The position numbers were made by a program, and so were the translations under genes. The notes under the pieces are model-generated. The model saw nothing but the letters and a program-made list of their open reading frames with translations. It made no database searches and was not told the DNA's origin. Source: Bacteroidota bacterium (GTDB lineage Bacteria; Bacteroidota; Bacteroidia; Chitinophagales; Chitinophagaceae). From it: DNA of 64,000 nt. Shown here in pieces: positions 1 through 64,000 of this stretch. Numbering within the stretch: position 1 is the first letter of the stretch; the number at the start of each line of letters is the position of its first letter. Location of the stretch: assembly GCA_018267955.1 (NCBI GenBank), contig JAFDXL010000002.1, forward strand, positions 124,001 through 188,000. The letters are read 5' to 3'.

Positions 1-415
1 CTACATCAATCCCCCGCGGGTCGTTACTATTATACCAAACGTACCGATATCCTCTATCTTTAATTTCGGGCTGGGATAGCAGGTCATTTAATACCTTGTC
101 ATTTTCCACTTCTGCCATCCCCAGCAAGGCAACACCTTCTTTATTTCTTTTATCACCCAATACTTGTAATACCGTCGCTATGTTATGCAGCTTCTTCCGG
201 TATATCTCGTTGGTGTACCGCATGGGGCCATTGGGTGTAAATTCATCGTCGTCCGTTTCGGGATCATCTTCCGTATCAAACAGGTTTTCTACATTATAAA
301 AAGCTACCGGGTATACAGAGGAGGCCTTCTGCCTTACAGGCGGTGGTTCTTTATGCTGTGCATCGCAGCCGGCAACAATGCAGCTAAGGCACAGGAATAA
401 TATCAATGAGCGCAC
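1..415 (-). CDS. Endonuclease/exonuclease/phosphatase family lipoprotein (partial, C-terminus outside window)
   Basis: The minus strand is open from a GTG at 415 to the window edge, about 138 residues. The N-terminus is a lipoprotein signal (hydrophobic LILFLCLSC, then lipobox IVAGC), so the protein is predicted to be exported and lipid-anchored. The segment VAFYNVENLFDTEDDPE, followed later by MAEVEN and NDPRGIDV, is the typical start of endonuclease/exonuclease/phosphatase (DNase I-like) domains, in which the Asn and Glu bind the metal. A purine-rich AAGAAG lies a few bases before the GTG, and a stop codon lies four codons upstream, so GTG (or the TTG three codons on) must be the start. The substrate cannot be told; secreted nucleases and phosphodiesterases both use this fold. 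The catalytic C-terminal His/Asp region lies outside the window. Confidence 0.8.
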   Translation of the reverse strand, partial: MRSLILFLCLSCIVAGCDAQHKEPPPVRQKASSVYPVAFYNVENLFDTEDDPETDDDEFTPNGPMRYTNEIYRKKLHNIATVLQVLGDKRNKEGVALLGMAEVENDKVLNDLLSQPEIKDRGYRYVWYNSNDPRGIDV

Positions 416-438
416 TTGTCTTCTTTAAAATGTCAAAA

Positions 439-1422
439 TTAAACGGCCAGTACTCTTATCATATCCAGCATGTCTATGCTCATGCAGCTATTTACTTTTA
501 CCGCATTCTCAAATGGCGTGAATACAATTTTACCATTGATGATGCCGGCCATTACCTGCGTTTGCCCGGCCCTTAATGCCAATACTGCAGCATGGCCCAG
601 GCGGCTTGCAAGAATTCTGTCTGCGCAACTGGGGCTACCCCCTCTTTGTATATGTCCTAATACTGCAGAGCGCACATCCAGTTGCGGAAATCTTTGGATC
701 ACAGCCGCATGTAATTCTTTAGCCCCGCCAAACTCGTCTCCTTCTGCCACTACAATTATATGTACTGTTTTCTTGCGGCGTTCGTCATTGTCTATACGTT
801 CCAGCACATCTTCAATGTTGGTAGCAGTTTCCGGTATTAAAATATCTTCTGCACCGCAGGCAATACCACTGTGCAAAGCTATATAGCCGGCGTCGCGCCC
901 CATTACCTCCACTATAAACAGCCGGTCGTGTGCTTCCGCCGTATCGCGTATCTTATCAATTGCTTCCACTGCAGTATTTACCGCGGTATCAAACCCTATG
1001 GTAAAGTCTGTTCCTGCAAGGTCTTTGTCTATGGTGCCGGGCAGCCCCACAGCCGGTATGGTATATTGCTTAAAGAAAGCTGTTGCACCTCTGAATGTTC
1101 CGTCGCCGCCTATCAGCACCAGGCCTTCAATGCCATGTTTCTGCAATTGGTCGTATGCCTTAGCCATCCCCTCGGGTGTCATAAAAGCTTTACTGCGGGC
1201 CGTCTTCAAAATAGTGCCGCCTCGTTGTATGATGTTCGCAACATCTTTAGCTTCCATTTCGCTGATCTCCCCTTCTATCATCCCCTGGTATCCGCGGTGT
1301 ATACCAAACACTTCCATGCCATGATATTTTGCAGTACGCACTACCGCGCGGATAGCGGCATTCATACCCGGGCTATCACCGCCCGATGTCATTACACCTA
1401 TCTTCTTAATAACATTTCCCAT
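439..1422 (-). CDS. pfkA: ATP-dependent 6-phosphofructokinase
   Basis: Cytoplasmic glycolytic enzyme that phosphorylates fructose 6-phosphate to fructose 1,6-bisphosphate. Its 327 residues match the usual bacterial PfkA length (about 320). Visible motifs are the N-terminal nucleotide loop GVMTSGGDSPGMNAA (residues 9-23), GGDGTF (105-110), PGTIDKD (128-134, containing the catalytic Asp132) and VEVMGRDAG (171-179). The Gly residues in GGDG and PGT are those typical of ATP-using rather than pyrophosphate-using enzymes. The usual TIDND is TIDKD here, an Asn to Lys change next to the active site. The gene follows the nuclease gene on the same strand in chromosome order but is transcribed before it, with only 23 bases between them. 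A near-consensus -7 element (TACTTTG) lies about 30 bases upstream. Confidence 0.96.
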   Translation of the reverse strand: MGNVIKKIGVMTSGGDSPGMNAAIRAVVRTAKYHGMEVFGIHRGYQGMIEGEISEMEAKDVANIIQRGGTILKTARSKAFMTPEGMAKAYDQLQKHGIEGLVLIGGDGTFRGATAFFKQYTIPAVGLPGTIDKDLAGTDFTIGFDTAVNTAVEAIDKIRDTAEAHDRLFIVEVMGRDAGYIALHSGIACGAEDILIPETATNIEDVLERIDNDERRKKTVHIIVVAEGDEFGGAKELHAAVIQRFPQLDVRSAVLGHIQRGGSPSCADRILASRLGHAAVLALRAGQTQVMAGIINGKIVFTPFENAVKVNSCMSIDMLDMIRVLAV

Positions 1423-1518
1423 ATCTATATGTATTTATAATGATCATGCCGCAAAGTATGCCATGAAAGTATAAAAATCTATCGCTCACAAAAGTTACTA
1501 AAAAGTTGTTTTCTGAAA

Positions 1519-1549
1519 TAAAAAAGGTCGTTGCACGATAACAACGACC
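1519..1549 (-). terminator. Intrinsic terminator of the carbonic anhydrase transcript
   Basis: Stem GGTCGTTG (1526-1533) pairs with CAACGACC (1542-1549) around an 8-base loop. On the minus strand the hairpin runs into a T-rich tract (the A-run at 1519-1525), placed just after the stop of the carbonic anhydrase gene. Confidence 0.85.
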
Positions 1550-1587
1550 CTACCTGACTACTACAACAGGTATTTTTACCCTATATC

Positions 1588-2259
1588 TTAGGCTGCCATT
1601 TCACTATCGGCAGTTACTGTATTTATGATGCCTTCTTCTTCGTAGAAAGTTATCTTGCCGGTAGCTACATCATACATGGCAGGCACTATTCCTACTTTGC
1701 CTTCTGCTACCAGTTTTTTTATAATACTACTACGTTCCAGTATCTCTTTCACTGAATTGTTCACATTTAATTTAGCTACAGCATTCACATACTCCGGGTT
1801 TTTGCCTGTGCGATCGTCCATAATGGTTTGCTCCTGTACAGTAGCCGGCTGTATCTTATCCATAATAGAGGTGATATGCCCCAGCTCTACATGGTCGCAG
1901 GCAGCTTTAATGGCGCCACAGCCGGTATGTCCCAATACTACTACCAGGCAAGATCCTACTACTCCTGTAGCATATTCCAGCGATCCCAGTATCCCTTCGG
2001 ATACAATGTTGCCGGCTATCCTTATGCTAAAGATATCACCTACACCCTGGTCAAATACCAGTTCTGCAGATGTGCGTGAATCCATGCAACTTAATATGGT
2101 TGCAAATGGCCACTGGTCATTTTTTGTTTTATTCACTTGCTCCAGCAGGTCCCTGTTCACTTTCAGATTATTGATAAACCTGAAGTTACCATTCCTTAGC
2201 AGCTGCAATGCCATATAAGGATCTACCATTTTGCGTTCTTCTTTATTTAAAGTCTTCAT
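1588..2259 (-). CDS. Beta-class carbonic anhydrase
   Basis: Zinc enzyme interconverting CO2 and bicarbonate. The 223 residues contain the beta-class signature CMDSR (Cys58, Asp60, Arg62) and HTGCGA (His111, Cys114), which supply the zinc ligands and the Asp/Arg pair. The N-terminal part (FRFINN, LLEQVNKTK) fits the helical arm of the family. It lies 23 bases downstream of a SulP-family transporter on the same strand, and the pair is closed by a terminator at 1519-1549, so the two are probably one transcript. The pairing suggests that the hydratase supplies or consumes bicarbonate handled by the transporter. No signal peptide is visible, so it is expected in the cytoplasm. Confidence 0.95.
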   Translation of the reverse strand: MKTLNKEERKMVDPYMALQLLRNGNFRFINNLKVNRDLLEQVNKTKNDQWPFATILSCMDSRTSAELVFDQGVGDIFSIRIAGNIVSEGILGSLEYATGVVGSCLVVVLGHTGCGAIKAACDHVELGHITSIMDKIQPATVQEQTIMDDRTGKNPEYVNAVAKLNVNNSVKEILERSSIIKKLVAEGKVGIVPAMYDVATGKITFYEEEGIINTVTADSEMAA

Positions 2260-2282
2260 TTTTAAAAGTTTTTCATCCGGAG

Positions 2283-3920
2283 TTATGCCCCGGTTAATTG
2301 TTTTAATAGTTTTCTGTATCCACCCGCGGTCCTTTTAGGAACCTCGGCATTATTCACCAGCGCAGATTCAATATTCCACGAACTATTAGGTTGTGGCACT
2401 TTATAGGTATTCTTAAAACCTACAAGCGATAGTTTAATATTTTTATCCTGCGCTTTCGAGCTTTGAAAATCACGTATCAGGTCCAGTACGTCAAAGTCTA
2501 TATACTCTGTATGGCTGGCATCAATGATCACCGTTGTATTTCCGGGCAGTTTTTCCAGGGTTTCTTTAATACTTGCTTTGTTCAGGAATGATACTTCCTG
2601 CGCCAGGGTCAGCTTTACCAATTCGCCATTGCTGTAGCTGCTGCGCTGAAAGTAATAAGGGATACGCATGTTTTGGCGTAATATGAAGAATATACTCAGC
2701 ACCAATCCTATGCTCACGCCTTTTAGCAGATCAAGTGATACCACTGCGATGGCTGTAGCAGCAAACGGGATGAATTGGGTAGCGCCACCTTCCTTCCACA
2801 TGTGTACAAATACTGCGGGCTTACACAGGCGATACCCGGTGTAGATAAGGATAGCTGCCAGTGATGCCTTTGGTATCAGGTTTAGTAACACGGGTATTGT
2901 TGCCACACAAACCAGTAATAATATACCATGTATGATGGTCGATAGCTTAGTCCTGGCGCCGGCATTGATATTTGCCGATGACCGCACTATTACAGAGGTA
3001 ACAGGTAACCCGCCTATCAGCCCGCTTATTATATTACCAATACCCTGTGCCTTTAGCTCATGGTTGGTTGGCGTATAGCGTTTTTGCGGATCCAGCTTAT
3101 CTGTAGCTTCAATGCATAGCAGTGTTTCTATAGATGCCACTACAGCTATCACTACGCCTGTCTGCCATACTTTTGCATTGGCAAAGCCTTTTACATCAGG
3201 AAAGGTAAAATGATTCAGAAAACCGGCCAGGTTATCTGCAACGGGAAGATTTACAAGATGGGCTTTATCAAGATAAAGGCCTCCGCCGCCTGTACTGAAA
3301 ATCCAGTTTAGCAACACACCCGACAATACAACAATTACGCCGGCGGGTACTATTTTGATCTTGCTGAATGCCTTTGTTTGCCACAAGATAAGTATGGTAA
3401 GCCCTATAAGCGCAATGATCGCTGCGCCCGGCTCTATGTGTGCCAGGGCATCGTCAATAATGCCCATACTGAAACCATCATCCGCATCTACCATGCGGTC
3501 ATGATTTTGTTTGGTATAGCCTACTGCATCCGGCAATTGTTTGATGATGATGGTCATGCCAATACCTGCAAGCATACCTTCAATAACACTTCCCGGAAAG
3601 TAATTGGCTATACTGCCGGCTTTAAGGAATCCAAGAAGCAACTGAACGGCTCCTGCCACAATTACGGAACAAAGAAAGATATCAAACGCGCCAAGATCAC
3701 CAATGGCTACTAATACTATTGCTGTAAGGCCTGCTGCCGGGCCGGTTACGCTAAGGCTCGATCGGCTAAGAGAGCCTATTACAATTCCACCTATTATCCC
3801 GGCAACAATACCGGAGAATAATGGTGCCCCTGATGCCAGTGCAATGCCAAGGCATAGGGGAAGGGCAATGAGAAAGACGATTAGTCCTGCTATAAAATCA
3901 TTTTTTATATACCTGAACAT
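2283..3920 (-). CDS. SulP family anion transporter with STAS domain
   Basis: Inner-membrane anion transporter of 545 residues. The N-terminal hydrophobic part starts KNDFIAGLIVFLIALPLCLGIALASGAP, the SulP signature region, followed by SRSSLSVTGPAAGLTAI. Multiple membrane segments run to about residue 410. The C-terminal 110 residues (from about 425, with VIIDASHTEYIDFDVLDLI) are a STAS domain. The family carries sulfate, bicarbonate or other anions. Co-directional location 23 bases before a carbonic anhydrase gene favours bicarbonate, but the substrate is inferred from context only. Full length for the family. No clear TAnnTTTG element is seen immediately upstream. Confidence 0.92.
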   Translation of the reverse strand: MFRYIKNDFIAGLIVFLIALPLCLGIALASGAPLFSGIVAGIIGGIVIGSLSRSSLSVTGPAAGLTAIVLVAIGDLGAFDIFLCSVIVAGAVQLLLGFLKAGSIANYFPGSVIEGMLAGIGMTIIIKQLPDAVGYTKQNHDRMVDADDGFSMGIIDDALAHIEPGAAIIALIGLTILILWQTKAFSKIKIVPAGVIVVLSGVLLNWIFSTGGGGLYLDKAHLVNLPVADNLAGFLNHFTFPDVKGFANAKVWQTGVVIAVVASIETLLCIEATDKLDPQKRYTPTNHELKAQGIGNIISGLIGGLPVTSVIVRSSANINAGARTKLSTIIHGILLLVCVATIPVLLNLIPKASLAAILIYTGYRLCKPAVFVHMWKEGGATQFIPFAATAIAVVSLDLLKGVSIGLVLSIFFILRQNMRIPYYFQRSSYSNGELVKLTLAQEVSFLNKASIKETLEKLPGNTTVIIDASHTEYIDFDVLDLIRDFQSSKAQDKNIKLSLVGFKNTYKVPQPNSSWNIESALVNNAEVPKRTAGGYRKLLKQLTGA

Positions 3921-3955
3921 GTTATTTAGAAATTAAAATGAAAACCCGGAAAAGG

Positions 3956-4008
3956 GCTGCCTGCGGAATAACGCAGGTAGCAAGCATGACTCATGCAGGT
4001 GGCATGAG
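3956..4008 (-). terminator. Two hairpins between the small protein gene and sulP
   Basis: A 10-bp stem (3956-3965 with 3972-3981, one G-T pair, 6-base loop) lies beside a second hairpin (CTCATGC 3990-3996 with GCATGAG 4002-4008). On the minus strand the first is followed by CCCTTTTCC, so it could end the 4032-4352 transcript. It could also be leader structure of sulP. Confidence 0.35.
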
Positions 4009-4031
4009 CATACAGGTGCATTAAACTCTAA

Positions 4032-4352
4032 TTAACAGTTGGGAGGCGGTGTAGGTATATCCGGAACAAAAGGATCTATGAGTTGCTCCGACCGCTGCAT
4101 GGCGGTATGTAATTTAGTATCCAGGTAAGACTCTTCAGAAAAGCTCATGTGATGATCTGGTGCCAGCCCGAAGGGGTCAGACCCTAATTTCATCTTCATG
4201 CAGCCATTGTCGTCAGCCGAAGAGGTACTGGATTCATGTACTTCCTCCGTCATCTGCCCTTTAAAAAGCAGTTTACCCAGCTCCTTAACAGGCAATACCT
4301 GGAAGCTGAAGACAATTAGGAATATAGTTGCAAGTACATGTCTCACAGGCAC
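4032..4352 (-). CDS. Small secreted Pro-tailed protein, function unknown
   Basis: A 106-residue protein with an N-terminal hydrophobic segment (VLATIFLIVFSFQVLPV), probably a signal peptide or anchor. A polar middle follows (EEVHESSTSSADDNGCMKMKLGSDPF, then a DHH) and the C-terminus is PTPPPNC. It is not recognised as a named family. The length, exported nature, His/Met/Cys content and Pro-rich tail resemble the small protein at 46974-47366 that precedes the metal efflux operon, so a metal-linked periplasmic role is possible but unproven. It is divergent from the TPR gene at 4492 and separated from sulP by hairpins. Confidence 0.6.
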   Translation of the reverse strand: MPVRHVLATIFLIVFSFQVLPVKELGKLLFKGQMTEEVHESSTSSADDNGCMKMKLGSDPFGLAPDHHMSFSEESYLDTKLHTAMQRSEQLIDPFVPDIPTPPPNC

Positions 4353-4466
4353 AAAGTAATAGCAAAATTTTTACAATGCACAGTTCCATTCAATAAGAAA
4401 ATGTTAATCCACTATAACAATTTTACCAAACACAAAGGTTTTAGTCGCCAAAGCGATATTTTCCAA

Positions 4467-4474
4467 TACTTTTG
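4467..4474 (+). promoter_or_regulatory. Bacteroidota -7 promoter element for the TPR gene
   Basis: TACTTTTG matches the TAnnTTTG consensus 18 bases before the GTG start at 4492. No matching TTG is found at the -33 position, so the call rests on the -7 box and location. Confidence 0.6.
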
Positions 4475-4491
4475 CGCTTTGTTTTATATAA

Positions 4492-5586
4492 GTGAAAGCT
4501 GTTTTCTTCATATTAAGTATGTTCCTGGCTACTTCGGTGCCGGCACAAAATAATTGGCCATCGCCCGAAGTGGAGCAGATGTATAAACAAGCCCGCGAGT
4601 ACATGATGCAGGGCAATTTTCAGCAGGCTGCCATAACCTACAAGCAGGCTATAGCTTTAGCTCCTGACAAAGTAATACTGTACAACGATCTCGCACAGGT
4701 GTATTATCTAACAGGTGCATACAACGATGCCCTGGATATACTGGAGCCAATCATGAAAAATAATGATGGCGATGAGCAGAGCTACCAGGTAAAGGCTGCT
4801 TCTCTTAGTGCGAAAAAAGAGTTCAAAAAAGCCAAGTCCACTTTGCAGGAGGCGATCAAAAAATACCCTCATGCCGGTATTCTGTATCACGATCTTGGCA
4901 AATTGTATGAAGATGATGGCGCCAAAGTATATGCGTTGGAGAGTTGGCTGGATGGCATTGAGGCCGATCCTGCATTTCATATCAACTATTATGAAGCTGC
5001 CCGCACCTATATGGAAACAAAAAAACCGGTTTGGGCTGTTTTATATGCAGAAATGTTCTTGAATATAGAGCAGCACACGCCCCGCGCCGACGAAACAAGG
5101 GATATGCTTCTCGGTGCGTATATGCGCCTTTTCAGTCAATTGGGTACGCAGAAGGTACCTAAGTACAAGAACAAAAAAACTGCCATGCCCGGCACCGCTA
5201 ACAACTTTGAGGAAGCTGTCAACCTTACTTATTTAAAATTATCACCTGTTGTTAGTGATGGCATCAATACAGAGAACCTTACCATGCTGCGTACCCGTTT
5301 CCTCATGGAATGGAAAAAATCCTACGCCAATAAATATCCGTTTTCACTTTTTACGCGCCTTGACGACATGACCAGGAGCGGATATTTTGATATATATAAT
5401 GAATGGGTGTTCGGTAAGATCGATAATTTCAAGGAGTTCGAAATCTGGAACAAATTTCACCCCGAAGCTATTCCTAAACTAGAAAACTGGCTCAAAACGC
5501 ATCCTTACCGCCCCATCGGTTCAGACTGCTATAATAATAAAGAGGTAGATGACATTTTCATTAAAGAAAAAAAGGACGATAAATAG
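4492..5586 (+). CDS. Secreted tetratricopeptide repeat protein
   Basis: A 364-residue protein starting at GTG, with a signal peptide (VFFILSMFLATSVPAQ). Several TPR units occupy residues about 25-190, recognisable in AREYMMQGNFQQAAITYKQA, LAQVYYLTGAYNDALDILEP and HDLGKLYEDDGAKVYALESW. The C-terminal 170 residues have no repeat that I recognise and end in a charged tail. TPR arrays mediate protein contacts, and the protein is expected in the periplasm or attached to the envelope. It precedes a periplasmic SurA-like chaperone gene by 120 bases on the same strand, but that gene has its own promoter-like element at 5674. No enzymatic motif is visible. Confidence 0.8.
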   Translation: MKAVFFILSMFLATSVPAQNNWPSPEVEQMYKQAREYMMQGNFQQAAITYKQAIALAPDKVILYNDLAQVYYLTGAYNDALDILEPIMKNNDGDEQSYQVKAASLSAKKEFKKAKSTLQEAIKKYPHAGILYHDLGKLYEDDGAKVYALESWLDGIEADPAFHINYYEAARTYMETKKPVWAVLYAEMFLNIEQHTPRADETRDMLLGAYMRLFSQLGTQKVPKYKNKKTAMPGTANNFEEAVNLTYLKLSPVVSDGINTENLTMLRTRFLMEWKKSYANKYPFSLFTRLDDMTRSGYFDIYNEWVFGKIDNFKEFEIWNKFHPEAIPKLENWLKTHPYRPIGSDCYNNKEVDDIFIKEKKDDK

Positions 5587-5673
5587 CCCGACATCATATC
5601 TCTTTTTACTACATACGCACCTATAAATCTGTTAAAACACATATTTCTAAAGGCAAGGCAGTTAATAATCTAC

Positions 5674-5681
5674 TACTTTTG
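5674..5681 (+). promoter_or_regulatory. -7 promoter element for the SurA-like gene
   Basis: TACTTTTG fits TAnnTTTG and lies 25 bases before the ATG at 5707, in a gap that follows the TPR gene. Confidence 0.55.
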
Positions 5682-5706
5682 CCATCCAAGCTATAACAAT
5701 TCCGAA

Positions 5707-7071
5707 ATGAAACTTCGCCGTTTATATACAACAGGTTCCGTAATCGTAGCGTTGCTATTATCTGCAACTGCCCATGCGCAGGTGGCAGATAAGATCATAG
5801 CAGTTGTAGGCAAGAACCGCATCATCCTGCAATCTGAGCTGGAGACGGCTGCCGCGCAAACAAAACAGCCCGGCATGGAAGTAAGCCAGGACGCAAAGTG
5901 CAATCTGCTGCAACAAATGATCCTGCAGAAAATGCTGGTAGAGCAGGCAGAGCGCGATAGCTTATTGGTAAGCGATGAAGAAGTAGAGGCTGCGCTCGAT
6001 AATCGTGTACGAAGCTTTATTGCCCAGTTCGGCTCCAAAGAGAAGCTGGAAGAAGTGGCCGGCAAAACTGTTTTCCAGTTGAAGGAAGACAACAGGGACG
6101 TGATCAAAGAAAGCATGATGGCGGAAAAAGTGCAAAACCAGCTGATGCAGAATGTAAAGATCACTCCTGCAGAGGTGCAGGCATTCTTTAAAACCATACC
6201 TACCGATAGCTTACCTTTCTTTCCTGCAACTGTAGAAATGGGCCAGGTGGTGGTAGATCCACCAACAAGTCCTGAATTAGACAAGTATGCACACGACCAT
6301 CTTGAAAGCATCCGTAAAGAGATCGTAAACGACCATAAAGATTTTGAAACCATGGCCGGCTTATACAGCGATGACCCTGGTAGCCGCAATAATGGCGGTA
6401 AATATGAGGGCGTAAGTCGTAAAGGTGGTGGTTGGGCTCCTGAATTTGTTGCAGCTGCCTTCAAACTGCAAAACGGGGAGGTTTCACCTGTTATCAAAAC
6501 TCAATTCGGTTATCATATTATCCAGATGATTCGTCGCCGGGGTGATGAAGCTGACCTGAGGCATATTCTTATAACACCGGAACACACATCTGCCGATTTT
6601 AAGGCCGCCTTTATCAAACTGGATAGCGTGCGTACGCTGATACTGACTAAAAAACTGACGTTTGAAGAAGCAGTAAACAAATTTTCTACCGATGAGATGA
6701 GTAACCGTACCGGTGGTATGATCGTAGATCCGCAAACCAATTCTTCGCAAATGGAAATTGACAAACTGGATCCGACTCTTGCCCTGATGATAGATACGAT
6801 GAAAGTGGGCAACCTATCTAACCCGCAGGTATTTACTAATGCACGTGGCAATAAATCTTGTCGTATTGTATATATGAAAGGCATTACGCAACCGCATAAA
6901 GCAAATCTCAAAGACGACTATGCGCGCATCCAGGAGATAGCATTGCAGCAGAAGAAAAGTAAAAAGATGATGGATTGGGTTGCAGAAAAATCTCCTACAT
7001 ACTATGTAAAGATCGATCCTGCCTACATCAATTGTGAAGAACTGGAAGCCTGGAAAAACAATAGTAAATAA
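5707..7071 (+). CDS. Periplasmic SurA-like peptidyl-prolyl isomerase
   Basis: A 454-residue exported protein with a signal peptide (SVIVALLLSATAHAQ). Residues 25-170 resemble the SurA N-domain (VADKIIAVVGKNRIILQSELE). Two parvulin-type rotamase domains follow: the first around residues 175-275 (FETMAGLYSDDPGSRNNGG, later VSPVIKTQFGYHIIQMI) and a more diverged second at about 278-400 (LRHILITPEH, FSTDEMSNRTGGMI). SurA-type chaperones help unfolded outer-membrane proteins cross the periplasm. A strong terminator follows at 7124-7163, so this is a single-gene unit or the end of the unit beginning at 4492. The symbol surA is withheld because Bacteroidota encode several such paralogues. Confidence 0.88.
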   Translation: MKLRRLYTTGSVIVALLLSATAHAQVADKIIAVVGKNRIILQSELETAAAQTKQPGMEVSQDAKCNLLQQMILQKMLVEQAERDSLLVSDEEVEAALDNRVRSFIAQFGSKEKLEEVAGKTVFQLKEDNRDVIKESMMAEKVQNQLMQNVKITPAEVQAFFKTIPTDSLPFFPATVEMGQVVVDPPTSPELDKYAHDHLESIRKEIVNDHKDFETMAGLYSDDPGSRNNGGKYEGVSRKGGGWAPEFVAAAFKLQNGEVSPVIKTQFGYHIIQMIRRRGDEADLRHILITPEHTSADFKAAFIKLDSVRTLILTKKLTFEEAVNKFSTDEMSNRTGGMIVDPQTNSSQMEIDKLDPTLALMIDTMKVGNLSNPQVFTNARGNKSCRIVYMKGITQPHKANLKDDYARIQEIALQQKKSKKMMDWVAEKSPTYYVKIDPAYINCEELEAWKNNSK

Positions 7072-7123
7072 GCATCTAGCGATCTGACGTATCTCTGTCG
7101 ATTCGTTAACTCATTCACATACA

Positions 7124-7163
7124 AGCAGAAGCCAACTAATGAATAGTTGGCTTCTGCTTTTTT
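7124..7163 (+). terminator. Strong intrinsic terminator after the SurA-like gene
   Basis: A 15-bp perfect stem (7124-7138 with 7144-7158) around a 5-base loop is followed by a run of T. Confidence 0.93.
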
Positions 7164-7246
7164 AATCGTCTTCTAATCGATACCGCATGTTCCTTACTAA
7201 ACTGTTATCGAATTATTAATTATATTTATTGATAAAACTCATTTAT

Positions 7247-8908
7247 ATGAAACATCCTTACCTATTTTTATGCGGTGCCCTGTTGCTATGCAACGCATCG
7301 TTTGCCCAAACAACCTATCCAAGCGGCGTTACCAATTGCATCGCCCGCTGGGATTTCACCAGTACCGGTACTTTCACCTCTCTCTCTGATGCCAGTGGTA
7401 ACAGTAATACCGGCTCTACGCACAATCTTACAGGCAGCACCGGTTTCCGGGGCGATGCAAATACCGCAGGCAGTTTTAATGGCACATCAAGCTACGTGGC
7501 GGTTAATAACAACACGATGCTCAGCCCGTCTGCAATTAGCATCGTAGCCCTCGTAAAGCCGACTGCTTATTATACAGGTGGCTGTCAATACAATACCATC
7601 CTGTTAAAGGGTACAGACTACAATGTGCCAGGCTGTTATGGCATGAGCATTTTTGATAATGATAATGATTGTAGCTCCCTTGGTGTAAATACACAACAGG
7701 TCGATTTCATTAAATCTTCAGCCAATGGGCATTATACATCAACCCCAATCTCACTCAATGGCTGGTATTTGCTGGTAACTACGTATGATGGGTCTTTTAT
7801 GAAACGTTATTCGGTTGCCATGGACCCTCTGACATTCAATTCTAATATTAATCCCACTACTGTAGATCCTGTATCTGTAGCGTTAGGATCTAATAGCAGT
7901 GATATCCGGATCGGACAAAATCAAAATGCATCGCCCAACTATTTTTATCCTTTTACCGGAGATATGGACGAAGTTGCGTTGTTTGATAAAGGCCTCACTG
8001 ATGCTGATGTACAATCGATCTATAATTATTTATGGGGTGGCGCAATGATAAAACAACCATTCGTTGATACATTCGTTTGTCCGGGTGCTAATTTCAAAGT
8101 AGACTATACGGTCTTAAATGCTAATGCATTCAATCCAGGTAATCTTTTTACAGTACAGCTTTCTGATGCAACAGGAAACTTCTCCACGCCAACAAATATA
8201 GGTAGTGCCGCTTCAACCAGTTCAGGCTCCATCACCTGTACTATGCCTTCTACTTTATCTCTCGGCGGACATTACCGCATCCGTTTAGCAGGCACAAGCC
8301 CGCTCTACACAAGCCCTGATAATGGCAAAGACATTGTATTGGGCCATGCTACAACTACATCTGCCATTACCGCCAATCCGGGCAATACAGTAGCAAATGG
8401 TGTATCGGTTACATTCACAGCTGCTGCTAACAATGCCGGAACAAGTACTGATTACATCTGGATGAGAAACAGCACAGTAATTGCAGGCGCTACAACTGCT
8501 ACTTATACAGGGAAATCTGCAGTTGATTTCAAAGATGGAGATACAATAACAGCAAAAGTGATTGTTACAGATAACAATTGCATGTATAAGGATACAGCAG
8601 TAAGTAACCACATTGTAATGAGCGTTGGCGTGGGCATTAAAAACGTTATTAATGATAATAACCTGAAAGTATATCCAAACCCTAACAGTGGTTCTTTCAA
8701 TATTACGGGGCAGACCAGCAACAACCAATCACTGGATATAGAAGTATTAAACACTATTGGCCAGTCTGTATATCATACTACCTGGATTCCTGTGAATAAT
8801 AAGATCAATGAGAACTTACAACTCAGCAACCTGCCATCAGGCATCTACACGCTACGTGCAAGGTCCGGTGAAGGCATCAGCACAGTGCGGTTTACAATAA
8901 ACAAATAG
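7247..8908 (+). CDS. LamG-domain secreted protein with type IX (type A) sorting domain
   Basis: A large exported protein of 553 residues. The ATG at 7247 is chosen because it directly begins the signal peptide MKHPYLFLCGALLLCNASFAQ; the longer frame from a TTG at 7229 adds six residues that do not fit. Residues about 20-265 form a LamG/concanavalin-like domain (ARWDFTST, SFNGTSSYVAVNNN, DMDEVALFDKGLTDADVQSIY). Ig-like segments follow. The last 75 residues (LKVYPNPNSGSFNI, LSNLPSGIYTLRA) are a type A T9SS C-terminal sorting domain, so the protein is probably delivered to the cell surface or released. Its ligand is unknown. Confidence 0.9.
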   Translation: MKHPYLFLCGALLLCNASFAQTTYPSGVTNCIARWDFTSTGTFTSLSDASGNSNTGSTHNLTGSTGFRGDANTAGSFNGTSSYVAVNNNTMLSPSAISIVALVKPTAYYTGGCQYNTILLKGTDYNVPGCYGMSIFDNDNDCSSLGVNTQQVDFIKSSANGHYTSTPISLNGWYLLVTTYDGSFMKRYSVAMDPLTFNSNINPTTVDPVSVALGSNSSDIRIGQNQNASPNYFYPFTGDMDEVALFDKGLTDADVQSIYNYLWGGAMIKQPFVDTFVCPGANFKVDYTVLNANAFNPGNLFTVQLSDATGNFSTPTNIGSAASTSSGSITCTMPSTLSLGGHYRIRLAGTSPLYTSPDNGKDIVLGHATTTSAITANPGNTVANGVSVTFTAAANNAGTSTDYIWMRNSTVIAGATTATYTGKSAVDFKDGDTITAKVIVTDNNCMYKDTAVSNHIVMSVGVGIKNVINDNNLKVYPNPNSGSFNITGQTSNNQSLDIEVLNTIGQSVYHTTWIPVNNKINENLQLSNLPSGIYTLRARSGEGISTVRFTINK

Positions 8909-8928
8909 TCTTTTAAGCATCTCTTATA

Positions 8929-8962
8929 AAACAGCCTCCCATTGTGGGAGGCTGTTTATTTT
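8929..8962. terminator. Bidirectional terminator between convergent genes
   Basis: Stem AAACAGCCTCCCA (8929-8941) pairs with TGGGAGGCTGTTT (8945-8957) around a 3-base loop. T-rich sequence follows on the plus strand and T's also follow on the minus strand, so it can end both the LamG gene and the SNF2 gene. Confidence 0.88.
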
Positions 8963-8980
8963 TGTACTTACTAATATTGG

Positions 8981-11900
8981 TTAGCTCAGCAGGTAAGCTA
9001 TATCTTCTTTTGTCAATCTCTTTAAGAATGCATTATCGTCAGAAACCAACTCATTGGCAAGCGCACGTTTCCGCTCCTGCAGAGTCAGCATTTTTTCTTC
9101 GATGGTATCTTTACATATCAGCCTGTATGCAAAGATGTTTTTCGTCTGCCCTATACGGTGCGTACGGTCTATAGCTTGTTGCTCCACCGCGGGGTTCCAC
9201 CACGGATCTACTATATATACATAATCAGCAGCGGTCAGGTTCAAACCTATACCACCTGCCTTCAATGATATCAGGAATACCCTGCAGCTTTCGTTCCCCT
9301 GGAATTCCTGGATGGCTTTTTCCCTGTCAGTTGCAGACGTGCTGCCATCAAAATACACATATGGGATGCCCCTGGCTTCCAGTTCTTTTCTTATAAGGTC
9401 CAGCATCCCAAGGAACTGCGAAAATATCAGCGCCTTATGATTGCCTACATTTTCAGTTATCTCACGTGTCAGCTCATCCAGCTTAATGGAATAGTTATGA
9501 AAGCGTTCTGCTTCATTCAGTATAGCAGGCGAGTCGCATATCTGGCGCAGCCTGGTAAGACCTTGTAATATATGCATGGTAGATCGCTCCACACCTCGCT
9601 CCTCGATCATACCCATTATCTGTTCCCTGTATACATTGCGGTATGCATCGTATATCTTGCGCTGCTCATCACCCATTTCGCAATACAGGATCATCTCTGT
9701 TTTTTCAGGCAGGTCTTTAGCAACCTGTTCTTTGGTACGCCTCAGCAAAAACGGGTAAGTGATTTTCCGCAATTGCTGCTTTACCTCATCTTCCTGGAAT
9801 TTATCTATCGGCGTCGCAAATTCATTCATGAAGAACTCCCTGCTGCCAAGTATACCGGGATTCAGGAAGTTCATCTGCGCAAATAGGTCGAACGTATTAT
9901 TCTGTACAGGGGTACCGCTTAGCGCAAGCCTGTGCTTGCTATTAAGTAATAAAGACGCCTTAGCCACCTGCGACTGAGGATTTTTAATAGATTGAGATTC
10001 ATCCAGAACTACATAGTCAAAAGATATCTCTTTGAATATTTTGATGTCACTCCGCATAGTGCCGTATGTAGTGATGATCACATCATACGGTTCAAAAGAG
10101 CGCAACGAAGCCATACGCTTTGGCCCGTGATGAATAAAATGGGTTAGCTCAGGCGTAAACTTCCTGATCTCATTTTCCCAGTTATACATCAGTGTTGTAG
10201 GGCATACCACAAGAAATTTCGCATCAGGGTGCTCGTTTTTATAATGCTGGAACAAGGTAAGAGCCTGTACGGTTTTACCGAGACCCATATCATCTGCCAG
10301 TATACCACCCCATCCTGCTTCTTTTAGGAATAGCAGCCATTGAAAACCTGCCTGTTGATAAGGCCTTAAAGTAGCCTGCAATTGTGTTGGCGGCTTTATA
10401 TTACTGTAGTCGTTCTCTATGATATCTACCAGGCGTTCTTTTTTCTCTTCCAGCTCCTTTTGGAGTTCCTCTTCATCTACCTCGGCCAGCAATTCATCGA
10501 GTACGCTGAAGTGATATTTCTTCAGCCTGATACTGCCGCCTTTGTTTTCGCCCATTTTTATCAGCAGGGCATATTTCTTAATCCAGTCTTCAGGTAACAA
10601 ACCTACAGAGCCATCTCCAAGCTTCACAAAGTTTTGCTTCTGCGATAGTGCCTTTTTCACATCTATCAGTGATACTTTCTGATCGCCGAAAACTATCTCT
10701 ACTGTTGCATCAAACCAATCTATGCCGCTGCTTACAGATATCCTGGTATCCGGTTTATAGGTGCTTACTCTCAATGTTTTCAGCTCATCATATCCAAACA
10801 GCTCTACGTTCCATTCCTTCATCACCTCTGCAAACCGGAAGAACCAATTATTGGCAAGCACTGCCGTTGCCGGCATATAAAAAAAGTGTTCCCTTCCGTT
10901 CTGCTGTATATCACTATGCAGGGTGCGGAGCATTTGTATATATGCCTGTTCTTCCGCCTCGTCCCTTCTTATCACTTTTATGATGCCGTCTTTGGGTTCT
11001 ATAACGTCACCAAAAAATCCCCATTTGATCTCTATTCCTCCGTAAGAAAATGCGGGCTGTAATACCAGCACCTGTTCCTTCTCCTGCAGGTACAGGCGGT
11101 TCACAGGCGCCGTCTTTTCAATATATTCTACAATCTCGTCGCCAAAGTTTATATGCATCAGCTGGCTCCACTGCATCACAGTATCGTTGAGGAAGGCAGG
11201 CCATTCTTCTGCAGAAATTTCCATCTCACCATCCGGCAGCAGGCGTTCTACTATCTTCACCTGTGCTACATTGGCCAGGGCATATACCGTATAATCGTGC
11301 ATCAGCAACCCGGCATTCAGTTGCAGTACATTCTTAAACGGTACATATTTTTCATTCACTATCCACGACAGCTCTATATGATAGTTGCCTTCTTTTTTTG
11401 TAACGCTTAATTGCGGGGCAACTTTAGTTGTAGAGAAAGCAACTGGTTCAATGTTTTTAGAACTGAGCCTTTTCCCTTGTCCCTTAATAAAGCAGAGGCC
11501 GTGGTCCTTATACCGTTCCAGCAGCTTTTGATACTTCGGCAACAAATACTCCCATATCTGTTCGGTCACTTCTTCGGTAGGATGCTCTTTAAACATCACT
11601 TCAATATCATCAATAAAATCACCGAAAGGCAGATTCTTCTTTAGGTATCGGAGCGTTTCATCAGGCATGAACTTGCGGGCAATAGGCAGCAATTCGCGCT
11701 CGTTATCTTTAAACTGCAGCGGGTTTACATATTGCCCCAGCTCCAGTATATCTATACCATTAATGAATTTAGTACCATCTTCATCTGTTTGCCCTGCCAC
11801 CAGCATCACGTTTACATTTGGATACAGGTTACCATATGGATCCAGTACTATTCCCAAACGCTTTATATCTTCTTCTTTAGGTGCAGGCTCTTTTGTTATT

Positions 11901-12748
11901 GTATTAACGGCCTGTGCTGCCTGTTTTTTTACCGGGGTGGCAACATCCAACGGTCGCTGCACCTTCTGTATGGTAGGATCTAATAGGCGCAAAAATGGCT
12001 TACCGTCTTTGTAAGTAAATTCAAATTTATTGGTAAGGTCATCGTTCAGGCTATATCCATATAATGCAAGCAGCTTGTTCTTTTGCTCATCCCAGTCGCG
12101 CACCGTCTGAAAATATTGCGGGCCATGCGCATTCAATATTTGTATAAATAAAGTAGCCTTGTGTATGCACAGCGGAAATTCCTTTTCGTCACATCCACAG
12201 GATGTATCAAAATACCTGTCTTCGTTTTGCTTCAGTACTACCTTATACGTTTGGTCGCCATCGGGTATTTCGGCTTCTATACGGTCGTTCTTTCCTTTTA
12301 CTATGATAGCTTTCTTAGACGCCGCCCACATAGTGGCTTTATCAATAATATCTGAGGATGCAAACACCCTCAGCATTTGCATAGTTACCTGCCGCATTCT
12401 CACTACAGAGTGCTTCTGATCGTAGGTAATATTGGCATTCTCAAAAAAGCCGCTTTGCAGTATATCGTTTAGCTGAAATAATGCAGCTACCTCATGCCTG
12501 CATATATCGCCCATGTTATACGGGCATTGGCAGCGAACGGATAAGTTTTTGGTATCCAGGAATTTATTAACGGTTACTGTGTAGTAGTTCTGATACACAT
12601 CATTCCTGACACGAAAACGAACTTGTTCCAGCAGGTGATCCACATCAAGCATTTGTACGCCCCCGGTGTAGAAAATTTTCTTTCCCCGGCGTATTACTTC
12701 TTCGGTGCCATGGTTGTATACGTGTTTAAGTACAGGCGGTAAGGACAT
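8981..12748 (-). CDS. SNF2-family helicase-like ATPase with twin SWIM zinc fingers
   Basis: A 1255-residue cytoplasmic Swi2/Snf2 ATPase. The N-terminus carries a SWIM zinc finger with CxCx7CxH spacing (Cys73, Cys75, Cys83, His85), and a second set with the same spacing occurs at Cys184, Cys186, Cys194 and His196. A middle region of unknown fold (about 230-790) leads to the ATPase core. There the Walker A ADDMGLGKT, Walker B VVLDESQSIKN, motif III LSGTPVQNN and the C-terminal helicase half (FDGSTSATDREKAIQEFQ, WWNPAVEQQAIDRTHRIGQ) are complete. Such proteins move on double-stranded DNA or remodel nucleic acid-protein complexes; the cellular role of the bacterial HepA/RapA-like SWIM group is not settled. 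Monocistronic, bounded by terminators on both sides. Confidence 0.93.
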   Translation of the reverse strand: MSLPPVLKHVYNHGTEEVIRRGKKIFYTGGVQMLDVDHLLEQVRFRVRNDVYQNYYTVTVNKFLDTKNLSVRCQCPYNMGDICRHEVAALFQLNDILQSGFFENANITYDQKHSVVRMRQVTMQMLRVFASSDIIDKATMWAASKKAIIVKGKNDRIEAEIPDGDQTYKVVLKQNEDRYFDTSCGCDEKEFPLCIHKATLFIQILNAHGPQYFQTVRDWDEQKNKLLALYGYSLNDDLTNKFEFTYKDGKPFLRLLDPTIQKVQRPLDVATPVKKQAAQAVNTITKEPAPKEEDIKRLGIVLDPYGNLYPNVNVMLVAGQTDEDGTKFINGIDILELGQYVNPLQFKDNERELLPIARKFMPDETLRYLKKNLPFGDFIDDIEVMFKEHPTEEVTEQIWEYLLPKYQKLLERYKDHGLCFIKGQGKRLSSKNIEPVAFSTTKVAPQLSVTKKEGNYHIELSWIVNEKYVPFKNVLQLNAGLLMHDYTVYALANVAQVKIVERLLPDGEMEISAEEWPAFLNDTVMQWSQLMHINFGDEIVEYIEKTAPVNRLYLQEKEQVLVLQPAFSYGGIEIKWGFFGDVIEPKDGIIKVIRRDEAEEQAYIQMLRTLHSDIQQNGREHFFYMPATAVLANNWFFRFAEVMKEWNVELFGYDELKTLRVSTYKPDTRISVSSGIDWFDATVEIVFGDQKVSLIDVKKALSQKQNFVKLGDGSVGLLPEDWIKKYALLIKMGENKGGSIRLKKYHFSVLDELLAEVDEEELQKELEEKKERLVDIIENDYSNIKPPTQLQATLRPYQQAGFQWLLFLKEAGWGGILADDMGLGKTVQALTLFQHYKNEHPDAKFLVVCPTTLMYNWENEIRKFTPELTHFIHHGPKRMASLRSFEPYDVIITTYGTMRSDIKIFKEISFDYVVLDESQSIKNPQSQVAKASLLLNSKHRLALSGTPVQNNTFDLFAQMNFLNPGILGSREFFMNEFATPIDKFQEDEVKQQLRKITYPFLLRRTKEQVAKDLPEKTEMILYCEMGDEQRKIYDAYRNVYREQIMGMIEERGVERSTMHILQGLTRLRQICDSPAILNEAERFHNYSIKLDELTREITENVGNHKALIFSQFLGMLDLIRKELEARGIPYVYFDGSTSATDREKAIQEFQGNESCRVFLISLKAGGIGLNLTAADYVYIVDPWWNPAVEQQAIDRTHRIGQTKNIFAYRLICKDTIEEKMLTLQERKRALANELVSDDNAFLKRLTKEDIAYLLS

Positions 12749-12790
12749 CTCTGAATCTCCAGTCTAAAAAAGGCAATCTCCAAAAGTAAC

Positions 12791-12820
12791 GAAAAAGGTG
12801 CTTTCGAAAGCACCTTTTTC
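12791..12820 (-). terminator. Perfect palindromic terminator after the PiT gene
   Basis: A 30-bp perfect palindrome with outer A5/T5 runs lies between the end of the phosphate transporter gene (12852) and the start of the SNF2 gene. It separates the two same-strand genes. Confidence 0.9.
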
Positions 12821-12851
12821 AATTAATTTCCTGTTAAGATGGGTATTATCG

Positions 12852-14525
12852 CTATACAAACCACGATGTGATCACGTAAAAGATACCTGCCAACAGCGCA
12901 CTCACCGGTATGGTTAGTATCCATGCCCACAGCAGGTTGATGGTTACACCCCACCTTACAGCCGACAGGCGTTTGGTAGCGCCTACACCTATGATAGCAC
13001 CGGTAATGGTGTGGGTTGTAGATACAGGTATACCCATTTGCTCCGTTACAAACAGGGTCATGGCGCCCGCAGTTTCCGCTGTTACACCTTCGAGTGGTGT
13101 TACTTTGGTAATGCGCGACCCCATTGTTTTTACGATCTTCCAGCCACCACTAAGGGTACCTGCGGCTATCGCAGTATAGCATATCAGTGGCACCCAGCCC
13201 AGTTCCCGCAGCGCCACACTGGTATCAGGATATTTATGGCCATTATAGGCAACAAATGCCGCGGCAATGATACCCATTACCTTTTGGGCGTCGCTACCGC
13301 CGTGTCCAAGACTCAATGCAGCTGACGAAAGCAATTGCAGTCTCTTAAACATATTGGCTTTGCGGGATGCACTTGGCTCACGGAGCACATCCACATATAT
13401 ATAGCACAATATAAATATCAGGGATCCTCCCGCAATAGAATAGCGTATCAGCGAATTGTCAGATTTTTTCAGTTCTTTGATCACGTCCTTGCGTACATCT
13501 ATCTTGGCTATTTCATTATACAAGCGCTCCCTCTGCCCCGGTGTCAGCGCCAGCATAGCACTTAAAGAATCAGCAAGCGCGGCATTAGGTACTGTGCCAT
13601 ACATATTTTGGTATGGCTTGGTTTTATTTACAGTTGCCGTTAGCTGCTCTATATAGGGCTTCAAGGCAGCATCGTCCATGGCTATCCTTTTCAGGCTGTC
13701 AATATTGTACGTATTATTGATCGCTTGTTTTACTTTATTTGCCTCCAGCGGCTTAAAGGCTCCTGACGCGCTTATTTCATCGGCTACTTTTTCCGCACCT
13801 TCAGACTCATAGCTGCCCGCAAAACCTACAGCCATTTTGTACTGCGCTTCCGCTTTTTCAAGTTTTGCTTTATTTTCTTCACTAGCGTCTTTGCTTACTT
13901 CTTTCTTATACTTATCTATTTGATAAAGTTTAGAAAAGTTTTCATGGACTTTGCCTGTCTGAAAATTCAGGAACAACATCCATGTCAATGCATTGGCAAC
14001 AATGATGATCAGTATCCGCAGCCAAACATTACGCATAATGGTAACGAGCGTTATAAAGATAGATATCACCATACCCACCAATGGGGCAAGGAATATAAAG
14101 AGTACGGTTTTGGTGATCTTTTCCAGTTCTACTATAGAGCTAAAGGCTACAAAGCCTTTGGTCATATAAGCATGTGCCACTGCAGCGCCTGCAAAACCAC
14201 CAATGAGCGTGTGTGAAGAGGAGGATGGGATCCCATACCACCAGGTGAGCAGGTTCCACGCAATAGATGCTATTAACCCTGCGAATATCACGGGCAGGGT
14301 AATAAATTCCGGGAACACCGTTTTACCAATCGTGTTGGCAACAGCATGATCCTGGAAAATAAAATATGCCAGGAAGTTGAAGAATGCCGCCCACATCACA
14401 GCCTGGAATGGTGTAAGTACTTTTGTGGATACAACAGTTGCTATAGAGTTTGCCGCATCATGAAAACCATTGATATAGTCAAATATCAGTGCTAACGCTA
14501 TAATTACTATAAGAAATGTAAACAT
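12852..14525 (-). CDS. PiT-family inorganic phosphate transporter with large soluble insert
   Basis: Inner-membrane phosphate/cation symporter, 557 residues. The N-terminal PiT signature is FDYINGFHDAANSIATVVSTKVLTP (in residues 15-39) and its C-terminal repeat is SLGHGGSDAQKVMGIIAAA (about 405-423), with SSSSHTLIGG and VSTTHTITGAIIG as the paired conserved loops. Between membrane segments at about 168-188 and 362-383 lies a charged, mostly helical stretch of about 170 residues, which simple PiT proteins of 400-500 residues do not have. It follows a DUF47/PhoU-like gene by 18 bases on the same strand, the usual partner that regulates PiT transport. A porin gene of the OprO/P type lies just upstream of that. 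Confidence 0.93.
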   Translation of the reverse strand: MFTFLIVIIALALIFDYINGFHDAANSIATVVSTKVLTPFQAVMWAAFFNFLAYFIFQDHAVANTIGKTVFPEFITLPVIFAGLIASIAWNLLTWWYGIPSSSSHTLIGGFAGAAVAHAYMTKGFVAFSSIVELEKITKTVLFIFLAPLVGMVISIFITLVTIMRNVWLRILIIIVANALTWMLFLNFQTGKVHENFSKLYQIDKYKKEVSKDASEENKAKLEKAEAQYKMAVGFAGSYESEGAEKVADEISASGAFKPLEANKVKQAINNTYNIDSLKRIAMDDAALKPYIEQLTATVNKTKPYQNMYGTVPNAALADSLSAMLALTPGQRERLYNEIAKIDVRKDVIKELKKSDNSLIRYSIAGGSLIFILCYIYVDVLREPSASRKANMFKRLQLLSSAALSLGHGGSDAQKVMGIIAAAFVAYNGHKYPDTSVALRELGWVPLICYTAIAAGTLSGGWKIVKTMGSRITKVTPLEGVTAETAGAMTLFVTEQMGIPVSTTHTITGAIIGVGATKRLSAVRWGVTINLLWAWILTIPVSALLAGIFYVITSWFV

Positions 14526-14543
14526 AAAATGGTGCCGACGTTA

Positions 14544-15191
14544 TTAAACGTATTTAATGATAATAGATTCTATCACATTTGCTGCATCTTCACATTTATC
14601 GGTAACAATTTCCAGCATCTGATAGAGGTCTTTTTTCTTGATGATCTCCACTGCGTTGGTATTTGATGTGAATAGTTGCATCATACCTTTGTCCAGCGCA
14701 TCGTCACCTTCATTCTCCAGGCTGTTGATCAGCACGCAGGCTTCTGTCAGCGAACGCAGGTCTTTCATGTCGCGCAATCCGTAAACCGCTTTATTGAGTG
14801 CCTTTATAGACCGGTTAATGATAGATGCAAATTCATGTGTTGTCTCATCTATATCATCAATATAGTAGTTCATCATCCTTTTGCCGGCACCCCAGATAAA
14901 GTCCGCTACGTCATCAAGAGATGTGGCGAGGTAGTGAATATCTTCCCTGTCGAAAGGCGTAATGAAATTTCGGCCCAGTTCTATGAATATCTTGTGTGTT
15001 ACTTCGTCATTTTTATGTTCCCACTCTTCCAGGCCTTTCAGCAAAGTATTCCTCTTAGTTATATCCTGTTCTTTCACCGCAGACGAAAACAGATCCGTCA
15101 TATGAGTCAGGTTAGAACTTACCTCTTCAAACAATCCATAGAATACCCTGTCTTTAGGCAGGAATATTTTCATAAAAGATCCAAAAGCCAT
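14544..15191 (-). CDS. DUF47 family PhoU-like phosphate transport regulator
   Basis: A 215-residue all-helical protein of the DUF47 family, distantly related to PhoU. Typical pieces are MKIFLPKDRVFYGLFEEVSSNL at the N-terminus, ITPFDREDIHYLATSLDDVADFI in the middle and LEIVTDKCEDAANVIESIIIKYV at the C-terminus, containing the acidic E/D-xxx-D motifs thought to bind metal clusters. It is cytoplasmic and is presumed to gate the PiT transporter encoded 18 bases downstream. A TACATTTG promoter element lies about 30 bases upstream, so this gene and the transporter form a two-gene operon. Confidence 0.93.
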   Translation of the reverse strand: MAFGSFMKIFLPKDRVFYGLFEEVSSNLTHMTDLFSSAVKEQDITKRNTLLKGLEEWEHKNDEVTHKIFIELGRNFITPFDREDIHYLATSLDDVADFIWGAGKRMMNYYIDDIDETTHEFASIINRSIKALNKAVYGLRDMKDLRSLTEACVLINSLENEGDDALDKGMMQLFTSNTNAVEIIKKKDLYQMLEIVTDKCEDAANVIESIIIKYV

Positions 15192-15220
15192 ATTTATTTA
15201 TTTAATAGTGGATTTGAGCG

Positions 15221-15228
15221 CAAATGTA
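15221..15228 (-). promoter_or_regulatory. -7 promoter element of the DUF47-PiT operon
   Basis: Minus-strand TACATTTG fits TAnnTTTG and lies 30 bases before the DUF47 start. Confidence 0.6.
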
Positions 15229-15313
15229 TTTTTGTTTAACAGGCCAAAAAAGCCGTAACAAAAACTTAATGATTACTTAACCCTCAGTTATATTTAATTT
15301 AATTCAAGTTTAA

Positions 15314-16645
15314 TTAAAATCGGTACTGTATACGACAGGTGAGTATATTGTCTTTAAGATCACCTGTGTACCCGGCAACGTTGGTCGACTCGTTCTTCAC
15401 TATATCATAATATACCATATACTTCACATGCGGATTAACATAATATACATAACCTATTCCTAATGTATGGAAACGTACGTCAGCTGCACTGAATCCTGCC
15501 GCAGATGATACCTGCATGCCAGCCACCCTGCTATTCGGGTCAAACCAATCATACTTTACTACCAGCTGATGTTTGCTGCTCGCAATGTTCTGCAGGAAAT
15601 AAAAGTAGGCTCCATTAAATGGCCGCGTATATAATGGCTGGTAAATTCCCGTTGCATTGATGGGATATGTTCCCGGAGTTTCTGAAGATGTTGCCACGGC
15701 AGTTTGTGTACCGATAATGCACTCTCCTCTTATTTCTGTAGCCCATTTTTTAGACGGGAATCTTATTTGTACGTCCGCCCCGTAATAGTGACGCGGCCTG
15801 GCTTCGTTTACATGATTAGGTGTCGAATCACCTTTTATTGCATAACCATGCACCACATCAGCAGTAGTACTATATACCCATGGAGATTGGCTGCCCAATG
15901 CGCCATAAAGTACAGATGTGCCTGCAGCAATTTCCATATGCAAAGCTTCTATCCTAGATGGCTTTATTGCCACCCTGCCGATAATATCTTTATAGCTGTC
16001 AAAATCTGTTGTAGCCGTCAATCCTTCGCCGTTAAATACCCCTACATCAGCCTTTATATGGTTCATAAACCATGTCTTATAACCCCTGGGCTCGAAAGTA
16101 ATGGATGCACCAATATCACGCTCTGTGCGCATCAATGTTTGCGACATACGGGCCCTGTCCGGAGATTCGCGATCTGCGGAAGAGAGGTTCAGCTCATAGC
16201 TGAATGGCCTGTTAAACATTCCGGCATTGATAGAGAACATCCTCCATTTGTTTTCGAACAACCGCAGGTGCATATCACGTATAGCAACACCTCTTTCTGT
16301 AGCTTCCAGCTGAAAACCCATGTAAGAAACAAGCTGATTTGCTTTATTGGTGTAGTAATACTCTGCTTTCAGCCTGTTTTCGCGCATCATAAACCTGTTA
16401 TTAGAGTTCGGCGCGAAATCTATTCCTTCAAAGGTTTTTGCCCCTTTACTTTCAGCCCACTGAAATTGCGGCTGCACATATCCGGTAAACCTGAGGGGAC
16501 CAAAATTCTGACAGATTCCTACTAACTTCCGGCCCATATCTGTCGTCGTATCAATCATTTGCATGTAGTACGACTGCGCATTCGCAACGCCGGACATTAC
16601 AATCAAAAAAACGATAATGTAAAATTTCTTCTGCATCAGTATCAT
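15314..16645 (-). CDS. Phosphate-selective porin O/P-like outer-membrane channel
   Basis: A 443-residue outer-membrane beta-barrel. A signal peptide (KKFYIIVFLIVMSGVANAQ) begins at the second ATG (16636), so either start is possible. The mature part alternates short polar/aromatic strands, with phrases typical of the OprO/OprP family: FTGYVQPQFQW, FMMRENRLKAEYYYTNK, LRLFENKWRMFSINAGMFNRPFSYELNLSSADRESPDRARM and the late LVVKYDWFDPNSRVAG. It ends in an aromatic strand (CRIQYRF). Its position beside the DUF47-PiT operon suggests it brings phosphate across the outer membrane for the PiT transporter. It has its own -7 element at 16653. Confidence 0.88.
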   Translation of the reverse strand: MILMQKKFYIIVFLIVMSGVANAQSYYMQMIDTTTDMGRKLVGICQNFGPLRFTGYVQPQFQWAESKGAKTFEGIDFAPNSNNRFMMRENRLKAEYYYTNKANQLVSYMGFQLEATERGVAIRDMHLRLFENKWRMFSINAGMFNRPFSYELNLSSADRESPDRARMSQTLMRTERDIGASITFEPRGYKTWFMNHIKADVGVFNGEGLTATTDFDSYKDIIGRVAIKPSRIEALHMEIAAGTSVLYGALGSQSPWVYSTTADVVHGYAIKGDSTPNHVNEARPRHYYGADVQIRFPSKKWATEIRGECIIGTQTAVATSSETPGTYPINATGIYQPLYTRPFNGAYFYFLQNIASSKHQLVVKYDWFDPNSRVAGMQVSSAAGFSAADVRFHTLGIGYVYYVNPHVKYMVYYDIVKNESTNVAGYTGDLKDNILTCRIQYRF

Positions 16646-16652
16646 TTGCGTG

Positions 16653-16660
16653 CAAAAGTA
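16653..16660 (-). promoter_or_regulatory. -7 promoter element of the porin gene
   Basis: Minus-strand TACTTTTG lies 7-16 bases before the two candidate ATG codons. Confidence 0.55.
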
Positions 16661-16773
16661 TTTTCGCTAATCCGTGTAAAAAAGAAATAATATAGAATTA
16701 ATGATTTGGTAACATTGAAGTTAAAGTTGTTTTGTAAACCATTTTTTCAGTATGCGACACTCAAAAAATAGGA

Positions 16774-17829
16774 TCACTGCAACCTTACCCTGGGGTCCAT
16801 AATGCCATATACCATATCAGTGAGCAGGTTTACCACAATAAAAATTGCTGCTGTAAGTAGTACGGAACCCATTACAATGGGAAAATCAAACTTATCCAGG
16901 GCATCCACCGTAAGCTTTCCCACACCCTTCCAGCCAAATATGTATTCTACGAAGAACGATCCTGCAAGCAATTCAGCCATCCACCCCGAAACCGCAGTAA
17001 TAACCGGGTTCAGTGCATTGGGTAAGGCATGCCTGAAGATAACTTTGGCAGCAGACAACCCCTTGGCATAAGCGGTACGTATATAATCCAGCGACAACAC
17101 ATCCAGTAACGCACTTCGCGTAAGCTGCGTAATAATAGCCAGAGGCCGTATACCCAAAGCCAGGGCCGGCAATATAAGATTGCGCCATACAATATGCCTG
17201 CCGGTAAGCGCATCATATTCCCAAAAACTACCTGTCATGTCGAGCCCTGTGAAATCGTGTAACAGGTAACCAAAGAAATAGGCTATCAGCAACCCGGCAA
17301 AGAAAGATGGCATTGATACCCCCGCGACACTGGCAGCAATGGCAGACGCATCCAGCCATGTGTCTTTTTTCAGGGCGGCCAATACGCCCAAAAGTATGCC
17401 TATGACAGTTGCAAACGTAATAGCTGCCAGTGCCAGGATAATAGTACCCGGCAATGCCTCTGTCAGTACTGCGTTTACCTCTCTCCTGGTACGGTAAGAG
17501 CGCCCCAGGTAAGGCTTTTTCAGCACAAGAGCATTTTTCCCAAATGGAAGTAAGGTATGGTAATGATATCTTGCTTTTGCTTCTGCATTATCCTTGTAAA
17601 AGCTTAGCGGCGATATATCATTAATATAAAGCAGGTAGCGTGTAAACACAGGCTTGTCCAGGTTCAGATCCTTGCGCACATTTTCCAGCGATGCCAGGTC
17701 TCCCCGCTGTCCCATGATCAGCCGTGCAGGATCATCTGACAGCACATTGAACAGGAAGAACACAAGTGTTACTACACCCAATAGAACAAACAGGCTGTAA
17801 CGGATGCGCCGTGCCACGAACCGCAGCAT
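16774..17829 (-). CDS. ABC transporter permease, DppB/OppB type
   Basis: A 351-residue inner-membrane permease of the peptide/nickel uptake class. The N-terminus (ARRIRYSLFVLLGVVTLVFFLFNVLSDDPARLIMGQRGD) is the typical first segment of DppB-like proteins, and the membrane-spanning region contains the EAA-loop-like YIRTAYAKGLSAAKVIFRHALPNALNPVIT (about 248-277). No DppC-like second permease, ATPase or binding protein is adjacent; these may be elsewhere. Its start codon overlaps the stop of the DoxX/BT_3928 gene (TAATG), which indicates translational coupling. The substrate is unknown; in this arrangement an import or export role cannot be told from the sequence. Confidence 0.88.
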   Translation of the reverse strand: MLRFVARRIRYSLFVLLGVVTLVFFLFNVLSDDPARLIMGQRGDLASLENVRKDLNLDKPVFTRYLLYINDISPLSFYKDNAEAKARYHYHTLLPFGKNALVLKKPYLGRSYRTRREVNAVLTEALPGTIILALAAITFATVIGILLGVLAALKKDTWLDASAIAASVAGVSMPSFFAGLLIAYFFGYLLHDFTGLDMTGSFWEYDALTGRHIVWRNLILPALALGIRPLAIITQLTRSALLDVLSLDYIRTAYAKGLSAAKVIFRHALPNALNPVITAVSGWMAELLAGSFFVEYIFGWKGVGKLTVDALDKFDFPIVMGSVLLTAAIFIVVNLLTDMVYGIMDPRVRLQ

Positions 17830-18950
17830 TATTTACCGCTCTTTGCTTCTGCCAGCGTTACAGGATAATCGCTCGGGCTCCATTTCCCTTTTATAACCCC
17901 GTTATCCAGCAGCATCAATCCGGGGTTGGAACGCAGGGCCGTCTTACTTACTGTCTGGTCGAACAAGTAAACTATAGCCTTATCCAGTCCGTTTTGCTTA
18001 CGGAAAGCCTCCCCTTCTTCTTTAGTTGCAGAGCACAATATGTAAGTAGGTGTGTTTTGCTTGTCTGCATCCTCTATCAAAGCACGTAGCTTATCCATAT
18101 GGTCAGTGCGAGCTTTAGATACATCATTGACATATAGCAGCAAGGTATTGCCTGGCTGGTTTAACACCTGGTCTGTTACATCATTGCCATCAAAGTCTGT
18201 AATTATAAAGTCTTTCAGCTTAGGCTCTGCATTTCCCTTTTGTATCAGCTTATCCTTACGATCTACGAACACCCAGGTAGTATCCTGCCACGGATAGTTT
18301 TGCATTGTAAACTCTTTACGTTGGCCGTTCTTTTCATAGATCATGATCGTTTCATACACATCAGGCGTAGCGCCCGGCGGTATTTTGCGCCCATCTATCA
18401 TATTAGTGCCTACTTTATACGGCAGGCAATCATGAAACGGTAAGTGCCTTAACGCATACCACTGCATACCGAAGGCGAATATTGCCGTCAGGATCATCAA
18501 TGGCGTACCGATTTTATTGCTTAATGCGGGATGTATACGTTTACGGTACAGGAACAGGATCATTCCCAATATTAGCAGAGCTACATCTTTAGCAAACGTT
18601 TCCTCGTTAGTGATCTTAATGCAATCGCCAAAACAGCCACACTCCTTTATCTTACCACTGAACAATACATAAGCTGTAAGGAAAGTGAAGAACGTGATCA
18701 GTAATAATAACAGTATGGAAAATACCCTTTGTGCGTATCCCAGCAAAACAGCCACCCCGGCGATGATCTCAAAAGCGATCATGAGAATAGAAAGCGTCAA
18801 TGAAAATGGCTGCATCCAGAACATGTGCCACACTTCAAAGAATTCATTCATCTTATAGCTAAGGCCCAGCGGGTCGTTAGCCTTTACAACTCCAGAAAAA
18901 ATAAACAACACACCTACTACTATCCGAATCAGCCAGATTACATATTTCAT
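17829..18950 (-). CDS. BT_3928-type DoxX membrane protein
   Basis: A 373-residue membrane protein. Residues 1-140 are a DoxX-like four-helix unit (VVGVLFIFSGVVKANDPLGLSYKMNEFFEVW, later CGCFGDCIKITN, a Cys-rich loop typical of DoxX and MauE relatives). A fifth segment follows at about 155-170. The last 200 residues are soluble and end in a thioredoxin-like part (DKAIVYLFDQTVSKTALRSNPGLMLLDNGVIKGKWSPSDYP) without a CxxC. The family is conserved in Bacteroidota under the name BT_3928; a redox role is suspected but not shown. It is translationally coupled to the downstream permease. A near-consensus -7 box TAACTTTA lies 41-48 bases upstream. Confidence 0.8.
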   Translation of the reverse strand: MKYVIWLIRIVVGVLFIFSGVVKANDPLGLSYKMNEFFEVWHMFWMQPFSLTLSILMIAFEIIAGVAVLLGYAQRVFSILLLLLITFFTFLTAYVLFSGKIKECGCFGDCIKITNEETFAKDVALLILGMILFLYRKRIHPALSNKIGTPLMILTAIFAFGMQWYALRHLPFHDCLPYKVGTNMIDGRKIPPGATPDVYETIMIYEKNGQRKEFTMQNYPWQDTTWVFVDRKDKLIQKGNAEPKLKDFIITDFDGNDVTDQVLNQPGNTLLLYVNDVSKARTDHMDKLRALIEDADKQNTPTYILCSATKEEGEAFRKQNGLDKAIVYLFDQTVSKTALRSNPGLMLLDNGVIKGKWSPSDYPVTLAEAKSGK

Positions 18951-19027
18951 AAAGGAATTCCTGTTTTGGTTGTAACTGTTATATGACTTCTAAAGTTAAA
19001 TAACCGTTTGAAAAAAACTGTTAAAGC

Positions 19028-19597
19028 CTATTTTGCCTCTTGTATTTTAATAAGCGCAAATATGGCATAGTTCACTATATCGCAGAAGTTGGCATCTGCA
19101 CCTTCAGATACAGTTGTTTGTCCTTCGTTTGCTATGATTTGCTTGATACGTAACAATTTTACTAATATCAGATCAACAAAAGACTGTTGAGATAATTCCC
19201 GCCATGCTTCGCCATAATCATGGTTTTTTTGCTGCATGAGGTTCTCTATCTCCAGCGCCTTTTCCTCGTACCATTTCTTTGCTTCTTCCGCAGACAGATC
19301 TATACCGGCATCTGCGGGCAACGCCTCCTGTATCAAGGCAATGATGCCATAGTTAACGATGCCAACAAACTCGCTCTCAATGGTATCTCCTATCTTTTGG
19401 GTACCTGTTTCCTGTATCTGGCGTATGCGCCATGCTTTGATATATACCTGGTCTACTATTGAAATAGCCCTCAAAACCCTCCACGAGGTTCCATAATCGG
19501 CTGCTTTTTTTACATACAGGTCTTTGCAGCGGTTAACTATATCCCTGTATTGCGCTAAAGTATTGGTAGTTGTGTTGGTGCTTACGCTATCCTGCAT
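19028..19597 (-). CDS. DUF1599 protein with two tandem copies of the domain
   Basis: A 189-residue protein of the DUF1599 (nucleotide modification associated domain 1) family. It is internally duplicated: residues about 15-90 and 107-185 both contain DYGxxWR (34-40, 128-133), a VDxxxxKxxRIxQI segment and IVNYxIxALI (80-89, 174-183). The biochemical function is not known to me. The gene faces folP, with only 14 bases between the two start codons. In many Bacteroidota this gene, the BT_3928 gene and folP stay together, as here, which implies a conserved but undefined link to folate or nucleotide metabolism. Its promoter element (TATTTTTG at 19620-19627) lies inside the folP coding sequence. Confidence 0.85.
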   Translation of the reverse strand: MQDSVSTNTTTNTLAQYRDIVNRCKDLYVKKAADYGTSWRVLRAISIVDQVYIKAWRIRQIQETGTQKIGDTIESEFVGIVNYGIIALIQEALPADAGIDLSAEEAKKWYEEKALEIENLMQQKNHDYGEAWRELSQQSFVDLILVKLLRIKQIIANEGQTTVSEGADANFCDIVNYAIFALIKIQEAK

Positions 19598-19611
19598 TTT
19601 CTTTGTACTGT

Positions 19612-20472
19612 ATGAGTTTCAAAAATACGGTTTTGCCGGTACAAACTACGCTGCAAAGCAGGGGCCAGCTGCTCGACTTGTCAAAACCTGTGACTATGGG
19701 CATTTTGAACGCAACGCCCGACAGTTTTTATAACAAAGGACGGGATAGCGATATGGCTAGCCTTTTGCGCAATGCTGAAAAAATGATCAGCGAGGGGGCC
19801 TCTATCCTGGACATTGGCGGGGCCAGTACCAAACCCGGATCGAAACTGATGCCTGCCGATGAAGAACTGGAGCGGGTAATTCCGGTAATCTCTGCTATCA
19901 GCAGGCAATTCCCCGATACCTGGCTATCTGTAGATACCTATAATGCTGCTGTAGCCCGCGAAGCGATAGCTGCCGGCGCCCATATCATTAACGACATCAG
20001 CAGTGGCGGCATAGACAACACTATGATAGAAACCGTAGCATCATTAAAAGTGCCGTATATAGCCATGCATATGCAAGGGTTACCTGAAACCATGCAAAAG
20101 AACCCTCAATACAACGATGTTACCAAAGAGGTAGTAGATTATCTGCGTAATAAGGCTGAGGAATGCCGGAATGCCGGAATTGCAGATATTATCGTTGATC
20201 CTGGGTTCGGGTTTGGCAAAACCCAGCCGCACAACTATGAGCTACTACGCAATATGCATACGCTCAGGATCATTGGAAAACCCGTACTGGCCGGGCTTTC
20301 ACGCAAGGGCATGATATGGCGTACCCTGGGCAACAGCCCTGATGAAGCGCTAAATGGCACCACAGCACTGAATATGGTTGCCTTGCAACAGGGTGCCAAC
20401 ATACTACGGGTACATGATGTAAAGGAGGCGATGGAAGTGATCAGGTTATACACAATACTTTATAACCACTAG
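19612..20472 (+). CDS. folP: Dihydropteroate synthase
   Basis: Cytoplasmic folate enzyme that joins 6-hydroxymethyl-dihydropterin pyrophosphate and p-aminobenzoate. The ATG at 19612 gives 286 residues, normal for the family; the longer frame would start inside the divergent DUF1599 gene. Signatures are VTMGILNATPDSF, the loop GASILDIGGASTKPG, AHIINDISSG, AMHMQG, DPGFGFGKT and AGLSRKGMI, covering pterin-binding and phosphate-binding loops. No cdaA-like gene follows; the next gene is convergent. The promoter must overlap the start region of the DUF1599 gene because the intergenic gap is only 14 bases. Confidence 0.95.
   Translation: MSFKNTVLPVQTTLQSRGQLLDLSKPVTMGILNATPDSFYNKGRDSDMASLLRNAEKMISEGASILDIGGASTKPGSKLMPADEELERVIPVISAISRQFPDTWLSVDTYNAAVAREAIAAGAHIINDISSGGIDNTMIETVASLKVPYIAMHMQGLPETMQKNPQYNDVTKEVVDYLRNKAEECRNAGIADIIVDPGFGFGKTQPHNYELLRNMHTLRIIGKPVLAGLSRKGMIWRTLGNSPDEALNGTTALNMVALQQGANILRVHDVKEAMEVIRLYTILYNH
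19620..19627 (-). promoter_or_regulatory. -7 promoter element of the DUF1599 gene, inside folP
   Basis: Minus-strand TATTTTTG fits TAnnTTTG, 23 bases before the DUF1599 ATG, and overlaps the first codons of folP. Confidence 0.5.
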
Positions 20473-20476
20473 TAAC

Positions 20477-21037
20477 TCAGTTGACCCTATAACCCAATGA
20501 AACACCCAACCTCACATCCGGGTAACCAGATGATCCATTGTCATATGATATTTCCTTTTGGGTGTAGTACGACATGCCTAAACCTGCAAAACAATCAATA
20601 AGCCAATGCCTGGTAAATGCAAATTGCCCGCCGGCGGCGCATCCTAAACCAACAGAATAACCGCTCAATTCAACATCGGGCCTCGAGAACCAAATACCGG
20701 CATCCACTCCTTGTCTGAAGTAATTACGATACATAAACTTAGCATAAGGTGCCACGAAAAACCCTTGTGACCTTGCCTTTTTATGGGTAGTATAAAAACG
20801 TTGTTCTACGGTCAGGTTATAGAATTTATACGCATCGTATATCCCGATAAAATCCTTCTTTTTACCGCCAGACAAATAGATGCTCGTTGTTGAGTTTCCA
20901 TCTGATTTAAATTCATAAGCCAGAGATGCGCCTCCAGCGAATACTGGATGAAGGACATTTGCCTTAATGATCTGCGCATCAGCTTTGCACAAACAAATAA
21001 GCAACACAAAAATAGCAAGAGGGTAATGCTTTAGCAT
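20477..21037 (-). CDS. Outer-membrane beta-barrel protein, function unknown
   Basis: A 186-residue protein with a signal peptide (LAIFVLLICLCKADAQ). Alternating strands rich in aromatic and Gly residues follow (GGASLAYEFKSD, FFVAPYAKFMYRNYF, GYSVGLGCAAGGQFAF, DCFAGLGMSYYTQKE), with a final strand VRLGVSLGYRVN. This is the pattern of small eight-strand outer-membrane barrels found in large numbers in Bacteroidota. No ligand or partner is apparent. It converges on folP with a 4-base gap and no visible terminator between them, and it is preceded on its own strand by the GNAT-like gene 18 bases upstream, so it may be cotranscribed with that gene. Confidence 0.7.
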   Translation of the reverse strand: MLKHYPLAIFVLLICLCKADAQIIKANVLHPVFAGGASLAYEFKSDGNSTTSIYLSGGKKKDFIGIYDAYKFYNLTVEQRFYTTHKKARSQGFFVAPYAKFMYRNYFRQGVDAGIWFSRPDVELSGYSVGLGCAAGGQFAFTRHWLIDCFAGLGMSYYTQKEISYDNGSSGYPDVRLGVSLGYRVN

Positions 21038-21055
21038 AATCTAAATATAGCTAAA

Positions 21056-22210
21056 TCAGCTGATAATCGGATGCCGTTTGAATTCCTTAGTCCTATCAAA
21101 TAAATACCTTAACGTCTGCAACTTACGGCTGTGGTAGGTGCCCAGGTGTTCGGCTATATTCACCATTTTAGGATTGAAATCACCGATCCATTGCATTTCA
21201 TAGTCCTGGTATTTGTTTGCCGGCTGTATCACATTTGCACCAGACATAATCAGGAAACCATCTACGCCTGTACCCTGGTATTCAGGTATGATGCCGAATA
21301 CTAAACCTACAAACCGTGAACATTTCCCAAAGCGTTTCAACCAAAGGAACTTCAGCTTTTCCCATAAACCAAACCTGCCATTCATGTGCTTAAAATACTG
21401 GTTAAGATCCGGCAGGTTGACCCAGAACCCAATCGGCTGATCGTTATGATAAATGAACCACATCAGATCCTCGTCTATAGCAGGCTTCATGGTTTTGAAC
21501 ATCCTCACCACCGTACGTTCTTCGATTTCTTTGCCACCACCATGCTTTGCCCATGCCTTGTTATAGATATAAGCGAAGTCTTTAGCGTATTTCTCTATAT
21601 CATTCTTCCTGATACGTCTGGCAGTGTAATCAGGCATTTTAGAGTATTTCTCGTATGCCACATAAAACTTTTCCTGCAGTCGATCTTTTACCCTTAACGC
21701 AAAACACAACTGCTCATAATATACCTGGAAGCCATAATTATAAAACAGATCTTTATAATACTCAGGGTTATAGTTCATGCAATACAATGGCTCCTGGAAG
21801 CCTTCCACCAACAATCCCCACCAACGTTCCCGCTCACCGAAATTTATGGGACCGTCCATAGCTTCCATTCCACGGGCTTGCAACCATTGTTTACAATGAT
21901 CGAACATATAATCAGCAGCCTGCTGATCATTGATACAGTCAAAAAAACCTATGCCTCCTGTTGGCTGATCGTTCTTATATTGCCTGTTTACGAATGCGGC
22001 AATCCTGCCTATTACCTTACCGTTATCACCCTTCAATAACCAACGCACACATTCTCCCTTTTTGAAAAACTTGTTCCTGGCAGGGTCAAATACCTCTTCT
22101 ATATCCTTATCCAGCGGGCGTATCCAGTTTGGGTTGCCTTTGTTGATGCTTGCCGGCAATTCCAAAAACAGCTTGATATCCTCTGCTGTCTTTACTTCAT
22201 GCATTTGCAT
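21056..22210 (-). CDS. GNAT-like hypothetical protein conserved in Bacteroidota
   Basis: The ATG at 22210 is chosen (384 residues, starting MQMHEVKTAEDIKLFLELPA) because a TAATTTTG promoter box lies 6 bases upstream and the family pattern begins at this point; the 28 extra residues of the longer frame would lie upstream of the promoter. The N-terminal third (PNWIRPLDKDIEEVFDPARNKFF, then VRWLLKGDNGKVIGRIAAFVNRQY) resembles an acyl-CoA N-acyltransferase fold, and the middle carries a FGERERWWGLLVEGF motif. No catalytic function is established to my knowledge. Cytoplasmic, with no membrane segments. It may be cotranscribed with the small barrel gene downstream. Confidence 0.75.
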   Translation of the reverse strand: MQMHEVKTAEDIKLFLELPASINKGNPNWIRPLDKDIEEVFDPARNKFFKKGECVRWLLKGDNGKVIGRIAAFVNRQYKNDQPTGGIGFFDCINDQQAADYMFDHCKQWLQARGMEAMDGPINFGERERWWGLLVEGFQEPLYCMNYNPEYYKDLFYNYGFQVYYEQLCFALRVKDRLQEKFYVAYEKYSKMPDYTARRIRKNDIEKYAKDFAYIYNKAWAKHGGGKEIEERTVVRMFKTMKPAIDEDLMWFIYHNDQPIGFWVNLPDLNQYFKHMNGRFGLWEKLKFLWLKRFGKCSRFVGLVFGIIPEYQGTGVDGFLIMSGANVIQPANKYQDYEMQWIGDFNPKMVNIAEHLGTYHSRKLQTLRYLFDRTKEFKRHPIIS

Positions 22211-22215
22211 GGGCG

Positions 22216-22223
22216 CAAAATTA
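22216..22223 (-). promoter_or_regulatory. -7 promoter element that decides the start at 22210
   Basis: Minus-strand TAATTTTG lies directly before the ATG, implying a very short or absent leader. Confidence 0.6.
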
Positions 22224-22381
22224 ACCAAACGTACCAATTGGGGCGTTGGCGCAGCTATGGATTCTATCAATTCAGGCATAAACCAACAAATCATAAAATC
22301 CTGCCATGCGAAATCGCAAATTCCAATTGTTAGATAATCTTAGCAATTTCAGTAGCTGTTTTTTCATAGATTGCAATACTG

Positions 22382-24406
22382 ATGCAATTCATCTCATGGG
22401 CCATATCCATCATATTGGCGGTAGCTGCCGGCTACTGGGTATACCGTACCGATAAAAAACGTGGCACTCCTATGCCGTGGCTTACAGCTGTATTACGCGG
22501 CATAGTTGTACTGCTTACCTTGTTGCTCTTATTGGCCCCACCTATCACTATCACCAAAAATGAAACAGAGAAGCCCGTCATCGTTTTTCTGCAGGATAAC
22601 TCTGCGTCCATTGCGACAGCTCTTGGCAAAGACACCTCTAATTATACAAAGACGGCACAACAGTTAACAGAAAGGCTAGCTGGCAAATACAAAGTAGTTA
22701 CCTGGGGATTTGGGGACAATGTGTCTACAGACAGCCCCTATCGCTTTACTAAGCCATCTACAGATATTGCAGCCGCGCTCAACAGGGTGCAGGAGTATTA
22801 CGGTACGCAAAACCTAGGGGCCGTCATCCTTGCATCCGACGGTAAGTATAACCAGGGCAGCAATCCCCTTTATCAGCAACTATCTATACAGCCGCCCGTT
22901 TACAGTATAGGCATTGGTGATGGCAGTGAACAAAAGGACTTACGCATCACGCAGGCTTACTACAATAAGACGGCTTCTTTAAACAGCCAATTCGAGATAA
23001 GGGCAGATATTGTAGCGACCTTATTAAAAGGATACAATAACACCCTGCGCTTATCAGAAAACGGGCAAGGCATTGGCACTGTTCCGTTAAGTATCAACAA
23101 TACAAACTACGACCGTTCCGTGTCTTTTGCAGTGAAAGCCGATAAGCCGGGATTACATCATTATATCATTGACGCGCCCGCTGCTGATGGCGAAACCAAT
23201 ACTACTAACAACCGCAAGGACATCTTTATAGAGGTTGTAGATGAAAAGAAGAACATCTTAATAGTGGGCAGTGCACCCCACCCCGATATCAATGCCATTA
23301 AAGAAGCATTGAGCGATGTGGAGACCTACAAAGTAACAGTGCATACGGGCGGCAACTTACCACCTCTTGGCAATTACCGTGTGATCATCGCACACGACCT
23401 ACCTTCCGTTATCTATAACTATCAATCACAGTTTGCAGCATCGCATAAACCGATATGGTATATACTGGGCAATCAGACAAACACTGCGGCATTGTACAAT
23501 GCAACACCTGCAACACTGAATGTGAATGTAGCGGCCATGCATGATGCCTATCCTGCTTTCAACCCTTCGTTCAGCATTTTTACCACACCACAAAACCTGC
23601 AGGCTATATTAGACAAAATGCCGCCACTGAGTGTGCCTATGGGTAGTATACAACCTAACGGCAATACTGATATCCTCTTCAAACAGAAAGACAATGGCCA
23701 GCCCTTATGGATACTGCAGCAAGGCACTACGCCAATGGCGCTGACCAGCGGTTCCGGTATCTGGAGATGGAGGCTATACGAGTATAAGAACTTCAATACG
23801 CACAACACCATTGATGAATGCATCCGGCAGACGGTGAGTTTCCTGGCAGCTAACAGTACGGAGAAGCCCTTTTATACATCGTTATCGAAGTATGTATGGA
23901 GCGACCAGGAAGCTGTATATATCAATGCCTATGTGCTGAATGCCAGTAACCAACAAATTAACACACCTGATGTGCAATTAACCATTACTGATAGTACAGG
24001 CAAAAAACAGAACTTCAGTTTTGAACGTAACGGCACATCTTACCGACTGAATACAGGAATATGGCCCGAAGGCAACTACACCTATACTGCACAAACACAC
24101 TACAATGGCACTGCATACTCCGCATCCGGCAGCTTTACCATAACGCATAGTTCACCGGAACAAATGGAAGGTGGCGCCGATTATAAGCTGCTATACAGTA
24201 TTGCAAAGAAATACAACGGATCATTTTTACCTGCTCAACAAATCGCTTCCCTCTACGACAGCGTTGTAAAGAACGAGAAGATCAAACCGGTGATACAATC
24301 CAATACTATTACCGTATCACTTGTGGACTGGAGATGGTACTTCCTTGTGATATTGATAATAGCAGTTGCCGAATGGCTGCTGAGAAAGTACTGGCTGGCA
24401 CAATAA
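22382..24406 (+). CDS. VWA-type membrane protein of unknown function
   Basis: A 674-residue membrane protein. Two N-terminal membrane segments (FISWAISIILAVAAGYWVY, and AVLRGIVVLLTLLLLLAPPITIT) precede a von Willebrand factor A-like domain at about residues 65-205. Its MIDAS-like start DNSAS and later LASDG fit, although the usual DxSxS is followed here by an irregular third residue set. A periplasmic region with Ig-like strands occupies the rest, and a final membrane segment (DWRWYFLVILIIAVAEWLL) lies at the C-terminus. Proteins of this layout occur in most Bacteroidota, sometimes near MoxR-type operons, but none is present here. It diverges from the GNAT-like gene. Confidence 0.75.
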   Translation: MQFISWAISIILAVAAGYWVYRTDKKRGTPMPWLTAVLRGIVVLLTLLLLLAPPITITKNETEKPVIVFLQDNSASIATALGKDTSNYTKTAQQLTERLAGKYKVVTWGFGDNVSTDSPYRFTKPSTDIAAALNRVQEYYGTQNLGAVILASDGKYNQGSNPLYQQLSIQPPVYSIGIGDGSEQKDLRITQAYYNKTASLNSQFEIRADIVATLLKGYNNTLRLSENGQGIGTVPLSINNTNYDRSVSFAVKADKPGLHHYIIDAPAADGETNTTNNRKDIFIEVVDEKKNILIVGSAPHPDINAIKEALSDVETYKVTVHTGGNLPPLGNYRVIIAHDLPSVIYNYQSQFAASHKPIWYILGNQTNTAALYNATPATLNVNVAAMHDAYPAFNPSFSIFTTPQNLQAILDKMPPLSVPMGSIQPNGNTDILFKQKDNGQPLWILQQGTTPMALTSGSGIWRWRLYEYKNFNTHNTIDECIRQTVSFLAANSTEKPFYTSLSKYVWSDQEAVYINAYVLNASNQQINTPDVQLTITDSTGKKQNFSFERNGTSYRLNTGIWPEGNYTYTAQTHYNGTAYSASGSFTITHSSPEQMEGGADYKLLYSIAKKYNGSFLPAQQIASLYDSVVKNEKIKPVIQSNTITVSLVDWRWYFLVILIIAVAEWLLRKYWLAQ

Positions 24407-24411
24407 GCGAC

Positions 24412-25782
24412 TTAGAAATTAACGCACTTTTCAGGATAGTTAACAGCATGCTTGTATACCAGGTTGCGTATGAAGTCATTGTCAGGCATTGGTTCCAGCT
24501 GCTCCTGCAATTGATCGATATCGTCAGGCAACACGCCATCCTTCAGATAGCCCATACCGTAGAAGTTACCTTTCCTTACCAGGATGCAACTCTGCTCATC
24601 CTCTGCAATGCCCTTGTCTATAAAAGCAAAAGTTGGTAACTGCTTTTGCAGCCAATTAACTGCATCATCCACTCTATTGTTATATTCATCGATATGAAGC
24701 AGCGCACTACATTCACCGGTGCAGCTATCTGCAAATACACCTTTGCTACAGTCGGCACTCTTTGCCAGGTTGCATAAACGTGCGCACAATCCAAATTCAC
24801 TGATCATTTCCCGCAGGCGGTTATGGCCTTCTATCAAAGTATTGAAAGTATGGATCGGCTTGAAGTAGTGCTTATTTTTCTCAATAGCAAAGCGTTTGTA
24901 TCCCTGCCTGTCTTCGTAAACAAACAGGCCAAATTTAGGCAGGTATCCCCGCTGGCTGCGATTGTATATAGGCCACAGGCGACGTATCTCCGTACTTTCC
25001 AGTATATGTGCCATCAGGTCTGTTGCACATTCTTTATAGCTGATGCGGTGAATGTCTCTCAGGAAATCCTGCTTTTGCTTGCCCGCCTTATTATTGCTGA
25101 AGTGGCTGCGTACCCGGCGCGACAAGTTCTTAGCCTTACCCACGTACACTACTTTACCAGTATTGTTATAGAAGTAATACACACCCGGCTGTTTCGGTAA
25201 GCGTTCTACTTCTTCCACAGGCACATGCGGCGGCAGGTATTGCTCGCTGTTACGTCCCTTCAGCATGGCAGCTATTACACCTTCGGCATCTTTCTCTAAC
25301 AACATGCTGAATAATTCGGCAGTAGCCAATGCGTCGCCACCTGCGCGGTGATGATTGGTAAGATTGATGCCTAACTGGTGGCAAAGCTTGCCGAGGCCAT
25401 AACTACGATAACCCGGTATGATCTTGCGCGCCAGGCGTATGGTACATAGCTTGCGCGTAGTAAGCTCATAGCCTGCAGACTCCATCTGGTATTTGAGGAA
25501 AGAATAGTCGAAATTGACATTGTGCGCTACAAATATCTTGTCCTGCAGCAACTCATGTATCTGCCCGGCTACCTCTGCAAATGATGGTGCATGCGCTACC
25601 ATTTCGTTAGTAATGCCCGTAAGCTTCTGGATGAAGAATGGGATGGGATTTTGAGGGTTGAGAAGCGTCTCATAAAAATGGATCACTTGCCTGCCGTCAT
25701 GTATCGCAATTGCTATCTCGGTAATGCCGTTGCTGGAGGCAAAACTTCCCGTGGTCTCAATATCTACAATAGCGTACAACAT
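24412..25782 (-). CDS. DEDD exonuclease fused to a GIY-YIG nuclease domain
   Basis: A 456-residue fusion. Residues 1-165 are a DnaQ/epsilon-like 3'-5' exonuclease (YAIVDIETTGSF with the DxE motif, FVAHNVNFDYSFLKYQM, NHHRAGGDALATAEL). Residues about 195-275 are a GIY-YIG nuclease of the UvrC/Cho type (LPKQPGVYYFYNNTGKVVYVGKAKNLSRRVRSHFS). The tail has several Cys residues (CARLCNLAKSADCSKGVFADSCTGECSAL), resembling the Cys-rich linker of UvrC homologues. The fusion is known in Bacteroidota and is often labelled exonuclease or DNA polymerase III subunit epsilon. A role in DNA repair, for example incision followed by trimming, is inferred. A near-consensus -7 box (TATCTTTA, 25792-25799) lies just upstream. 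Confidence 0.9.
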   Translation of the reverse strand: MLYAIVDIETTGSFASSNGITEIAIAIHDGRQVIHFYETLLNPQNPIPFFIQKLTGITNEMVAHAPSFAEVAGQIHELLQDKIFVAHNVNFDYSFLKYQMESAGYELTTRKLCTIRLARKIIPGYRSYGLGKLCHQLGINLTNHHRAGGDALATAELFSMLLEKDAEGVIAAMLKGRNSEQYLPPHVPVEEVERLPKQPGVYYFYNNTGKVVYVGKAKNLSRRVRSHFSNNKAGKQKQDFLRDIHRISYKECATDLMAHILESTEIRRLWPIYNRSQRGYLPKFGLFVYEDRQGYKRFAIEKNKHYFKPIHTFNTLIEGHNRLREMISEFGLCARLCNLAKSADCSKGVFADSCTGECSALLHIDEYNNRVDDAVNWLQKQLPTFAFIDKGIAEDEQSCILVRKGNFYGMGYLKDGVLPDDIDQLQEQLEPMPDNDFIRNLVYKHAVNYPEKCVNF

Positions 25783-25799
25783 TCTTACTTAAAGATAGG

Positions 25800-26057
25800 T
25801 AAACTTCAGGCTCGCTAAACAAGCAATATTATTATTTATAATCAAATAATTAGATATGATACAATATCCAATTTGTTAGAAAATGTTAGTTTTTGCTAGT
25901 CTTTTAAGGCTTTTAGTTTTCTTGAGTGCGGATATGAAATTGGTTAGGGTTTATATGTCAAAGAACTGCTACAAAATTAACGCTTTTTGAAGAGGTAATA
26001 AAAATTATAAGTAAGCCATTAAGCGGTTGCGGTAGCCAACTTTATCTGATTTATAAT
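25800..26057. other. Intergenic AT-rich stretch without a recognisable gene
   Basis: Between the exonuclease gene and the CLC leader I find no open frame of convincing length and no strong hairpin. The sequence is AT-rich. Confidence 0.5.
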
Positions 26058-26065
26058 TATATTTG
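26058..26065 (+). promoter_or_regulatory. -7 promoter element of the fluoride-responsive transcript
   Basis: TATATTTG fits TAnnTTTG and lies 8 bases before the start of the riboswitch stem, so transcription would begin at about 26070 and include the whole aptamer. Confidence 0.7.
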
Positions 26066-26073
26066 CCGCAGTA

Positions 26074-26128
26074 AGGAAATGGTGTCTTCCTGTTATAAAC
26101 CGCTTAAAAGAAGCTGATGGCGCCTGCA
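26074..26128 (+). promoter_or_regulatory. Fluoride riboswitch (crcB motif)
   Basis: The leader of the CLC gene folds as the crcB RNA. Stem P1 is AGGAA (26074-26078) with TTCCT (26087-26091). Its loop ATGGTGTC (26079-26086) contains the pseudoknot strand. Stem P2 is GCTT (26102-26105) with AAGC (26111-26114). The conserved segment CTGATGG follows, and GGCGCC (26119-26124) pairs with GGTGTC (26081-26086) to make a six-pair pseudoknot with two G-U pairs. The joining AAACCGC and trailing CCTGCAGA also match known examples such as the Pseudomonas syringae RNA as I recall it. The class binds fluoride through magnesium ions and turns on genes for fluoride export. The gene content downstream (CLC-F-like, pyrophosphatase) agrees. 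Confidence 0.9.
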
Positions 26129-26166
26129 GACCGCAACTATATGTTGCCTAATCGTTTAATGCAGGT
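26123..26166 (+). promoter_or_regulatory. Likely expression platform: start-site sequestration
   Basis: CCTGCA (26123-26128), which overlaps the pseudoknot strand, is complementary to TGCAGG (26160-26165), which ends one base before the ATG at 26167 and contains the only AGG-like ribosome-binding bases. A small hairpin, GCAAC (26133-26137) with GTTGC (26143-26147), lies between. No T-run follows, so translational rather than transcriptional control is inferred. Confidence 0.6.
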
Positions 26167-27507
26167 ATGAAAAAAATATACGCTTCGGAATTCAGCTACA
26201 TTATCCGTCATTTAGTAAAATGGACTGTTATTGCCATCCCAGTATCGCTTATAGTGGGGTCGCTGGTTGCGTTGTTCCTGTACCTGCTTGATGAATCCAC
26301 AAAATTTCGCTGGCAACATTCCTGGTTGTTATTCCTGCTGCCGGTTGCCGGCGTGGGCATCCATTTTCTGTATAAACTATGGGGTAAAAATGCAGAAGCC
26401 GGTAACAACCTGATCATGGATGAGATACATGAGCCAGGCGGTGGTGTACCAACGCGCATGGCGCCGTTGGTGCTTATCACCACGATCATTACCCACCTGT
26501 TTGGCGGATCTGCCGGAAGAGAAGGTACGGCGGTGCAGATAGGTGGCAGCATGGCGCAATTGCTGGGCAAATGGTTCAAGCTGGATAAGCAAGACATTCG
26601 CATCCTACTCATCACCGGTATTGCAGCAGGTTTCGGAGCAGTGTTTGGCACACCGCTAACAGGCGCCATATTTGCACTGGAAGTATTAGCTATCGGGCGT
26701 ATACAATACAATGCTTTGATCCCATCGTTTATCGCATCGGTATTTGCAGACATTGTGTGCACGGCATGGGGCATTCATCACACGCACTACCAGATCAGCC
26801 TTCCCGCGTTTCATCTGCAGCAGGCATATGCAGGCAGCTACCTTCTGCTTTTGGCAAAGGCCGTACTTGCAGGGGCCGCGTTCGGGCTGGCGAGCTACCT
26901 GTTTGCCTGGCTATCTCATAATATAAGCAAGACGAGCAAAGCATATATACCCAAACACCAGTGGCTGATACCTGCCATAGGGGGGCTAGCCATCATAGGA
27001 TTGACCTATGCACTGGGCACGGAAGACTACCTGGGACTTGGCGTAACCTCTAAATATCCTAATGGCATATCCATAGTAAACGCATTTCATGCGGGCGGAG
27101 TAACAGACTTTAGCTGGCTGTGGAAGATCATCTTTACAGCGATTACGCTTGGTACCGGCTTTAAAGGCGGGGAAGTGACCCCGTTATTTTTCATTGGGGC
27201 TGCGTTGGGTAATACAATAGCCGCTTATTCAGGCGCACCGACAGACCTGTTTGCAGGACTTGGTTTTATAGCTGTATTTGCCGGCGCTACCAACACACCT
27301 ATTGCCTGCACCTTGATGGGCATAGAACTATTTGGCGGAGAACATGTGCTGTTTTACGCCATTGCATGTTTTACCGCCTACTATTTCAGCGGGCATTCGG
27401 GTATATACAAAGCGCAGCGCATAGCAGTTACCAAAAAGGGCACTCTTCGCTACCCGGAGCAGGCATTAGAAAAACTGCAGGATTATAAAAAAGATGATAT
27501 AAGATAA
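26167..27507 (+). CDS. CLC-F type fluoride/proton antiporter
   Basis: A 446-residue CLC-family membrane protein with the conserved elements GNNLI (79-83), GREGT (117-121, with the gating glutamate Glu119), [12 protein letters not shown] and [13 protein letters not shown]. In chloride-type CLCs the first motif is usually GSGIP with a serine that coordinates chloride. The Asn-bearing GNNLI and the GREGT form are what I know from CLC-F transporters that expel fluoride in exchange for protons. Its mRNA carries a crcB riboswitch, which strongly supports fluoride as the substrate. Located in the inner membrane. Pyrophosphatase, an enzyme inhibited by fluoride, is encoded 69 bases downstream. A chloride/proton function is the alternative. 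Confidence 0.88.
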
Positions 27508-27543
27508 TCCTGATGATATTTTTACCGTCCGTGCTAATATCAG

Positions 27544-27551
27544 TAGCTTTG
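27544..27551 (+). promoter_or_regulatory. -7 promoter element before the pyrophosphatase gene
   Basis: TAGCTTTG lies 25 bases before the ppa ATG, so ppa may have its own promoter in addition to read-through from the CLC gene. Confidence 0.5.
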
Positions 27552-27576
27552 CGGCCGTAAAAAAACTATTGCGTTT

Positions 27577-28113
27577 ATGAATTTTAATCCATGGCACCAG
27601 GTGGCAATTGGACAAGAAAAACCGGCGGTGCTGAATTCTATTATTGAAATACCTAAGAACAGCAGGGCAAAATATGAACTGGATAAAGAAACCGGAATGC
27701 TGATGCTGGACCGCGTGCTTTATTCATCTGTGTTTTACCCGGCAAACTATGGTTTTATCCCCCAAACACTTGGCGAGGACAATGACCCGCTGGATATACT
27801 GGTATTATCACAAATTGAGATACAACCATTATGCATTGTGCGCGCCAAAATAATAGGCGTAATGCGTATGATAGACAATAACGAAGGCGATGATAAGATC
27901 ATAGCTGTAGCTGCCGATGACGTAAGCGTAAACCATATTGACGATATAGAGCAATTGCCATCCTATTTTCATAGTGAACTGAAACACTTCTTTGAAGAGT
28001 ATAAAACACTGGAAAATAAAACAGTGCTGGTAGAAGATTTCCAAAACAAAGAAGTAGCCATGCAGATAGTGGAGAAGGCAATAAATGATTATAAGGCGAA
28101 ATATCAAGGATAG
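27577..28113 (+). CDS. ppa: Family I inorganic pyrophosphatase
   Basis: Cytoplasmic enzyme that hydrolyses pyrophosphate to two phosphates, pulling biosynthetic reactions forward. Its 178 residues are normal for bacterial family I enzymes. The signature [12 protein letters not shown] (around residues 68-79) contains the metal-binding Asp residues, preceded by [13 protein letters not shown], and KYELDKETG supplies the substrate-contacting charged residues. Family I pyrophosphatases are strongly inhibited by fluoride, and the gene follows the riboswitch-controlled CLC gene, so extra enzyme under fluoride stress is a plausible benefit. A strong terminator follows at 28131-28170. Confidence 0.95.
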
Positions 28114-28130
28114 AAAACCCTCTCTAAAAT

Positions 28131-28170
28131 GAAAATGGCACGGTGATCACCGTGCCATTTTCATTTTTTG
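28131..28170 (+). terminator. Palindromic terminator after ppa
   Basis: A perfect 32-bp palindrome (28131-28162) is followed by ATTTTTTG on the plus strand. It closes the CLC-ppa unit. Confidence 0.92.
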
Positions 28171-28341
28171 CTGACGAAGGCATAAAATCCAATTTGCTCG
28201 TATTCAATAGATTTATATTTTATATAAAATTTAATTCAATTTTTATCCCGGCTCTTTACTTTAACACCTGATTATAATAATTTAGCGTTGAGGAACGCTA
28301 TGGAATTACTTTTATCAGGCATTTATATAAACATAAAAAAT

Positions 28342-28387
28342 AACAGGTGATATTTATCACCATCAGCGATGAGATGCCTCACCTGTT
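28342..28387 (+). other. Inverted-repeat element with two alternative folds
   Basis: AACAGGTGA (28342-28350) can pair with TCACCTGTT (28379-28387), enclosing a small CATC/GATG hairpin, or its GGTGAT part (28346-28351) can pair with ATCACC (28356-28361). The two folds exclude each other. It lies in the leader of the small membrane protein frame at 28430; function unknown. Confidence 0.4.
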
Positions 28388-28429
28388 GATAACAAACCAG
28401 GTACGATTTTTATATTTAAACGCTATGAT

Positions 28430-28609
28430 ATGCAGATCGCTCTCAGGTCGATTGAAAATAATGACCAGCCTCAGATCAGGAAGGCTAGGAAGGTGATCCC
28501 TTTTGAACCACAAGTAAAAAAAAACCGTTACCTCAAAACAGGTCCGTTGTTTTGGTCGATCATGATTACCACTACAGTAGCTTTGGTACTTGAACTACTC
28601 GGGAAGTAA
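28430..28609 (+). CDS. Putative 59-residue single-span membrane miniprotein
   Basis: An ATG-to-TAA frame of 59 residues in the 615-base gap between ppa and the histidine kinase gene. The N-terminal half is polar and basic (SIENNDQPQIRKARKVIPFEPQVKKNRYLK) and the C-terminal half is one hydrophobic segment (GPLFWSIMITTTVALVLELLG) ending in Lys, which is the layout of a small cytoplasm-in membrane protein. The polar/hydrophobic division and the absence of odd codons suggest a real gene. A TATATTTA sequence, near the -7 consensus, lies just upstream. No family is recognised. It could be chance, since no clear ribosome-binding site is seen. Confidence 0.45.
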   Translation: MQIALRSIENNDQPQIRKARKVIPFEPQVKKNRYLKTGPLFWSIMITTTVALVLELLGK

Positions 28610-28728
28610 GCAACCTTACCCGAAAAACAACTATATATAGCTGTAAAAAATACCTGCATTTGATTTTTTAATATTTCAGCACTACTTTAGGGTGATTACA
28701 GCATTCAAGAACCCAAGCATATTATTAG

Positions 28729-30717
28729 ATGAGGCGCGTACTGACCGGACTGATACTTATATTGACATCTGTAATTTCTACTGCCCAGACAGATCATCCT
28801 AACTTCCAGGCGTTAATAAATCACGCAGCAACAGATACACAAAAACTAATTGCTTACCGGCAGATATTCGATTATTTCAAAAATTCCAACGAAGATTCTG
28901 CTAAAGTCTACCTGGAGCAGGGTCTTCAACGATTTACTGACCGCAACTATTTGCCCGGAAAAGCATCCATGCTTGGTATGCTTTGTGGCGTATACGATCA
29001 AATGGGGTATGCAGTAAGGGCACAGGAAGCAGGAGAACAGGCCTTAGCCATATATACTTCCATGCATAATGAACAGGGAGTTGCAAAAGCCCATAATGCA
29101 TTGGGCGTGGTGGAAGGACGCAGAGGCCAGTTTCAACCCGCGGTAGGCCACTTTCTTAAGGCACTGCAATACTTCGAAAGAGTAAATGATACACCTAATC
29201 TTATAGGCACTTATATTAAGCTTGGCACAGCCAACGATTTCAGCGGTAATAATAACCAGGCCAAAGCCTATTTGCACAAAGCCCTTGACCTTGCAGTACA
29301 CACAAAAAAAACAGGAAATACTGCATACCTGTATAATAACATGGGCGTGCAGTTTGCGAAGGAAAATAGTTATGATTCCGCCGTATACTATTTTCAAAAA
29401 TCGCTGGACCTGGCTAAAAGTCCGGAATTGGAAGAGATACGCCTGCAGCCATTGATGAACATAGGCCGGATCTATGCTGAACAAAATAATCACAAAAAAG
29501 CCCTTGAATACTATAACAAATCGCTTGCTATTGCTAAAGAAAAAAATTTAAAAGAAGAGCAGGCCCGGGTACTCCAATATATGGCCCAGTCTTATTTTGG
29601 CAGCGACGTTGATAAGGCAACAGATGCATTGGCGCAGGCATATGTACTAGCAAAAAGTATAGATAACAAGTTACTTCGCTCAGAAATATTAAACTCCCTG
29701 GCGCACCTTGCAGATACTAACAAAGATTATGAGGACGAAGTTGCCTACCTGAAGAAAGAGCGTGAACTACATGACAGCATCTTTACGATGGATAAGATGA
29801 AGGAGATAGCGAACCTGCAGGCACAATATGAACTGAATAAATCAAACACACAGCTCGACGCGCTGCGGAAATCGGAACAGCGCAACCTGCAAACGAAAAA
29901 CTACATCATCGTTATAGCATTAGTGTTGGCCATAACGCTGATAACCTTGTTATTTTTCTTTGGCAAAAGCCGCAGGCTGAATAAAGAACTTGCCGGGCGC
30001 GAGCAGGAACTAACCAGGCTAAACGATGTAAAAGATCGCCTGTTTTCTATTGTGGGCCACGACCTACGGGGGCCGATAGGCAACATACCTGTGCTGCTGG
30101 ATATATACCGAAACCCGGCAACACCGGAAAGTGAAAAGGAATTTATACTTGACTCGCTGGATGAGAATTCGCAGGCGTCTATTGAGACACTGGACAAGCT
30201 GCTGAACTGGGGAAAACTACAGATCAAAGGAGTAACATTGCAGCAGTCTGTGTTTAACGTGACGGATGTACTAAACAATAACCTGAAACTGCTGAAGGTA
30301 ACAGCGGATAATAAAAACATCACGATACAGAACAAAGTACCGGTACAAACACAGATATATACAGACGAGAACCATTTTAAATTTGTGGTGCGCAACCTGC
30401 TCTCTAATGCCATAAAATATACCCGTACCGGTGGTAATATAGAAATAGGAGCGGAGCAGAATGATGGGCATATTGTATTCTCAGTAAAAGATAATGGAAT
30501 AGGGATAGATCCTGAAAAGCAGAAACATATATTTGAGCCTTATAATTACAGTACCGTCGGCACATCTGACGAAGTGGGCAATAGCATTGGCCTTATGCTT
30601 TGCCGTGAATTCATTAAGCAAAACGGTGGTGATATATGGGTGAAAAGCGAAAAAGGACAGGGCACTACTTTTTACTTTTCGGTAATGGGGAATAAACCTG
30701 CAGCCGTCCTTAACTAA
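28729..30717 (+). CDS. TPR-type sensor histidine kinase
   Basis: A 662-residue sensor kinase. A signal peptide (VLTGLILILTSVISTAQ) is followed by about six to seven TPR units (residues 30-340) that lie outside the inner membrane, a short coiled coil, one membrane segment (YIIVIALVLAITLITLLFFFG, about 391-411), a HisKA-like dimerisation part with the phospho-acceptor His444 in SIVGHDLRGPIGNI, and a HATPase_c domain. In the ATPase the N-box is VVRNLLSNAIKYT, G1 is DNGIGID and the G2 region is GNSIGLML. The G2 loop departs from the usual GTGLGL, but the box is otherwise intact. No response regulator gene is adjacent, so it is an orphan kinase. The signal is unknown. Confidence 0.9.
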   Translation: MRRVLTGLILILTSVISTAQTDHPNFQALINHAATDTQKLIAYRQIFDYFKNSNEDSAKVYLEQGLQRFTDRNYLPGKASMLGMLCGVYDQMGYAVRAQEAGEQALAIYTSMHNEQGVAKAHNALGVVEGRRGQFQPAVGHFLKALQYFERVNDTPNLIGTYIKLGTANDFSGNNNQAKAYLHKALDLAVHTKKTGNTAYLYNNMGVQFAKENSYDSAVYYFQKSLDLAKSPELEEIRLQPLMNIGRIYAEQNNHKKALEYYNKSLAIAKEKNLKEEQARVLQYMAQSYFGSDVDKATDALAQAYVLAKSIDNKLLRSEILNSLAHLADTNKDYEDEVAYLKKERELHDSIFTMDKMKEIANLQAQYELNKSNTQLDALRKSEQRNLQTKNYIIVIALVLAITLITLLFFFGKSRRLNKELAGREQELTRLNDVKDRLFSIVGHDLRGPIGNIPVLLDIYRNPATPESEKEFILDSLDENSQASIETLDKLLNWGKLQIKGVTLQQSVFNVTDVLNNNLKLLKVTADNKNITIQNKVPVQTQIYTDENHFKFVVRNLLSNAIKYTRTGGNIEIGAEQNDGHIVFSVKDNGIGIDPEKQKHIFEPYNYSTVGTSDEVGNSIGLMLCREFIKQNGGDIWVKSEKGQGTTFYFSVMGNKPAAVLN

Positions 30718-30784
30718 GTTAACATATTCTCATAGCTGGATGGCATAAGTTTACCTGCGACTTAGGTGAGTAAAAACTTATGTT

Positions 30785-31120
30785 ATGAAGATCACTCTTT
30801 TAGCTTTGTCGCTGGTATTGGGTACTGCAACTGCTTATGCACAGAGCTTACCGCAATCGACCAGGAAGGCAACCAAGTCTGAAACAGGCAGCCATATGCA
30901 TATTAACAGCAAAGGAGAAAAAGACAAAGGCAACACAGCCGATAAAGCTACGCTGACTGCTCCAACGCAAAAGGCCGAACGTACCCGATACACGGAGCCT
31001 ATCAACCCAAGAGTAAACAGGATGAACGCCAATGGCAACAACACGCCGGTGCAAAACGCCACAAGGGTAATGAATGAAGGCCCGCAAAGAAGCGCCATTG
31101 ATACCAGTAAGATCAGATAG
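30785..31120 (+). CDS. Small secreted low-complexity protein, unknown
   Basis: A 111-residue protein with a clear signal peptide (MKITLLALSLVLGTATAYAQ). The mature part is rich in Thr, Lys, Asn, Gln and Arg with no predicted core (STRKATKSETGSHMHINSKG, KAERTRYTEPINPRVNRM). It looks like a disordered exported protein. It lies 67 bases after the histidine kinase gene on the same strand and may share its transcript. No family is recognised. Confidence 0.65.
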   Translation: MKITLLALSLVLGTATAYAQSLPQSTRKATKSETGSHMHINSKGEKDKGNTADKATLTAPTQKAERTRYTEPINPRVNRMNANGNNTPVQNATRVMNEGPQRSAIDTSKIR

Positions 31121-31183
31121 TGTTATCCAGGGTTAAACCTATAACCCATGATTTTTGCACGAATGAGTTATCTTAGTATCACT

Positions 31184-31636
31184 ATGACCAAAAGCTTATT
31201 TCTTCTTTTATGTGCATTGACCTTATGTTTCAGCATTCATGCCCAAACAGACAGTTCATCATGGTATGCAGGCAAGGTGCAATCCCTTTACCACTTGCAT
31301 AAAAATGAAGAAGCTTATAACACTTATCTCAAGTATGTTAAGATGCCCGGCATGAAGGCAGATGACCAAACTACAAGAATGTTTCTGGTGGCGGGAATGA
31401 GAGCGCTTGGCAGCAATGCATCGATAGACAGGAAGCCATTGATGGATTCGCTGGAATCGATCATTATACGCGATGCACGGTGGCTGCGTGTACGTGCAGA
31501 TGTATATGATGCGCTTAGCAGAAATGAGAAAGACCCATCTAAAGCAGCAGAATACACGAATCTGAAAAACACAGATAAAGTTAACTATGACAGCAGGTAT
31601 GCTCCCTATGACTACAAGGTAATAGTACCCTGGTAA
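31184..31636 (+). CDS. Small secreted protein, unknown
   Basis: The ATG at 31184 is chosen because it begins a good signal peptide (MTKSLFLLLCALTLCFSIHAQ); the frame extends 12 codons further upstream without improving it. The product has 150 residues. The mature part is mostly helical, with a possible TPR-like pair (LYHLHKNEEAYNTYLKYVKM, RADVYDALSRNEKDPSKAAEY) and no enzymatic motif. It follows the small secreted protein gene in the same orientation. Function unknown. Confidence 0.65.
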   Translation: MTKSLFLLLCALTLCFSIHAQTDSSSWYAGKVQSLYHLHKNEEAYNTYLKYVKMPGMKADDQTTRMFLVAGMRALGSNASIDRKPLMDSLESIIIRDARWLRVRADVYDALSRNEKDPSKAAEYTNLKNTDKVNYDSRYAPYDYKVIVPW

Positions 31637-31676
31637 ACCACGCTGATGGGGTGATGGCTATAAACTTAGGCCGATT

Positions 31677-31684
31677 TAGCTTTG
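31677..31684 (+). promoter_or_regulatory. -7 promoter element that decides the GNAT gene start
   Basis: TAGCTTTG lies 5 bases before the ATG at 31690. The longer frame starting at 31651 would begin upstream of this promoter. Confidence 0.6.
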
Positions 31685-31689
31685 CAGAG

Positions 31690-32541
31690 ATGGAAATAAG
31701 ATCGCTTAAGGACATTGGTTTTGATGCCCTGTATGCTGCATGGGATGAAGCATTTAAAGGGTACGCTGCCTCGTGGAGCCGCGAGGAATTACAAAAAGAC
31801 CTGAGGAGGCGTGGCTATACGCCTGAACTATCATTTGGGGCATTTGATAATGACAGGCTGGTGAGCTTTACACTGAACGGCATAGGTACATTTAACGGCA
31901 TCAAAACAGCCTATGATACGGGCACTGCCACTGTAGCAGACTACAGGGGCAAGGGCCTGGCTACACAGATATTTGAAGCGGCAGTTCCTCAACTGAAAGA
32001 TGCAGGTTGTAAACAATATCTGCTGGAAGTGTTGCAGGATAATAGCAGCGCTATATCTGTATATAAAAAGCTTGGCTTTACTATAACACGTGGATTTAAT
32101 TATTTCAGGCAGGAGGCGGACAAAATAAAAATTAAACACGCTACCCCGCTACATAATATTGAGATCAAGCCAATTACCATAGCGCTTAAAAATGAGATGG
32201 TGGCACTTGGAGATCATGCGCCCTCCTGGCAAAACAGTTTTGAATCTATAGAGCGTGCGTCGGACGACTTCGTAATGAAGGGTGCCTATAAAGCTGACGA
32301 ATTGATAGGCTATGGCATCCTGGCACCTGCAACAGGTGATATTACACAACTAGCAGTTCATAAAGATCATCGCAGGCAGGGAATCGGATCGGCAATACTG
32401 CATAGCCTTTTGCAAAGCAATAAAAGCGGTAAAACGAAAGTCATCAATACAGAGGAAACCGATGATGCGATCACAAGCTTTCTTGAAGCAAATGGAATAC
32501 CTAAGGGAGGTAGCCAGTATGAAATGATATTGGCATTTTGA
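31690..32541 (+). CDS. N-acetyltransferase with two GNAT domains
   Basis: A cytoplasmic protein of 283 residues counted from the ATG at 31690. The first GNAT domain (residues about 1-140) has the acetyl-CoA loop DYRGKGLATQIFEAA, then LEVLQDNSSAISVYKKLGF. The second (about 150-280) has the loop HKDHRRQGIGSAILHSLL and a C-terminal part EANGIPKGGSQYEMIL. Both loops fit the Q/RxxGxG/A pattern that binds acetyl-CoA. The acceptor substrate is unknown. A promoter box just before the start indicates a very short leader. Confidence 0.88.
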   Translation: MEIRSLKDIGFDALYAAWDEAFKGYAASWSREELQKDLRRRGYTPELSFGAFDNDRLVSFTLNGIGTFNGIKTAYDTGTATVADYRGKGLATQIFEAAVPQLKDAGCKQYLLEVLQDNSSAISVYKKLGFTITRGFNYFRQEADKIKIKHATPLHNIEIKPITIALKNEMVALGDHAPSWQNSFESIERASDDFVMKGAYKADELIGYGILAPATGDITQLAVHKDHRRQGIGSAILHSLLQSNKSGKTKVINTEETDDAITSFLEANGIPKGGSQYEMILAF

Positions 32542-32623
32542 TGCCCTTTATTAATAATGATAATTTCCCAATTCACACAGGAACTAAGTAGTTAAATTGC
32601 AGCCTGTTAATACAAGCTGCAGC

Positions 32624-33721
32624 ATGGCATCTCACAAAGCCGAACATCTGAAAGAAGTAGCTAAGCTATTTTTGAAACTAGGGATCATAGGATTTGGAGG
32701 CCCTGCCGTGCATATTGCATTAATGCAAAAGGAAGTAGTAGAAAAGAGGCAATGGATGAGCCATGAACACTTCATGGATCTTGTGGGCGCTACCAACCTG
32801 ATACCCGGCCCCAACTCTACCGAAATGACCATGCATTGCGGACATGAACATGCCGGCTGGCAAGGCCTTGTGGTGGCGGGTTTCTGCTTCATCATGCCGG
32901 CAGTGCTGATAACAGGTACACTGGCATGGGCGTATCAAACCTACGGCAGCCTGCCCGAAGTAGCCCCATTTTTGTATGGCATTAAGCCTGCCATCATAGC
33001 CGTGATCATATCTGTGATGATAACCCTGTGTAAAAAGGCATGGAAGAATACCACATTGGGTATCATCGGGATAGCGGCTGCTATAATCGCACTTTTGGGC
33101 GTCAATGAGATAGCAGTATTATTTGGCGCCGGAGCAATAGGTATGCTGTTGCAATCCATAAAACACAATCGCAGCCTTAGCGTAGTTGCGCCGGTTACGC
33201 TGCCGGCAGCTAAGTTATTCTCGATATTCCTGAAGATAGGCGCGATATTATATGGGAGTGGCTATGTGCTATTTTCTTTCATGGATAGTGAACTGGTAGC
33301 AAAGGGTATATTAAGCCGTCAACAACTGATAGATGCCATAGCAGTAGGACAATTTACGCCGGGGCCGGTATTTTCCGCTGCCACCTTCATAGGCTGGCAA
33401 ATAGGTGGCATCGGCGGCGCGGCCGCAGCAACGCTGGGCATTTTCCTTCCGTCATTCTTATTCGTAGCCTTGCTGAACCCGCTAATACCTAAGCTGCGCC
33501 GATCAAAGATAATGGCTGCATTTCTTGATACGGTAAATATTGTATCTGTAGCATTGATACTGGTGACCTGCATCAATATGGGACGCGATGCCATACAAGA
33601 CTGGCGTACGATCACTATAGCGATATTGAGTTTTGCGACGACGATAGCCTTCAAAAAACTCAATACCGCGTTTATAATAATAGGCGGTGCCTGCCTTGGA
33701 TATTTGTTACAGCTTTTCTAA
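32624..33721 (+). CDS. chrA: Chromate transporter family protein (ChrA)
   Basis: A 365-residue inner-membrane protein of the CHR family, counted from the ATG at 32624; a TTG at 32597 would add nine residues. It is a two-domain (long) CHR protein. The first half starts with FLKLGIIGFGGPAVHIALMQKE and has NLIPGPNSTEMTM; the second half repeats the pattern with FLKIGAILYGSGYVLFSF and GQFTPGPVFSAATFIGW. Long CHR proteins export chromate by a proton-linked mechanism, but some relatives act on other anions. No chromate-response regulator is adjacent. The gene lies between the GNAT gene and the convergent VOC gene. Confidence 0.9.
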   Translation: MASHKAEHLKEVAKLFLKLGIIGFGGPAVHIALMQKEVVEKRQWMSHEHFMDLVGATNLIPGPNSTEMTMHCGHEHAGWQGLVVAGFCFIMPAVLITGTLAWAYQTYGSLPEVAPFLYGIKPAIIAVIISVMITLCKKAWKNTTLGIIGIAAAIIALLGVNEIAVLFGAGAIGMLLQSIKHNRSLSVVAPVTLPAAKLFSIFLKIGAILYGSGYVLFSFMDSELVAKGILSRQQLIDAIAVGQFTPGPVFSAATFIGWQIGGIGGAAAATLGIFLPSFLFVALLNPLIPKLRRSKIMAAFLDTVNIVSVALILVTCINMGRDAIQDWRTITIAILSFATTIAFKKLNTAFIIIGGACLGYLLQLF

Positions 33722-33729
33722 ACTCACGT

Positions 33730-34134
33730 TTAGTCCTGCCCGGCATCTTCATCGCTTGCCTCCCATAGCTCGATCTTTATGCCCTCGGGGTCTATGATAT
33801 GGGCAAACTTACCATAATCATGCACCTGCATCTCGCCAACTTGTTCTATGCCTTCTTTCTTTAGTTCAGCCAGCAACCATTCCAGATCTTCTACCCTGAA
33901 ATTGATCATGAATTCTCTTTCCGAAGGTTGAAAATAATCTGTGCTATTGCGGAAGGCGCTCCAGATAGTAGAACCTTTCTTATCGGGGTTGTTTATATCG
34001 CGCCATTCGAATACGCTGCCATAAGGGCTGTTATCAAGGCCCAGGTGCTTTTGATACCAGGTGCGCATATAATCGGGATCATTGCTCTTGAAGAAAATGC
34101 CACCGATACCAGTCACTCTTTTTTTATCGCTCAT
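33730..34134 (-). CDS. VOC superfamily (glyoxalase/dioxygenase-fold) protein
   Basis: A 134-residue protein from the ATG at 34134; the longer frame runs into the end of the UbiD gene and has no start context. It has the paired beta-alpha-beta modules of the vicinal oxygen chelate fold: GIGGIFFKSNDPDYMRTWYQKHLGL in the first and FMINFRVEDLEWLLAELKKEGI in the second, ending in HIIDPEGIKIELWEA with the typical DPxGxxIELWE. Metal ligands are not certain. It starts 14 bases downstream of the UbiD stop and is probably cotranscribed. The substrate is unknown. Confidence 0.85.
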   Translation of the reverse strand: MSDKKRVTGIGGIFFKSNDPDYMRTWYQKHLGLDNSPYGSVFEWRDINNPDKKGSTIWSAFRNSTDYFQPSEREFMINFRVEDLEWLLAELKKEGIEQVGEMQVHDYGKFAHIIDPEGIKIELWEASDEDAGQD

Positions 34135-34148
34135 GGAAATAGTTTTTT

Positions 34149-36053
34149 TTAATCTTCCACCTCTGCTTCTTCGCCATACATCTGGTGTTTGTAGCGCAGG
34201 GATGGAGATGTTATTAACGAGCCCAGGTGAAGTTCCTGCCATTTAGCATCTACCGCTTTGATAGTTGCTTCATCAGCAGCAATAATATTTGGCCATGGAC
34301 GATCGAAATTATCGAATTTTTTAGTCTTACGTGTACCATCTAATCCCAGTACCTGGTTATTGGCGCCTGCAAAAAAATGATCGCGGCGGGGATCCATGTT
34401 GTTACAGAAACGCCAGAGCACATCTGCAATATCATCTGCATGAACTGTATGCTCTACATAAAGGATCATTTTTATGTTTTGAACGGTGGCCTCTTCACAT
34501 AATTGGCGATGCAGTTCCAGCACATGTCCCTGGCGGTTTTTCTCCACTGCTACAAACAGTACCGCTATCTGCCAGTCTCGGGCAAGCTTATCATTGATAC
34601 CTTTTATCTCCGGGTATTGCTGCATGATCTTTGCTTTGTCGAAAGCAGGCGCTAATGAAAAAGGTATATGCGGATGAACGATCTCTTCTTCCCATTTTTT
34701 AGTGCCATCGATACACATCTTACCGCCAAAGCCCAGCTTGCTGCAGCTGTGATCCAATACATCCATTGGCCCCTGGCTGAAATAAACATCGGTAACGGGA
34801 TCGAGATTGTTAAACACATATTGCGCCAGCGACTTGTAATCATTCAGATCTTTATTGCCATCTGTCAGCACCAGTATTTTATTGAACATCATTTGCCCGG
34901 CGCCCCACATGGCATTCATTACTTTCTGCCCCTGGCCTGCATATTCTTTATTGATAGAGGCGATCACCAGGTTGTGGAACACCCCTTCTACAGGCATGTT
35001 CATATCCTTTATCTCAGGCACCATGGTCATCTTCATAGGTGTGAGGAATATGCGTTCGGTAGCCTTACCTATCCATGCGTCTTCCTGTGGTGGAATACCT
35101 ACTATGGTTGCAGGATATACTGCCTTCTTTTTGTGCGTGATGGCTGTAACATGAAAACGTGGGTACCAATCGGGCAATGAATAGTAGCCTGTATGATCGC
35201 CAAATGGCCCTTCCCATATCAGCTCCTCATTTGGGTCCACATATCCCTCGATGATGATATCCGCATCTGCCGGCACTTCTATTTCGGGCTGGGTAATACA
35301 TTTCACCAGCTCTACACGCTTTTTGCGCAGAAAGCCAGCCAGCATATATTCATCTACATTTTCCGGCAACGGCGCTGTGGCCGCATAGGTATATACGGGG
35401 TCGCCACCCAATGCAACGGCAACCGGCATTTTTTTGTTCAGCTTCTTATATTCATTGTAATGGCGGGCAGATACTTTGTGTTTGTGCCAGTGCATTGCGG
35501 TCATAGTATCTGTGAATACCTGCATACGGTACATACCGATATTGCGTGTACCATTTAAGGGATCTTTGGTATGTATGGCGGGCAACGTTATGAAGCGGCC
35601 GCCGTCCTTTGGCCAGCATTTCAGGATCGGCAGCTTTGAGAGGTCAGGGTTTTGCATTACTACCTCCTGGCAGGCGCCATGGCCACTCACCACTTTGGGC
35701 ATCCAAGAGGCAAATTTGCTGAGTTGCGGCAACATGGCCAGTTTCTCTAACAAGCCATTCTTTGGCGCCGACATGGTTTTTAGCAGGTTCTCTATATCGC
35801 GTGCTACATCGTCGAGGTCATTCACGCCCAATGCCATGCACATCCGTTTTTCGCTACCCATACCGTTGATGAGCAGGGGGAATTCGGTACCGGTATTTTC
35901 GAACAACAGCGCTTTATTTCTATCAGGTGTTTTTGAAACACGATCTGCTATTTCTGCAATCTCTAAAACAGGATCAACAAACGTTTGAATCCTTACTAAT
36001 TCGCCAGCCTTATCTAATGCTTCTATAAACGCTTCGAGTGATTTATATGCCAT
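34149..36053 (-). CDS. UbiD family decarboxylase
   Basis: A 634-residue cytoplasmic decarboxylase of the UbiD superfamily, which uses prenylated FMN. Typical blocks are TLPAIHTKDPLNGTRNIGMYRMQVF, ALGGDPVYTYAATAPLP, and the metal and cofactor region EGPFGDHTGYYSLPDWYPRFHVTAITHKKKAVYPATIVG, whose E-x-PFGDH is the catalytic Glu/Asp area. The long form is usual in Bacteroidota, where the reaction has been linked to menaquinone synthesis, but other aromatic acid substrates are possible. No ubiX-like flavin prenyltransferase is adjacent. The VOC gene follows in the same orientation. Two -7 boxes lie upstream (36062-36069 and 36147-36154). Confidence 0.9.
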   Translation of the reverse strand: MAYKSLEAFIEALDKAGELVRIQTFVDPVLEIAEIADRVSKTPDRNKALLFENTGTEFPLLINGMGSEKRMCMALGVNDLDDVARDIENLLKTMSAPKNGLLEKLAMLPQLSKFASWMPKVVSGHGACQEVVMQNPDLSKLPILKCWPKDGGRFITLPAIHTKDPLNGTRNIGMYRMQVFTDTMTAMHWHKHKVSARHYNEYKKLNKKMPVAVALGGDPVYTYAATAPLPENVDEYMLAGFLRKKRVELVKCITQPEIEVPADADIIIEGYVDPNEELIWEGPFGDHTGYYSLPDWYPRFHVTAITHKKKAVYPATIVGIPPQEDAWIGKATERIFLTPMKMTMVPEIKDMNMPVEGVFHNLVIASINKEYAGQGQKVMNAMWGAGQMMFNKILVLTDGNKDLNDYKSLAQYVFNNLDPVTDVYFSQGPMDVLDHSCSKLGFGGKMCIDGTKKWEEEIVHPHIPFSLAPAFDKAKIMQQYPEIKGINDKLARDWQIAVLFVAVEKNRQGHVLELHRQLCEEATVQNIKMILYVEHTVHADDIADVLWRFCNNMDPRRDHFFAGANNQVLGLDGTRKTKKFDNFDRPWPNIIAADEATIKAVDAKWQELHLGSLITSPSLRYKHQMYGEEAEVED

Positions 36054-36061
36054 AACGGATG

Positions 36062-36069
36062 CAAAGTTA
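36062..36069 (-). promoter_or_regulatory. -7 promoter element of the UbiD gene
   Basis: Minus-strand TAACTTTG lies 8 bases before the ATG. A second TAATTTTG occurs at 36147-36154, giving an alternative start with a leader of about 90 bases. Confidence 0.5.
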
Positions 36070-36194
36070 ATGGGTATTTGATGTCGCTGATATTTTGTTT
36101 AGCCTATAAACGCATAAAAGGAAACTAATAGGTTCTTTACAACCCGCAAAATTATCTGACCTACAATCAACCGGTAGCAGTATAGCATAAAAAA

Positions 36195-36214
36195 GGGATG
36201 TTTGAAAACACCCC
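36195..36214 (-). terminator. Tandem terminator hairpin 1
   Basis: GGGATGTTT pairs imperfectly with the AAACACCCC side (one A-C mismatch). On the minus strand six T's follow. It is one of three related hairpins in a 220-base stretch. Confidence 0.75.
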
Positions 36215-36278
36215 ACAACTACTGATTCGATTAATGATATTATTTCTTTAAAAATCCTATGCCAGCACCTAAAAAAAC

Positions 36279-36300
36279 AGGGATGTTTAAAAACATCCCT
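36279..36300 (-). terminator. Tandem terminator hairpin 2
   Basis: AGGGATGTTT (36279-36288) pairs perfectly with AAACATCCCT (36291-36300). On the minus strand the stem is followed by GTTTTTTTA. Sequence similar to hairpin 1. Confidence 0.85.
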
Positions 36301-36389
36301 CTATATTCCTATTAACCATACTATTGACCAATTGTTTAATAAATCCATGCCAACCCAATGAACACTTTCAATTTTGCGAAAAAAAATAA

Positions 36390-36410
36390 GGGATGCCGGT
36401 TCGGCATCCC
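36390..36410 (-). terminator. Tandem terminator hairpin 3
   Basis: GGGATGCCG (36390-36398) pairs with CGGCATCCC (36402-36410) around a 3-base loop; a T-run of eight follows on the minus strand. It is the first of the three met by transcription from the 36519-36758 gene. Confidence 0.88.
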
Positions 36411-36518
36411 TACTCTTCTTTCCTTAACATCCCCATTAGTATATTAAAAACATTATACCACCAACTGAGATGCTGAAAGCACCCCGGCAGTTTTAAATAT
36501 AAACAGGCTGATATCCCA

Positions 36519-36758
36519 TCACTTCAGGGAAACATAAGCCACATTGTTCTTACCCGTACGCTTGGTCTTTAATTCCGTCATGACGACCTGTCCCTTCTCT
36601 TTTAAGACCTCCAATATGTTCATCATGTAATCAAAAGGTGTGTCAAACAACATAGACAATGTGTCTACTCCGAACATGTGATTGTGGTTGCCTGCTTTAT
36701 CCTGGATACTTTGTAATTGATAGATTTTCTTCAAAACGTCTTCTGGTGTAACTCTCAT
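36519..36758 (-). CDS. Small putative winged-helix protein, unknown
   Basis: A 79-residue protein starting at the ATG at 36758 (MRVTPEDVLKKIYQLQSIQDK); a purine-rich AGAGGGG lies 8-14 bases before it, and the longer frame of 95 residues has no such support. The helical first half and the following FDTPFDYMMNILEVLKEKGQVVMTELKTKR fit a small winged-helix fold (helix, helix, beta hairpin) as in DNA-binding or protein-contact domains. No family is recognised. Three consecutive terminators follow it. Confidence 0.55.
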   Translation of the reverse strand: MRVTPEDVLKKIYQLQSIQDKAGNHNHMFGVDTLSMLFDTPFDYMMNILEVLKEKGQVVMTELKTKRTGKNNVAYVSLK

Positions 36759-36965
36759 AATGATGCCCCTCTTATAGCATGTAGGATGTCGGAAAAACTG
36801 TGCCATCCGTCATTTACAAAATGTTACCAGCAATAGCCGCTGTATATCAATCTTTTAGTAATAACCCATCAAAAACTATGTTTAACATTTCCTCAACTTA
36901 GTGTGGCATTGGTACAACATTTTATGTAAAAAAGTAGAGGCAAATAAGTCACACCAAGTGAATGT

Positions 36966-36994
36966 GGAGCGTTATCAAACGCTCCTTTCTTTTT
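36966..36994 (+). terminator. Orphan plus-strand terminator
   Basis: GGAGCGTT (36966-36973) pairs with AACGCTCC (36978-36985) around ATCA, then TTTCTTTTT. No plus-strand gene is annotated upstream back to the chromate transporter. Confidence 0.8.
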
Positions 36995-36995
36995 A

Positions 36996-37021
36996 CAAAA
37001 AAGCCTGCGCTATGGCAGGCT
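36996..37021 (-). terminator. Terminator of the PKD-SprF operon
   Basis: AGCCTGC (37002-37008) pairs with GCAGGCT (37015-37021); on the minus strand it is followed by a T-run (A's at 36997-37002), immediately after the stop of the SprF-like gene. Confidence 0.85.
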
Positions 37022-37044
37022 CTATTAATAAATTATAACACACA

Positions 37045-38100
37045 TTACTGAAAGAATACGGGGCAGATGGTGCGGGCATGATCGTGTTCAGGACCTTTCC
37101 AGAATCCTGTTTTAACGAGGCTTAGTTCATAGCCTCCACGAAGATTGGTAGCGGCTTTTAGTGACGACACGTTGCAATCGTAACTAAAAGTAAAACCGTA
37201 GTCTTTGTATCTTAACCGAACAGTTGGAATTATAGCATCAGCAAAGCGATAAAATGCGCCACCGGATATTACAAACTGCAAACTACCATTTGCGTCTTTT
37301 TTATTGTATCCTACCAATCCTCCCAGTATAGCCTCGTTATAGGTTCCTTGCCTCATGTAGTTGACATGTACCTGGTAGCTAATAGTTTCGTTTACCTGCT
37401 GTATCACCGATACGCTGGCATTCCATTTCATATCCAGCTTTACACTGTTCTGATCAAAAAATGAATTGCTGGGCTGAGTAAGGTGGTAGCCGGACAGACC
37501 GAGGATATAGTTCAGCCTATGATCATCTTCGCCGCCGCCTGTGGTACTGCTAAAACTAATACCAGCGCCAAGATCGAAATAGCTATACTTGTTATTCAGG
37601 TTTGTTTCTCCGCTGGACACTTGTGGCGCATAGTGGCCGTTTTCGAACTGATTATCGTATGTAGCACGCGTAGGGTCGTAGCTACGCTGAATATAACCAC
37701 CCGTAAACCCTACTGACAAGTACGAGTTATGACCATCTTCCAGGGATTTGTTATAGTTGATTGCCGGGTACAGGGATAAGGTTTGCAGGCTAACACTACC
37801 TGCCCTGTCATAGTATCCTAACAAGCCTATGCTTACAAAATCGTTCACTTCATTTACAGGTATCCTTGCTTCCACATTTACCAGGCCGGTTTGAAAAGGC
37901 TTACTGATACTGCTCCACTGGCTGCGGTATATTGCGCATACTTTATAGTCTGTATTGATCAATCCTGTAAGGGCAGGATTGCGCAGAATGGAAGTTTCGT
38001 AAAACTGTGAGAAGTGTATATCCTGGGCATACATGGAAGTACCTGCCATCAACAATCCCAAAGCTAAAGTATATTTGAACCGTCTATTTTTCATAATCAT
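37045..38100 (-). CDS. PorP/SprF family type IX secretion membrane protein
   Basis: A 351-residue outer-membrane beta-barrel of the PorP/SprF family. The signal peptide covers about residues 3-25 (RFKYTLALGLLMAGTSMYAQ; ATG at 38100 or 38094). The typical start QDIHFSQFYETSILRNPALTGLINTDYKVCAIYRSQWSS follows, then long barrel strands. Such proteins help the type IX secretion system deliver and anchor large surface proteins, and each is often encoded next to its client. Here the client is the 1528-residue PKD protein ending six bases before this gene's start. The operon ends at the terminator at 36996-37021. Confidence 0.93.
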   Translation of the reverse strand: MIMKNRRFKYTLALGLLMAGTSMYAQDIHFSQFYETSILRNPALTGLINTDYKVCAIYRSQWSSISKPFQTGLVNVEARIPVNEVNDFVSIGLLGYYDRAGSVSLQTLSLYPAINYNKSLEDGHNSYLSVGFTGGYIQRSYDPTRATYDNQFENGHYAPQVSSGETNLNNKYSYFDLGAGISFSSTTGGGEDDHRLNYILGLSGYHLTQPSNSFFDQNSVKLDMKWNASVSVIQQVNETISYQVHVNYMRQGTYNEAILGGLVGYNKKDANGSLQFVISGGAFYRFADAIIPTVRLRYKDYGFTFSYDCNVSSLKAATNLRGGYELSLVKTGFWKGPEHDHARTICPVFFQ

Positions 38101-38106
38101 CCACTT

Positions 38107-41100
38107 TTATCTTACCAGGGTTATATCACCTTTGAACAATATTGTTTGGCCATCTTCACATTGTGCCTCTATCATATAAACAAAAACGTCGGGCGGCAAT
38201 ACATTTCCGTTATAGGTACCATCCCATCCTTCTGCCTTATCGTTGATAGTGATGGAAGTTTTTTCATACACCAGCTCGCCCCAGCGACTATATATACGGA
38301 AGCTCTTGATCTTATCTAAACCGGTTCCCCGAGGATAGAATATATCGTTTTGTCCATCTCCGTTGGGGGTGAACGTATTAGGTATGTATAACTGGCTTTT
38401 ATCACATAACACCTTGATGGTTACCTTATCGCTATCCTGGCAATTGTGATCTGTATACACTACAATCGTATATTCCGTTGTTTTCAGCGGGCTGGCGATC
38501 GGGTCAGGTATATCATCGTGATTAAGACTTTCAGAAGGCTTCCACTTGAATCTCTCGATCAGGTTGCCTGTGGCAAGCAATGTAGTGGAGTTGCCCGCGA
38601 CGATGGTAGTACCACCGGTAGCTTTTACAGAAGGCAACGGATCTACCTGTACCCTTACCTGGTCTGTATCAGGTATGCACCTTCCTTCGTATGAGATAAC
38701 TGTGTACTTTGTTGTTTGCTGCGGACTGGCACTAGGTGATGACGAATGATTGTTATCGAGGCCATCGGGTGGCAGCCATAGATATGTTTTACCACCCCTG
38801 GCATCCAGTATCACATGCTCTTTCTGGCATATTTCCTGGTCGCCGCTGGCGGTAGCGGTAACCTTGTATTTAAGCGTTACATTAACCGTATCTGTATTCT
38901 TACAATTGTACTGATCGGTACCTGTAACTATGAAGAAACCATTCTTCGGTGGATTGGCGTAGGGATCCGGACAATCCAGGCAAGACAGGTAAGGCGAATA
39001 AGTCCAGTGATAGGAAACACCGCCAGATGCCTGCAGATGTGCCGAGTCTGATAAACATACAATAGTGTCTCCTCCGGCGCTTATTTCCGGCAAACCATGT
39101 ATGATGATATCTTTAGTGATACTGTCTTTACAGCCCCACTGATTTTCGGCATACAATGTAACGGGATAACTGCCGGGAGGGCCATACAAATGCTTAGGAT
39201 ACTGCTTATCGCTGGTCGTGCCGTCATCAAATGTCCAATGCCATATAACTACCGGCGAGAAATAAGTGTGTGTTGTATCTCTAAGTGTTACGGTATTGAA
39301 CTGGCATGGTGCATCGGCATAGAAATCGGGCTCTACAGCATCTACCTTTATCTCATCAAGCCCACTACTTAAGGCTTTACATCCGTTGGCATCTTCGAAC
39401 AATACTTTTGGAGTATATGCGCCCGCATGGTCGTATGTATGTGTTATCGTACCACCTGCCTGTTTAACGGTGTATCCATCGCTAAAGTCCCATGTCATGG
39501 AAGCTACATTTGTAGTGGACGAGGTAAAGGTAACTGTCAGTGGCTTACATCCCTGCAACGGCGTATATGTGAAAGCTCCGGAATAACCCAGGATATTTAC
39601 ATGATGCACGGCTGAATCTACGCATCCATGCCTGTCCTGGGCTGTAAGAACAACCCTATAATAACCAGGGGCGGTATATAAATTTTTACCGTTGGTAAGT
39701 GTTGATTGGTTACCATCACCATAATCCCAGGTATACGGTGAAACGGTATTTACAGATGTGTTTTGCATCCTTACAAATAATGGTGCGCAAACCGCAACGG
39801 AATCAGTAAGAAAATCAAATGCTACAGTAGGGTTAACCGTTGTAATGGTTGCCTTTTTTGCAAGTGTATCTTTACAGCCATGCCCATCCGTTACAAACAG
39901 TGTAACATCAAAGGTGCCTAATGAATCGTAAACATGGGTTGGGCTTTTAGCATTATCTAAAGGCTTTTTATCTCCAAAATCCCATGTATATGTGAGTGGC
40001 GCATCGCCACTGGTACCGTTACTAAAATTGACATCCCCATGCAAACAAACGGTATCAGGAACAGAAAAGAACGCATCTGGTTTATACGCGCTGACATAGG
40101 CAGGTTTGATCAGGGAATCGTTACAACCCAGGTTATCGGTTACATAAAGCTTGATCGTATAGTTACCGGCAGCATTGTATATATTGGAAATAGTGGCTGA
40201 TGTGGTTGTAGCGCTGCCATTGCCAAAATCCCATTTACGCGAAGCTATTGTTGCACCGCTAGGCACTGTACTGTTATCAGTAAAGTTGACCGTCAAAGGC
40301 ACGCATCCATTAAGCGGAATGGCAGTGTCGGCTAACGTAGGGTGAGAGACAAATATCCAATTGGTTTTTTCCAGCGTATTCCAGCAACCATGCTCATCAA
40401 AGACCCTCACCTTTACTGTGTGATATCCGGTGTAATTAAACTGATAAGTATAATTAACAGAGCTATCATTGACAAAATTACCATCAATAAACCAACTATA
40501 ACCAAAAGCCTGCAGCCCCGTAATTGTGGCAGTAAACCGCGTCTTCGTATGCTGACAGATAGCAGTATCTGCAGCTGTGAGTGTAACAGTTACCGGAGCA
40601 AGGAGAATAGGAATCTTCAATGTATCCCGGCAGCCGCTACGGCTATTAAATGAAACGAGCGTTATCGTATAACTACCAAAACTGGAATATACATGAGAAG
40701 GTGCCATTGAGGTATCTGTATATCCATCGCCAAAATCCCATTGCCGGGAAGTAGCCCCAACTGTTTCATTAACAATATTTACCTTTTTAACGGTATCGCA
40801 ACTATAAATAACCCTGAAAGCGGAACCCGGAGAATCAACAGTTATGTACTGATTCTTTATCATCGTATCCGGACATTTGTGGAAATAAGATACAAGCTTT
40901 ACCGTGTACACGCCGGGGGTTCGATATTTATAAGCCGGAGACGGAGACTGGCTATTACTTCCATCGCCAAAGTACCACAACCACTCATCTACAGGGCCAG
41001 TGGTCTGATCCTGGAAGTAAACAAAATTGTTGTTACAAATATGCTGCGGAGTACCTACAAAATCGGTGTTAGGTGGTTGTCCTACCGTTATATGGATAGT

Positions 41101-42693
41101 ATCTGTAGTGGTACATCCATTCACAGAGGTTACCTTCAACCACGCCTTGAAAATACCTGTATCCGTATAGATGTGCGAAGGAAATTGCTGATTTACCGGG
41201 GGCGTACCATCACCAAAATCCCACTGGTATGATGCTATGGTGTATGGATATGGGGCATTTCCATTGGGAATAGTGGTGTAAACGCTATCCTTAAAGTTTA
41301 CAGTCAACGGTTTGCAGCCAAATGTATCTTTCGCATAAGCATCAAGCCGCATGTCGTATAACCTGATAGAATCAACTTTAACAATAGTATCCATGCATCC
41401 GGCAGAACTCTGGATAATCATCGTATCTGTATAGAAGCCGTTCCTTGTGTAAGTATGAGAAGGACTGGTTTGCGTGCTGGCAGGAGAATTATCCCCAAAC
41501 TTCCAGATGTAGGATGTAGCATTGCCTGTAGGAGTAAATGTAATAGTTGCCGGTGCTTCGCAAGGCGGATTGGGTGAGGTAGTGAAATCGCCCACAGGCT
41601 GAGGGTTTACCGTAATATACTTGGTAGCTGTAACCGCACAACCACGATAAATATAAGTAACGACAACGGCTTTGGTGCCCGAGGACGTATAAGCATGGCT
41701 GGCTGTTTGCCCCGAAGTATTGGGGCTGCCATCGCCCCAATCCCAGCTGTAGCTGCCGCCTGATGGAGTTCCTGCAGCTGATACTGAAGTAGGGGTGAAG
41801 ATGCATACTGAAGAGGCAACTGTACTGGTAACCTGTGGGCTGTAAGTACAAAAAGCATTGTTTTGGGTTATGGAATCACTACATCCGTTTGCATCTTTTA
41901 TGACCAGTTTGGGTGACCAGCACTGCGGAATACCTGTATATGTATGAGATACTGAAGACCCTGTACCGGGGCTGCTGGCATCACCAAAATCCCAGGTATA
42001 GGAAGTGATAGTAGCGGTACTGGTGGAGGTGGACGTCAGTATAGTTGTAGCAGGAGAACTACAACCGCTGCCGGGGCTAACTGAGAAACTTGCTGTTGGC
42101 TTTGCTACCACATTAATATAGCTGTTCTTCGTAGCGCTGGCGCGGCAACCCCAACTATTGATGACCGTGAGTGTGATATTGTAGGAACCGGATGCAGTAA
42201 AGGAATAAGTTGGCGATGCGCCTGTGCCTGTACCAACTGCCCCGTAATACCAATTATATGTATTGGTGCCATTGCCGCCGGCAGTTGACTTATCTGTAAA
42301 AGTGACATTGAGTGGCGCACATCCTGTAGTGGGAGTCGCGGAGAAATCTACTGAGGGAGTTTCGTGGACGACGATGCTTATAGTTTTGGTGCTGCTGGAT
42401 GTACCTCTTTTTGCTGTGAGCTTAACTGTGTATGTATGGGATGTGGTACTTGACGTATAACTATGGCTGGGGTTTTGATTATACGCTTTACCACTGCCAT
42501 CACCAAAATCCCATTCCCAGGAAGTAGGGCTGCCGCTGGAGCCATCCGTGAAATAGATGACCTCGTTGCCGCAGGTACTGGTAGAACTGGCCGTAAAATT
42601 GGCTGTAACCTGTGCGCTCAAATAACCCGGTAAAAAAAACAGGGACAAAAAGGTGAGCACTATTGGGAGTAGTTTGGGGCGCATCGGTGGCAT
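38107..42693 (-). CDS. Giant PKD-repeat surface protein with type B (CHU_C) sorting domain
   Basis: A 1528-residue exported protein. A signal peptide (LPIVLTFLSLFFLPGYLSAQ) is followed by about thirteen PKD-type repeats, most with a W-x-F/W/Y-G/S-D core (WEWDFGDGSGK, YSWDWGDGS, YQWDFGDGT, WLWYFGDGS, RQWDFGDGY, WTFDDGT). Next come a few Ig-like repeats (ISAGGDTIVCLSDSAHLQASGG and related) and a C-terminal gliding-motility-associated domain (IPNTFTPNGDGQNDIFYPRG, IYSRWGELVYEK, GWDGTYNGNVLPPDVFVYMIEA). That domain is the type B T9SS sorting signal. The protein is expected on the cell surface, in adhesion or gliding. The SprF-like gene follows six bases later. A near-consensus -7 box TAACTTTA lies 22-29 bases upstream. 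Confidence 0.93.
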   Translation of the reverse strand: MPPMRPKLLPIVLTFLSLFFLPGYLSAQVTANFTASSTSTCGNEVIYFTDGSSGSPTSWEWDFGDGSGKAYNQNPSHSYTSSTTSHTYTVKLTAKRGTSSSTKTISIVVHETPSVDFSATPTTGCAPLNVTFTDKSTAGGNGTNTYNWYYGAVGTGTGASPTYSFTASGSYNITLTVINSWGCRASATKNSYINVVAKPTASFSVSPGSGCSSPATTILTSTSTSTATITSYTWDFGDASSPGTGSSVSHTYTGIPQCWSPKLVIKDANGCSDSITQNNAFCTYSPQVTSTVASSVCIFTPTSVSAAGTPSGGSYSWDWGDGSPNTSGQTASHAYTSSGTKAVVVTYIYRGCAVTATKYITVNPQPVGDFTTSPNPPCEAPATITFTPTGNATSYIWKFGDNSPASTQTSPSHTYTRNGFYTDTMIIQSSAGCMDTIVKVDSIRLYDMRLDAYAKDTFGCKPLTVNFKDSVYTTIPNGNAPYPYTIASYQWDFGDGTPPVNQQFPSHIYTDTGIFKAWLKVTSVNGCTTTDTIHITVGQPPNTDFVGTPQHICNNNFVYFQDQTTGPVDEWLWYFGDGSNSQSPSPAYKYRTPGVYTVKLVSYFHKCPDTMIKNQYITVDSPGSAFRVIYSCDTVKKVNIVNETVGATSRQWDFGDGYTDTSMAPSHVYSSFGSYTITLVSFNSRSGCRDTLKIPILLAPVTVTLTAADTAICQHTKTRFTATITGLQAFGYSWFIDGNFVNDSSVNYTYQFNYTGYHTVKVRVFDEHGCWNTLEKTNWIFVSHPTLADTAIPLNGCVPLTVNFTDNSTVPSGATIASRKWDFGNGSATTTSATISNIYNAAGNYTIKLYVTDNLGCNDSLIKPAYVSAYKPDAFFSVPDTVCLHGDVNFSNGTSGDAPLTYTWDFGDKKPLDNAKSPTHVYDSLGTFDVTLFVTDGHGCKDTLAKKATITTVNPTVAFDFLTDSVAVCAPLFVRMQNTSVNTVSPYTWDYGDGNQSTLTNGKNLYTAPGYYRVVLTAQDRHGCVDSAVHHVNILGYSGAFTYTPLQGCKPLTVTFTSSTTNVASMTWDFSDGYTVKQAGGTITHTYDHAGAYTPKVLFEDANGCKALSSGLDEIKVDAVEPDFYADAPCQFNTVTLRDTTHTYFSPVVIWHWTFDDGTTSDKQYPKHLYGPPGSYPVTLYAENQWGCKDSITKDIIIHGLPEISAGGDTIVCLSDSAHLQASGGVSYHWTYSPYLSCLDCPDPYANPPKNGFFIVTGTDQYNCKNTDTVNVTLKYKVTATASGDQEICQKEHVILDARGGKTYLWLPPDGLDNNHSSSPSASPQQTTKYTVISYEGRCIPDTDQVRVQVDPLPSVKATGGTTIVAGNSTTLLATGNLIERFKWKPSESLNHDDIPDPIASPLKTTEYTIVVYTDHNCQDSDKVTIKVLCDKSQLYIPNTFTPNGDGQNDIFYPRGTGLDKIKSFRIYSRWGELVYEKTSITINDKAEGWDGTYNGNVLPPDVFVYMIEAQCEDGQTILFKGDITLVR

Positions 42694-42722
42694 TATGGGA
42701 TTTTATTATGTAACTAAAGTTA

Positions 42723-42970
42723 AATAATACTTAAAAGAAGAAAGACTAAAATGGTAAAAAGTTGGGGCTTTTTTAGGCTATTTTAATAACACGGAGCCTT
42801 GCTAACAGCGCTTTTTAATTGAAAGTTAAATAACTGGTAAGCAGCAACTAATATATTAATCCAGATACATCGAGCTAAATGATTGGGATGGCGCGGGCCA
42901 TGTTTTAAAGGCCTATTGATATTTTGACAATAAACAGAACGTCCGGGAGTAGATGATGTTAGCGATGCAT
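42723..42970. other. Intergenic stretch without a recognisable gene
   Basis: Between the -7 box of the PKD gene and the etfA terminator I see no convincing frame, repeat or hairpin. Confidence 0.45.
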
Positions 42971-43002
42971 AAAAAAGGGGGTAGTTGACGCTACCCCCTT
43001 TT
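42971..43002. terminator. Terminator of the etfBA operon
   Basis: A 12-bp stem, AAAAGGGGGTAG (42973-42984) with CTACCCCCTTTT (42991-43002). T's follow on both strands; on the minus strand it closes etfA. Confidence 0.9.
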
Positions 43003-43019
43003 ACTCGCCAGAGCGAATA

Positions 43020-43997
43020 TTAATGTTGTGTTTCTTTAAACTTCTTAACAGCCTCCGTTAGCTTTGGCAATATTTCCAGCGCATCGCCAAGTACGCCGTA
43101 ATCTGCTGCTTTGAAGAAAGGCGCTTCCGGATCTTTGTTTATTACTACAATGGTCTTTGACCCATTCACACCTGCCAGGTGCTGAATAGCACCACTGATA
43201 CCAACTGCTATATACAGGTTTGGACGGATAGTGCCACCTGTCTGGCCCACGTGTTCGTGGTGAGGACGCCAATGTGCATCTGCTACAGGGCGGCTACATG
43301 CTAACGCAGCACCCAATGCATTGGCCAGGTCTTCGAGGTAATGCCAGTTTTCAGGCCCCTTCATACCGCGGCCACCCGATACTACCAGTTCTGCTTCGCT
43401 CAGCGGTACAGCACCGGTAACTTTATTTACTTCTTTTACGGTAACACCAAAATCTTTATCATCAAAAGCAACACTAAGCGTTTCTACGTTCGCGCTGCCC
43501 TCTCCTTTCTTCACTGCGAATGTATTCGGCATCAGGGTGATGACCTTTACATCGCTGGTGATATTTACAAAAGCGAATGCCTTACCGGAGAATACATTTT
43601 TCTTTACGATGAAACCGTTAGACATATCAGGGTGTGCTACTGCACCTGCTACCATGCCGGCTTTGAGCCTTGCAGCTACACGTGGCGCAACAGCCTTACC
43701 TGTAACATCGTGCAGTGCTACGATCACTTTAGCGCCTTCTTTTTCGGCTGCTGTTACCAATGCTTTAGTATAAGCGCGGGCATTCAGATTATCGAGGCGG
43801 GCATCAGCAACATGTAATACTTTATTAGCACCATATTGACCTAATTCTGCCAGGGCTGCATCTGTTATGTTGCCCAGTGCTACCGCAGTAACGGTAGTGC
43901 CCATATTTTGCGCAATACCTGCTGCATATTGTACTGCTTCAAACGTCTTCTTTTTAAAAGAACCTTGTGCGTTTTCTGCTAAAACTATTATTGACAT
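43020..43997 (-). CDS. etfA: Electron transfer flavoprotein alpha subunit
   Basis: A 325-residue cytoplasmic subunit of the ETF heterodimer that accepts electrons from acyl-CoA dehydrogenases. The N-terminal half has the adenine-nucleotide fold (MSIIVLAENAQGSFKKKTFEAVQYAAGIA). The C-terminal FAD-binding half has VVSGGRGMKGPENWHYLEDLANALGAALACSRPV and the signature LYIAVGISGAIQHLAGV, then IVVINKDPEAPFFKAADYGVLGD. The FAD domain is complete. It is transcribed after etfB with an 88-base gap that contains short tandem repeats. The pair points to fatty acid or branched-chain acid oxidation. Confidence 0.95.
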   Translation of the reverse strand: MSIIVLAENAQGSFKKKTFEAVQYAAGIAQNMGTTVTAVALGNITDAALAELGQYGANKVLHVADARLDNLNARAYTKALVTAAEKEGAKVIVALHDVTGKAVAPRVAARLKAGMVAGAVAHPDMSNGFIVKKNVFSGKAFAFVNITSDVKVITLMPNTFAVKKGEGSANVETLSVAFDDKDFGVTVKEVNKVTGAVPLSEAELVVSGGRGMKGPENWHYLEDLANALGAALACSRPVADAHWRPHHEHVGQTGGTIRPNLYIAVGISGAIQHLAGVNGSKTIVVINKDPEAPFFKAADYGVLGDALEILPKLTEAVKKFKETQH

Positions 43998-44004
43998 ATT
44001 TTAT

Positions 44005-44076
44005 AATTCAAAAGTCAAAATTCAAAATTCAAAAAAAACTTCGCGACCCATGACTTATTACTCATGACTCACTACT
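44005..44076. repeat. Two families of 7-bp tandem repeats between etfB and etfA
   Basis: Four 7-mers AATTCAA/AAGTCAA/AATTCAA/AATTCAA (44005-44032) are followed, after a short gap, by CATGACT/TATTACT/CATGACT/CACTACT (44049-44076), which keep a NATNACT-like frame. The 7-bp period is the same, the units are different, and the array lies in the middle of an operon. Confidence 0.75.
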
Positions 44077-44085
44077 TATTGATAC

Positions 44086-44829
44086 TTAGATCACTTTAGC
44101 TTCTGTGTGCAGCAGGTGTACCAGTTCGTCCATATTATCAGGGCTGATCATTTTAACGCCTGATTTTGCCGGTGGCATTTCGTAAGATGCTATTGTGCTC
44201 AGCGGGCTGATTGCTGCAGGGGCAACTACTTTCAATGGTTTGGTACGTGCCGCCATGATACCGCGCATATTAGGGATACGCGCTTCTGCAACACCCTTCT
44301 GGCAAGAGATCACCAGCGGGAAGGAACTTGTATCTGTTTCTTCGCCACCCTCGATCTCGCGCTTAACGGTAGCAATGCTACCCGCAACGTCTATAGATGT
44401 TGCAAAGCCTATATAGTTCATGTCCAGCAATTCTGCCAGCATTGCACCCATTACACCGTTATTGTAATCTATAGATTCTTTACCGCAAAGTACCAGGTCG
44501 TAGTTTTCGCTTTTTGCATATTCCGCGATCTGCGCAGCTACAACATAAGGATCATTGCTATCGGTATCGATGCGGATAGCTTCATCGCCACCGAGGGCTA
44601 ATGCTTTACGGATAACTGGTTCCGCATCTGCCTTACCTACCGTTACCAGGTTCACCGCACTTGCAACGCCCCCTTCCTTTAGCTCTAAAGCACGAACTAA
44701 AGCATACCATTCATCGTAAGGATTGATGATGAACGTAACGCCTTGTGTATTGAAATTGGTATTGTTGTCGCTGAATGCGATCTTGGTAGTAGTGTCAGGC
44801 ACCTGGCTGATACAAACTAATATCTTCAT
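44086..44829 (-). CDS. etfB: Electron transfer flavoprotein beta subunit
   Basis: A 247-residue partner of EtfA; it binds AMP and docks to dehydrogenases. Typical segments are MKILVCISQVPDTTTKIAF, FIINPYDEWYALVRALELKE, DLVLCGKESIDYNNGVMGAMLAELL and the ETF beta signature VKREIEGGEE (about 152-161). The family length (about 245-255) is kept. It is the first gene of the etfBA operon and has a full promoter upstream (-33 TTG and -7 TACTTTTG). Confidence 0.95.
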   Translation of the reverse strand: MKILVCISQVPDTTTKIAFSDNNTNFNTQGVTFIINPYDEWYALVRALELKEGGVASAVNLVTVGKADAEPVIRKALALGGDEAIRIDTDSNDPYVVAAQIAEYAKSENYDLVLCGKESIDYNNGVMGAMLAELLDMNYIGFATSIDVAGSIATVKREIEGGEETDTSSFPLVISCQKGVAEARIPNMRGIMAARTKPLKVVAPAAISPLSTIASYEMPPAKSGVKMISPDNMDELVHLLHTEAKVI

Positions 44830-44879
44830 TAGAACAAGATTTTGATTTTAAGGCCGCTACTTGCAGCCAAACCGGATGG

Positions 44880-44910
44880 CAAAAGTAAGCCAAAAACGGT
44901 GTGCTGCCAA
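44880..44910 (-). promoter_or_regulatory. Complete Bacteroidota promoter of etfBA
   Basis: On the minus strand TTG (44908-44910), a 20-base spacer and TACTTTTG (44880-44887) match the -33/-7 consensus TTG-N19-21-TAnnTTTG, about 50 bases before the etfB start. Confidence 0.8.
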
Positions 44911-44941
44911 TGGTGCCTGTTTATATAATTGGTAAAAAAAG

Positions 44942-44965
44942 AAAAGGAGCCTTACGGCTCCTTTT
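44942..44965. terminator. Terminator after the zinc-ribbon gene
   Basis: A perfect 10-bp stem, AAAAGGAGCC (44942-44951) with GGCTCCTTTT (44956-44965), around TTAC. T's flank both sides; it lies 18 bases past the stop of the minus-strand zinc-ribbon gene. Confidence 0.9.
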
Positions 44966-44983
44966 ATATATTCTAAAATTAGA

Positions 44984-45739
44984 TTATTTCAATCCTACTT
45001 TTTCATTCAGGTCGGTATCTACGAGGATACGTCCGCAGTGTTCGCAAACGATGATCTTCTTATGCTGGCGAATCTCTGACTGGCGCTGTGGAGGGATCAC
45101 GTTAAAGCAACCACCGCAAGAGTCGCGCAGGATAGGCACTACAGCAAGGCCATTGCTATAGCTGTTACGAATGCGTTCGTATGCAGAAAGCAGGCGTGGA
45201 TCTACCTTTGTTTTAGCCTCATCAGATTTTTCTGCCAGGGCCTGTTCTTCTTTTTCAGTTTCGGCGATGATCTTTTCCAGTTCTTTCCTCTTGCCTTTCA
45301 GCACATCTTCCAGGTCTTTGATCTTATCTTCTGTCCTCAGGCGCTGGTTAGCACGTTCTTTCAGTTCGAAGTTAGCATCCTTGATGTGTTTATCATTCAG
45401 CTTTACTTCTAGTTCCTGCAGTTCGGTTTCTTTGTTGATCGCTTCAAACTCGCGGTTGTTCTTTACATTATCCGCTTGTTTTTCGTATTTTTTGATCAGT
45501 GCCTGGGCTTCTTTTTTAGCCTCGGTTTTTTGGTCGATGAAACCGTTGATGCTGGCTACTTCCGCGTCAATGTTCTGAATACGCGTCTGCAAACCTTCGA
45601 TCTCATCTTCCAGGTCTTTCACTTCCATCGGCAGCTCGCCCTTCAGCGTCTTGATCTCATCTATTTTAGAGTCAATTTTTTGCAGCGTCAGGACAGCGGT
45701 CAATTTTTCTTCTATTGAAAAGTCTTTTACAGTAGCCAT
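44984..45739 (-). CDS. Coiled-coil protein with C4 zinc ribbon
   Basis: A 251-residue protein. Residues about 10-185 form a long coiled coil (LTLQKIDSKIDEIKTLKGELPMEVKDLEDEIEGL and following). The C-terminus is a C4 zinc ribbon with CGGCF and CEHCGRIL (two CxxC pairs) in residues about 205-250. The family (C4-type zinc ribbon, related to CdsZ) is widespread and poorly defined; a role with nucleic acid or in translation has been suggested for relatives. It starts at an ATG overlapping the TGA of the Nif3 gene, which indicates coupling. The pair forms a two-gene operon. Confidence 0.85.
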   Translation of the reverse strand: MATVKDFSIEEKLTAVLTLQKIDSKIDEIKTLKGELPMEVKDLEDEIEGLQTRIQNIDAEVASINGFIDQKTEAKKEAQALIKKYEKQADNVKNNREFEAINKETELQELEVKLNDKHIKDANFELKERANQRLRTEDKIKDLEDVLKGKRKELEKIIAETEKEEQALAEKSDEAKTKVDPRLLSAYERIRNSYSNGLAVVPILRDSCGGCFNVIPPQRQSEIRQHKKIIVCEHCGRILVDTDLNEKVGLK

Positions 45740-46848
45740 CAGTAAAAATATTTTACAGGATTGGTATTAATATTTGATACAAGGACGGCAAAATTAGGAA
45801 ATTTTTTGTTAAGTAAGTCCCTGAATATTTCTACCGTAAACTGTTCGCTTTCAAAATGGCCAATATCGGCAATAATGATCTTCCCTTCGGCATCGAAGAA
45901 CTGGTGGTATTTGAAATCGCCCGTAATGAATACGTCTGCCCCCGCACTAATCGCATTCTTTAGCAGGAAACTACCCGCGCCGCCGCAAATGGCAACTTTA
46001 GATATGGTATTTTTTACTAATTCTGTATGCCGGATACAAGATACATTCATTTTTTCCTTAACATAACCTAAAAACCTACCGGCCTCTATAGGCTCAGGTA
46101 GCAAGCCTATCATTCCCGCACCGGTTTCCTGGTTGGGGTTCTGGAGCGCAACTACCTCATAGGCTATTTCCTCGTAAGGATGATGCTCAAAAAGCGCACT
46201 CAGTACCTTTCTTTCCAGGTGCTTTTCAATCAAAACCTCCAGTTTTATTTCCTCGACTGATTCCCGGGAGCCTCCCGGCTTGCCGATAGCAGGGTCTGCT
46301 TCCTCATTTGGCTTAAAGGTACCGGTGCCCGAAAGGTTGAAGCTGCATTCTGTATAATTGCCCAGTGAGCCTGCACCAGCCGCGAACAAGGCATCCCTAA
46401 CTTTTGAGGCTGCATCGTGCGGTACAGTAGTGTATAATTTGAACAGGTTTCCTGTAATAGGAGCCAAAATCCTGGTTTGCTGAAGGCCCAGCTTTTCGGC
46501 GATTTTGGCATTCACACCGTTATATATATTATCCAGGTTGGTATGCGCCGCATAGATATTAATATCGTTCTTAATAGCTCGCTGCACGATCCGCTCTACG
46601 TAATTGCGACCGGATATACGCTTGAGCCCCGAAAACAGCAGGGGGTGATGGGCGATGATCATATTTGCACCAGCAGCAATCGCTTCCTCTATCACTGCTT
46701 CTGTCACATCCAGCGTCAATAATGCCTTAGTTACCGTTGCAGAAAGATCGCCCACCTGGAGGCCGCTATTATCGTAGCTTTCCTGCAGGCCGGCCGGCGC
46801 GAATGATTCTATTGTTTCTATAATATCTTTTACCAGTATAGCAGACAT
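45739..46848 (-). CDS. Nif3-like dinuclear metal centre protein
   Basis: A 369-residue member of the Nif3/YqfO family. It keeps the metal-binding landmarks AHHPLLFSGLKRI, YAAHTNLDNIYNGVNAKIAEKLGL and, near the C-terminus, FITGDFKYHQFFDAEGKIIIADIGHFESEQF, where His and Glu ligands lie. Between about residues 120 and 250 is the extra PII-like insert of long (YqfO-type) members. It was long annotated as GTP cyclohydrolase I type 2, but its function is unsettled. It shares one base with the start of the zinc-ribbon gene. A TATTTTTG promoter lies upstream, back-to-back with the promoter of the His-rich gene. Confidence 0.9.
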   Translation of the reverse strand: MSAILVKDIIETIESFAPAGLQESYDNSGLQVGDLSATVTKALLTLDVTEAVIEEAIAAGANMIIAHHPLLFSGLKRISGRNYVERIVQRAIKNDINIYAAHTNLDNIYNGVNAKIAEKLGLQQTRILAPITGNLFKLYTTVPHDAASKVRDALFAAGAGSLGNYTECSFNLSGTGTFKPNEEADPAIGKPGGSRESVEEIKLEVLIEKHLERKVLSALFEHHPYEEIAYEVVALQNPNQETGAGMIGLLPEPIEAGRFLGYVKEKMNVSCIRHTELVKNTISKVAICGGAGSFLLKNAISAGADVFITGDFKYHQFFDAEGKIIIADIGHFESEQFTVEIFRDLLNKKFPNFAVLVSNINTNPVKYFY

Positions 46849-46863
46849 AGCTGTGTTTGTTTA

Positions 46864-46871
46864 CAAAAATA
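46864..46871 (-). promoter_or_regulatory. -7 promoter element of the Nif3 operon
   Basis: Minus-strand TATTTTTG lies 15 bases before the ATG at 46848. Confidence 0.55.
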
Positions 46872-46950
46872 GCATTGTATAGGCGAGAAATTTGTGCCAT
46901 ACGGGTATATATTATGGGAACATTTAACAGTTCCTTCCACGAAACTCGTA

Positions 46951-46958
46951 TAACTTTG
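46951..46958 (+). promoter_or_regulatory. -7 promoter element of the metal efflux operon
   Basis: TAACTTTG lies 15 bases before the ATG at 46974 and excludes the longer frame starting at 46857. Confidence 0.65.
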
Positions 46959-46973
46959 CGGGCGACGCATAAA

Positions 46974-47366
46974 ATGCCCCGTTATATAAAATACATATCA
47001 CGTCTTCTTGGGTTATTCCTCACCCTCAATGTCTTTGTGCTGACCGTACATGCTGATGATATGGATGACTGTGATTATGATTTTGATATTTCCCTAACCC
47101 AGACCGTTATTCACGTTCACCATAAGGAAATAAAAGACCTGGAGCATGCTCCCCTGCAAACCCGCGTATCGCAAGACCATAAGCACCCGAAAAAGTATCA
47201 GTCTGTTAAGCATATTTCCTTTAAAGTAGTAGTACCGGTTGCTCTGAAGCTACAACATCCTGTTGTGCCTGACCAGGCAGTGCGCAAACCGGTAATACCC
47301 AAGAATTACGAGTATCTCTTTTGCCGGGAAATAAATCCACCTCCTCCCAAACAGTTTATTGCTTAA
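46974..47366 (+). CDS. Small His-rich secreted protein leading the metal efflux operon
   Basis: A 130-residue protein from the ATG at 46974; the frame continues upstream for 39 codons but a promoter lies between. A signal peptide (ISRLLGLFLTLNVFVLTVHA) precedes a mature part with clusters of acidic residues (DDMDDCDYDFD) and many His (VIHVHHKEIKDLEH, SQDHKHPKK) and a Pro-rich end (NPPPPKQFIA). It is not a named family to me. Its place before a TolC-MFP-RND set, and its potential metal-binding residues, suggest a periplasmic metal-binding helper, but this is inference. Confidence 0.7.
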   Translation: MPRYIKYISRLLGLFLTLNVFVLTVHADDMDDCDYDFDISLTQTVIHVHHKEIKDLEHAPLQTRVSQDHKHPKKYQSVKHISFKVVVPVALKLQHPVVPDQAVRKPVIPKNYEYLFCREINPPPPKQFIA

Positions 47367-47440
47367 TGCAATAATACCGCCGATGAACGACGGTAAATGT
47401 TCTCTTTAGATTAACTTAGTACACATTAAACAATAGAAGC

Positions 47441-48742
47441 ATGTTAAAAAAAATGCTTACACGTAGCGTATATCTATGCTACTGTATATGCATCCTGCAA
47501 CCGGCAATATCACGAGCTCAAACAGAACAAACAGATACACTAGCCCTTGATATACAGCAGGTGGAGAAATTATTTATGGACAAAAACCTGGAGCTGGTAG
47601 CCAGGCAATACGGCATTGAAGCCGATAAAGCACTGATACAGCAGGCCAAGCTCTGGAACAACCCCATACTGAACACAGACCAGAATGTATATAGCAATAA
47701 CAAATGGTTTGAGCATGGTACCGACCCGGTAACAAATAACCCATATGGGCAATATTATGTGCAGCTGCAGCAACTGATACAAACAGCAGGCAAACGCGGC
47801 AAACAAATAAAGCTAGCCCGTACCAACGCCGAAATAAGCGAGTGGGAATTTAAAGACCTGATGCGCAACCTGCGTTATGAATTGCATATTGATTTTTATA
47901 CGCTGGCGCAGACCATTGCCGCACAGGATCTCTATAACAAAGAACTGGAGCAGATCAATAAACTGATGACGGGGATGACTGCCGAGTATAACCTGGGCAA
48001 TATCTCTAAAAAAGACCTGCTGCGTGTACAGGCACTGCAGATAGGCCTGCAACAGGATGCTACCGAAAATGGCAAAAAACTGGATGACACCCAGGCAGAA
48101 CTGAAATCAATGCTGCAACTAAGCGGGAATGTGGTAATAAAGCCACTACTTGGCAACCTGACGCTGCCACAACTGCCGGGAATGAATATGAACGATATGA
48201 TGGATATGGCGAAAGCTAATAACAGTACCTACCACCTGGAGCAATTGCAGGTGAAGTATAAACAGCAAAGCCTTGCCTATCAGAAAGCTCTTGCCGTGCC
48301 CGATGTGACCCTTGGGCCAAACTTTGACAAAAACAGTAACTACACGCCCAACTACGTGGGACTGGGCATTTCTTTACCGTTGCCTGTATTTGACAGGAAC
48401 CAGGGTAATATCAAAGCGGCACGCTGGCAGCTAAAAGCTGAAGAAGCCACTATGCAGCTAGCAGAAGTGGAGCTGAGCAATAACGTAGTCAGCGCTTACA
48501 ACAAGCTAAAGAATACTTTACAACTGAACGCTAATATCCCATCGGGCTTTTATGAAGACTATGGAACCTTATTCAATAAGGTAGTGCAGAGCTATCGCGA
48601 TCGCCAAATAAGTATGGTAGAGTTTATAGACTACTTCGATACTTATAAGGATGCGATGCAGAAGCAAACCCAACAGCTGTTGAACGTACAGCTTGCCAAA
48701 GATGAATTGAATACACAAATAGGAACAGACATCGTACAGTAA
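47441..48742 (+). CDS. TolC-like outer-membrane factor of a CzcCBA-type efflux pump
   Basis: A 433-residue outer-membrane channel component. A signal peptide ends near SRA, followed by two outer-membrane efflux protein repeats. The first has LFMDKNLELVARQYGIEADKALIQQAKLWNNPILN and long helical parts, with a second repeat around MAKANNSTYHLEQLQVKYKQQSLAYQKALAVPDVTLG. It exports the substrate brought by the RND pump through the outer membrane. Its 75-base distance to the small His-rich gene and 33-base gap to the next gene show one operon. The CzcC/CusC type fits the neighbours. Confidence 0.9.
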   Translation: MLKKMLTRSVYLCYCICILQPAISRAQTEQTDTLALDIQQVEKLFMDKNLELVARQYGIEADKALIQQAKLWNNPILNTDQNVYSNNKWFEHGTDPVTNNPYGQYYVQLQQLIQTAGKRGKQIKLARTNAEISEWEFKDLMRNLRYELHIDFYTLAQTIAAQDLYNKELEQINKLMTGMTAEYNLGNISKKDLLRVQALQIGLQQDATENGKKLDDTQAELKSMLQLSGNVVIKPLLGNLTLPQLPGMNMNDMMDMAKANNSTYHLEQLQVKYKQQSLAYQKALAVPDVTLGPNFDKNSNYTPNYVGLGISLPLPVFDRNQGNIKAARWQLKAEEATMQLAEVELSNNVVSAYNKLKNTLQLNANIPSGFYEDYGTLFNKVVQSYRDRQISMVEFIDYFDTYKDAMQKQTQQLLNVQLAKDELNTQIGTDIVQ

Positions 48743-48775
48743 CCGTATTAAAAACACTTCGAAAGAATAACGATA

Positions 48776-49870
48776 ATGAAAAAGACCATCATACTGTCAT
48801 TTGTGGCGCTATCGGCCCTTAGCGGCTGCAGTCACAAACAGGAGCAAAAGACAGAAGATACAAAATTTGTGCTGAGCGATTCTATGCAGCGCATGATAAA
48901 AATAGACACTGCCAGCAATTGTGACGTTGACAATGAATTGTCATTGAGCGGTGAAGTAGGCTACAATGAAAACAACCTGGTGAAGGTTTTTCCCCGGAGC
49001 AGCGGCGTGGTAATAGACACCAAAGTATCGCTGGGTGATAAAGTAAGCGAGGGACAGGTATTGGCTGTCATCAGAAGCTCGGACATTGCAGGCGACTATA
49101 GCGACCTGAATAGTGCCGAGGCAGACCTTGCAATAGCCAAGCGCCAGATGGACAACGCAGCATCGCTGTACAAAAACGGCATCAGCAGCGAACGTGAGTA
49201 CACGGAGGCTAAACAGAATTATGAGAAAGCCCTCGCCGTTAAACACAAAGTACAGTCTGTGATCAATATCAACGGTGGCGGATCTGCCAGCAAAGACGGC
49301 CAATATATCCTGCGCAGCCCTATCAATGGATATGTGGTAGAGAAAAAGATTAGCACAGGATCTTTCATCCGCTCTGATGCCGGCGACAATCTTTTCACTA
49401 TATCTGATCTGAAAAACGTTTGGGTGAATGCGAATGTGTATGAAGCTGACATTCCAAAGGTAAAGGAAGGCTATAACGTAACCGTAGTACCATTGGCCTA
49501 CCCCGACAAAAGACTAACAGGCAAGATCGAAAAAGTGAGCCAGGTACTGGACCCTACCAGCAAGGCAATGCAGGTAAGAGTAATACTTGATAACAAGGAT
49601 ATGCTGTTGAAGCCGGATATGTTTGCCAAAGTAATAGTAACGAACGATGAAGGCACGAAAGCTACCTGTATCCCTACGGCTGCCGTGATATCTCAGGACG
49701 AAAAAAATTACATAGTACTGTACAACAGCAATAGTGATCTGCGAATACAGGAAATAACCATTTTAAAAACCGTTGGTGATAAAACATTCATTTCAAACGG
49801 GCTTAATCCCGGTCAGAAAATGATCACCCAAAACCAGCTACTGATATTTAACCAGTTGCTGAACGAATAA
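48776..49870 (+). CDS. Periplasmic adaptor (membrane fusion protein) of the efflux pump
   Basis: A 364-residue lipoprotein. The signal ends with the lipobox LSGC (ILSFVALSALSGCSHK). It has the usual adaptor order: a barrel-sandwich start (VFPRSSGVVIDTKVSLGDKVSEGQVLAVIRS), a helical hairpin (about 100-165), then the lipoyl half (LRSPINGYVVEKKISTGSFI) and the beta-barrel and membrane-proximal part (VWVNANVYEADIPKVKEGYNVTVV). It bridges RND pump and outer-membrane channel. CusB/CzcB type by position. Confidence 0.92.
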   Translation: MKKTIILSFVALSALSGCSHKQEQKTEDTKFVLSDSMQRMIKIDTASNCDVDNELSLSGEVGYNENNLVKVFPRSSGVVIDTKVSLGDKVSEGQVLAVIRSSDIAGDYSDLNSAEADLAIAKRQMDNAASLYKNGISSEREYTEAKQNYEKALAVKHKVQSVININGGGSASKDGQYILRSPINGYVVEKKISTGSFIRSDAGDNLFTISDLKNVWVNANVYEADIPKVKEGYNVTVVPLAYPDKRLTGKIEKVSQVLDPTSKAMQVRVILDNKDMLLKPDMFAKVIVTNDEGTKATCIPTAAVISQDEKNYIVLYNSNSDLRIQEITILKTVGDKTFISNGLNPGQKMITQNQLLIFNQLLNE

Positions 49871-49895
49871 TCTTTTTTTACCGCCAACCTCTTTC

Positions 49896-52800
49896 ATGAA
49901 TAAGTTCATTAAACAGATCATCTATTTTTCGCTTCGCCACAGGTATCTTGTATTCTTCCTTACAGCAGTGCTTGCCGTTATTGGTTTTGTAAGCTATAAA
50001 AACACGCCCATCGAAACCTTTCCGGATGTAACAAATACGCAGATCATCATCATTGCACAATGGCCGGGCCGAAGCGCAGAAGAGGTTGAGAAGTTTGTGT
50101 CCATACCGTTAGAGACCGCCCTTAACTCTGTGCAGGCGAAGACCTCGCTAAGGTCCACCTCTTCCTTTGGCCTTAGCTATATACGCATCATCTTTGACGA
50201 CAATATAGACGACGCCTTTGCGCGTCAGCAGGTATTGAGCAGGCTAGGCAATGCAGACCTGCCCGAAGGTGTGAAGCCCGATGTGCAGCCACCTTACGGG
50301 CCTACCGGTGAGATATTCCGCTATACATTACATAGCAATATCAAAGACATTCGTGAACTGACCACGATACAAAACTGGGTATTGGACAGGCAGTTCAAAT
50401 CGATACCTGGTGTAGCGGACGTGAATAGTTTTGGCGGCGAAGAAAAGATATACGAGATAAGCATTGACCCCAGTCAGCTCAATAAATATGGGCTCACCTC
50501 CCTGGATGTGTACAATGCTGTAACCAAAAGCAATATAAACGTGGGCGGCGATGTGCTGGAAAGAAATGGCCAGGCCTATGTGGTGCGGGGTATCGGTATC
50601 CTGAACAATATATCAGAGATAGAGAATATCATCATCACCAAAATAAATAACCTGCCGATACTTGTAAGGCAGGTAGGTAAAGTGCGGGAAGCCGGGAAGC
50701 CAAGGCTTGGCTGGGTATCGCGAGACGATGAGAATGATGTGATAGAAGGTATAGTGGTGATGCGCAAAGGTGAGAACCCGGCCGAAGTGCTGAAACGCAT
50801 CAACGAGAAAGTACAGGATCTGAACGAAAACGTATTACCGAAGGGAGTTCGGATAGACACCTTCTATGACCGTACCGTGCTAATGACCTATGCTACGCAT
50901 ACAGTAATACACAACCTGATAGAAGGCATTATACTGGTAACGGTGATCGTGCTGATATTCATGGCAGACTGGCGCACTACATTAACGGTGGGCCTTATTG
51001 TACCGCTGGCGCTGCTATTTGCGTTTATGCTCATGCGCATCAAAGGCATGTCTGCCAACCTGCTATCGATGGGTGCAGTAGATTTTGGTATTATCATAGA
51101 TGGTGCGGTGGTGATGGTCGAGGGTATATTTGTAGCACTGGACCACCGGGCGAAAGAAGTAGGCATGGAGAAATTCAACAAGCTATCGAAAATGAGCTTG
51201 TTTAAAAATGTAGGTACGGAGATGGGTAAAGCCATATTCTTCTCCAAGCTCATCATCCTTACCTGCCTGATACCCATATTTGCCTTTCAGAAAGTGGAAG
51301 GTAAAATGTTCTCGCCGCTGGCGTACACACTTGGGTTTGCACTGCTGGGAGCATTGCTGTATACCCTCACATTCGTGCCCGCTTTATCGAGCGTACTACT
51401 GAAGAAAAATGTACGTGAAAAGCATAATGTAGTAGTCCTGTTTTTTGAAAAATATATAGGGCGCGCATTTCGCTGGGTCTATACGCATCAGAAAATAAGT
51501 TTGCTCACTGCGGTTGCGATCATGATCGTGACCTTCTTCTCCGCAAAATTCCTGGGTACCGAATTTCTACCACAATTGGATGAAGGCGCGTTGTGGGTAG
51601 AAAGCGAATTGCCTATGAGCGTGAGCCTGCCACAGGCCAAACAGGTAAGCGATAAAATGATTGCCATCATCAGGCAATTCCCGGAAGTGAAGCAAACCCT
51701 GTCTCAAATAGGGCGTACCAATGATGGTACGGACCCCAAAGGTTTCTTCAACGTGCAGATACAGGTAGACCTGAAGCCAAAAGAAGAGTGGAAGAGAAAG
51801 GTCACAGAAGACGAGTTGATAGACCAGATGGATGCGCAACTGCGCAAGATACCGGGCATCGTACTCAACTACTCGCAGCCGATACGCGATAACGTGGAAG
51901 AAGCTGTAGCGGGTGTAAATGCCGCACTTGCTGTAAAAATATTCGGGCCAAACTTTCAGCAGCTGGACTCTATGGCACGTGTTGTAAAAGGAGTGCTGAA
52001 AAATGTAAGAGGTATTGAAGACCTTGGCATCCTGCGCAACCTGGGACAGCCTGAATTTCATATAGAGCTGGACCAGCAAAAAATGGCCATGTATGGTGTA
52101 AACATAGCGGATGCCAACGCAGTGATAGAAATGGCATTGGGAGGTAAGGCTGCAACACAACTATACGAAGGTGAACGCAAATTTGACATCCGCATCAGGT
52201 ACGATAAGGAGTTCCGCAATACTCAGAATAAGATAGAACAACTTCGGGTACCTACACAAGACGGCAGTAAAATACCTATCAGCGAGATAGCTACTATAAG
52301 AACGCTTACCGGGCCGGCATTTATATTCCGGGATAATAACCTTCGGTATATAGCCGTAAAATTCTCGATACGCGAACGCGACCTTGGAAGTACCATTGCC
52401 GAAGCGCAACAAAAAGTGAACAAAGTGCTGCAAATGCCCAAAGGCTATAAGATGACCTGGAATGGTGAATTTGAGAACCAGCAGAGAGCAACCGGGACGC
52501 TCACGCGCGTGGTGCCGCTTTGCTTGCTGGGTATATTCCTGATATTATTCATCACATTTGGCAATGTAAAAGATGCTACGCTTACCATTATGAATGTGCC
52601 ATTTGCACTAATAGGAGGTATATTGGCATTGCACATCACACGAATGAACTTCAGCATCAGTGCCGGTATCGGTTTCATTGCTTTATTTGGTGTATGTATA
52701 CAAAACGGTGTGATCCTGATAAGTGTATTCCGTAAAAACCTGGAGGCGAAAATGCCTATTGATAAGGCCATTGAAGAAGGAGTTATATCGCGTATACGGC

Positions 52801-53030
52801 CGGTAGTAATGACCGCATTAATGGCGGCGATAGGGCTGCTGCCTGCGGCTATAAGCACCGGTATAGGCTCTGAAACCCAAAAGCCACTGGCGATAGTAGT
52901 GATCGGCGGGTTGATCACTTCTACCCTGCTTACACTACTTATATTACCGGTCATCTATTCTATTGTATATAACCTGATACATAAAAGAAAGAACAGGAAT
53001 TTGTTGAAGAAACTAGGAGCGGTTAGCTAA
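49896..53030 (+). CDS. Heavy-metal efflux RND transporter (CzcA/CusA type)
   Basis: A 1044-residue inner-membrane proton antiporter that pumps metal ions to the outside. Hallmarks are the N-terminal segment RYLVFFLTAVLAVIGFVSYKNTPIETFPDVTN, the membrane motif VDFGIIIDGAVVMVEG (about 396-411), the duplicated porter and docking domains and the C-terminal GIGFIALFGVCIQNGVILI. The D-x-GxxxDGAxxxxEG pattern identifies the heavy-metal subgroup rather than the drug subgroup. Which ion (Cu, Ag, Zn, Co, Cd) cannot be decided; Met-rich clusters typical of CusA are not prominent. A strong terminator follows at 53033-53060. Confidence 0.95.
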   Translation: MNKFIKQIIYFSLRHRYLVFFLTAVLAVIGFVSYKNTPIETFPDVTNTQIIIIAQWPGRSAEEVEKFVSIPLETALNSVQAKTSLRSTSSFGLSYIRIIFDDNIDDAFARQQVLSRLGNADLPEGVKPDVQPPYGPTGEIFRYTLHSNIKDIRELTTIQNWVLDRQFKSIPGVADVNSFGGEEKIYEISIDPSQLNKYGLTSLDVYNAVTKSNINVGGDVLERNGQAYVVRGIGILNNISEIENIIITKINNLPILVRQVGKVREAGKPRLGWVSRDDENDVIEGIVVMRKGENPAEVLKRINEKVQDLNENVLPKGVRIDTFYDRTVLMTYATHTVIHNLIEGIILVTVIVLIFMADWRTTLTVGLIVPLALLFAFMLMRIKGMSANLLSMGAVDFGIIIDGAVVMVEGIFVALDHRAKEVGMEKFNKLSKMSLFKNVGTEMGKAIFFSKLIILTCLIPIFAFQKVEGKMFSPLAYTLGFALLGALLYTLTFVPALSSVLLKKNVREKHNVVVLFFEKYIGRAFRWVYTHQKISLLTAVAIMIVTFFSAKFLGTEFLPQLDEGALWVESELPMSVSLPQAKQVSDKMIAIIRQFPEVKQTLSQIGRTNDGTDPKGFFNVQIQVDLKPKEEWKRKVTEDELIDQMDAQLRKIPGIVLNYSQPIRDNVEEAVAGVNAALAVKIFGPNFQQLDSMARVVKGVLKNVRGIEDLGILRNLGQPEFHIELDQQKMAMYGVNIADANAVIEMALGGKAATQLYEGERKFDIRIRYDKEFRNTQNKIEQLRVPTQDGSKIPISEIATIRTLTGPAFIFRDNNLRYIAVKFSIRERDLGSTIAEAQQKVNKVLQMPKGYKMTWNGEFENQQRATGTLTRVVPLCLLGIFLILFITFGNVKDATLTIMNVPFALIGGILALHITRMNFSISAGIGFIALFGVCIQNGVILISVFRKNLEAKMPIDKAIEEGVISRIRPVVMTALMAAIGLLPAAISTGIGSETQKPLAIVVIGGLITSTLLTLLILPVIYSIVYNLIHKRKNRNLLKKLGAVS

Positions 53031-53032
53031 CC

Positions 53033-53060
53033 AAAGGCGGCTTAAAAAGCCGCCTTTTAT
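53033..53060 (+). terminator. Terminator of the metal efflux operon
   Basis: AAAGGCGGCTT (53033-53043) pairs with AAGCCGCCTTT (53047-53057) around AAA, then TATTTT. Confidence 0.92.
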
Positions 53061-53073
53061 TTTAAATAGAACT

Positions 53074-53081
53074 TATATTTG
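53074..53081 (+). promoter_or_regulatory. -7 promoter element of folD
   Basis: TATATTTG ends three bases before the ATG at 53085, implying a nearly leaderless mRNA and excluding the TTG at 53079. Confidence 0.6.
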
Positions 53082-53084
53082 CGT

Positions 53085-53960
53085 ATGCAATTACTCGACG
53101 GCGCTGCGGTATCCGCACAATTAAAATCCCAGATAAAGAAAGAAACCGAAGAACTAAAGGCAAAAACGGGTAAAGTACCTCATCTTGCTGCCATACTGGT
53201 GGGTAATAACCCTGCCAGCGAGGCGTATGTAGCATCCAAGGTGCGTACCTGCGAAGAACTGGGATTCGGATCTACCCTGCTGCGCTTTGATACCAGTATC
53301 ACCGAGCAGCAATTGCTGGATGAAATAGAGAAACTAAATGCCGACGATAAAATAGATGGCATCCTGGTACAGTTGCCATTGCCCGAACATATCTCTGACG
53401 ACAATGTGATCAATAAAATAGATCCTACCAAAGATGTGGATGGATTCCATCCCATATCATTGGGTAAAATGTTGCTGGGACATAAAACCTTTCTGCCGGC
53501 TACACCTTATGGCATTATGCTGATGCTGGAACATTATAATATAGATGTTACCGGTATGCATTGTGTGATCATTGGCCGCAGCAATATAGTAGGTACGCCA
53601 ATGACCATACTGATGAGCCGCAACGCGAAACCGGGTAATGCTACCGTGACCATGTGCCATAGCAAAACAAAAAACCTGAAAGAGATCACACAAACAGCAG
53701 ACATAATCATTGCTGCTATTGGCCGTCCGAAATATGTAACTGCGGATATGGTAAAGGAAGGCGCCATTATCATAGACGTGGGTATCAACCGTATACCTGA
53801 TGCTACGAAGAAAAGTGGATCGCGCCTGGTAGGTGATGTGGATTTTGAAAATGTAGCGCCCAAGGCCAGCTATATAACACCGGTACCGGGTGGTGTGGGC
53901 CTGATGACCATCGGCGGCCTGATGAAGAATACACTGGAAGCAGCAAAACAACATATATAA
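53085..53960 (+). CDS. folD: Bifunctional methylenetetrahydrofolate dehydrogenase/cyclohydrolase
   Basis: Cytoplasmic one-carbon enzyme converting methylene-THF to formyl-THF with NADP. The ATG at 53085 gives 291 residues, the family's usual length. Signatures are PASEAYVASKVRTCEELGF (with the catalytic Lys of the YxxxK motif), LVQLPLPEHI, DVDGFHPISLGKM, the nucleotide loop GRSNIVGTPM and PVPGGVGLMTIGGLM. It is followed by queE and uppP on the same strand with gaps of 22 and 2 bases, so these form an operon. Confidence 0.97.
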   Translation: MQLLDGAAVSAQLKSQIKKETEELKAKTGKVPHLAAILVGNNPASEAYVASKVRTCEELGFGSTLLRFDTSITEQQLLDEIEKLNADDKIDGILVQLPLPEHISDDNVINKIDPTKDVDGFHPISLGKMLLGHKTFLPATPYGIMLMLEHYNIDVTGMHCVIIGRSNIVGTPMTILMSRNAKPGNATVTMCHSKTKNLKEITQTADIIIAAIGRPKYVTADMVKEGAIIIDVGINRIPDATKKSGSRLVGDVDFENVAPKASYITPVPGGVGLMTIGGLMKNTLEAAKQHI

Positions 53961-53982
53961 TAACCATATAGAAGGAGGAATT

Positions 53983-54606
53983 GTGAGTACGGTTACGGAA
54001 CAACAGATTGCAGGATATCCTGTAATGGAACATTTTTATACGCTGCAGGGCGAAGGCTACCATACAGGCAAAGCCGCATACTTCATACGCCTGGGTGGCT
54101 GTGATGTAGGCTGTGTATGGTGCGATGTAAAAGACAGTTGGGATGCAAGCAAGCACCCTGTATTATCCCTTGAAGATATCACATCATTTGCTGCTGCACA
54201 TGCCGGCAGAATAGCTGTAATAACAGGTGGTGAACCTGCTATGCACGATCTTAATGCCATATGCGATGCACTGCATGCAAAGAACTTTAAAGTACATATA
54301 GAAACTTCGGGGGCACATCCACTGAGTGGGAAGCTGGACTGGGTGACATTATCTCCCAAAAAATTCAAGGCGCCGCTGGAGAACAATATGGAAAAGGCCG
54401 ATGAACTGAAGATCATCGTTTATAATAAATCAGATTTTCAATGGGCGGAAGAACATGCGGCAAAGGTGGGACCGCATTGCAAACTGTACCTGCAGCCCGA
54501 ATGGAGCAGGAAAGACCAGGTAACACCATTGATAATAGACTATATCAAGAATAATCCGCAGTGGCAATTATCTTTGCAAACTCATAAATACATCAATATT
54601 CCATAA
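53983..54606 (+). CDS. queE: 7-carboxy-7-deazaguanine synthase
   Basis: A radical SAM enzyme of the queuosine pathway that contracts the pterin ring to give 7-carboxy-7-deazaguanine. The 207 residues contain a CX3CX2C cluster motif (Cys40, Cys44, Cys47 in CDVGCVWCD), which binds the 4Fe-4S cluster, and the SAM-binding GGEP (ITGGEPAMHD). The N-terminal FYTLQGEGYHTGKAAYFIRLGG is typical of QueE. Translation starts at GTG at 53983, with a strong Shine-Dalgarno GGAGG 8 bases upstream, which is rare in this organism. No other que gene is adjacent. Confidence 0.95.
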   Translation: MSTVTEQQIAGYPVMEHFYTLQGEGYHTGKAAYFIRLGGCDVGCVWCDVKDSWDASKHPVLSLEDITSFAAAHAGRIAVITGGEPAMHDLNAICDALHAKNFKVHIETSGAHPLSGKLDWVTLSPKKFKAPLENNMEKADELKIIVYNKSDFQWAEEHAAKVGPHCKLYLQPEWSRKDQVTPLIIDYIKNNPQWQLSLQTHKYINIP

Positions 54607-54608
54607 GC

Positions 54609-55415
54609 ATGACTTGGTTCCAGGCAATTATTACCGCTATCGTTGAAGGATTAACGGAGTTCATACCTATATCATCTACCGCACACATGAAGTTTGCACA
54701 GGCATTTATGGGTGTAGACCCCAAGGATGCGTTTGTAAACATGTTTGATATAGTGATACAGTTTGCCGCTATCCTCGCCGTACTGGTATTGTACTGGAAA
54801 AAGTTCATGAATTTTAAAAGCATTGATTTCTACAAAAAGCTGATCGTTGCCGTAATACCATCGCTGATATTTGGCGCCCTGCTAAAGAAGCATATTGAAG
54901 CAGTATTGGGTAATATAACCGTTATCGCTTCGGTTACCCTGCTGGGAGGTATTGTGCTGATATTTATTGACAAATGGTTTACCAGGCCCGTGATTGACAA
55001 AGAGGAAGACATCACTTATGGCAATGCATTAAAAATAGGCAGTTACCAGATATTGTCTATCGTTTTCCCGGGACTGAGCCGCAGCGCTGCTACTATTATC
55101 GGCGGCATGTCTTCGAAGCTCACCAGGAGCCTCGCCGCCGAGTTCTCGTTCTTCCTGGCAGTGCCTACCATGGCAGCCGCTACCGCTAAAGAGATATACG
55201 ATACCTATAAAGAAACGCCAGAAGCATTCCATTCGGGCAATACATCTATGTTATTGACCGGTTGCCTTATTGCATTTGTGATATCGGTATTATCAATAAG
55301 ATTCTTTATCAACTACCTGAACAAACATGGCTTTAAAGCGTTTGGTATCTACCGCGTGATAGCGGGTATCATCATACTGGCACTGGGATTGACGGGTGCT
55401 ATTACGGTGAGCTAA
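54609..55415 (+). CDS. uppP: Undecaprenyl-diphosphatase (UppP/BacA)
   Basis: A 268-residue inner-membrane enzyme that recycles undecaprenyl pyrophosphate to the lipid carrier for cell wall and O-antigen synthesis. The signature GLTEFIPISSTAH (residues about 14-26) and the second box FPGLSRSAATIIGGM (about 152-166) are the two active-site regions. The usual STGH reads STAH here. Eight or so membrane segments cover the rest. It begins two bases after the queE stop and ends in a four-base tail overlap with the convergent TerB-like gene. Confidence 0.93.
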   Translation: MTWFQAIITAIVEGLTEFIPISSTAHMKFAQAFMGVDPKDAFVNMFDIVIQFAAILAVLVLYWKKFMNFKSIDFYKKLIVAVIPSLIFGALLKKHIEAVLGNITVIASVTLLGGIVLIFIDKWFTRPVIDKEEDITYGNALKIGSYQILSIVFPGLSRSAATIIGGMSSKLTRSLAAEFSFFLAVPTMAAATAKEIYDTYKETPEAFHSGNTSMLLTGCLIAFVISVLSIRFFINYLNKHGFKAFGIYRVIAGIIILALGLTGAITVS

Positions 55416-55774
55416 GCCTCTTCCGGCTTCCAGTTCTCGAACAGCAGGTTCAGGAAATGGTTTTCTTCTTTGGTCACTACATCGTCAGCAGTTGTGAGTT
55501 GTATGGCAAAGTCGAGCAGGTTGGTACGTTCTGCCTCTGTAGCATCATCATAGAAATCGTCCATGGCCTTCAGGAAATGAGATTCCCATTCATCGGGGCG
55601 AAGATTGCTGATCACAGCCATCTCCCTATCCAGGTTTACCCGAAAAGGGAATTCCTCCACAATGTACTCGCGTATTACCATGTCCTCTTTTTCATTCACG
55701 CGAAAATCCACTGCTGATAGTATCATCAGGATATGGTAGCCGGCGATGGTTTTGTTCATTCTATGGTTAGGCAT
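55412..55774 (-). CDS. TerB-like small helical protein
   Basis: A 120-residue cytoplasmic protein with the helical arrangement of the TerB/tellurite resistance fold: HILMILSAVDFRVNEKEDMVIREYIVEEF and LDFAIQLTTADDVVTKEENHFLNLLFENW, in which paired acidic stretches at each helix start (VNEKED, VVTKEE) are typical of metal-binding TerB domains. Function is not known. It overlaps the end of uppP by four bases tail to tail. A start at the sixth codon is also possible. Confidence 0.75.
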   Translation of the reverse strand: MPNHRMNKTIAGYHILMILSAVDFRVNEKEDMVIREYIVEEFPFRVNLDREMAVISNLRPDEWESHFLKAMDDFYDDATEAERTNLLDFAIQLTTADDVVTKEENHFLNLLFENWKPEEA

Positions 55775-55791
55775 ATACTGTAATTACAGGT

Positions 55792-57006
55792 TTAGCTTGG
55801 CATAGCCAGCAATAAGTCGAGGTCTGTATATTTAAAATTGAATCTCTTAGCTATCGGTGCATTGGTAACGCAACCTTTGTACAGGTACACACCATTACGA
55901 ATACCCGCTTTAGCCTGTATCAAGCCTTCAAAACCGCCCCTGTCGGCACACTGCTGTATGATGGGCATCAATACATTGCTAATAGCGCGTGATGCGGTAC
56001 GGGATACGCCTGATGCAATATTGGGTACACAATAATGGATGACATCGTATTTACGGTACACCGGGTTTTCGTGCGAGGTAACTTTTGAGGTTTCGAAGCA
56101 TCCGCCGCGATCGATGCTGACATCAATGATCACTGAGCCGGCCTTCATATTACTTACCATTTCTTCTGTAACTACTACAGGTGTAATGCCATTCACCGGC
56201 TTCAGTGCACCTACTGCTACATCTGCATTCGCTAATTCTTCTGCCAACGTCACCGGGTCTAATACAGAAGTAAAACACCTCTTACCAATATTGTTTTGGA
56301 GGCGCATCAGGCGGTAGATGGAGTTATCGAATATCATCACCATAGCGCCCAGGCCTAATGCTGTACGCGCGGCAAACTCTCCCACAACGCCAGCGCCCAA
56401 TATCAGCACCCTGGCAGGCGGCACACCGGAGATGCCTCCCAGCAGAATGCCCTTACCATTATGGCCGGTGTTCAGATATTTGGCTGCTGTGAGGATAGCC
56501 GAGCTGCCGGCTATCTCGCTCATAGAGCGAACGATGGGGTAAGTACCTGAATCATCCTTTATAGAATCAAAAGCTATTGCAATGATCTTTTTATGCAGGA
56601 GTTGCTCCAGCATATCTTTCTTCAGAAACGGAAGGTGTATCGGCGATATAATTACCTGGTTGGGTTGTAACAACGCTACCTCCTCTTCTGATATAGGTGC
56701 AGACTTAATGATCGTTGTGGCCTTGTACACCTCTGCTTTTTCGTACACTATGCGTGCACCGGCTTCGCTATAATCACTATCAAAGTAAAAAGATCCTTCT
56801 CCCGCATTGTGCTCTACTGCCACATCGTGCCCGTTATTTACTAATACCGAAACAGCCTCGGGGGTCAGCGCAACCCTGCTTTCCTGGAAAGACGTTTCCT
56901 TTGGGATACCGATAAACAGGTCCTGCTTTTTAGGAAGTATCTCCAGCGTTTCTTCCAACGGCACGTAAGAAAACGAAGGTGATATGTATGGTTTTTTAAT
57001 CTGCAC
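55792..57006 (-). CDS. ald: Alanine dehydrogenase
   Basis: A 404-residue cytoplasmic enzyme converting alanine to pyruvate and ammonia with NAD. The N-terminal block IGIPKETSFQESRVALTPEAVSVLVNNGHDVAVEHNAGE is the AlaDH/PNT start with the substrate-binding Arg. VLILGAGVVGEFAARTALGLGA (about 215-236) is the nucleotide-binding glycine motif, and the C-terminal CVPNIASGVSRTASRAISN is the conserved loop. About 30 residues precede the usual start, longer than the typical 370 residues. Weak relatives include the PNT alpha subunit, but no membrane subunit is adjacent. Bacteroidota commonly carry this form. Confidence 0.9.
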   Translation of the reverse strand: MQIKKPYISPSFSYVPLEETLEILPKKQDLFIGIPKETSFQESRVALTPEAVSVLVNNGHDVAVEHNAGEGSFYFDSDYSEAGARIVYEKAEVYKATTIIKSAPISEEEVALLQPNQVIISPIHLPFLKKDMLEQLLHKKIIAIAFDSIKDDSGTYPIVRSMSEIAGSSAILTAAKYLNTGHNGKGILLGGISGVPPARVLILGAGVVGEFAARTALGLGAMVMIFDNSIYRLMRLQNNIGKRCFTSVLDPVTLAEELANADVAVGALKPVNGITPVVVTEEMVSNMKAGSVIIDVSIDRGGCFETSKVTSHENPVYRKYDVIHYCVPNIASGVSRTASRAISNVLMPIIQQCADRGGFEGLIQAKAGIRNGVYLYKGCVTNAPIAKRFNFKYTDLDLLLAMPS

Positions 57007-57144
57007 GTCCTCAAATCATTTGGACAAGAAAAGTACAACTCTCCTGCCGATAAAAGAAGCCTGTTAACATGTAAATGATTGTTAACAAAAATGTCATACT
57101 TGCTTAAATAACATGGTTAAACATGGTTTTGTCGGCTTAAATTT

Positions 57145-57152
57145 TATTTTTG
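57145..57152 (+). promoter_or_regulatory. -7 promoter element and ribosome-binding site of rpoN
   Basis: TATTTTTG is followed by AGGAGGG (57154-57160), a strong Shine-Dalgarno. Its spacing (about 4-5 bases) favours the GTG at 57165; the ATG at 57171 is the alternative. Confidence 0.6.
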
Positions 57153-57164
57153 TAGGAGGGAACT

Positions 57165-58667
57165 GTGACCATGCTTAGACAATCGCAACAACAACGCTTA
57201 TTACAGAAGCTATCGCCACAGCAGATTCAATTGATGAAACTGCTGCAGATACCTACTGCCAACCTTGAAGAGCGCATCAAGGAGGAACTGGAAGAAAACC
57301 CCGCCCTGGAAGTGGGTGGAGAAGACGGGCCAACAGACGAATACAGTGATATTGACGGCGATACAGATAGCGATTTTGATAGCGATGTAGATGATATGGA
57401 CGTAGAGCTAAGTAATGATACCGCTGAAAAAGTGGACCTGGATGATTTTCTGCGGCGCGAGGATGATGACAATGGCGGCGACTATAATGACGGATATTAC
57501 GGAGATAATGATACGGAACACGTTTCTGCACCGGTACGTGTAGAAACCAGCTTCCATGAAGTGCTACTGGACCAACTGGGTATGCTGGAGCTGGATGAGC
57601 GCTCACATACCATTGCAGAGCAGATAATAGGCAGCCTGGACGAAGACGGGTATCTGCGCAGAGAAGTGACCGCCCTTGTGGATGATCTTGCTTTTGGCAG
57701 AAACATCTATACCAATAATGAAGAGGTGAATGCCATCATCCAGCAGATACAGCAGTTTGACCCGCCGGGTGTATGCGCATGGACGCTGCAGGAGTGCCTG
57801 CTACTGCAATTAAAACGGATCAATCCCCAAACCAAGCCGGTAAAGGATGCCATAGATGTGATAGACAATCATTTCAACGAGTTTATCAAAAAACACTATG
57901 ACAAGATCCAGCGGCAACTGGGACTAAACAATGAGGATTTCAAAGAAGTTATCAACATTATCATCAAGCTGAACCCCAAACCGGGATCGGCCTTTGCCAT
58001 TGTCAACAAGGCAGAAAGCTATATCATACCCGATTTCTTTGTTTTTAACAATAACGGGAAATTGGAGCTATCGCTGAACTCGAAGAATGCCCCCGAGCTG
58101 CGTATATCTGACGGATATAAGGAAATGATGCGCGCCTACGACCGCAGCGATAAAAAAGATAAAAGGCAGAAAGAGGCATTACTGTTCATCAAGCAAAAGC
58201 TGGATTCTGCAAAGTGGTTTATCGATGCCATCAAACAACGGCAGCATACCTTGCTGCAATCCATGCAGGCCATCATTGATTTTCAGACAGATTTTTTCCT
58301 GACGGGTGATGAAACATCTCTGAAACCGATGATACTTAAAGACATAGCGCAGATAACAGGATTGGATGTTTCCACGGTATCGAGGGTTGCCAACAGCAAA
58401 TTTGTGCAAACAGAATTCGGAACTTATAAATTGAAATATTTCTTCTCGGAAGCATTGCAAACGGAAAGTGGCGAAGAGGTATCTACACGTGAAGTAAAGA
58501 ACATCCTTAACGGCATCATCAGCGGAGAAAATAAAAGGAAACCACACTCTGATGAAAAGCTTACCGAAATGCTCCAGGAGAAAGGCTATAACATTGCAAG
58601 GCGTACGGTAGCAAAATACCGTGAGCAGCTAAATATACCTGTTGCCCGCCTGCGCAAGGAACTTTAA
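57165..58667 (+). CDS. rpoN: RNA polymerase sigma-54 factor
   Basis: A 500-residue sigma factor that needs enhancer-binding ATPases to open promoters. The N-terminal activator-contact region (LLQKLSPQQIQLMKLLQIPTANLEERIKEELEENPALE) is typical. An acidic linker of Asp/Glu residues spans about 50-125. The core-binding part (VCAWTLQECLLLQLKRIN), the helix-turn-helix segment (ITGLDVSTVSRVANSKF) and the RpoN box ARRTVAKYRE at the C-terminus are complete. No sigma-54 activator gene is adjacent. The next gene begins 12 bases later on the same strand. Confidence 0.96.
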   Translation: MTMLRQSQQQRLLQKLSPQQIQLMKLLQIPTANLEERIKEELEENPALEVGGEDGPTDEYSDIDGDTDSDFDSDVDDMDVELSNDTAEKVDLDDFLRREDDDNGGDYNDGYYGDNDTEHVSAPVRVETSFHEVLLDQLGMLELDERSHTIAEQIIGSLDEDGYLRREVTALVDDLAFGRNIYTNNEEVNAIIQQIQQFDPPGVCAWTLQECLLLQLKRINPQTKPVKDAIDVIDNHFNEFIKKHYDKIQRQLGLNNEDFKEVINIIIKLNPKPGSAFAIVNKAESYIIPDFFVFNNNGKLELSLNSKNAPELRISDGYKEMMRAYDRSDKKDKRQKEALLFIKQKLDSAKWFIDAIKQRQHTLLQSMQAIIDFQTDFFLTGDETSLKPMILKDIAQITGLDVSTVSRVANSKFVQTEFGTYKLKYFFSEALQTESGEEVSTREVKNILNGIISGENKRKPHSDEKLTEMLQEKGYNIARRTVAKYREQLNIPVARLRKEL

Positions 58668-58679
58668 AAAACCAATCCT

Positions 58680-59042
58680 ATGTCTTTCAGCTCTATTATT
58701 GAAGGCAAGCCTCAAACATTACAACAAGTAGCCATGCAGCTAAAAGGGCTGGCGCTGAAGGCAGATAAGCATATGCAGGAGCATGTGTATCTTGGCGCCA
58801 AACACCCGGTGGCACTATATAGTATAGGCACCCTCAACAATGTACTTTTTGGCATACAGGTAACAGAGAAATACTGCGTGCTGTACCTGCATTATACAGA
58901 TGTGGCAGATACTATGTCTTTAAAAATAGAAGGTGGCGAGGGCAACCATGCCAAGCATATCAAGCTCACGGGCATTACCCCCGAACTGGAAGCAGAACTG
59001 AAACAGGTGATGAAAAATATAGTGAAGGCGAGTAAGAACTAA
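58680..59042 (+). CDS. Small conserved protein of unknown function
   Basis: A 120-residue soluble protein (SIIEGKPQTLQQVAMQLKGLALKADKHMQEHVYLGAKHPVALYSIG, then KYCVLYLHYTDVADTMSLKIEGGEG and a helical end). I cannot assign it; the mixed alpha-beta pattern with a KxPVALYSIG strand resembles DUF1801-type small proteins only loosely. It follows rpoN by 12 bases and may share its transcript. It overlaps the convergent DUF3109 gene by four bases. Confidence 0.65.
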   Translation: MSFSSIIEGKPQTLQQVAMQLKGLALKADKHMQEHVYLGAKHPVALYSIGTLNNVLFGIQVTEKYCVLYLHYTDVADTMSLKIEGGEGNHAKHIKLTGITPELEAELKQVMKNIVKASKN

Positions 59043-59623
59043 GCGTTCTTATCTGCATTCATTTTCTTAGCTACGGCATCCAGTGTATCATAAAAATCCT
59101 GCCCATATTTGCGGGTAATGGAATCTTTCAGGAATTTATAAACAGGAATCTTTAACTGCCTACCCAGCTTGCACGCAGGTTTGCATAGTTTCTTACGTGG
59201 CTCGTAGTTTACGGCATCATACCCATCCATTTCTTTGATGCGGATGGGATATAGATGGCAGGAAATAGGCTTCTGAAATTTGATCTTTCCTTCTTTCCAT
59301 GCCTTTTCAAAAGTACATTTTACAATGCCTGCCTCATCAGTATATGCATAAACACAAATACCGCCATTTATGGTAGGTGTTACAAAACCGTACTCATCAT
59401 CTATAACATGGGTACCCTGCTTTTCTACCTCGGCAACATATTCGGGCAGCAGGTAAGATTTGATCTTAGGATAAGTTTTTGCGATGATCTTCGTTTCTTC
59501 TTCTGTAAGCGGTGCGCCGCAATCACCATCTACACAGCAACCGCCCTTACAGGCAGAAAGGTCGCACACGAATTGCTCTTCTACCACCGAGTCACTTAAA
59601 AGCACATTATCTATAGCAATCAT
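59039..59623 (-). CDS. DUF3109 family cysteine-rich protein
   Basis: A 194-residue protein with many Cys: CDLSACKGGCCVDGDCGAPL near residues 20-39, then a central CVYAY and CTF, HLYPIR, and KLCKPACKLG. This fits the DUF3109/YkgJ-like group, probably binding a metal or iron-sulfur cluster. Function unknown. It is preceded by a TATCTTTG promoter 19-26 bases upstream. It is conserved in Bacteroidota. Confidence 0.88.
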   Translation of the reverse strand: MIAIDNVLLSDSVVEEQFVCDLSACKGGCCVDGDCGAPLTEEETKIIAKTYPKIKSYLLPEYVAEVEKQGTHVIDDEYGFVTPTINGGICVYAYTDEAGIVKCTFEKAWKEGKIKFQKPISCHLYPIRIKEMDGYDAVNYEPRKKLCKPACKLGRQLKIPVYKFLKDSITRKYGQDFYDTLDAVAKKMNADKNA

Positions 59624-59641
59624 GAAATATTATTGAAGCCG

Positions 59642-59649
59642 CAAAGATA
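59642..59649 (-). promoter_or_regulatory. -7 promoter element of the DUF3109 gene
   Basis: Minus-strand TATCTTTG lies 18 bases before the ATG. Confidence 0.55.
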
Positions 59650-59652
59650 CGA

Positions 59653-60312
59653 TTACATATTGAGGTAATTCATCAGCAGGTTGAACCGGTCGATCATACC
59701 CTCATCCTGGCCGTTATCGCCGTATACCTCTTTTACCTTAAAATTGTATCGCTCCAGCGATGATACAACTCCGCCAAGATTAGTGCGATTTGTCTTGAGT
59801 GTTACCTCCAGCATACCGGTAACCTTATTACTGTATAGTTGGGTGCTAATAAGCAATACTTCCTCGCTTTCGCAAACGCGGGCTATCTCATACAAGCTAT
59901 AGTTACGCGGCTCTATTTCCAGCACTATAATGCCGCCGGGATTATCTATTCCGCTTCTTTCGGTAATATAGTTCAGCAGTTCATTACGTGTAATAGCACC
60001 CAGGTAGTTACCTTCATTATCCACCACGGGAATCACATTTAGGTTCTGCTGGTGTGCAAGGCGCATGGCCTCATACGGATGGCTGGCAGCCAGCACGGCA
60101 GGCCGGTACGATAGAAACTCAGAAGTCTTCAATTCATTACCCGGGGCGTCCCAATCCATCAGGTCGCTTTCCCTTACCAATGCTATGTATTTTTCATCCT
60201 CTACAAGAGGTAATTGCTCCATGTTACTCTCTTCCATCACATCAATAGCTTTATCGCCGGTATCGGTAGGCTGGAGCTGAGGGACTGTAGGTGATATTAA
60301 TTGCTCGATCAT
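59653..60312 (-). CDS. CBS-domain protein with ACT-like C-terminus
   Basis: A 219-residue cytoplasmic protein. Two CBS domains occupy residues 1-130 (ISPTVPQLQPTDTGDKAIDVMEESNMEQLPLVED, then YEAMRLAHQQNLNVIPVVDNEGNYLGAITRNELLNYI), which bind adenosine nucleotides. The last 80 residues (GGIIVLEIEPRNYSLYEIARVCESEEVLLIST, later GVVSSLERYNFKVKEVYG) look like an ACT-type module. Stand-alone proteins of this form occur in Bacteroidota with unknown regulatory targets. The alpha/beta hydrolase gene lies 99 bases upstream on the same strand. Confidence 0.85.
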   Translation of the reverse strand: MIEQLISPTVPQLQPTDTGDKAIDVMEESNMEQLPLVEDEKYIALVRESDLMDWDAPGNELKTSEFLSYRPAVLAASHPYEAMRLAHQQNLNVIPVVDNEGNYLGAITRNELLNYITERSGIDNPGGIIVLEIEPRNYSLYEIARVCESEEVLLISTQLYSNKVTGMLEVTLKTNRTNLGGVVSSLERYNFKVKEVYGDNGQDEGMIDRFNLLMNYLNM

Positions 60313-60411
60313 TTTTGTTTAGTTTGACGCGTAACTATAACAATACAAATGCTGCTCCAGTTTTAGCCTGAAACATAGAGTTTAGTGTATAGGGTTATCA
60401 ATTTTAAGATT

Positions 60412-61176
60412 TTATTGTGACTTATGTTTCGCCAGGAATTTTTCCAACACCATGTTGAACTCCGAAGGTACTTCCATCATTGGTGCATGGCCGCATTTAT
60501 CGATCCAGTGCAATTCGGAGTTAGGTAACAATTTATGAAATTCCTCTGCCACCATTGGTGGTGTAATAGTATCGTTCTTACCCCATATCAGGCAGGTTGG
60601 CACCTTTATCTCCTGCAATTCATCTCCCAGGTTGTGCCTGATGGCAGACTTAGCCAGGGAGATGATCTTGAGCACCTTCAACCTGTTATTGGTGATGGAG
60701 TACACCTCATCTACCAGCTCTTTGGTAGCAATAGCCGGATCATAAAAGGTGAGCTCTGTTTTCTTTTTGATATAATCGTAATCACCGCGTTTAGGATAGG
60801 TTTCACCCATGCCGTTTTCAAACAAGCCAGAGCTGCCTGTAAGTGTGAGCGTTTTTACCAGCTCCTGGTGTTTAAGAGTATAAACCAGCCCTACGTGGCC
60901 ACCCAGAGAGTTGCCCATTAGGTGCATATCGCGAAGGTCTTTGGCCTCAATAAATTTCTGTACGTATTTGGCAAGTCCAGATACTGTAGTATCCAGTATA
61001 GTTAAGTCAAATAAAGGCAGCATAGGGATGAATACCCTGTGCGTAGTTTTAAAATGGTCGATAAGATCTTTGAAATTACTTAACGCACCAAAAAGGCCAT
61101 GCAGCAAAACCAATGGCTCTCCCTGACCTTCTTCTACATATTTGAACTTGCCTAATTGTTTGATCTCGTATTGCAT
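60412..61176 (-). CDS. Alpha/beta hydrolase
   Basis: A 254-residue cytoplasmic hydrolase. The oxyanion region is LVLLHGLFGALSNF, the nucleophile elbow is GNSLGG (Ser in MGNSLGGHVGLVYT), the acid region is IWGKNDTITPP, and the final His lies in DKCGHAPMMEVP. The cap region between strands 6 and 7 is short. Enzymes with this layout cleave esters or C-C bonds in small molecules; the substrate is unknown. No neighbouring pathway gene is seen. Confidence 0.88.
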   Translation of the reverse strand: MQYEIKQLGKFKYVEEGQGEPLVLLHGLFGALSNFKDLIDHFKTTHRVFIPMLPLFDLTILDTTVSGLAKYVQKFIEAKDLRDMHLMGNSLGGHVGLVYTLKHQELVKTLTLTGSSGLFENGMGETYPKRGDYDYIKKKTELTFYDPAIATKELVDEVYSITNNRLKVLKIISLAKSAIRHNLGDELQEIKVPTCLIWGKNDTITPPMVAEEFHKLLPNSELHWIDKCGHAPMMEVPSEFNMVLEKFLAKHKSQ

Positions 61177-61335
61177 GTGCGGTTAATCGTTTTGCTAAAA
61201 TACTACTGTTTCCATTAAAAACATATATCTGTCATTTTGAGATAACAATTTGTTCTTCTGTTGATTATAGCATAAATATTTATAAATAGAGACTTTTACT
61301 ACTATAATTTCACAATTCCGCATCATTCATTGAAC

Positions 61336-61343
61336 TAAATTTG
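61336..61343 (+). promoter_or_regulatory. -7 promoter element of ispG
   Basis: TAAATTTG lies 20 bases before the ATG at 61364. Confidence 0.6.
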
Positions 61344-61363
61344 CAGCAATTTCCAAAGTAAAT

Positions 61364-63370
61364 ATGCTGCAATATTATAGTCCGTCCCTGACCGCGTATA
61401 AAAGGTTACCAACACGAGAAGTAAAGGTTGGGGATCTATTACTGGGCAATGGCCACCCTATCCGTATCCAAACCATGACCACCACCGACACTATGGATAC
61501 GGATGCCACGGTGGCACAAACCATCCGTTGTATACAGGCTGGTGCCGAACTGGTACGTATTACAGCCCCCAGCAAAAAAGAAGCGGAGAACCTTGCGATC
61601 ATAAAAGAAAAAGTAAGAGCAGCAGGATATACTACACCATTGGTTGCAGATATACACTTTACTCCCAACGCTGCAGAGATAGCAGCACGCATAGTAGAAA
61701 AGGTACGTGTGAACCCTGGTAACTATATTGATAAGAAGAAATTTGACTTTATAGAATACAGCGATGCTGCATATGCAGCGGAGATAGACCGCATCAGGGA
61801 AAGATTTACTCCCCTGGTGAAGATCTGTAAGGAATATGGTACAGCGATGCGCATCGGAACAAACCATGGATCGCTCAGTGACCGCATTATGAGCCGCTAT
61901 GGCGACACACCTATTGGCATGGTAGAAAGCGCGATGGAGTTCCTGAGAATAGCCAGGGCCGAGAGCTATCACCAGATCATACTCAGCATGAAATCCAGCA
62001 ACCCGCAGGTAATGGTACAAGCCTACCGCCTATTGGTGAAACAGATGGAAGAAGAGTTTGGCGAATGCTACCCGCTGCACCTAGGCGTTACCGAAGCAGG
62101 TGATGGTGAAGATGGCCGCATTAAAAGTGCAATAGGCATAGGTACCCTGCTGGAAGATGGCATCGGAGATACAATAAGGGTATCACTAACGGAAGATCCT
62201 GAATTTGAAATACCTGTTTGCAAGGACATTGTGAACAGATATACAGACCGCGCGCATCATGCTTCCATACAGCCAATAGGCAATGATGCTAAGATAAGCC
62301 TGCCATATGATCCATTTACTTATAAACGCAGAAACACAACAACTGTAACGAATATAGGCGCGCATCATGTACCTGTAGTAGTGGCCGATTTTCGCAGTGC
62401 GCAAACGATACAGCACCAGGACCTGCAATCTATCGGATACCGGTACGACGAAGCGACGGATAAATGGAATATCAGCGATGGCGCTGCCGATTATATCTAT
62501 ACTGCAGATAAGGTATTGAATTTTGCCTTGCCGGGAACCTTGCAAGTTATTTGTGATTATAATATCTGGCTGGAAGCGGGTGATAAAGGAAAATATCATC
62601 CTTTGCTGGAAGCTACCGAATATGTGAATGTGACGGATTTCCCGGCTTTTCATTTCGTATTCGCGGATGCAAATTCTGACTGGAAGTTCCTCAATACTCT
62701 GCTGGATAAGATCGAACAACATACAGGCGCTGTATTATGCATAGATAGCAGCAATGCCCACCGTATGGCATCTATACGCAGGCTGCTGATAGAATTACAA
62801 AACAGGCAGATCGTATGTCCGGTAATCATTGCAACAGATACCCCGTGTAAAACCATAGATGAACAACTGATAGACCTGGCCACCAATACAGGTGGGCTAC
62901 TTTTAGATGGCTTTGGCGATGGTATATGGTTGTGGAATCATGCTGATACAATGCATCACCTGAAGATAACAGGGCGCACCTATCTCGAAGTAAAAGACAA
63001 TCAACAATTCCTGAATAATACTGCTTTTTCCATACTACAGGCATCGCGCACGCGCATTAGTAAAACAGAATACATCAGCTGCCCCAGCTGCGGCCGTACA
63101 CTATTCGACCTGCAGGAAACAACCGCTAAGATCCGGAATGCAACTAACCATCTGAAAGGGGTGAAGATCGCTATTATGGGATGCATTGTAAACGGACCGG
63201 GCGAAATGGCAGATGCTGATTTTGGCTATGTTGGCAGCGGACCCGGTAAGATCACTTTATACAAAGGGAAAGAAGTAGTGAAACGAAATGTGCCGAGCGA
63301 AATAGCGGTGAACGAACTGATAGAATTGCTGAAAGAGAATGAAGCCTGGATAGAGCCCGCAAACGCCTAA
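61364..63370 (+). CDS. ispG: 4-hydroxy-3-methylbut-2-enyl diphosphate synthase, long form
   Basis: A 668-residue iron-sulfur enzyme of the MEP isoprenoid pathway that turns MEcPP into HMBPP. The N-terminal TIM barrel starts with the conserved VKVGDLLLGNGHPIRIQTMTTTDTMDT and includes IHFTPNAAEIAA, LGVTEAGDGEDG. The C-terminal cluster domain has CPSCGRTLFDLQ and MGCIVNGPGEMADADFGYVG, supplying three Cys and a Glu for the 4Fe-4S cluster. An extra domain of about 260 residues (roughly 290-560) lies between them, as in the long form of Bacteroidota, chlamydiae and plants; the short form has about 370 residues. It ends in a 4-base overlap with the convergent ligase gene. Confidence 0.96.
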   Translation: MLQYYSPSLTAYKRLPTREVKVGDLLLGNGHPIRIQTMTTTDTMDTDATVAQTIRCIQAGAELVRITAPSKKEAENLAIIKEKVRAAGYTTPLVADIHFTPNAAEIAARIVEKVRVNPGNYIDKKKFDFIEYSDAAYAAEIDRIRERFTPLVKICKEYGTAMRIGTNHGSLSDRIMSRYGDTPIGMVESAMEFLRIARAESYHQIILSMKSSNPQVMVQAYRLLVKQMEEEFGECYPLHLGVTEAGDGEDGRIKSAIGIGTLLEDGIGDTIRVSLTEDPEFEIPVCKDIVNRYTDRAHHASIQPIGNDAKISLPYDPFTYKRRNTTTVTNIGAHHVPVVVADFRSAQTIQHQDLQSIGYRYDEATDKWNISDGAADYIYTADKVLNFALPGTLQVICDYNIWLEAGDKGKYHPLLEATEYVNVTDFPAFHFVFADANSDWKFLNTLLDKIEQHTGAVLCIDSSNAHRMASIRRLLIELQNRQIVCPVIIATDTPCKTIDEQLIDLATNTGGLLLDGFGDGIWLWNHADTMHHLKITGRTYLEVKDNQQFLNNTAFSILQASRTRISKTEYISCPSCGRTLFDLQETTAKIRNATNHLKGVKIAIMGCIVNGPGEMADADFGYVGSGPGKITLYKGKEVVKRNVPSEIAVNELIELLKENEAWIEPANA

Positions 63371-64000
63371 GCGGGCAATAATGATTCTTCTTTTTCCAAC
63401 TGCTTGCTTTTGGTACTGAGCATTACCAATGCAGCTAGCCCTATGTAGAACATGCCGCCCACTTTGTGGTTTTCCAGCAGTTCTGAAAAGAAGTTGTTGA
63501 TGAAGCCCGCGCAAAACATCATAACCACCCCGAGTGTACAGTATTTGTAGAACCGGTCTTTGAATCGGTGATACGTTCGCTGGCCCTCAGCGATCACCAC
63601 CATTACGAGAATTGCGTACAATATCATTGCCGGCCAGCCCTGCTCTACCAGCATATACAGATAGTAATTGTGGGTAGTGGAATGCTCGAGGTTGCGGCTT
63701 ACATAAGTTTTGAAGGACTGAACCGCATAAGGCTTGTAGTAGTATATAAATGTATTAGGGCCATAGCCTGTTACCGGTTCATCCTTGCTCATACGCACAG
63801 CTGCTATCCAACGGTAAAGACGCTCCATAGAAGACATATCCTGGCCTTTGAAAGTAGCTATCAGGTGATCTGTAAATTTTTTGCGCATGAACGTATGCTC
63901 ATAGTCCGGACGGAAATCCATGAACTTGTTGTTGTGCACCATGTACACCATAAGCAATGCTAACACCGCATAAAAAGACGGCATGATATAATTTGCCAGC
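63367..64000 (-). CDS. O-antigen ligase family membrane protein (partial, N-terminus outside window)
   Basis: The minus-strand frame is open to the window edge, so only about 211 C-terminal residues are seen. The Wzy/WaaL-type core is visible: ERLYRWIAAVRMSKDEPVTGYGPNTFIYYY and ERHSTTHN-like SRNLEHSTTHNYYLYMLVEQGWPAMILYAILVMVVIA, in which the HN of the periplasmic loop and the flanking membrane segments are typical of O-antigen ligases. Further membrane segments (CTLGVVMMFCAGFINNFFSEL, KVGGMFYIGLAALVML) follow. It probably acts on the periplasmic face of the inner membrane, joining surface polysaccharide to a carrier. Confidence 0.85.
   Translation of the reverse strand, partial: LANYIMPSFYAVLALLMVYMVHNNKFMDFRPDYEHTFMRKKFTDHLIATFKGQDMSSMERLYRWIAAVRMSKDEPVTGYGPNTFIYYYKPYAVQSFKTYVSRNLEHSTTHNYYLYMLVEQGWPAMILYAILVMVVIAEGQRTYHRFKDRFYKYCTLGVVMMFCAGFINNFFSELLENHKVGGMFYIGLAALVMLSTKSKQLEKEESLLPA

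Follow-up and report, generated by a model that had tools for sequence, protein, structure and literature searches.

A fluoride riboswitch ahead of a CLC-F gene in a Bacteroidota bacterium, with a predicted OFF stem that abuts the start codon

INTRODUCTION

The crcB fluoride riboswitch of B. cereus switches through an overlap between its pseudoknot and its expression platform (PMC11077080). Translational fluoride riboswitches also exist, in Pseudomonas syringae and Burkholderia pseudomallei (PMC13273304). Bacteroidetes are without Shine-Dalgarno (SD) sequences, and the structure of the start region tunes their translation initiation (PMC6847099). Among fluoride exporters, CLC-F proteins carry the signatures GNNLI/GMGLI, GREGT/V, and GEVTP (PMC11139923), and the FRM fluoride operon of Enterobacter cloacae comprises crcB, ppaC, eno, and others (PMC5533749). 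The riboswitch class, the gene type, the link with pyrophosphatase, and translational fluoride riboswitches are known.

Here, we analyze a locus from a Bacteroidota genome that combines these elements, and compare it with the fluoride-riboswitch loci of its bacterial family. The family-wide platform that abuts the start codon is the less familiar part of this locus and, in our view, a modestly interesting one. No mention of Bacteroidetes was found in PMC13273304 or PMC11077080, and a literature search of incomplete coverage found no earlier description of a start-abutting platform, which, given that coverage, is only weak evidence of novelty.

RESULTS

We detected a fluoride riboswitch in the leader of a CLC gene within the window, that is, the whole 64,000-nucleotide stretch of DNA that was analyzed. 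Positions 26066-26133 match the Rfam fluoride riboswitch family RF01734 with 48.5 bits (E 2.2e-10; model positions 1-64 of 64; cmscan), above the curated gathering score of 34 bits and with the whole model covered. This is the sole Rfam match above the gathering score in a covariance search of the whole 64-kb window, and no second fluoride riboswitch match was found in the 4.18-Mb genome, in which the element is single copy. Being alone at both scales, the match cannot be attributed to chance. The parts of the leader are as follows.

26058-26065, + strand: TATATTTG, a Bacteroidota -7 promoter box (TAnnTTTG), by sequence and family conservation
26066-26133, + strand: fluoride riboswitch aptamer, by the RF01734 match
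26074-26091, + strand: P1 hairpin, AGGAA (26074-26078) paired with TTCCT (26087-26091); its loop holds the 5' pseudoknot strand (26081-26086)
26102-26114, + strand: P2 hairpin, GCTT (26102-26105) paired with AAGC (26111-26114)
26113-26120: conserved segment GCTGATGG, by a base-by-base check
26119-26124, + strand: 3' pseudoknot strand GGCGCC, which pairs with 26081-26086 (GGTGTC)

A preliminary description, made from the sequence alone, had proposed a crcB-motif fluoride riboswitch before a CLC gene at 26167, with P1, P2, the conserved segment, a six-pair pseudoknot, and a promoter box 8 bases before P1. Each of these parts was recovered where it had been placed, and the Rfam covariance search suggested there gave a significant match. 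The gene is more precisely of the CLC-F type, an identity that fits fluoride control. The expression platform and the pyrophosphatase gene, both covered below, are additions to that description.

The P1, P2, and pseudoknot pairs of the RF01734 class are all present, and the leader lies upstream of a fluoride export/tolerance gene (CLC-F, 26167-27507). The pseudoknot consists of six pairs, two of which are G-U. Across the bacterial family, 88 fluoride-riboswitch loci were usable, 66 of them ahead of CLC genes; each of the six positions is standard-paired in 84 to 88 of the loci. The two strands also covary across these 88 loci; for example, GGTGTC/GGCGCC is replaced by GGAGTT/GACTCC. On sequence evidence, the assignment of the leader as a genuine fluoride riboswitch of the known class RF01734 is well supported. 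It is very improbable that the leader is instead a decayed or nonswitching relic before a constitutively made CLC-F. Such a relic might be suspected from P2, a helix of just four pairs, half of them A-U, that is missing from the minimum free energy (MFE) fold; however, the bit score is well over the cut-off, every core position is retained, and in the relative locus L002 the leader is kept through the aptamer and the OFF stem described below, although the flanking bases differ.

P1 begins 8 bases after TATATTTG, and this promoter box is conserved in L002. An exact TAnnTTTG is found upstream of P1 in 57 of the 88 family loci, nearly always 4-18 nt away, compared with only 2-4 of 88 in displaced control windows. 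No clear -33 box was seen upstream of TATATTTG. We infer that transcription starts a few bases past the box, such that the RNA would begin almost at P1.

A separate complementarity was observed around the promoter. Ahead of the promoter box, the sequence AAGCGGTT (about 26021-26028) is exactly complementary to AACCGCTT (26098-26105, the J1/2-P2 stretch). This complement is kept in L002, although its origin is perhaps chance. The pairing was set aside because AAGCGGTT lies upstream of the presumed RNA start.

The gene behind the leader was assigned from its translation.

26167-27507, + strand: clcF/eriC-F, a CLC-F-type fluoride/proton antiporter of 446 aa, by PF00654, the 6D0J match, and signatures

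The product is a Voltage_CLC protein (PF00654, E 2e-71). Among solved structures, those of the F-/H+ antiporter, 6D0J, 6D0K, and 6D0N, match it best (E about 1e-61; 2e-61 for 6D0J), whereas Cl-/H+ exchangers of the ClcA type score only about 1e-7, which places the product closer to CLC-F than to the Cl-/H+ exchangers. All three CLC-F signatures, GNNLI, GREGT, and GEVTP, occur in the translation (the last read within KGGEVTPLF). Throughout the family, CLC genes behind riboswitches encode GREG[TV] and GEVTP in 66 of 66 cases and a GNNLI-type motif in 62 of 66. We predict with high confidence that 26167-27507 encodes a CLC-F F-/H+ antiporter.

No CrcB/Fluc gene was found in the genome, in which CLC-F is the only recognizable fluoride exporter. 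Two further CLC genes are present, on contig C10; the other CLCs found across the genus reach only 23-28% identity to the CLC-F of the window. The riboswitch and CLC-F occur together in 2 of 15 genus genomes and Fluc in exactly the other 13, and no fluoride riboswitch was found in those 13 Fluc-bearing genomes. This pattern fits exporter replacement in one lineage. As the two CLC-F genomes are sisters, the exclusion counts as one event and not as a statistic. It is very improbable that the gene exports chloride or another anion and that its fluoride control is incidental. The broad Voltage_CLC family to which it belongs would permit this reading, but the proximity of the product to the solved F-/H+ antiporter, the full set of signatures, the low identity of the other genus CLCs, and the way in which CLC-F takes the place of Fluc in the genus all argue against it.

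From the 3' edge of the aptamer up to the gene, a competing structure is predicted.

26123-26128, + strand: 5' arm of the OFF (anti-aptamer) stem, CCTGCA, in the MFE and centroid folds; conserved and covarying in the family
26133-26147, + strand: inner hairpin GCAAC/GTTGC (26133-26137 with 26143-26147), enclosed by the OFF stem; from the fold, and identical in L002
26160-26165, + strand: 3' arm of the OFF stem, TGCAGG, ending one base before the start codon

In both the MFE and the centroid fold of the leader, 26122-26128 is paired with 26160-26166, immediately upstream of the AUG (26167). The OFF stem has six pairs, or seven when G26122-U26166 is counted. Its 5' arm takes up base 26125 along with the final two bases of the pseudoknot strand, and because of this sharing the pseudoknot fold and the OFF fold are mutually exclusive. 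Base 26125 corresponds to the linchpin of the class, which is U48 in the numbering of PMC11077080. The stem is thus an alternative to the pseudoknot and at the same time overlies the region where the ribosome starts, as a translational platform would. As the expression platform runs to the start codon, the functional unit of the riboswitch reaches at least 26166, a small addition to the preliminary description.

No terminator U-run follows the OFF stem in the window, where AUGAAAAAAAUAU is found instead, and for this reason an intrinsic terminator platform (GC-rich stem plus U-run) was rejected. The OFF stem of the window is short (6-7 bp), with a shuffle P of 0.07 when a stem is sought anywhere. 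A crude constrained fold of the ligand-locked state opens the -15 to +3 region in 51 of 61 family leaders but leaves that of the window unchanged (0.51 versus 0.52), so that it is uncertain how strongly the leader in the window would switch.

Across the family, the position of the OFF stem is conserved. In 62 of the 66 CLC leaders, a stem of 5 bp or more stops 0-6 nt short of an in-frame start. In 61 of these 62, the stem at this position reaches 6 bp or more, compared with 0.3% of shuffled leaders. All 62 leaders have a standard fourth pair even though both of its sides vary; mapped on the protein tree, this pair has four same-branch compensatory changes versus 1.2 expected. The arms of a leader also pair better with each other than with arms swapped between leaders (0.749 versus 0.653, sd 0.017). 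In Fluc leaders, the start codon lies inside the arm in 9 of 11 cases, with 7-9 of the 9 positions of ATGNNCAGG paired to the edge of the aptamer. The corresponding stem of most Proteobacteria sits some 50-60 nt ahead of the start, and Clostridium relatives of CLC-F have a U-run after their stem. The nearest relative is the metagenome-assembled genome Bacteroidetes bacterium 43-93 (95% protein identity).

From these data, we consider it rather probable that this Bacteroidota family has a distinct and conserved SD-less platform. In this platform, the 3' edge of the pseudoknot would find its partner strand directly before the start codon in CLC-F leaders and across the start codon in Fluc leaders, where the first codons, ATGNNCAGG, would double as an RNA arm and a Met-Xaa-Arg N-terminus.

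It is unlikely, though far from negligible, that a genuine fluoride riboswitch here controls transcription, through intrinsic or Rho-dependent termination or mRNA decay, and not access to the start codon. Transcriptional members exist in the class (PMC11077080), the Clostridium relatives have a U-run behind the stem, and Rho-dependent termination or mRNA decay could possibly act through the same OFF stem. However, the presence of AUGAAAAAAAUAU in place of a U-run speaks against an intrinsic terminator, and two family traits point to initiation: the arm has a fixed place with respect to the start codon, and in Fluc leaders it includes the AUG.

The survey also returned loci of other arrangements. 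In five family genomes, a second fluoride riboswitch lies about 2.7 kb from the first (loci L152, L157, L166, L172, and L184 in genomes G062, G145, G254, G208, and G237, respectively). It precedes an MFS transporter gene (PF07690 in L152) with a shared SDMTYEAARSING-type N-terminus; at these MFS-gene riboswitches, no OFF stem was found near the start. The MFS gene is possibly an under-described fluoride-associated gene. In L141, L155, and L195 (G258, G244, and G281), the usual stem and start codon are followed by a reading frame of 32-47 aa before another gene. This short frame resembles the CLC-F N-terminus in L141 and L195, the next gene is crcB-like in L141 and L155, and the frame appears to be either a leader peptide or what is left of a CLC-F. 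In L098, crcB is preceded by just ATG AAA TAA, and in L149 (G196) a Na+/H+ exchanger gene (PF00999) stands directly behind the fluoride riboswitch. In three Clostridium CLC-F loci (L051, L057, and L060), another fluoride riboswitch lies some 3 kb downstream and is encoded on the opposite strand.

A pyrophosphatase gene follows clcF.

27544-27551, + strand: TAGCTTTG, a likely separate ppa promoter box (TAnnTTTG), conserved in L002, with similarly placed boxes in L187 and L181
27577-28113, + strand: ppa, family I inorganic pyrophosphatase of 178 aa (PF00719, E 1e-60), 69 bp downstream of the CLC-F gene

Inorganic pyrophosphatase is a fluoride-sensitive enzyme. The order riboswitch-CLC-F-ppa recurs, in other genera too: it is seen in L002, L187, and L181 and, by coordinates, in genomes G010, G182, and G014; in L088, the order is riboswitch-crcB-ppa with a 5-nt gap. 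Thus, ppa is a probable functional partner of CLC-F and probably helps to replace the fluoride-inhibited enzyme. Expression by read-through and from its own promoter are both possible, and the gene's own box makes co-regulation with CLC-F, as read from the sequence, no firmer than likely. No synteny was found between the ppa of the window and genus ppa or crcB loci. Its reading as a clear xenolog was rejected, since it is 68-70% identical to its counterparts in the genus and up to 72% identical to those of other genera, a difference too small to be decisive.

Elsewhere in the window, a divergent upstream gene (24412-25782, - strand) encodes a DEDD exonuclease fused to a GIY-YIG (UvrC/Cho-like) domain, and 32597-33721 encodes, by the look of its translation, a membrane protein of the chromate-transporter type.

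DISCUSSION

The locus is, very probably, an RF01734 riboswitch placed before CLC-F, the sole recognizable fluoride exporter of the cell. The riboswitch would act by occlusion and release of the start region, with ppa as a probable helper of the exporter. A translational OFF-to-ON switch that hides an SD-less start region is the most likely mode of action, and is favored by the dependence of initiation on start-region structure in Bacteroidetes, which have no SD sequence (PMC6847099).

Without fluoride, the pseudoknot would not be held, and CCUGCA (26123-26128) would pair with UGCAGG (26160-26165), a pairing indicated by sequence, fold, and family covariation. The OFF stem and inner hairpin, extending up to the AUG, would then block initiation. 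As in the known class, Mg2+ and F- are expected to bind and hold the pseudoknot (26081-26086 with 26119-26124), preventing the OFF stem. The start region would be freed and CLC-F made, and, by analogy with its family, this protein would expel F- in exchange for H+.

The analysis gives both the leader and the CLC gene a function with high confidence. The family survey provides a testable model for riboswitch control of initiation in a phylum without SD sequences. It further suggests that an RNA switch constrains the N-terminal codons of Fluc. The strict exclusion between Fluc and riboswitch-borne CLC-F in one genus gives a compact case of apparent exporter replacement together with the gain of regulation.

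The B. cereus crcB riboswitch, also a member of RF01734, shares with the window P1, P2, the pseudoknot, the conserved segment, and a platform that overlaps the 3' pseudoknot strand, such that the two folds exclude each other. It differs in forming an intrinsic terminator, whereas the competing stem of the window stops at the start codon with no U-run behind it. The P. syringae and B. pseudomallei riboswitches (PMC13273304) are similar in that no intrinsic termination is expected; their control is at the level of translation, as is probable for the window. In proteobacterial relatives of CLC-F, the aptamer-overlapping stem is mostly some 50-60 nt upstream of the start, while that of the window abuts it.

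The CLC-F of Enterococcus casseliflavus (6D0J) is homologous to that of the window over 401 residues and has the same GREG and GEVTP cores, but the selectivity motif is GNNLI in the window and GMNLV in the aligned E. casseliflavus segment. The E. cloacae FRM operon likewise brings together a riboswitch-controlled exporter and a pyrophosphatase. There, Fluc and a Mn-dependent PpaC belong to one operon, whereas here CLC-F is accompanied by a family I Ppa with its own promoter box.
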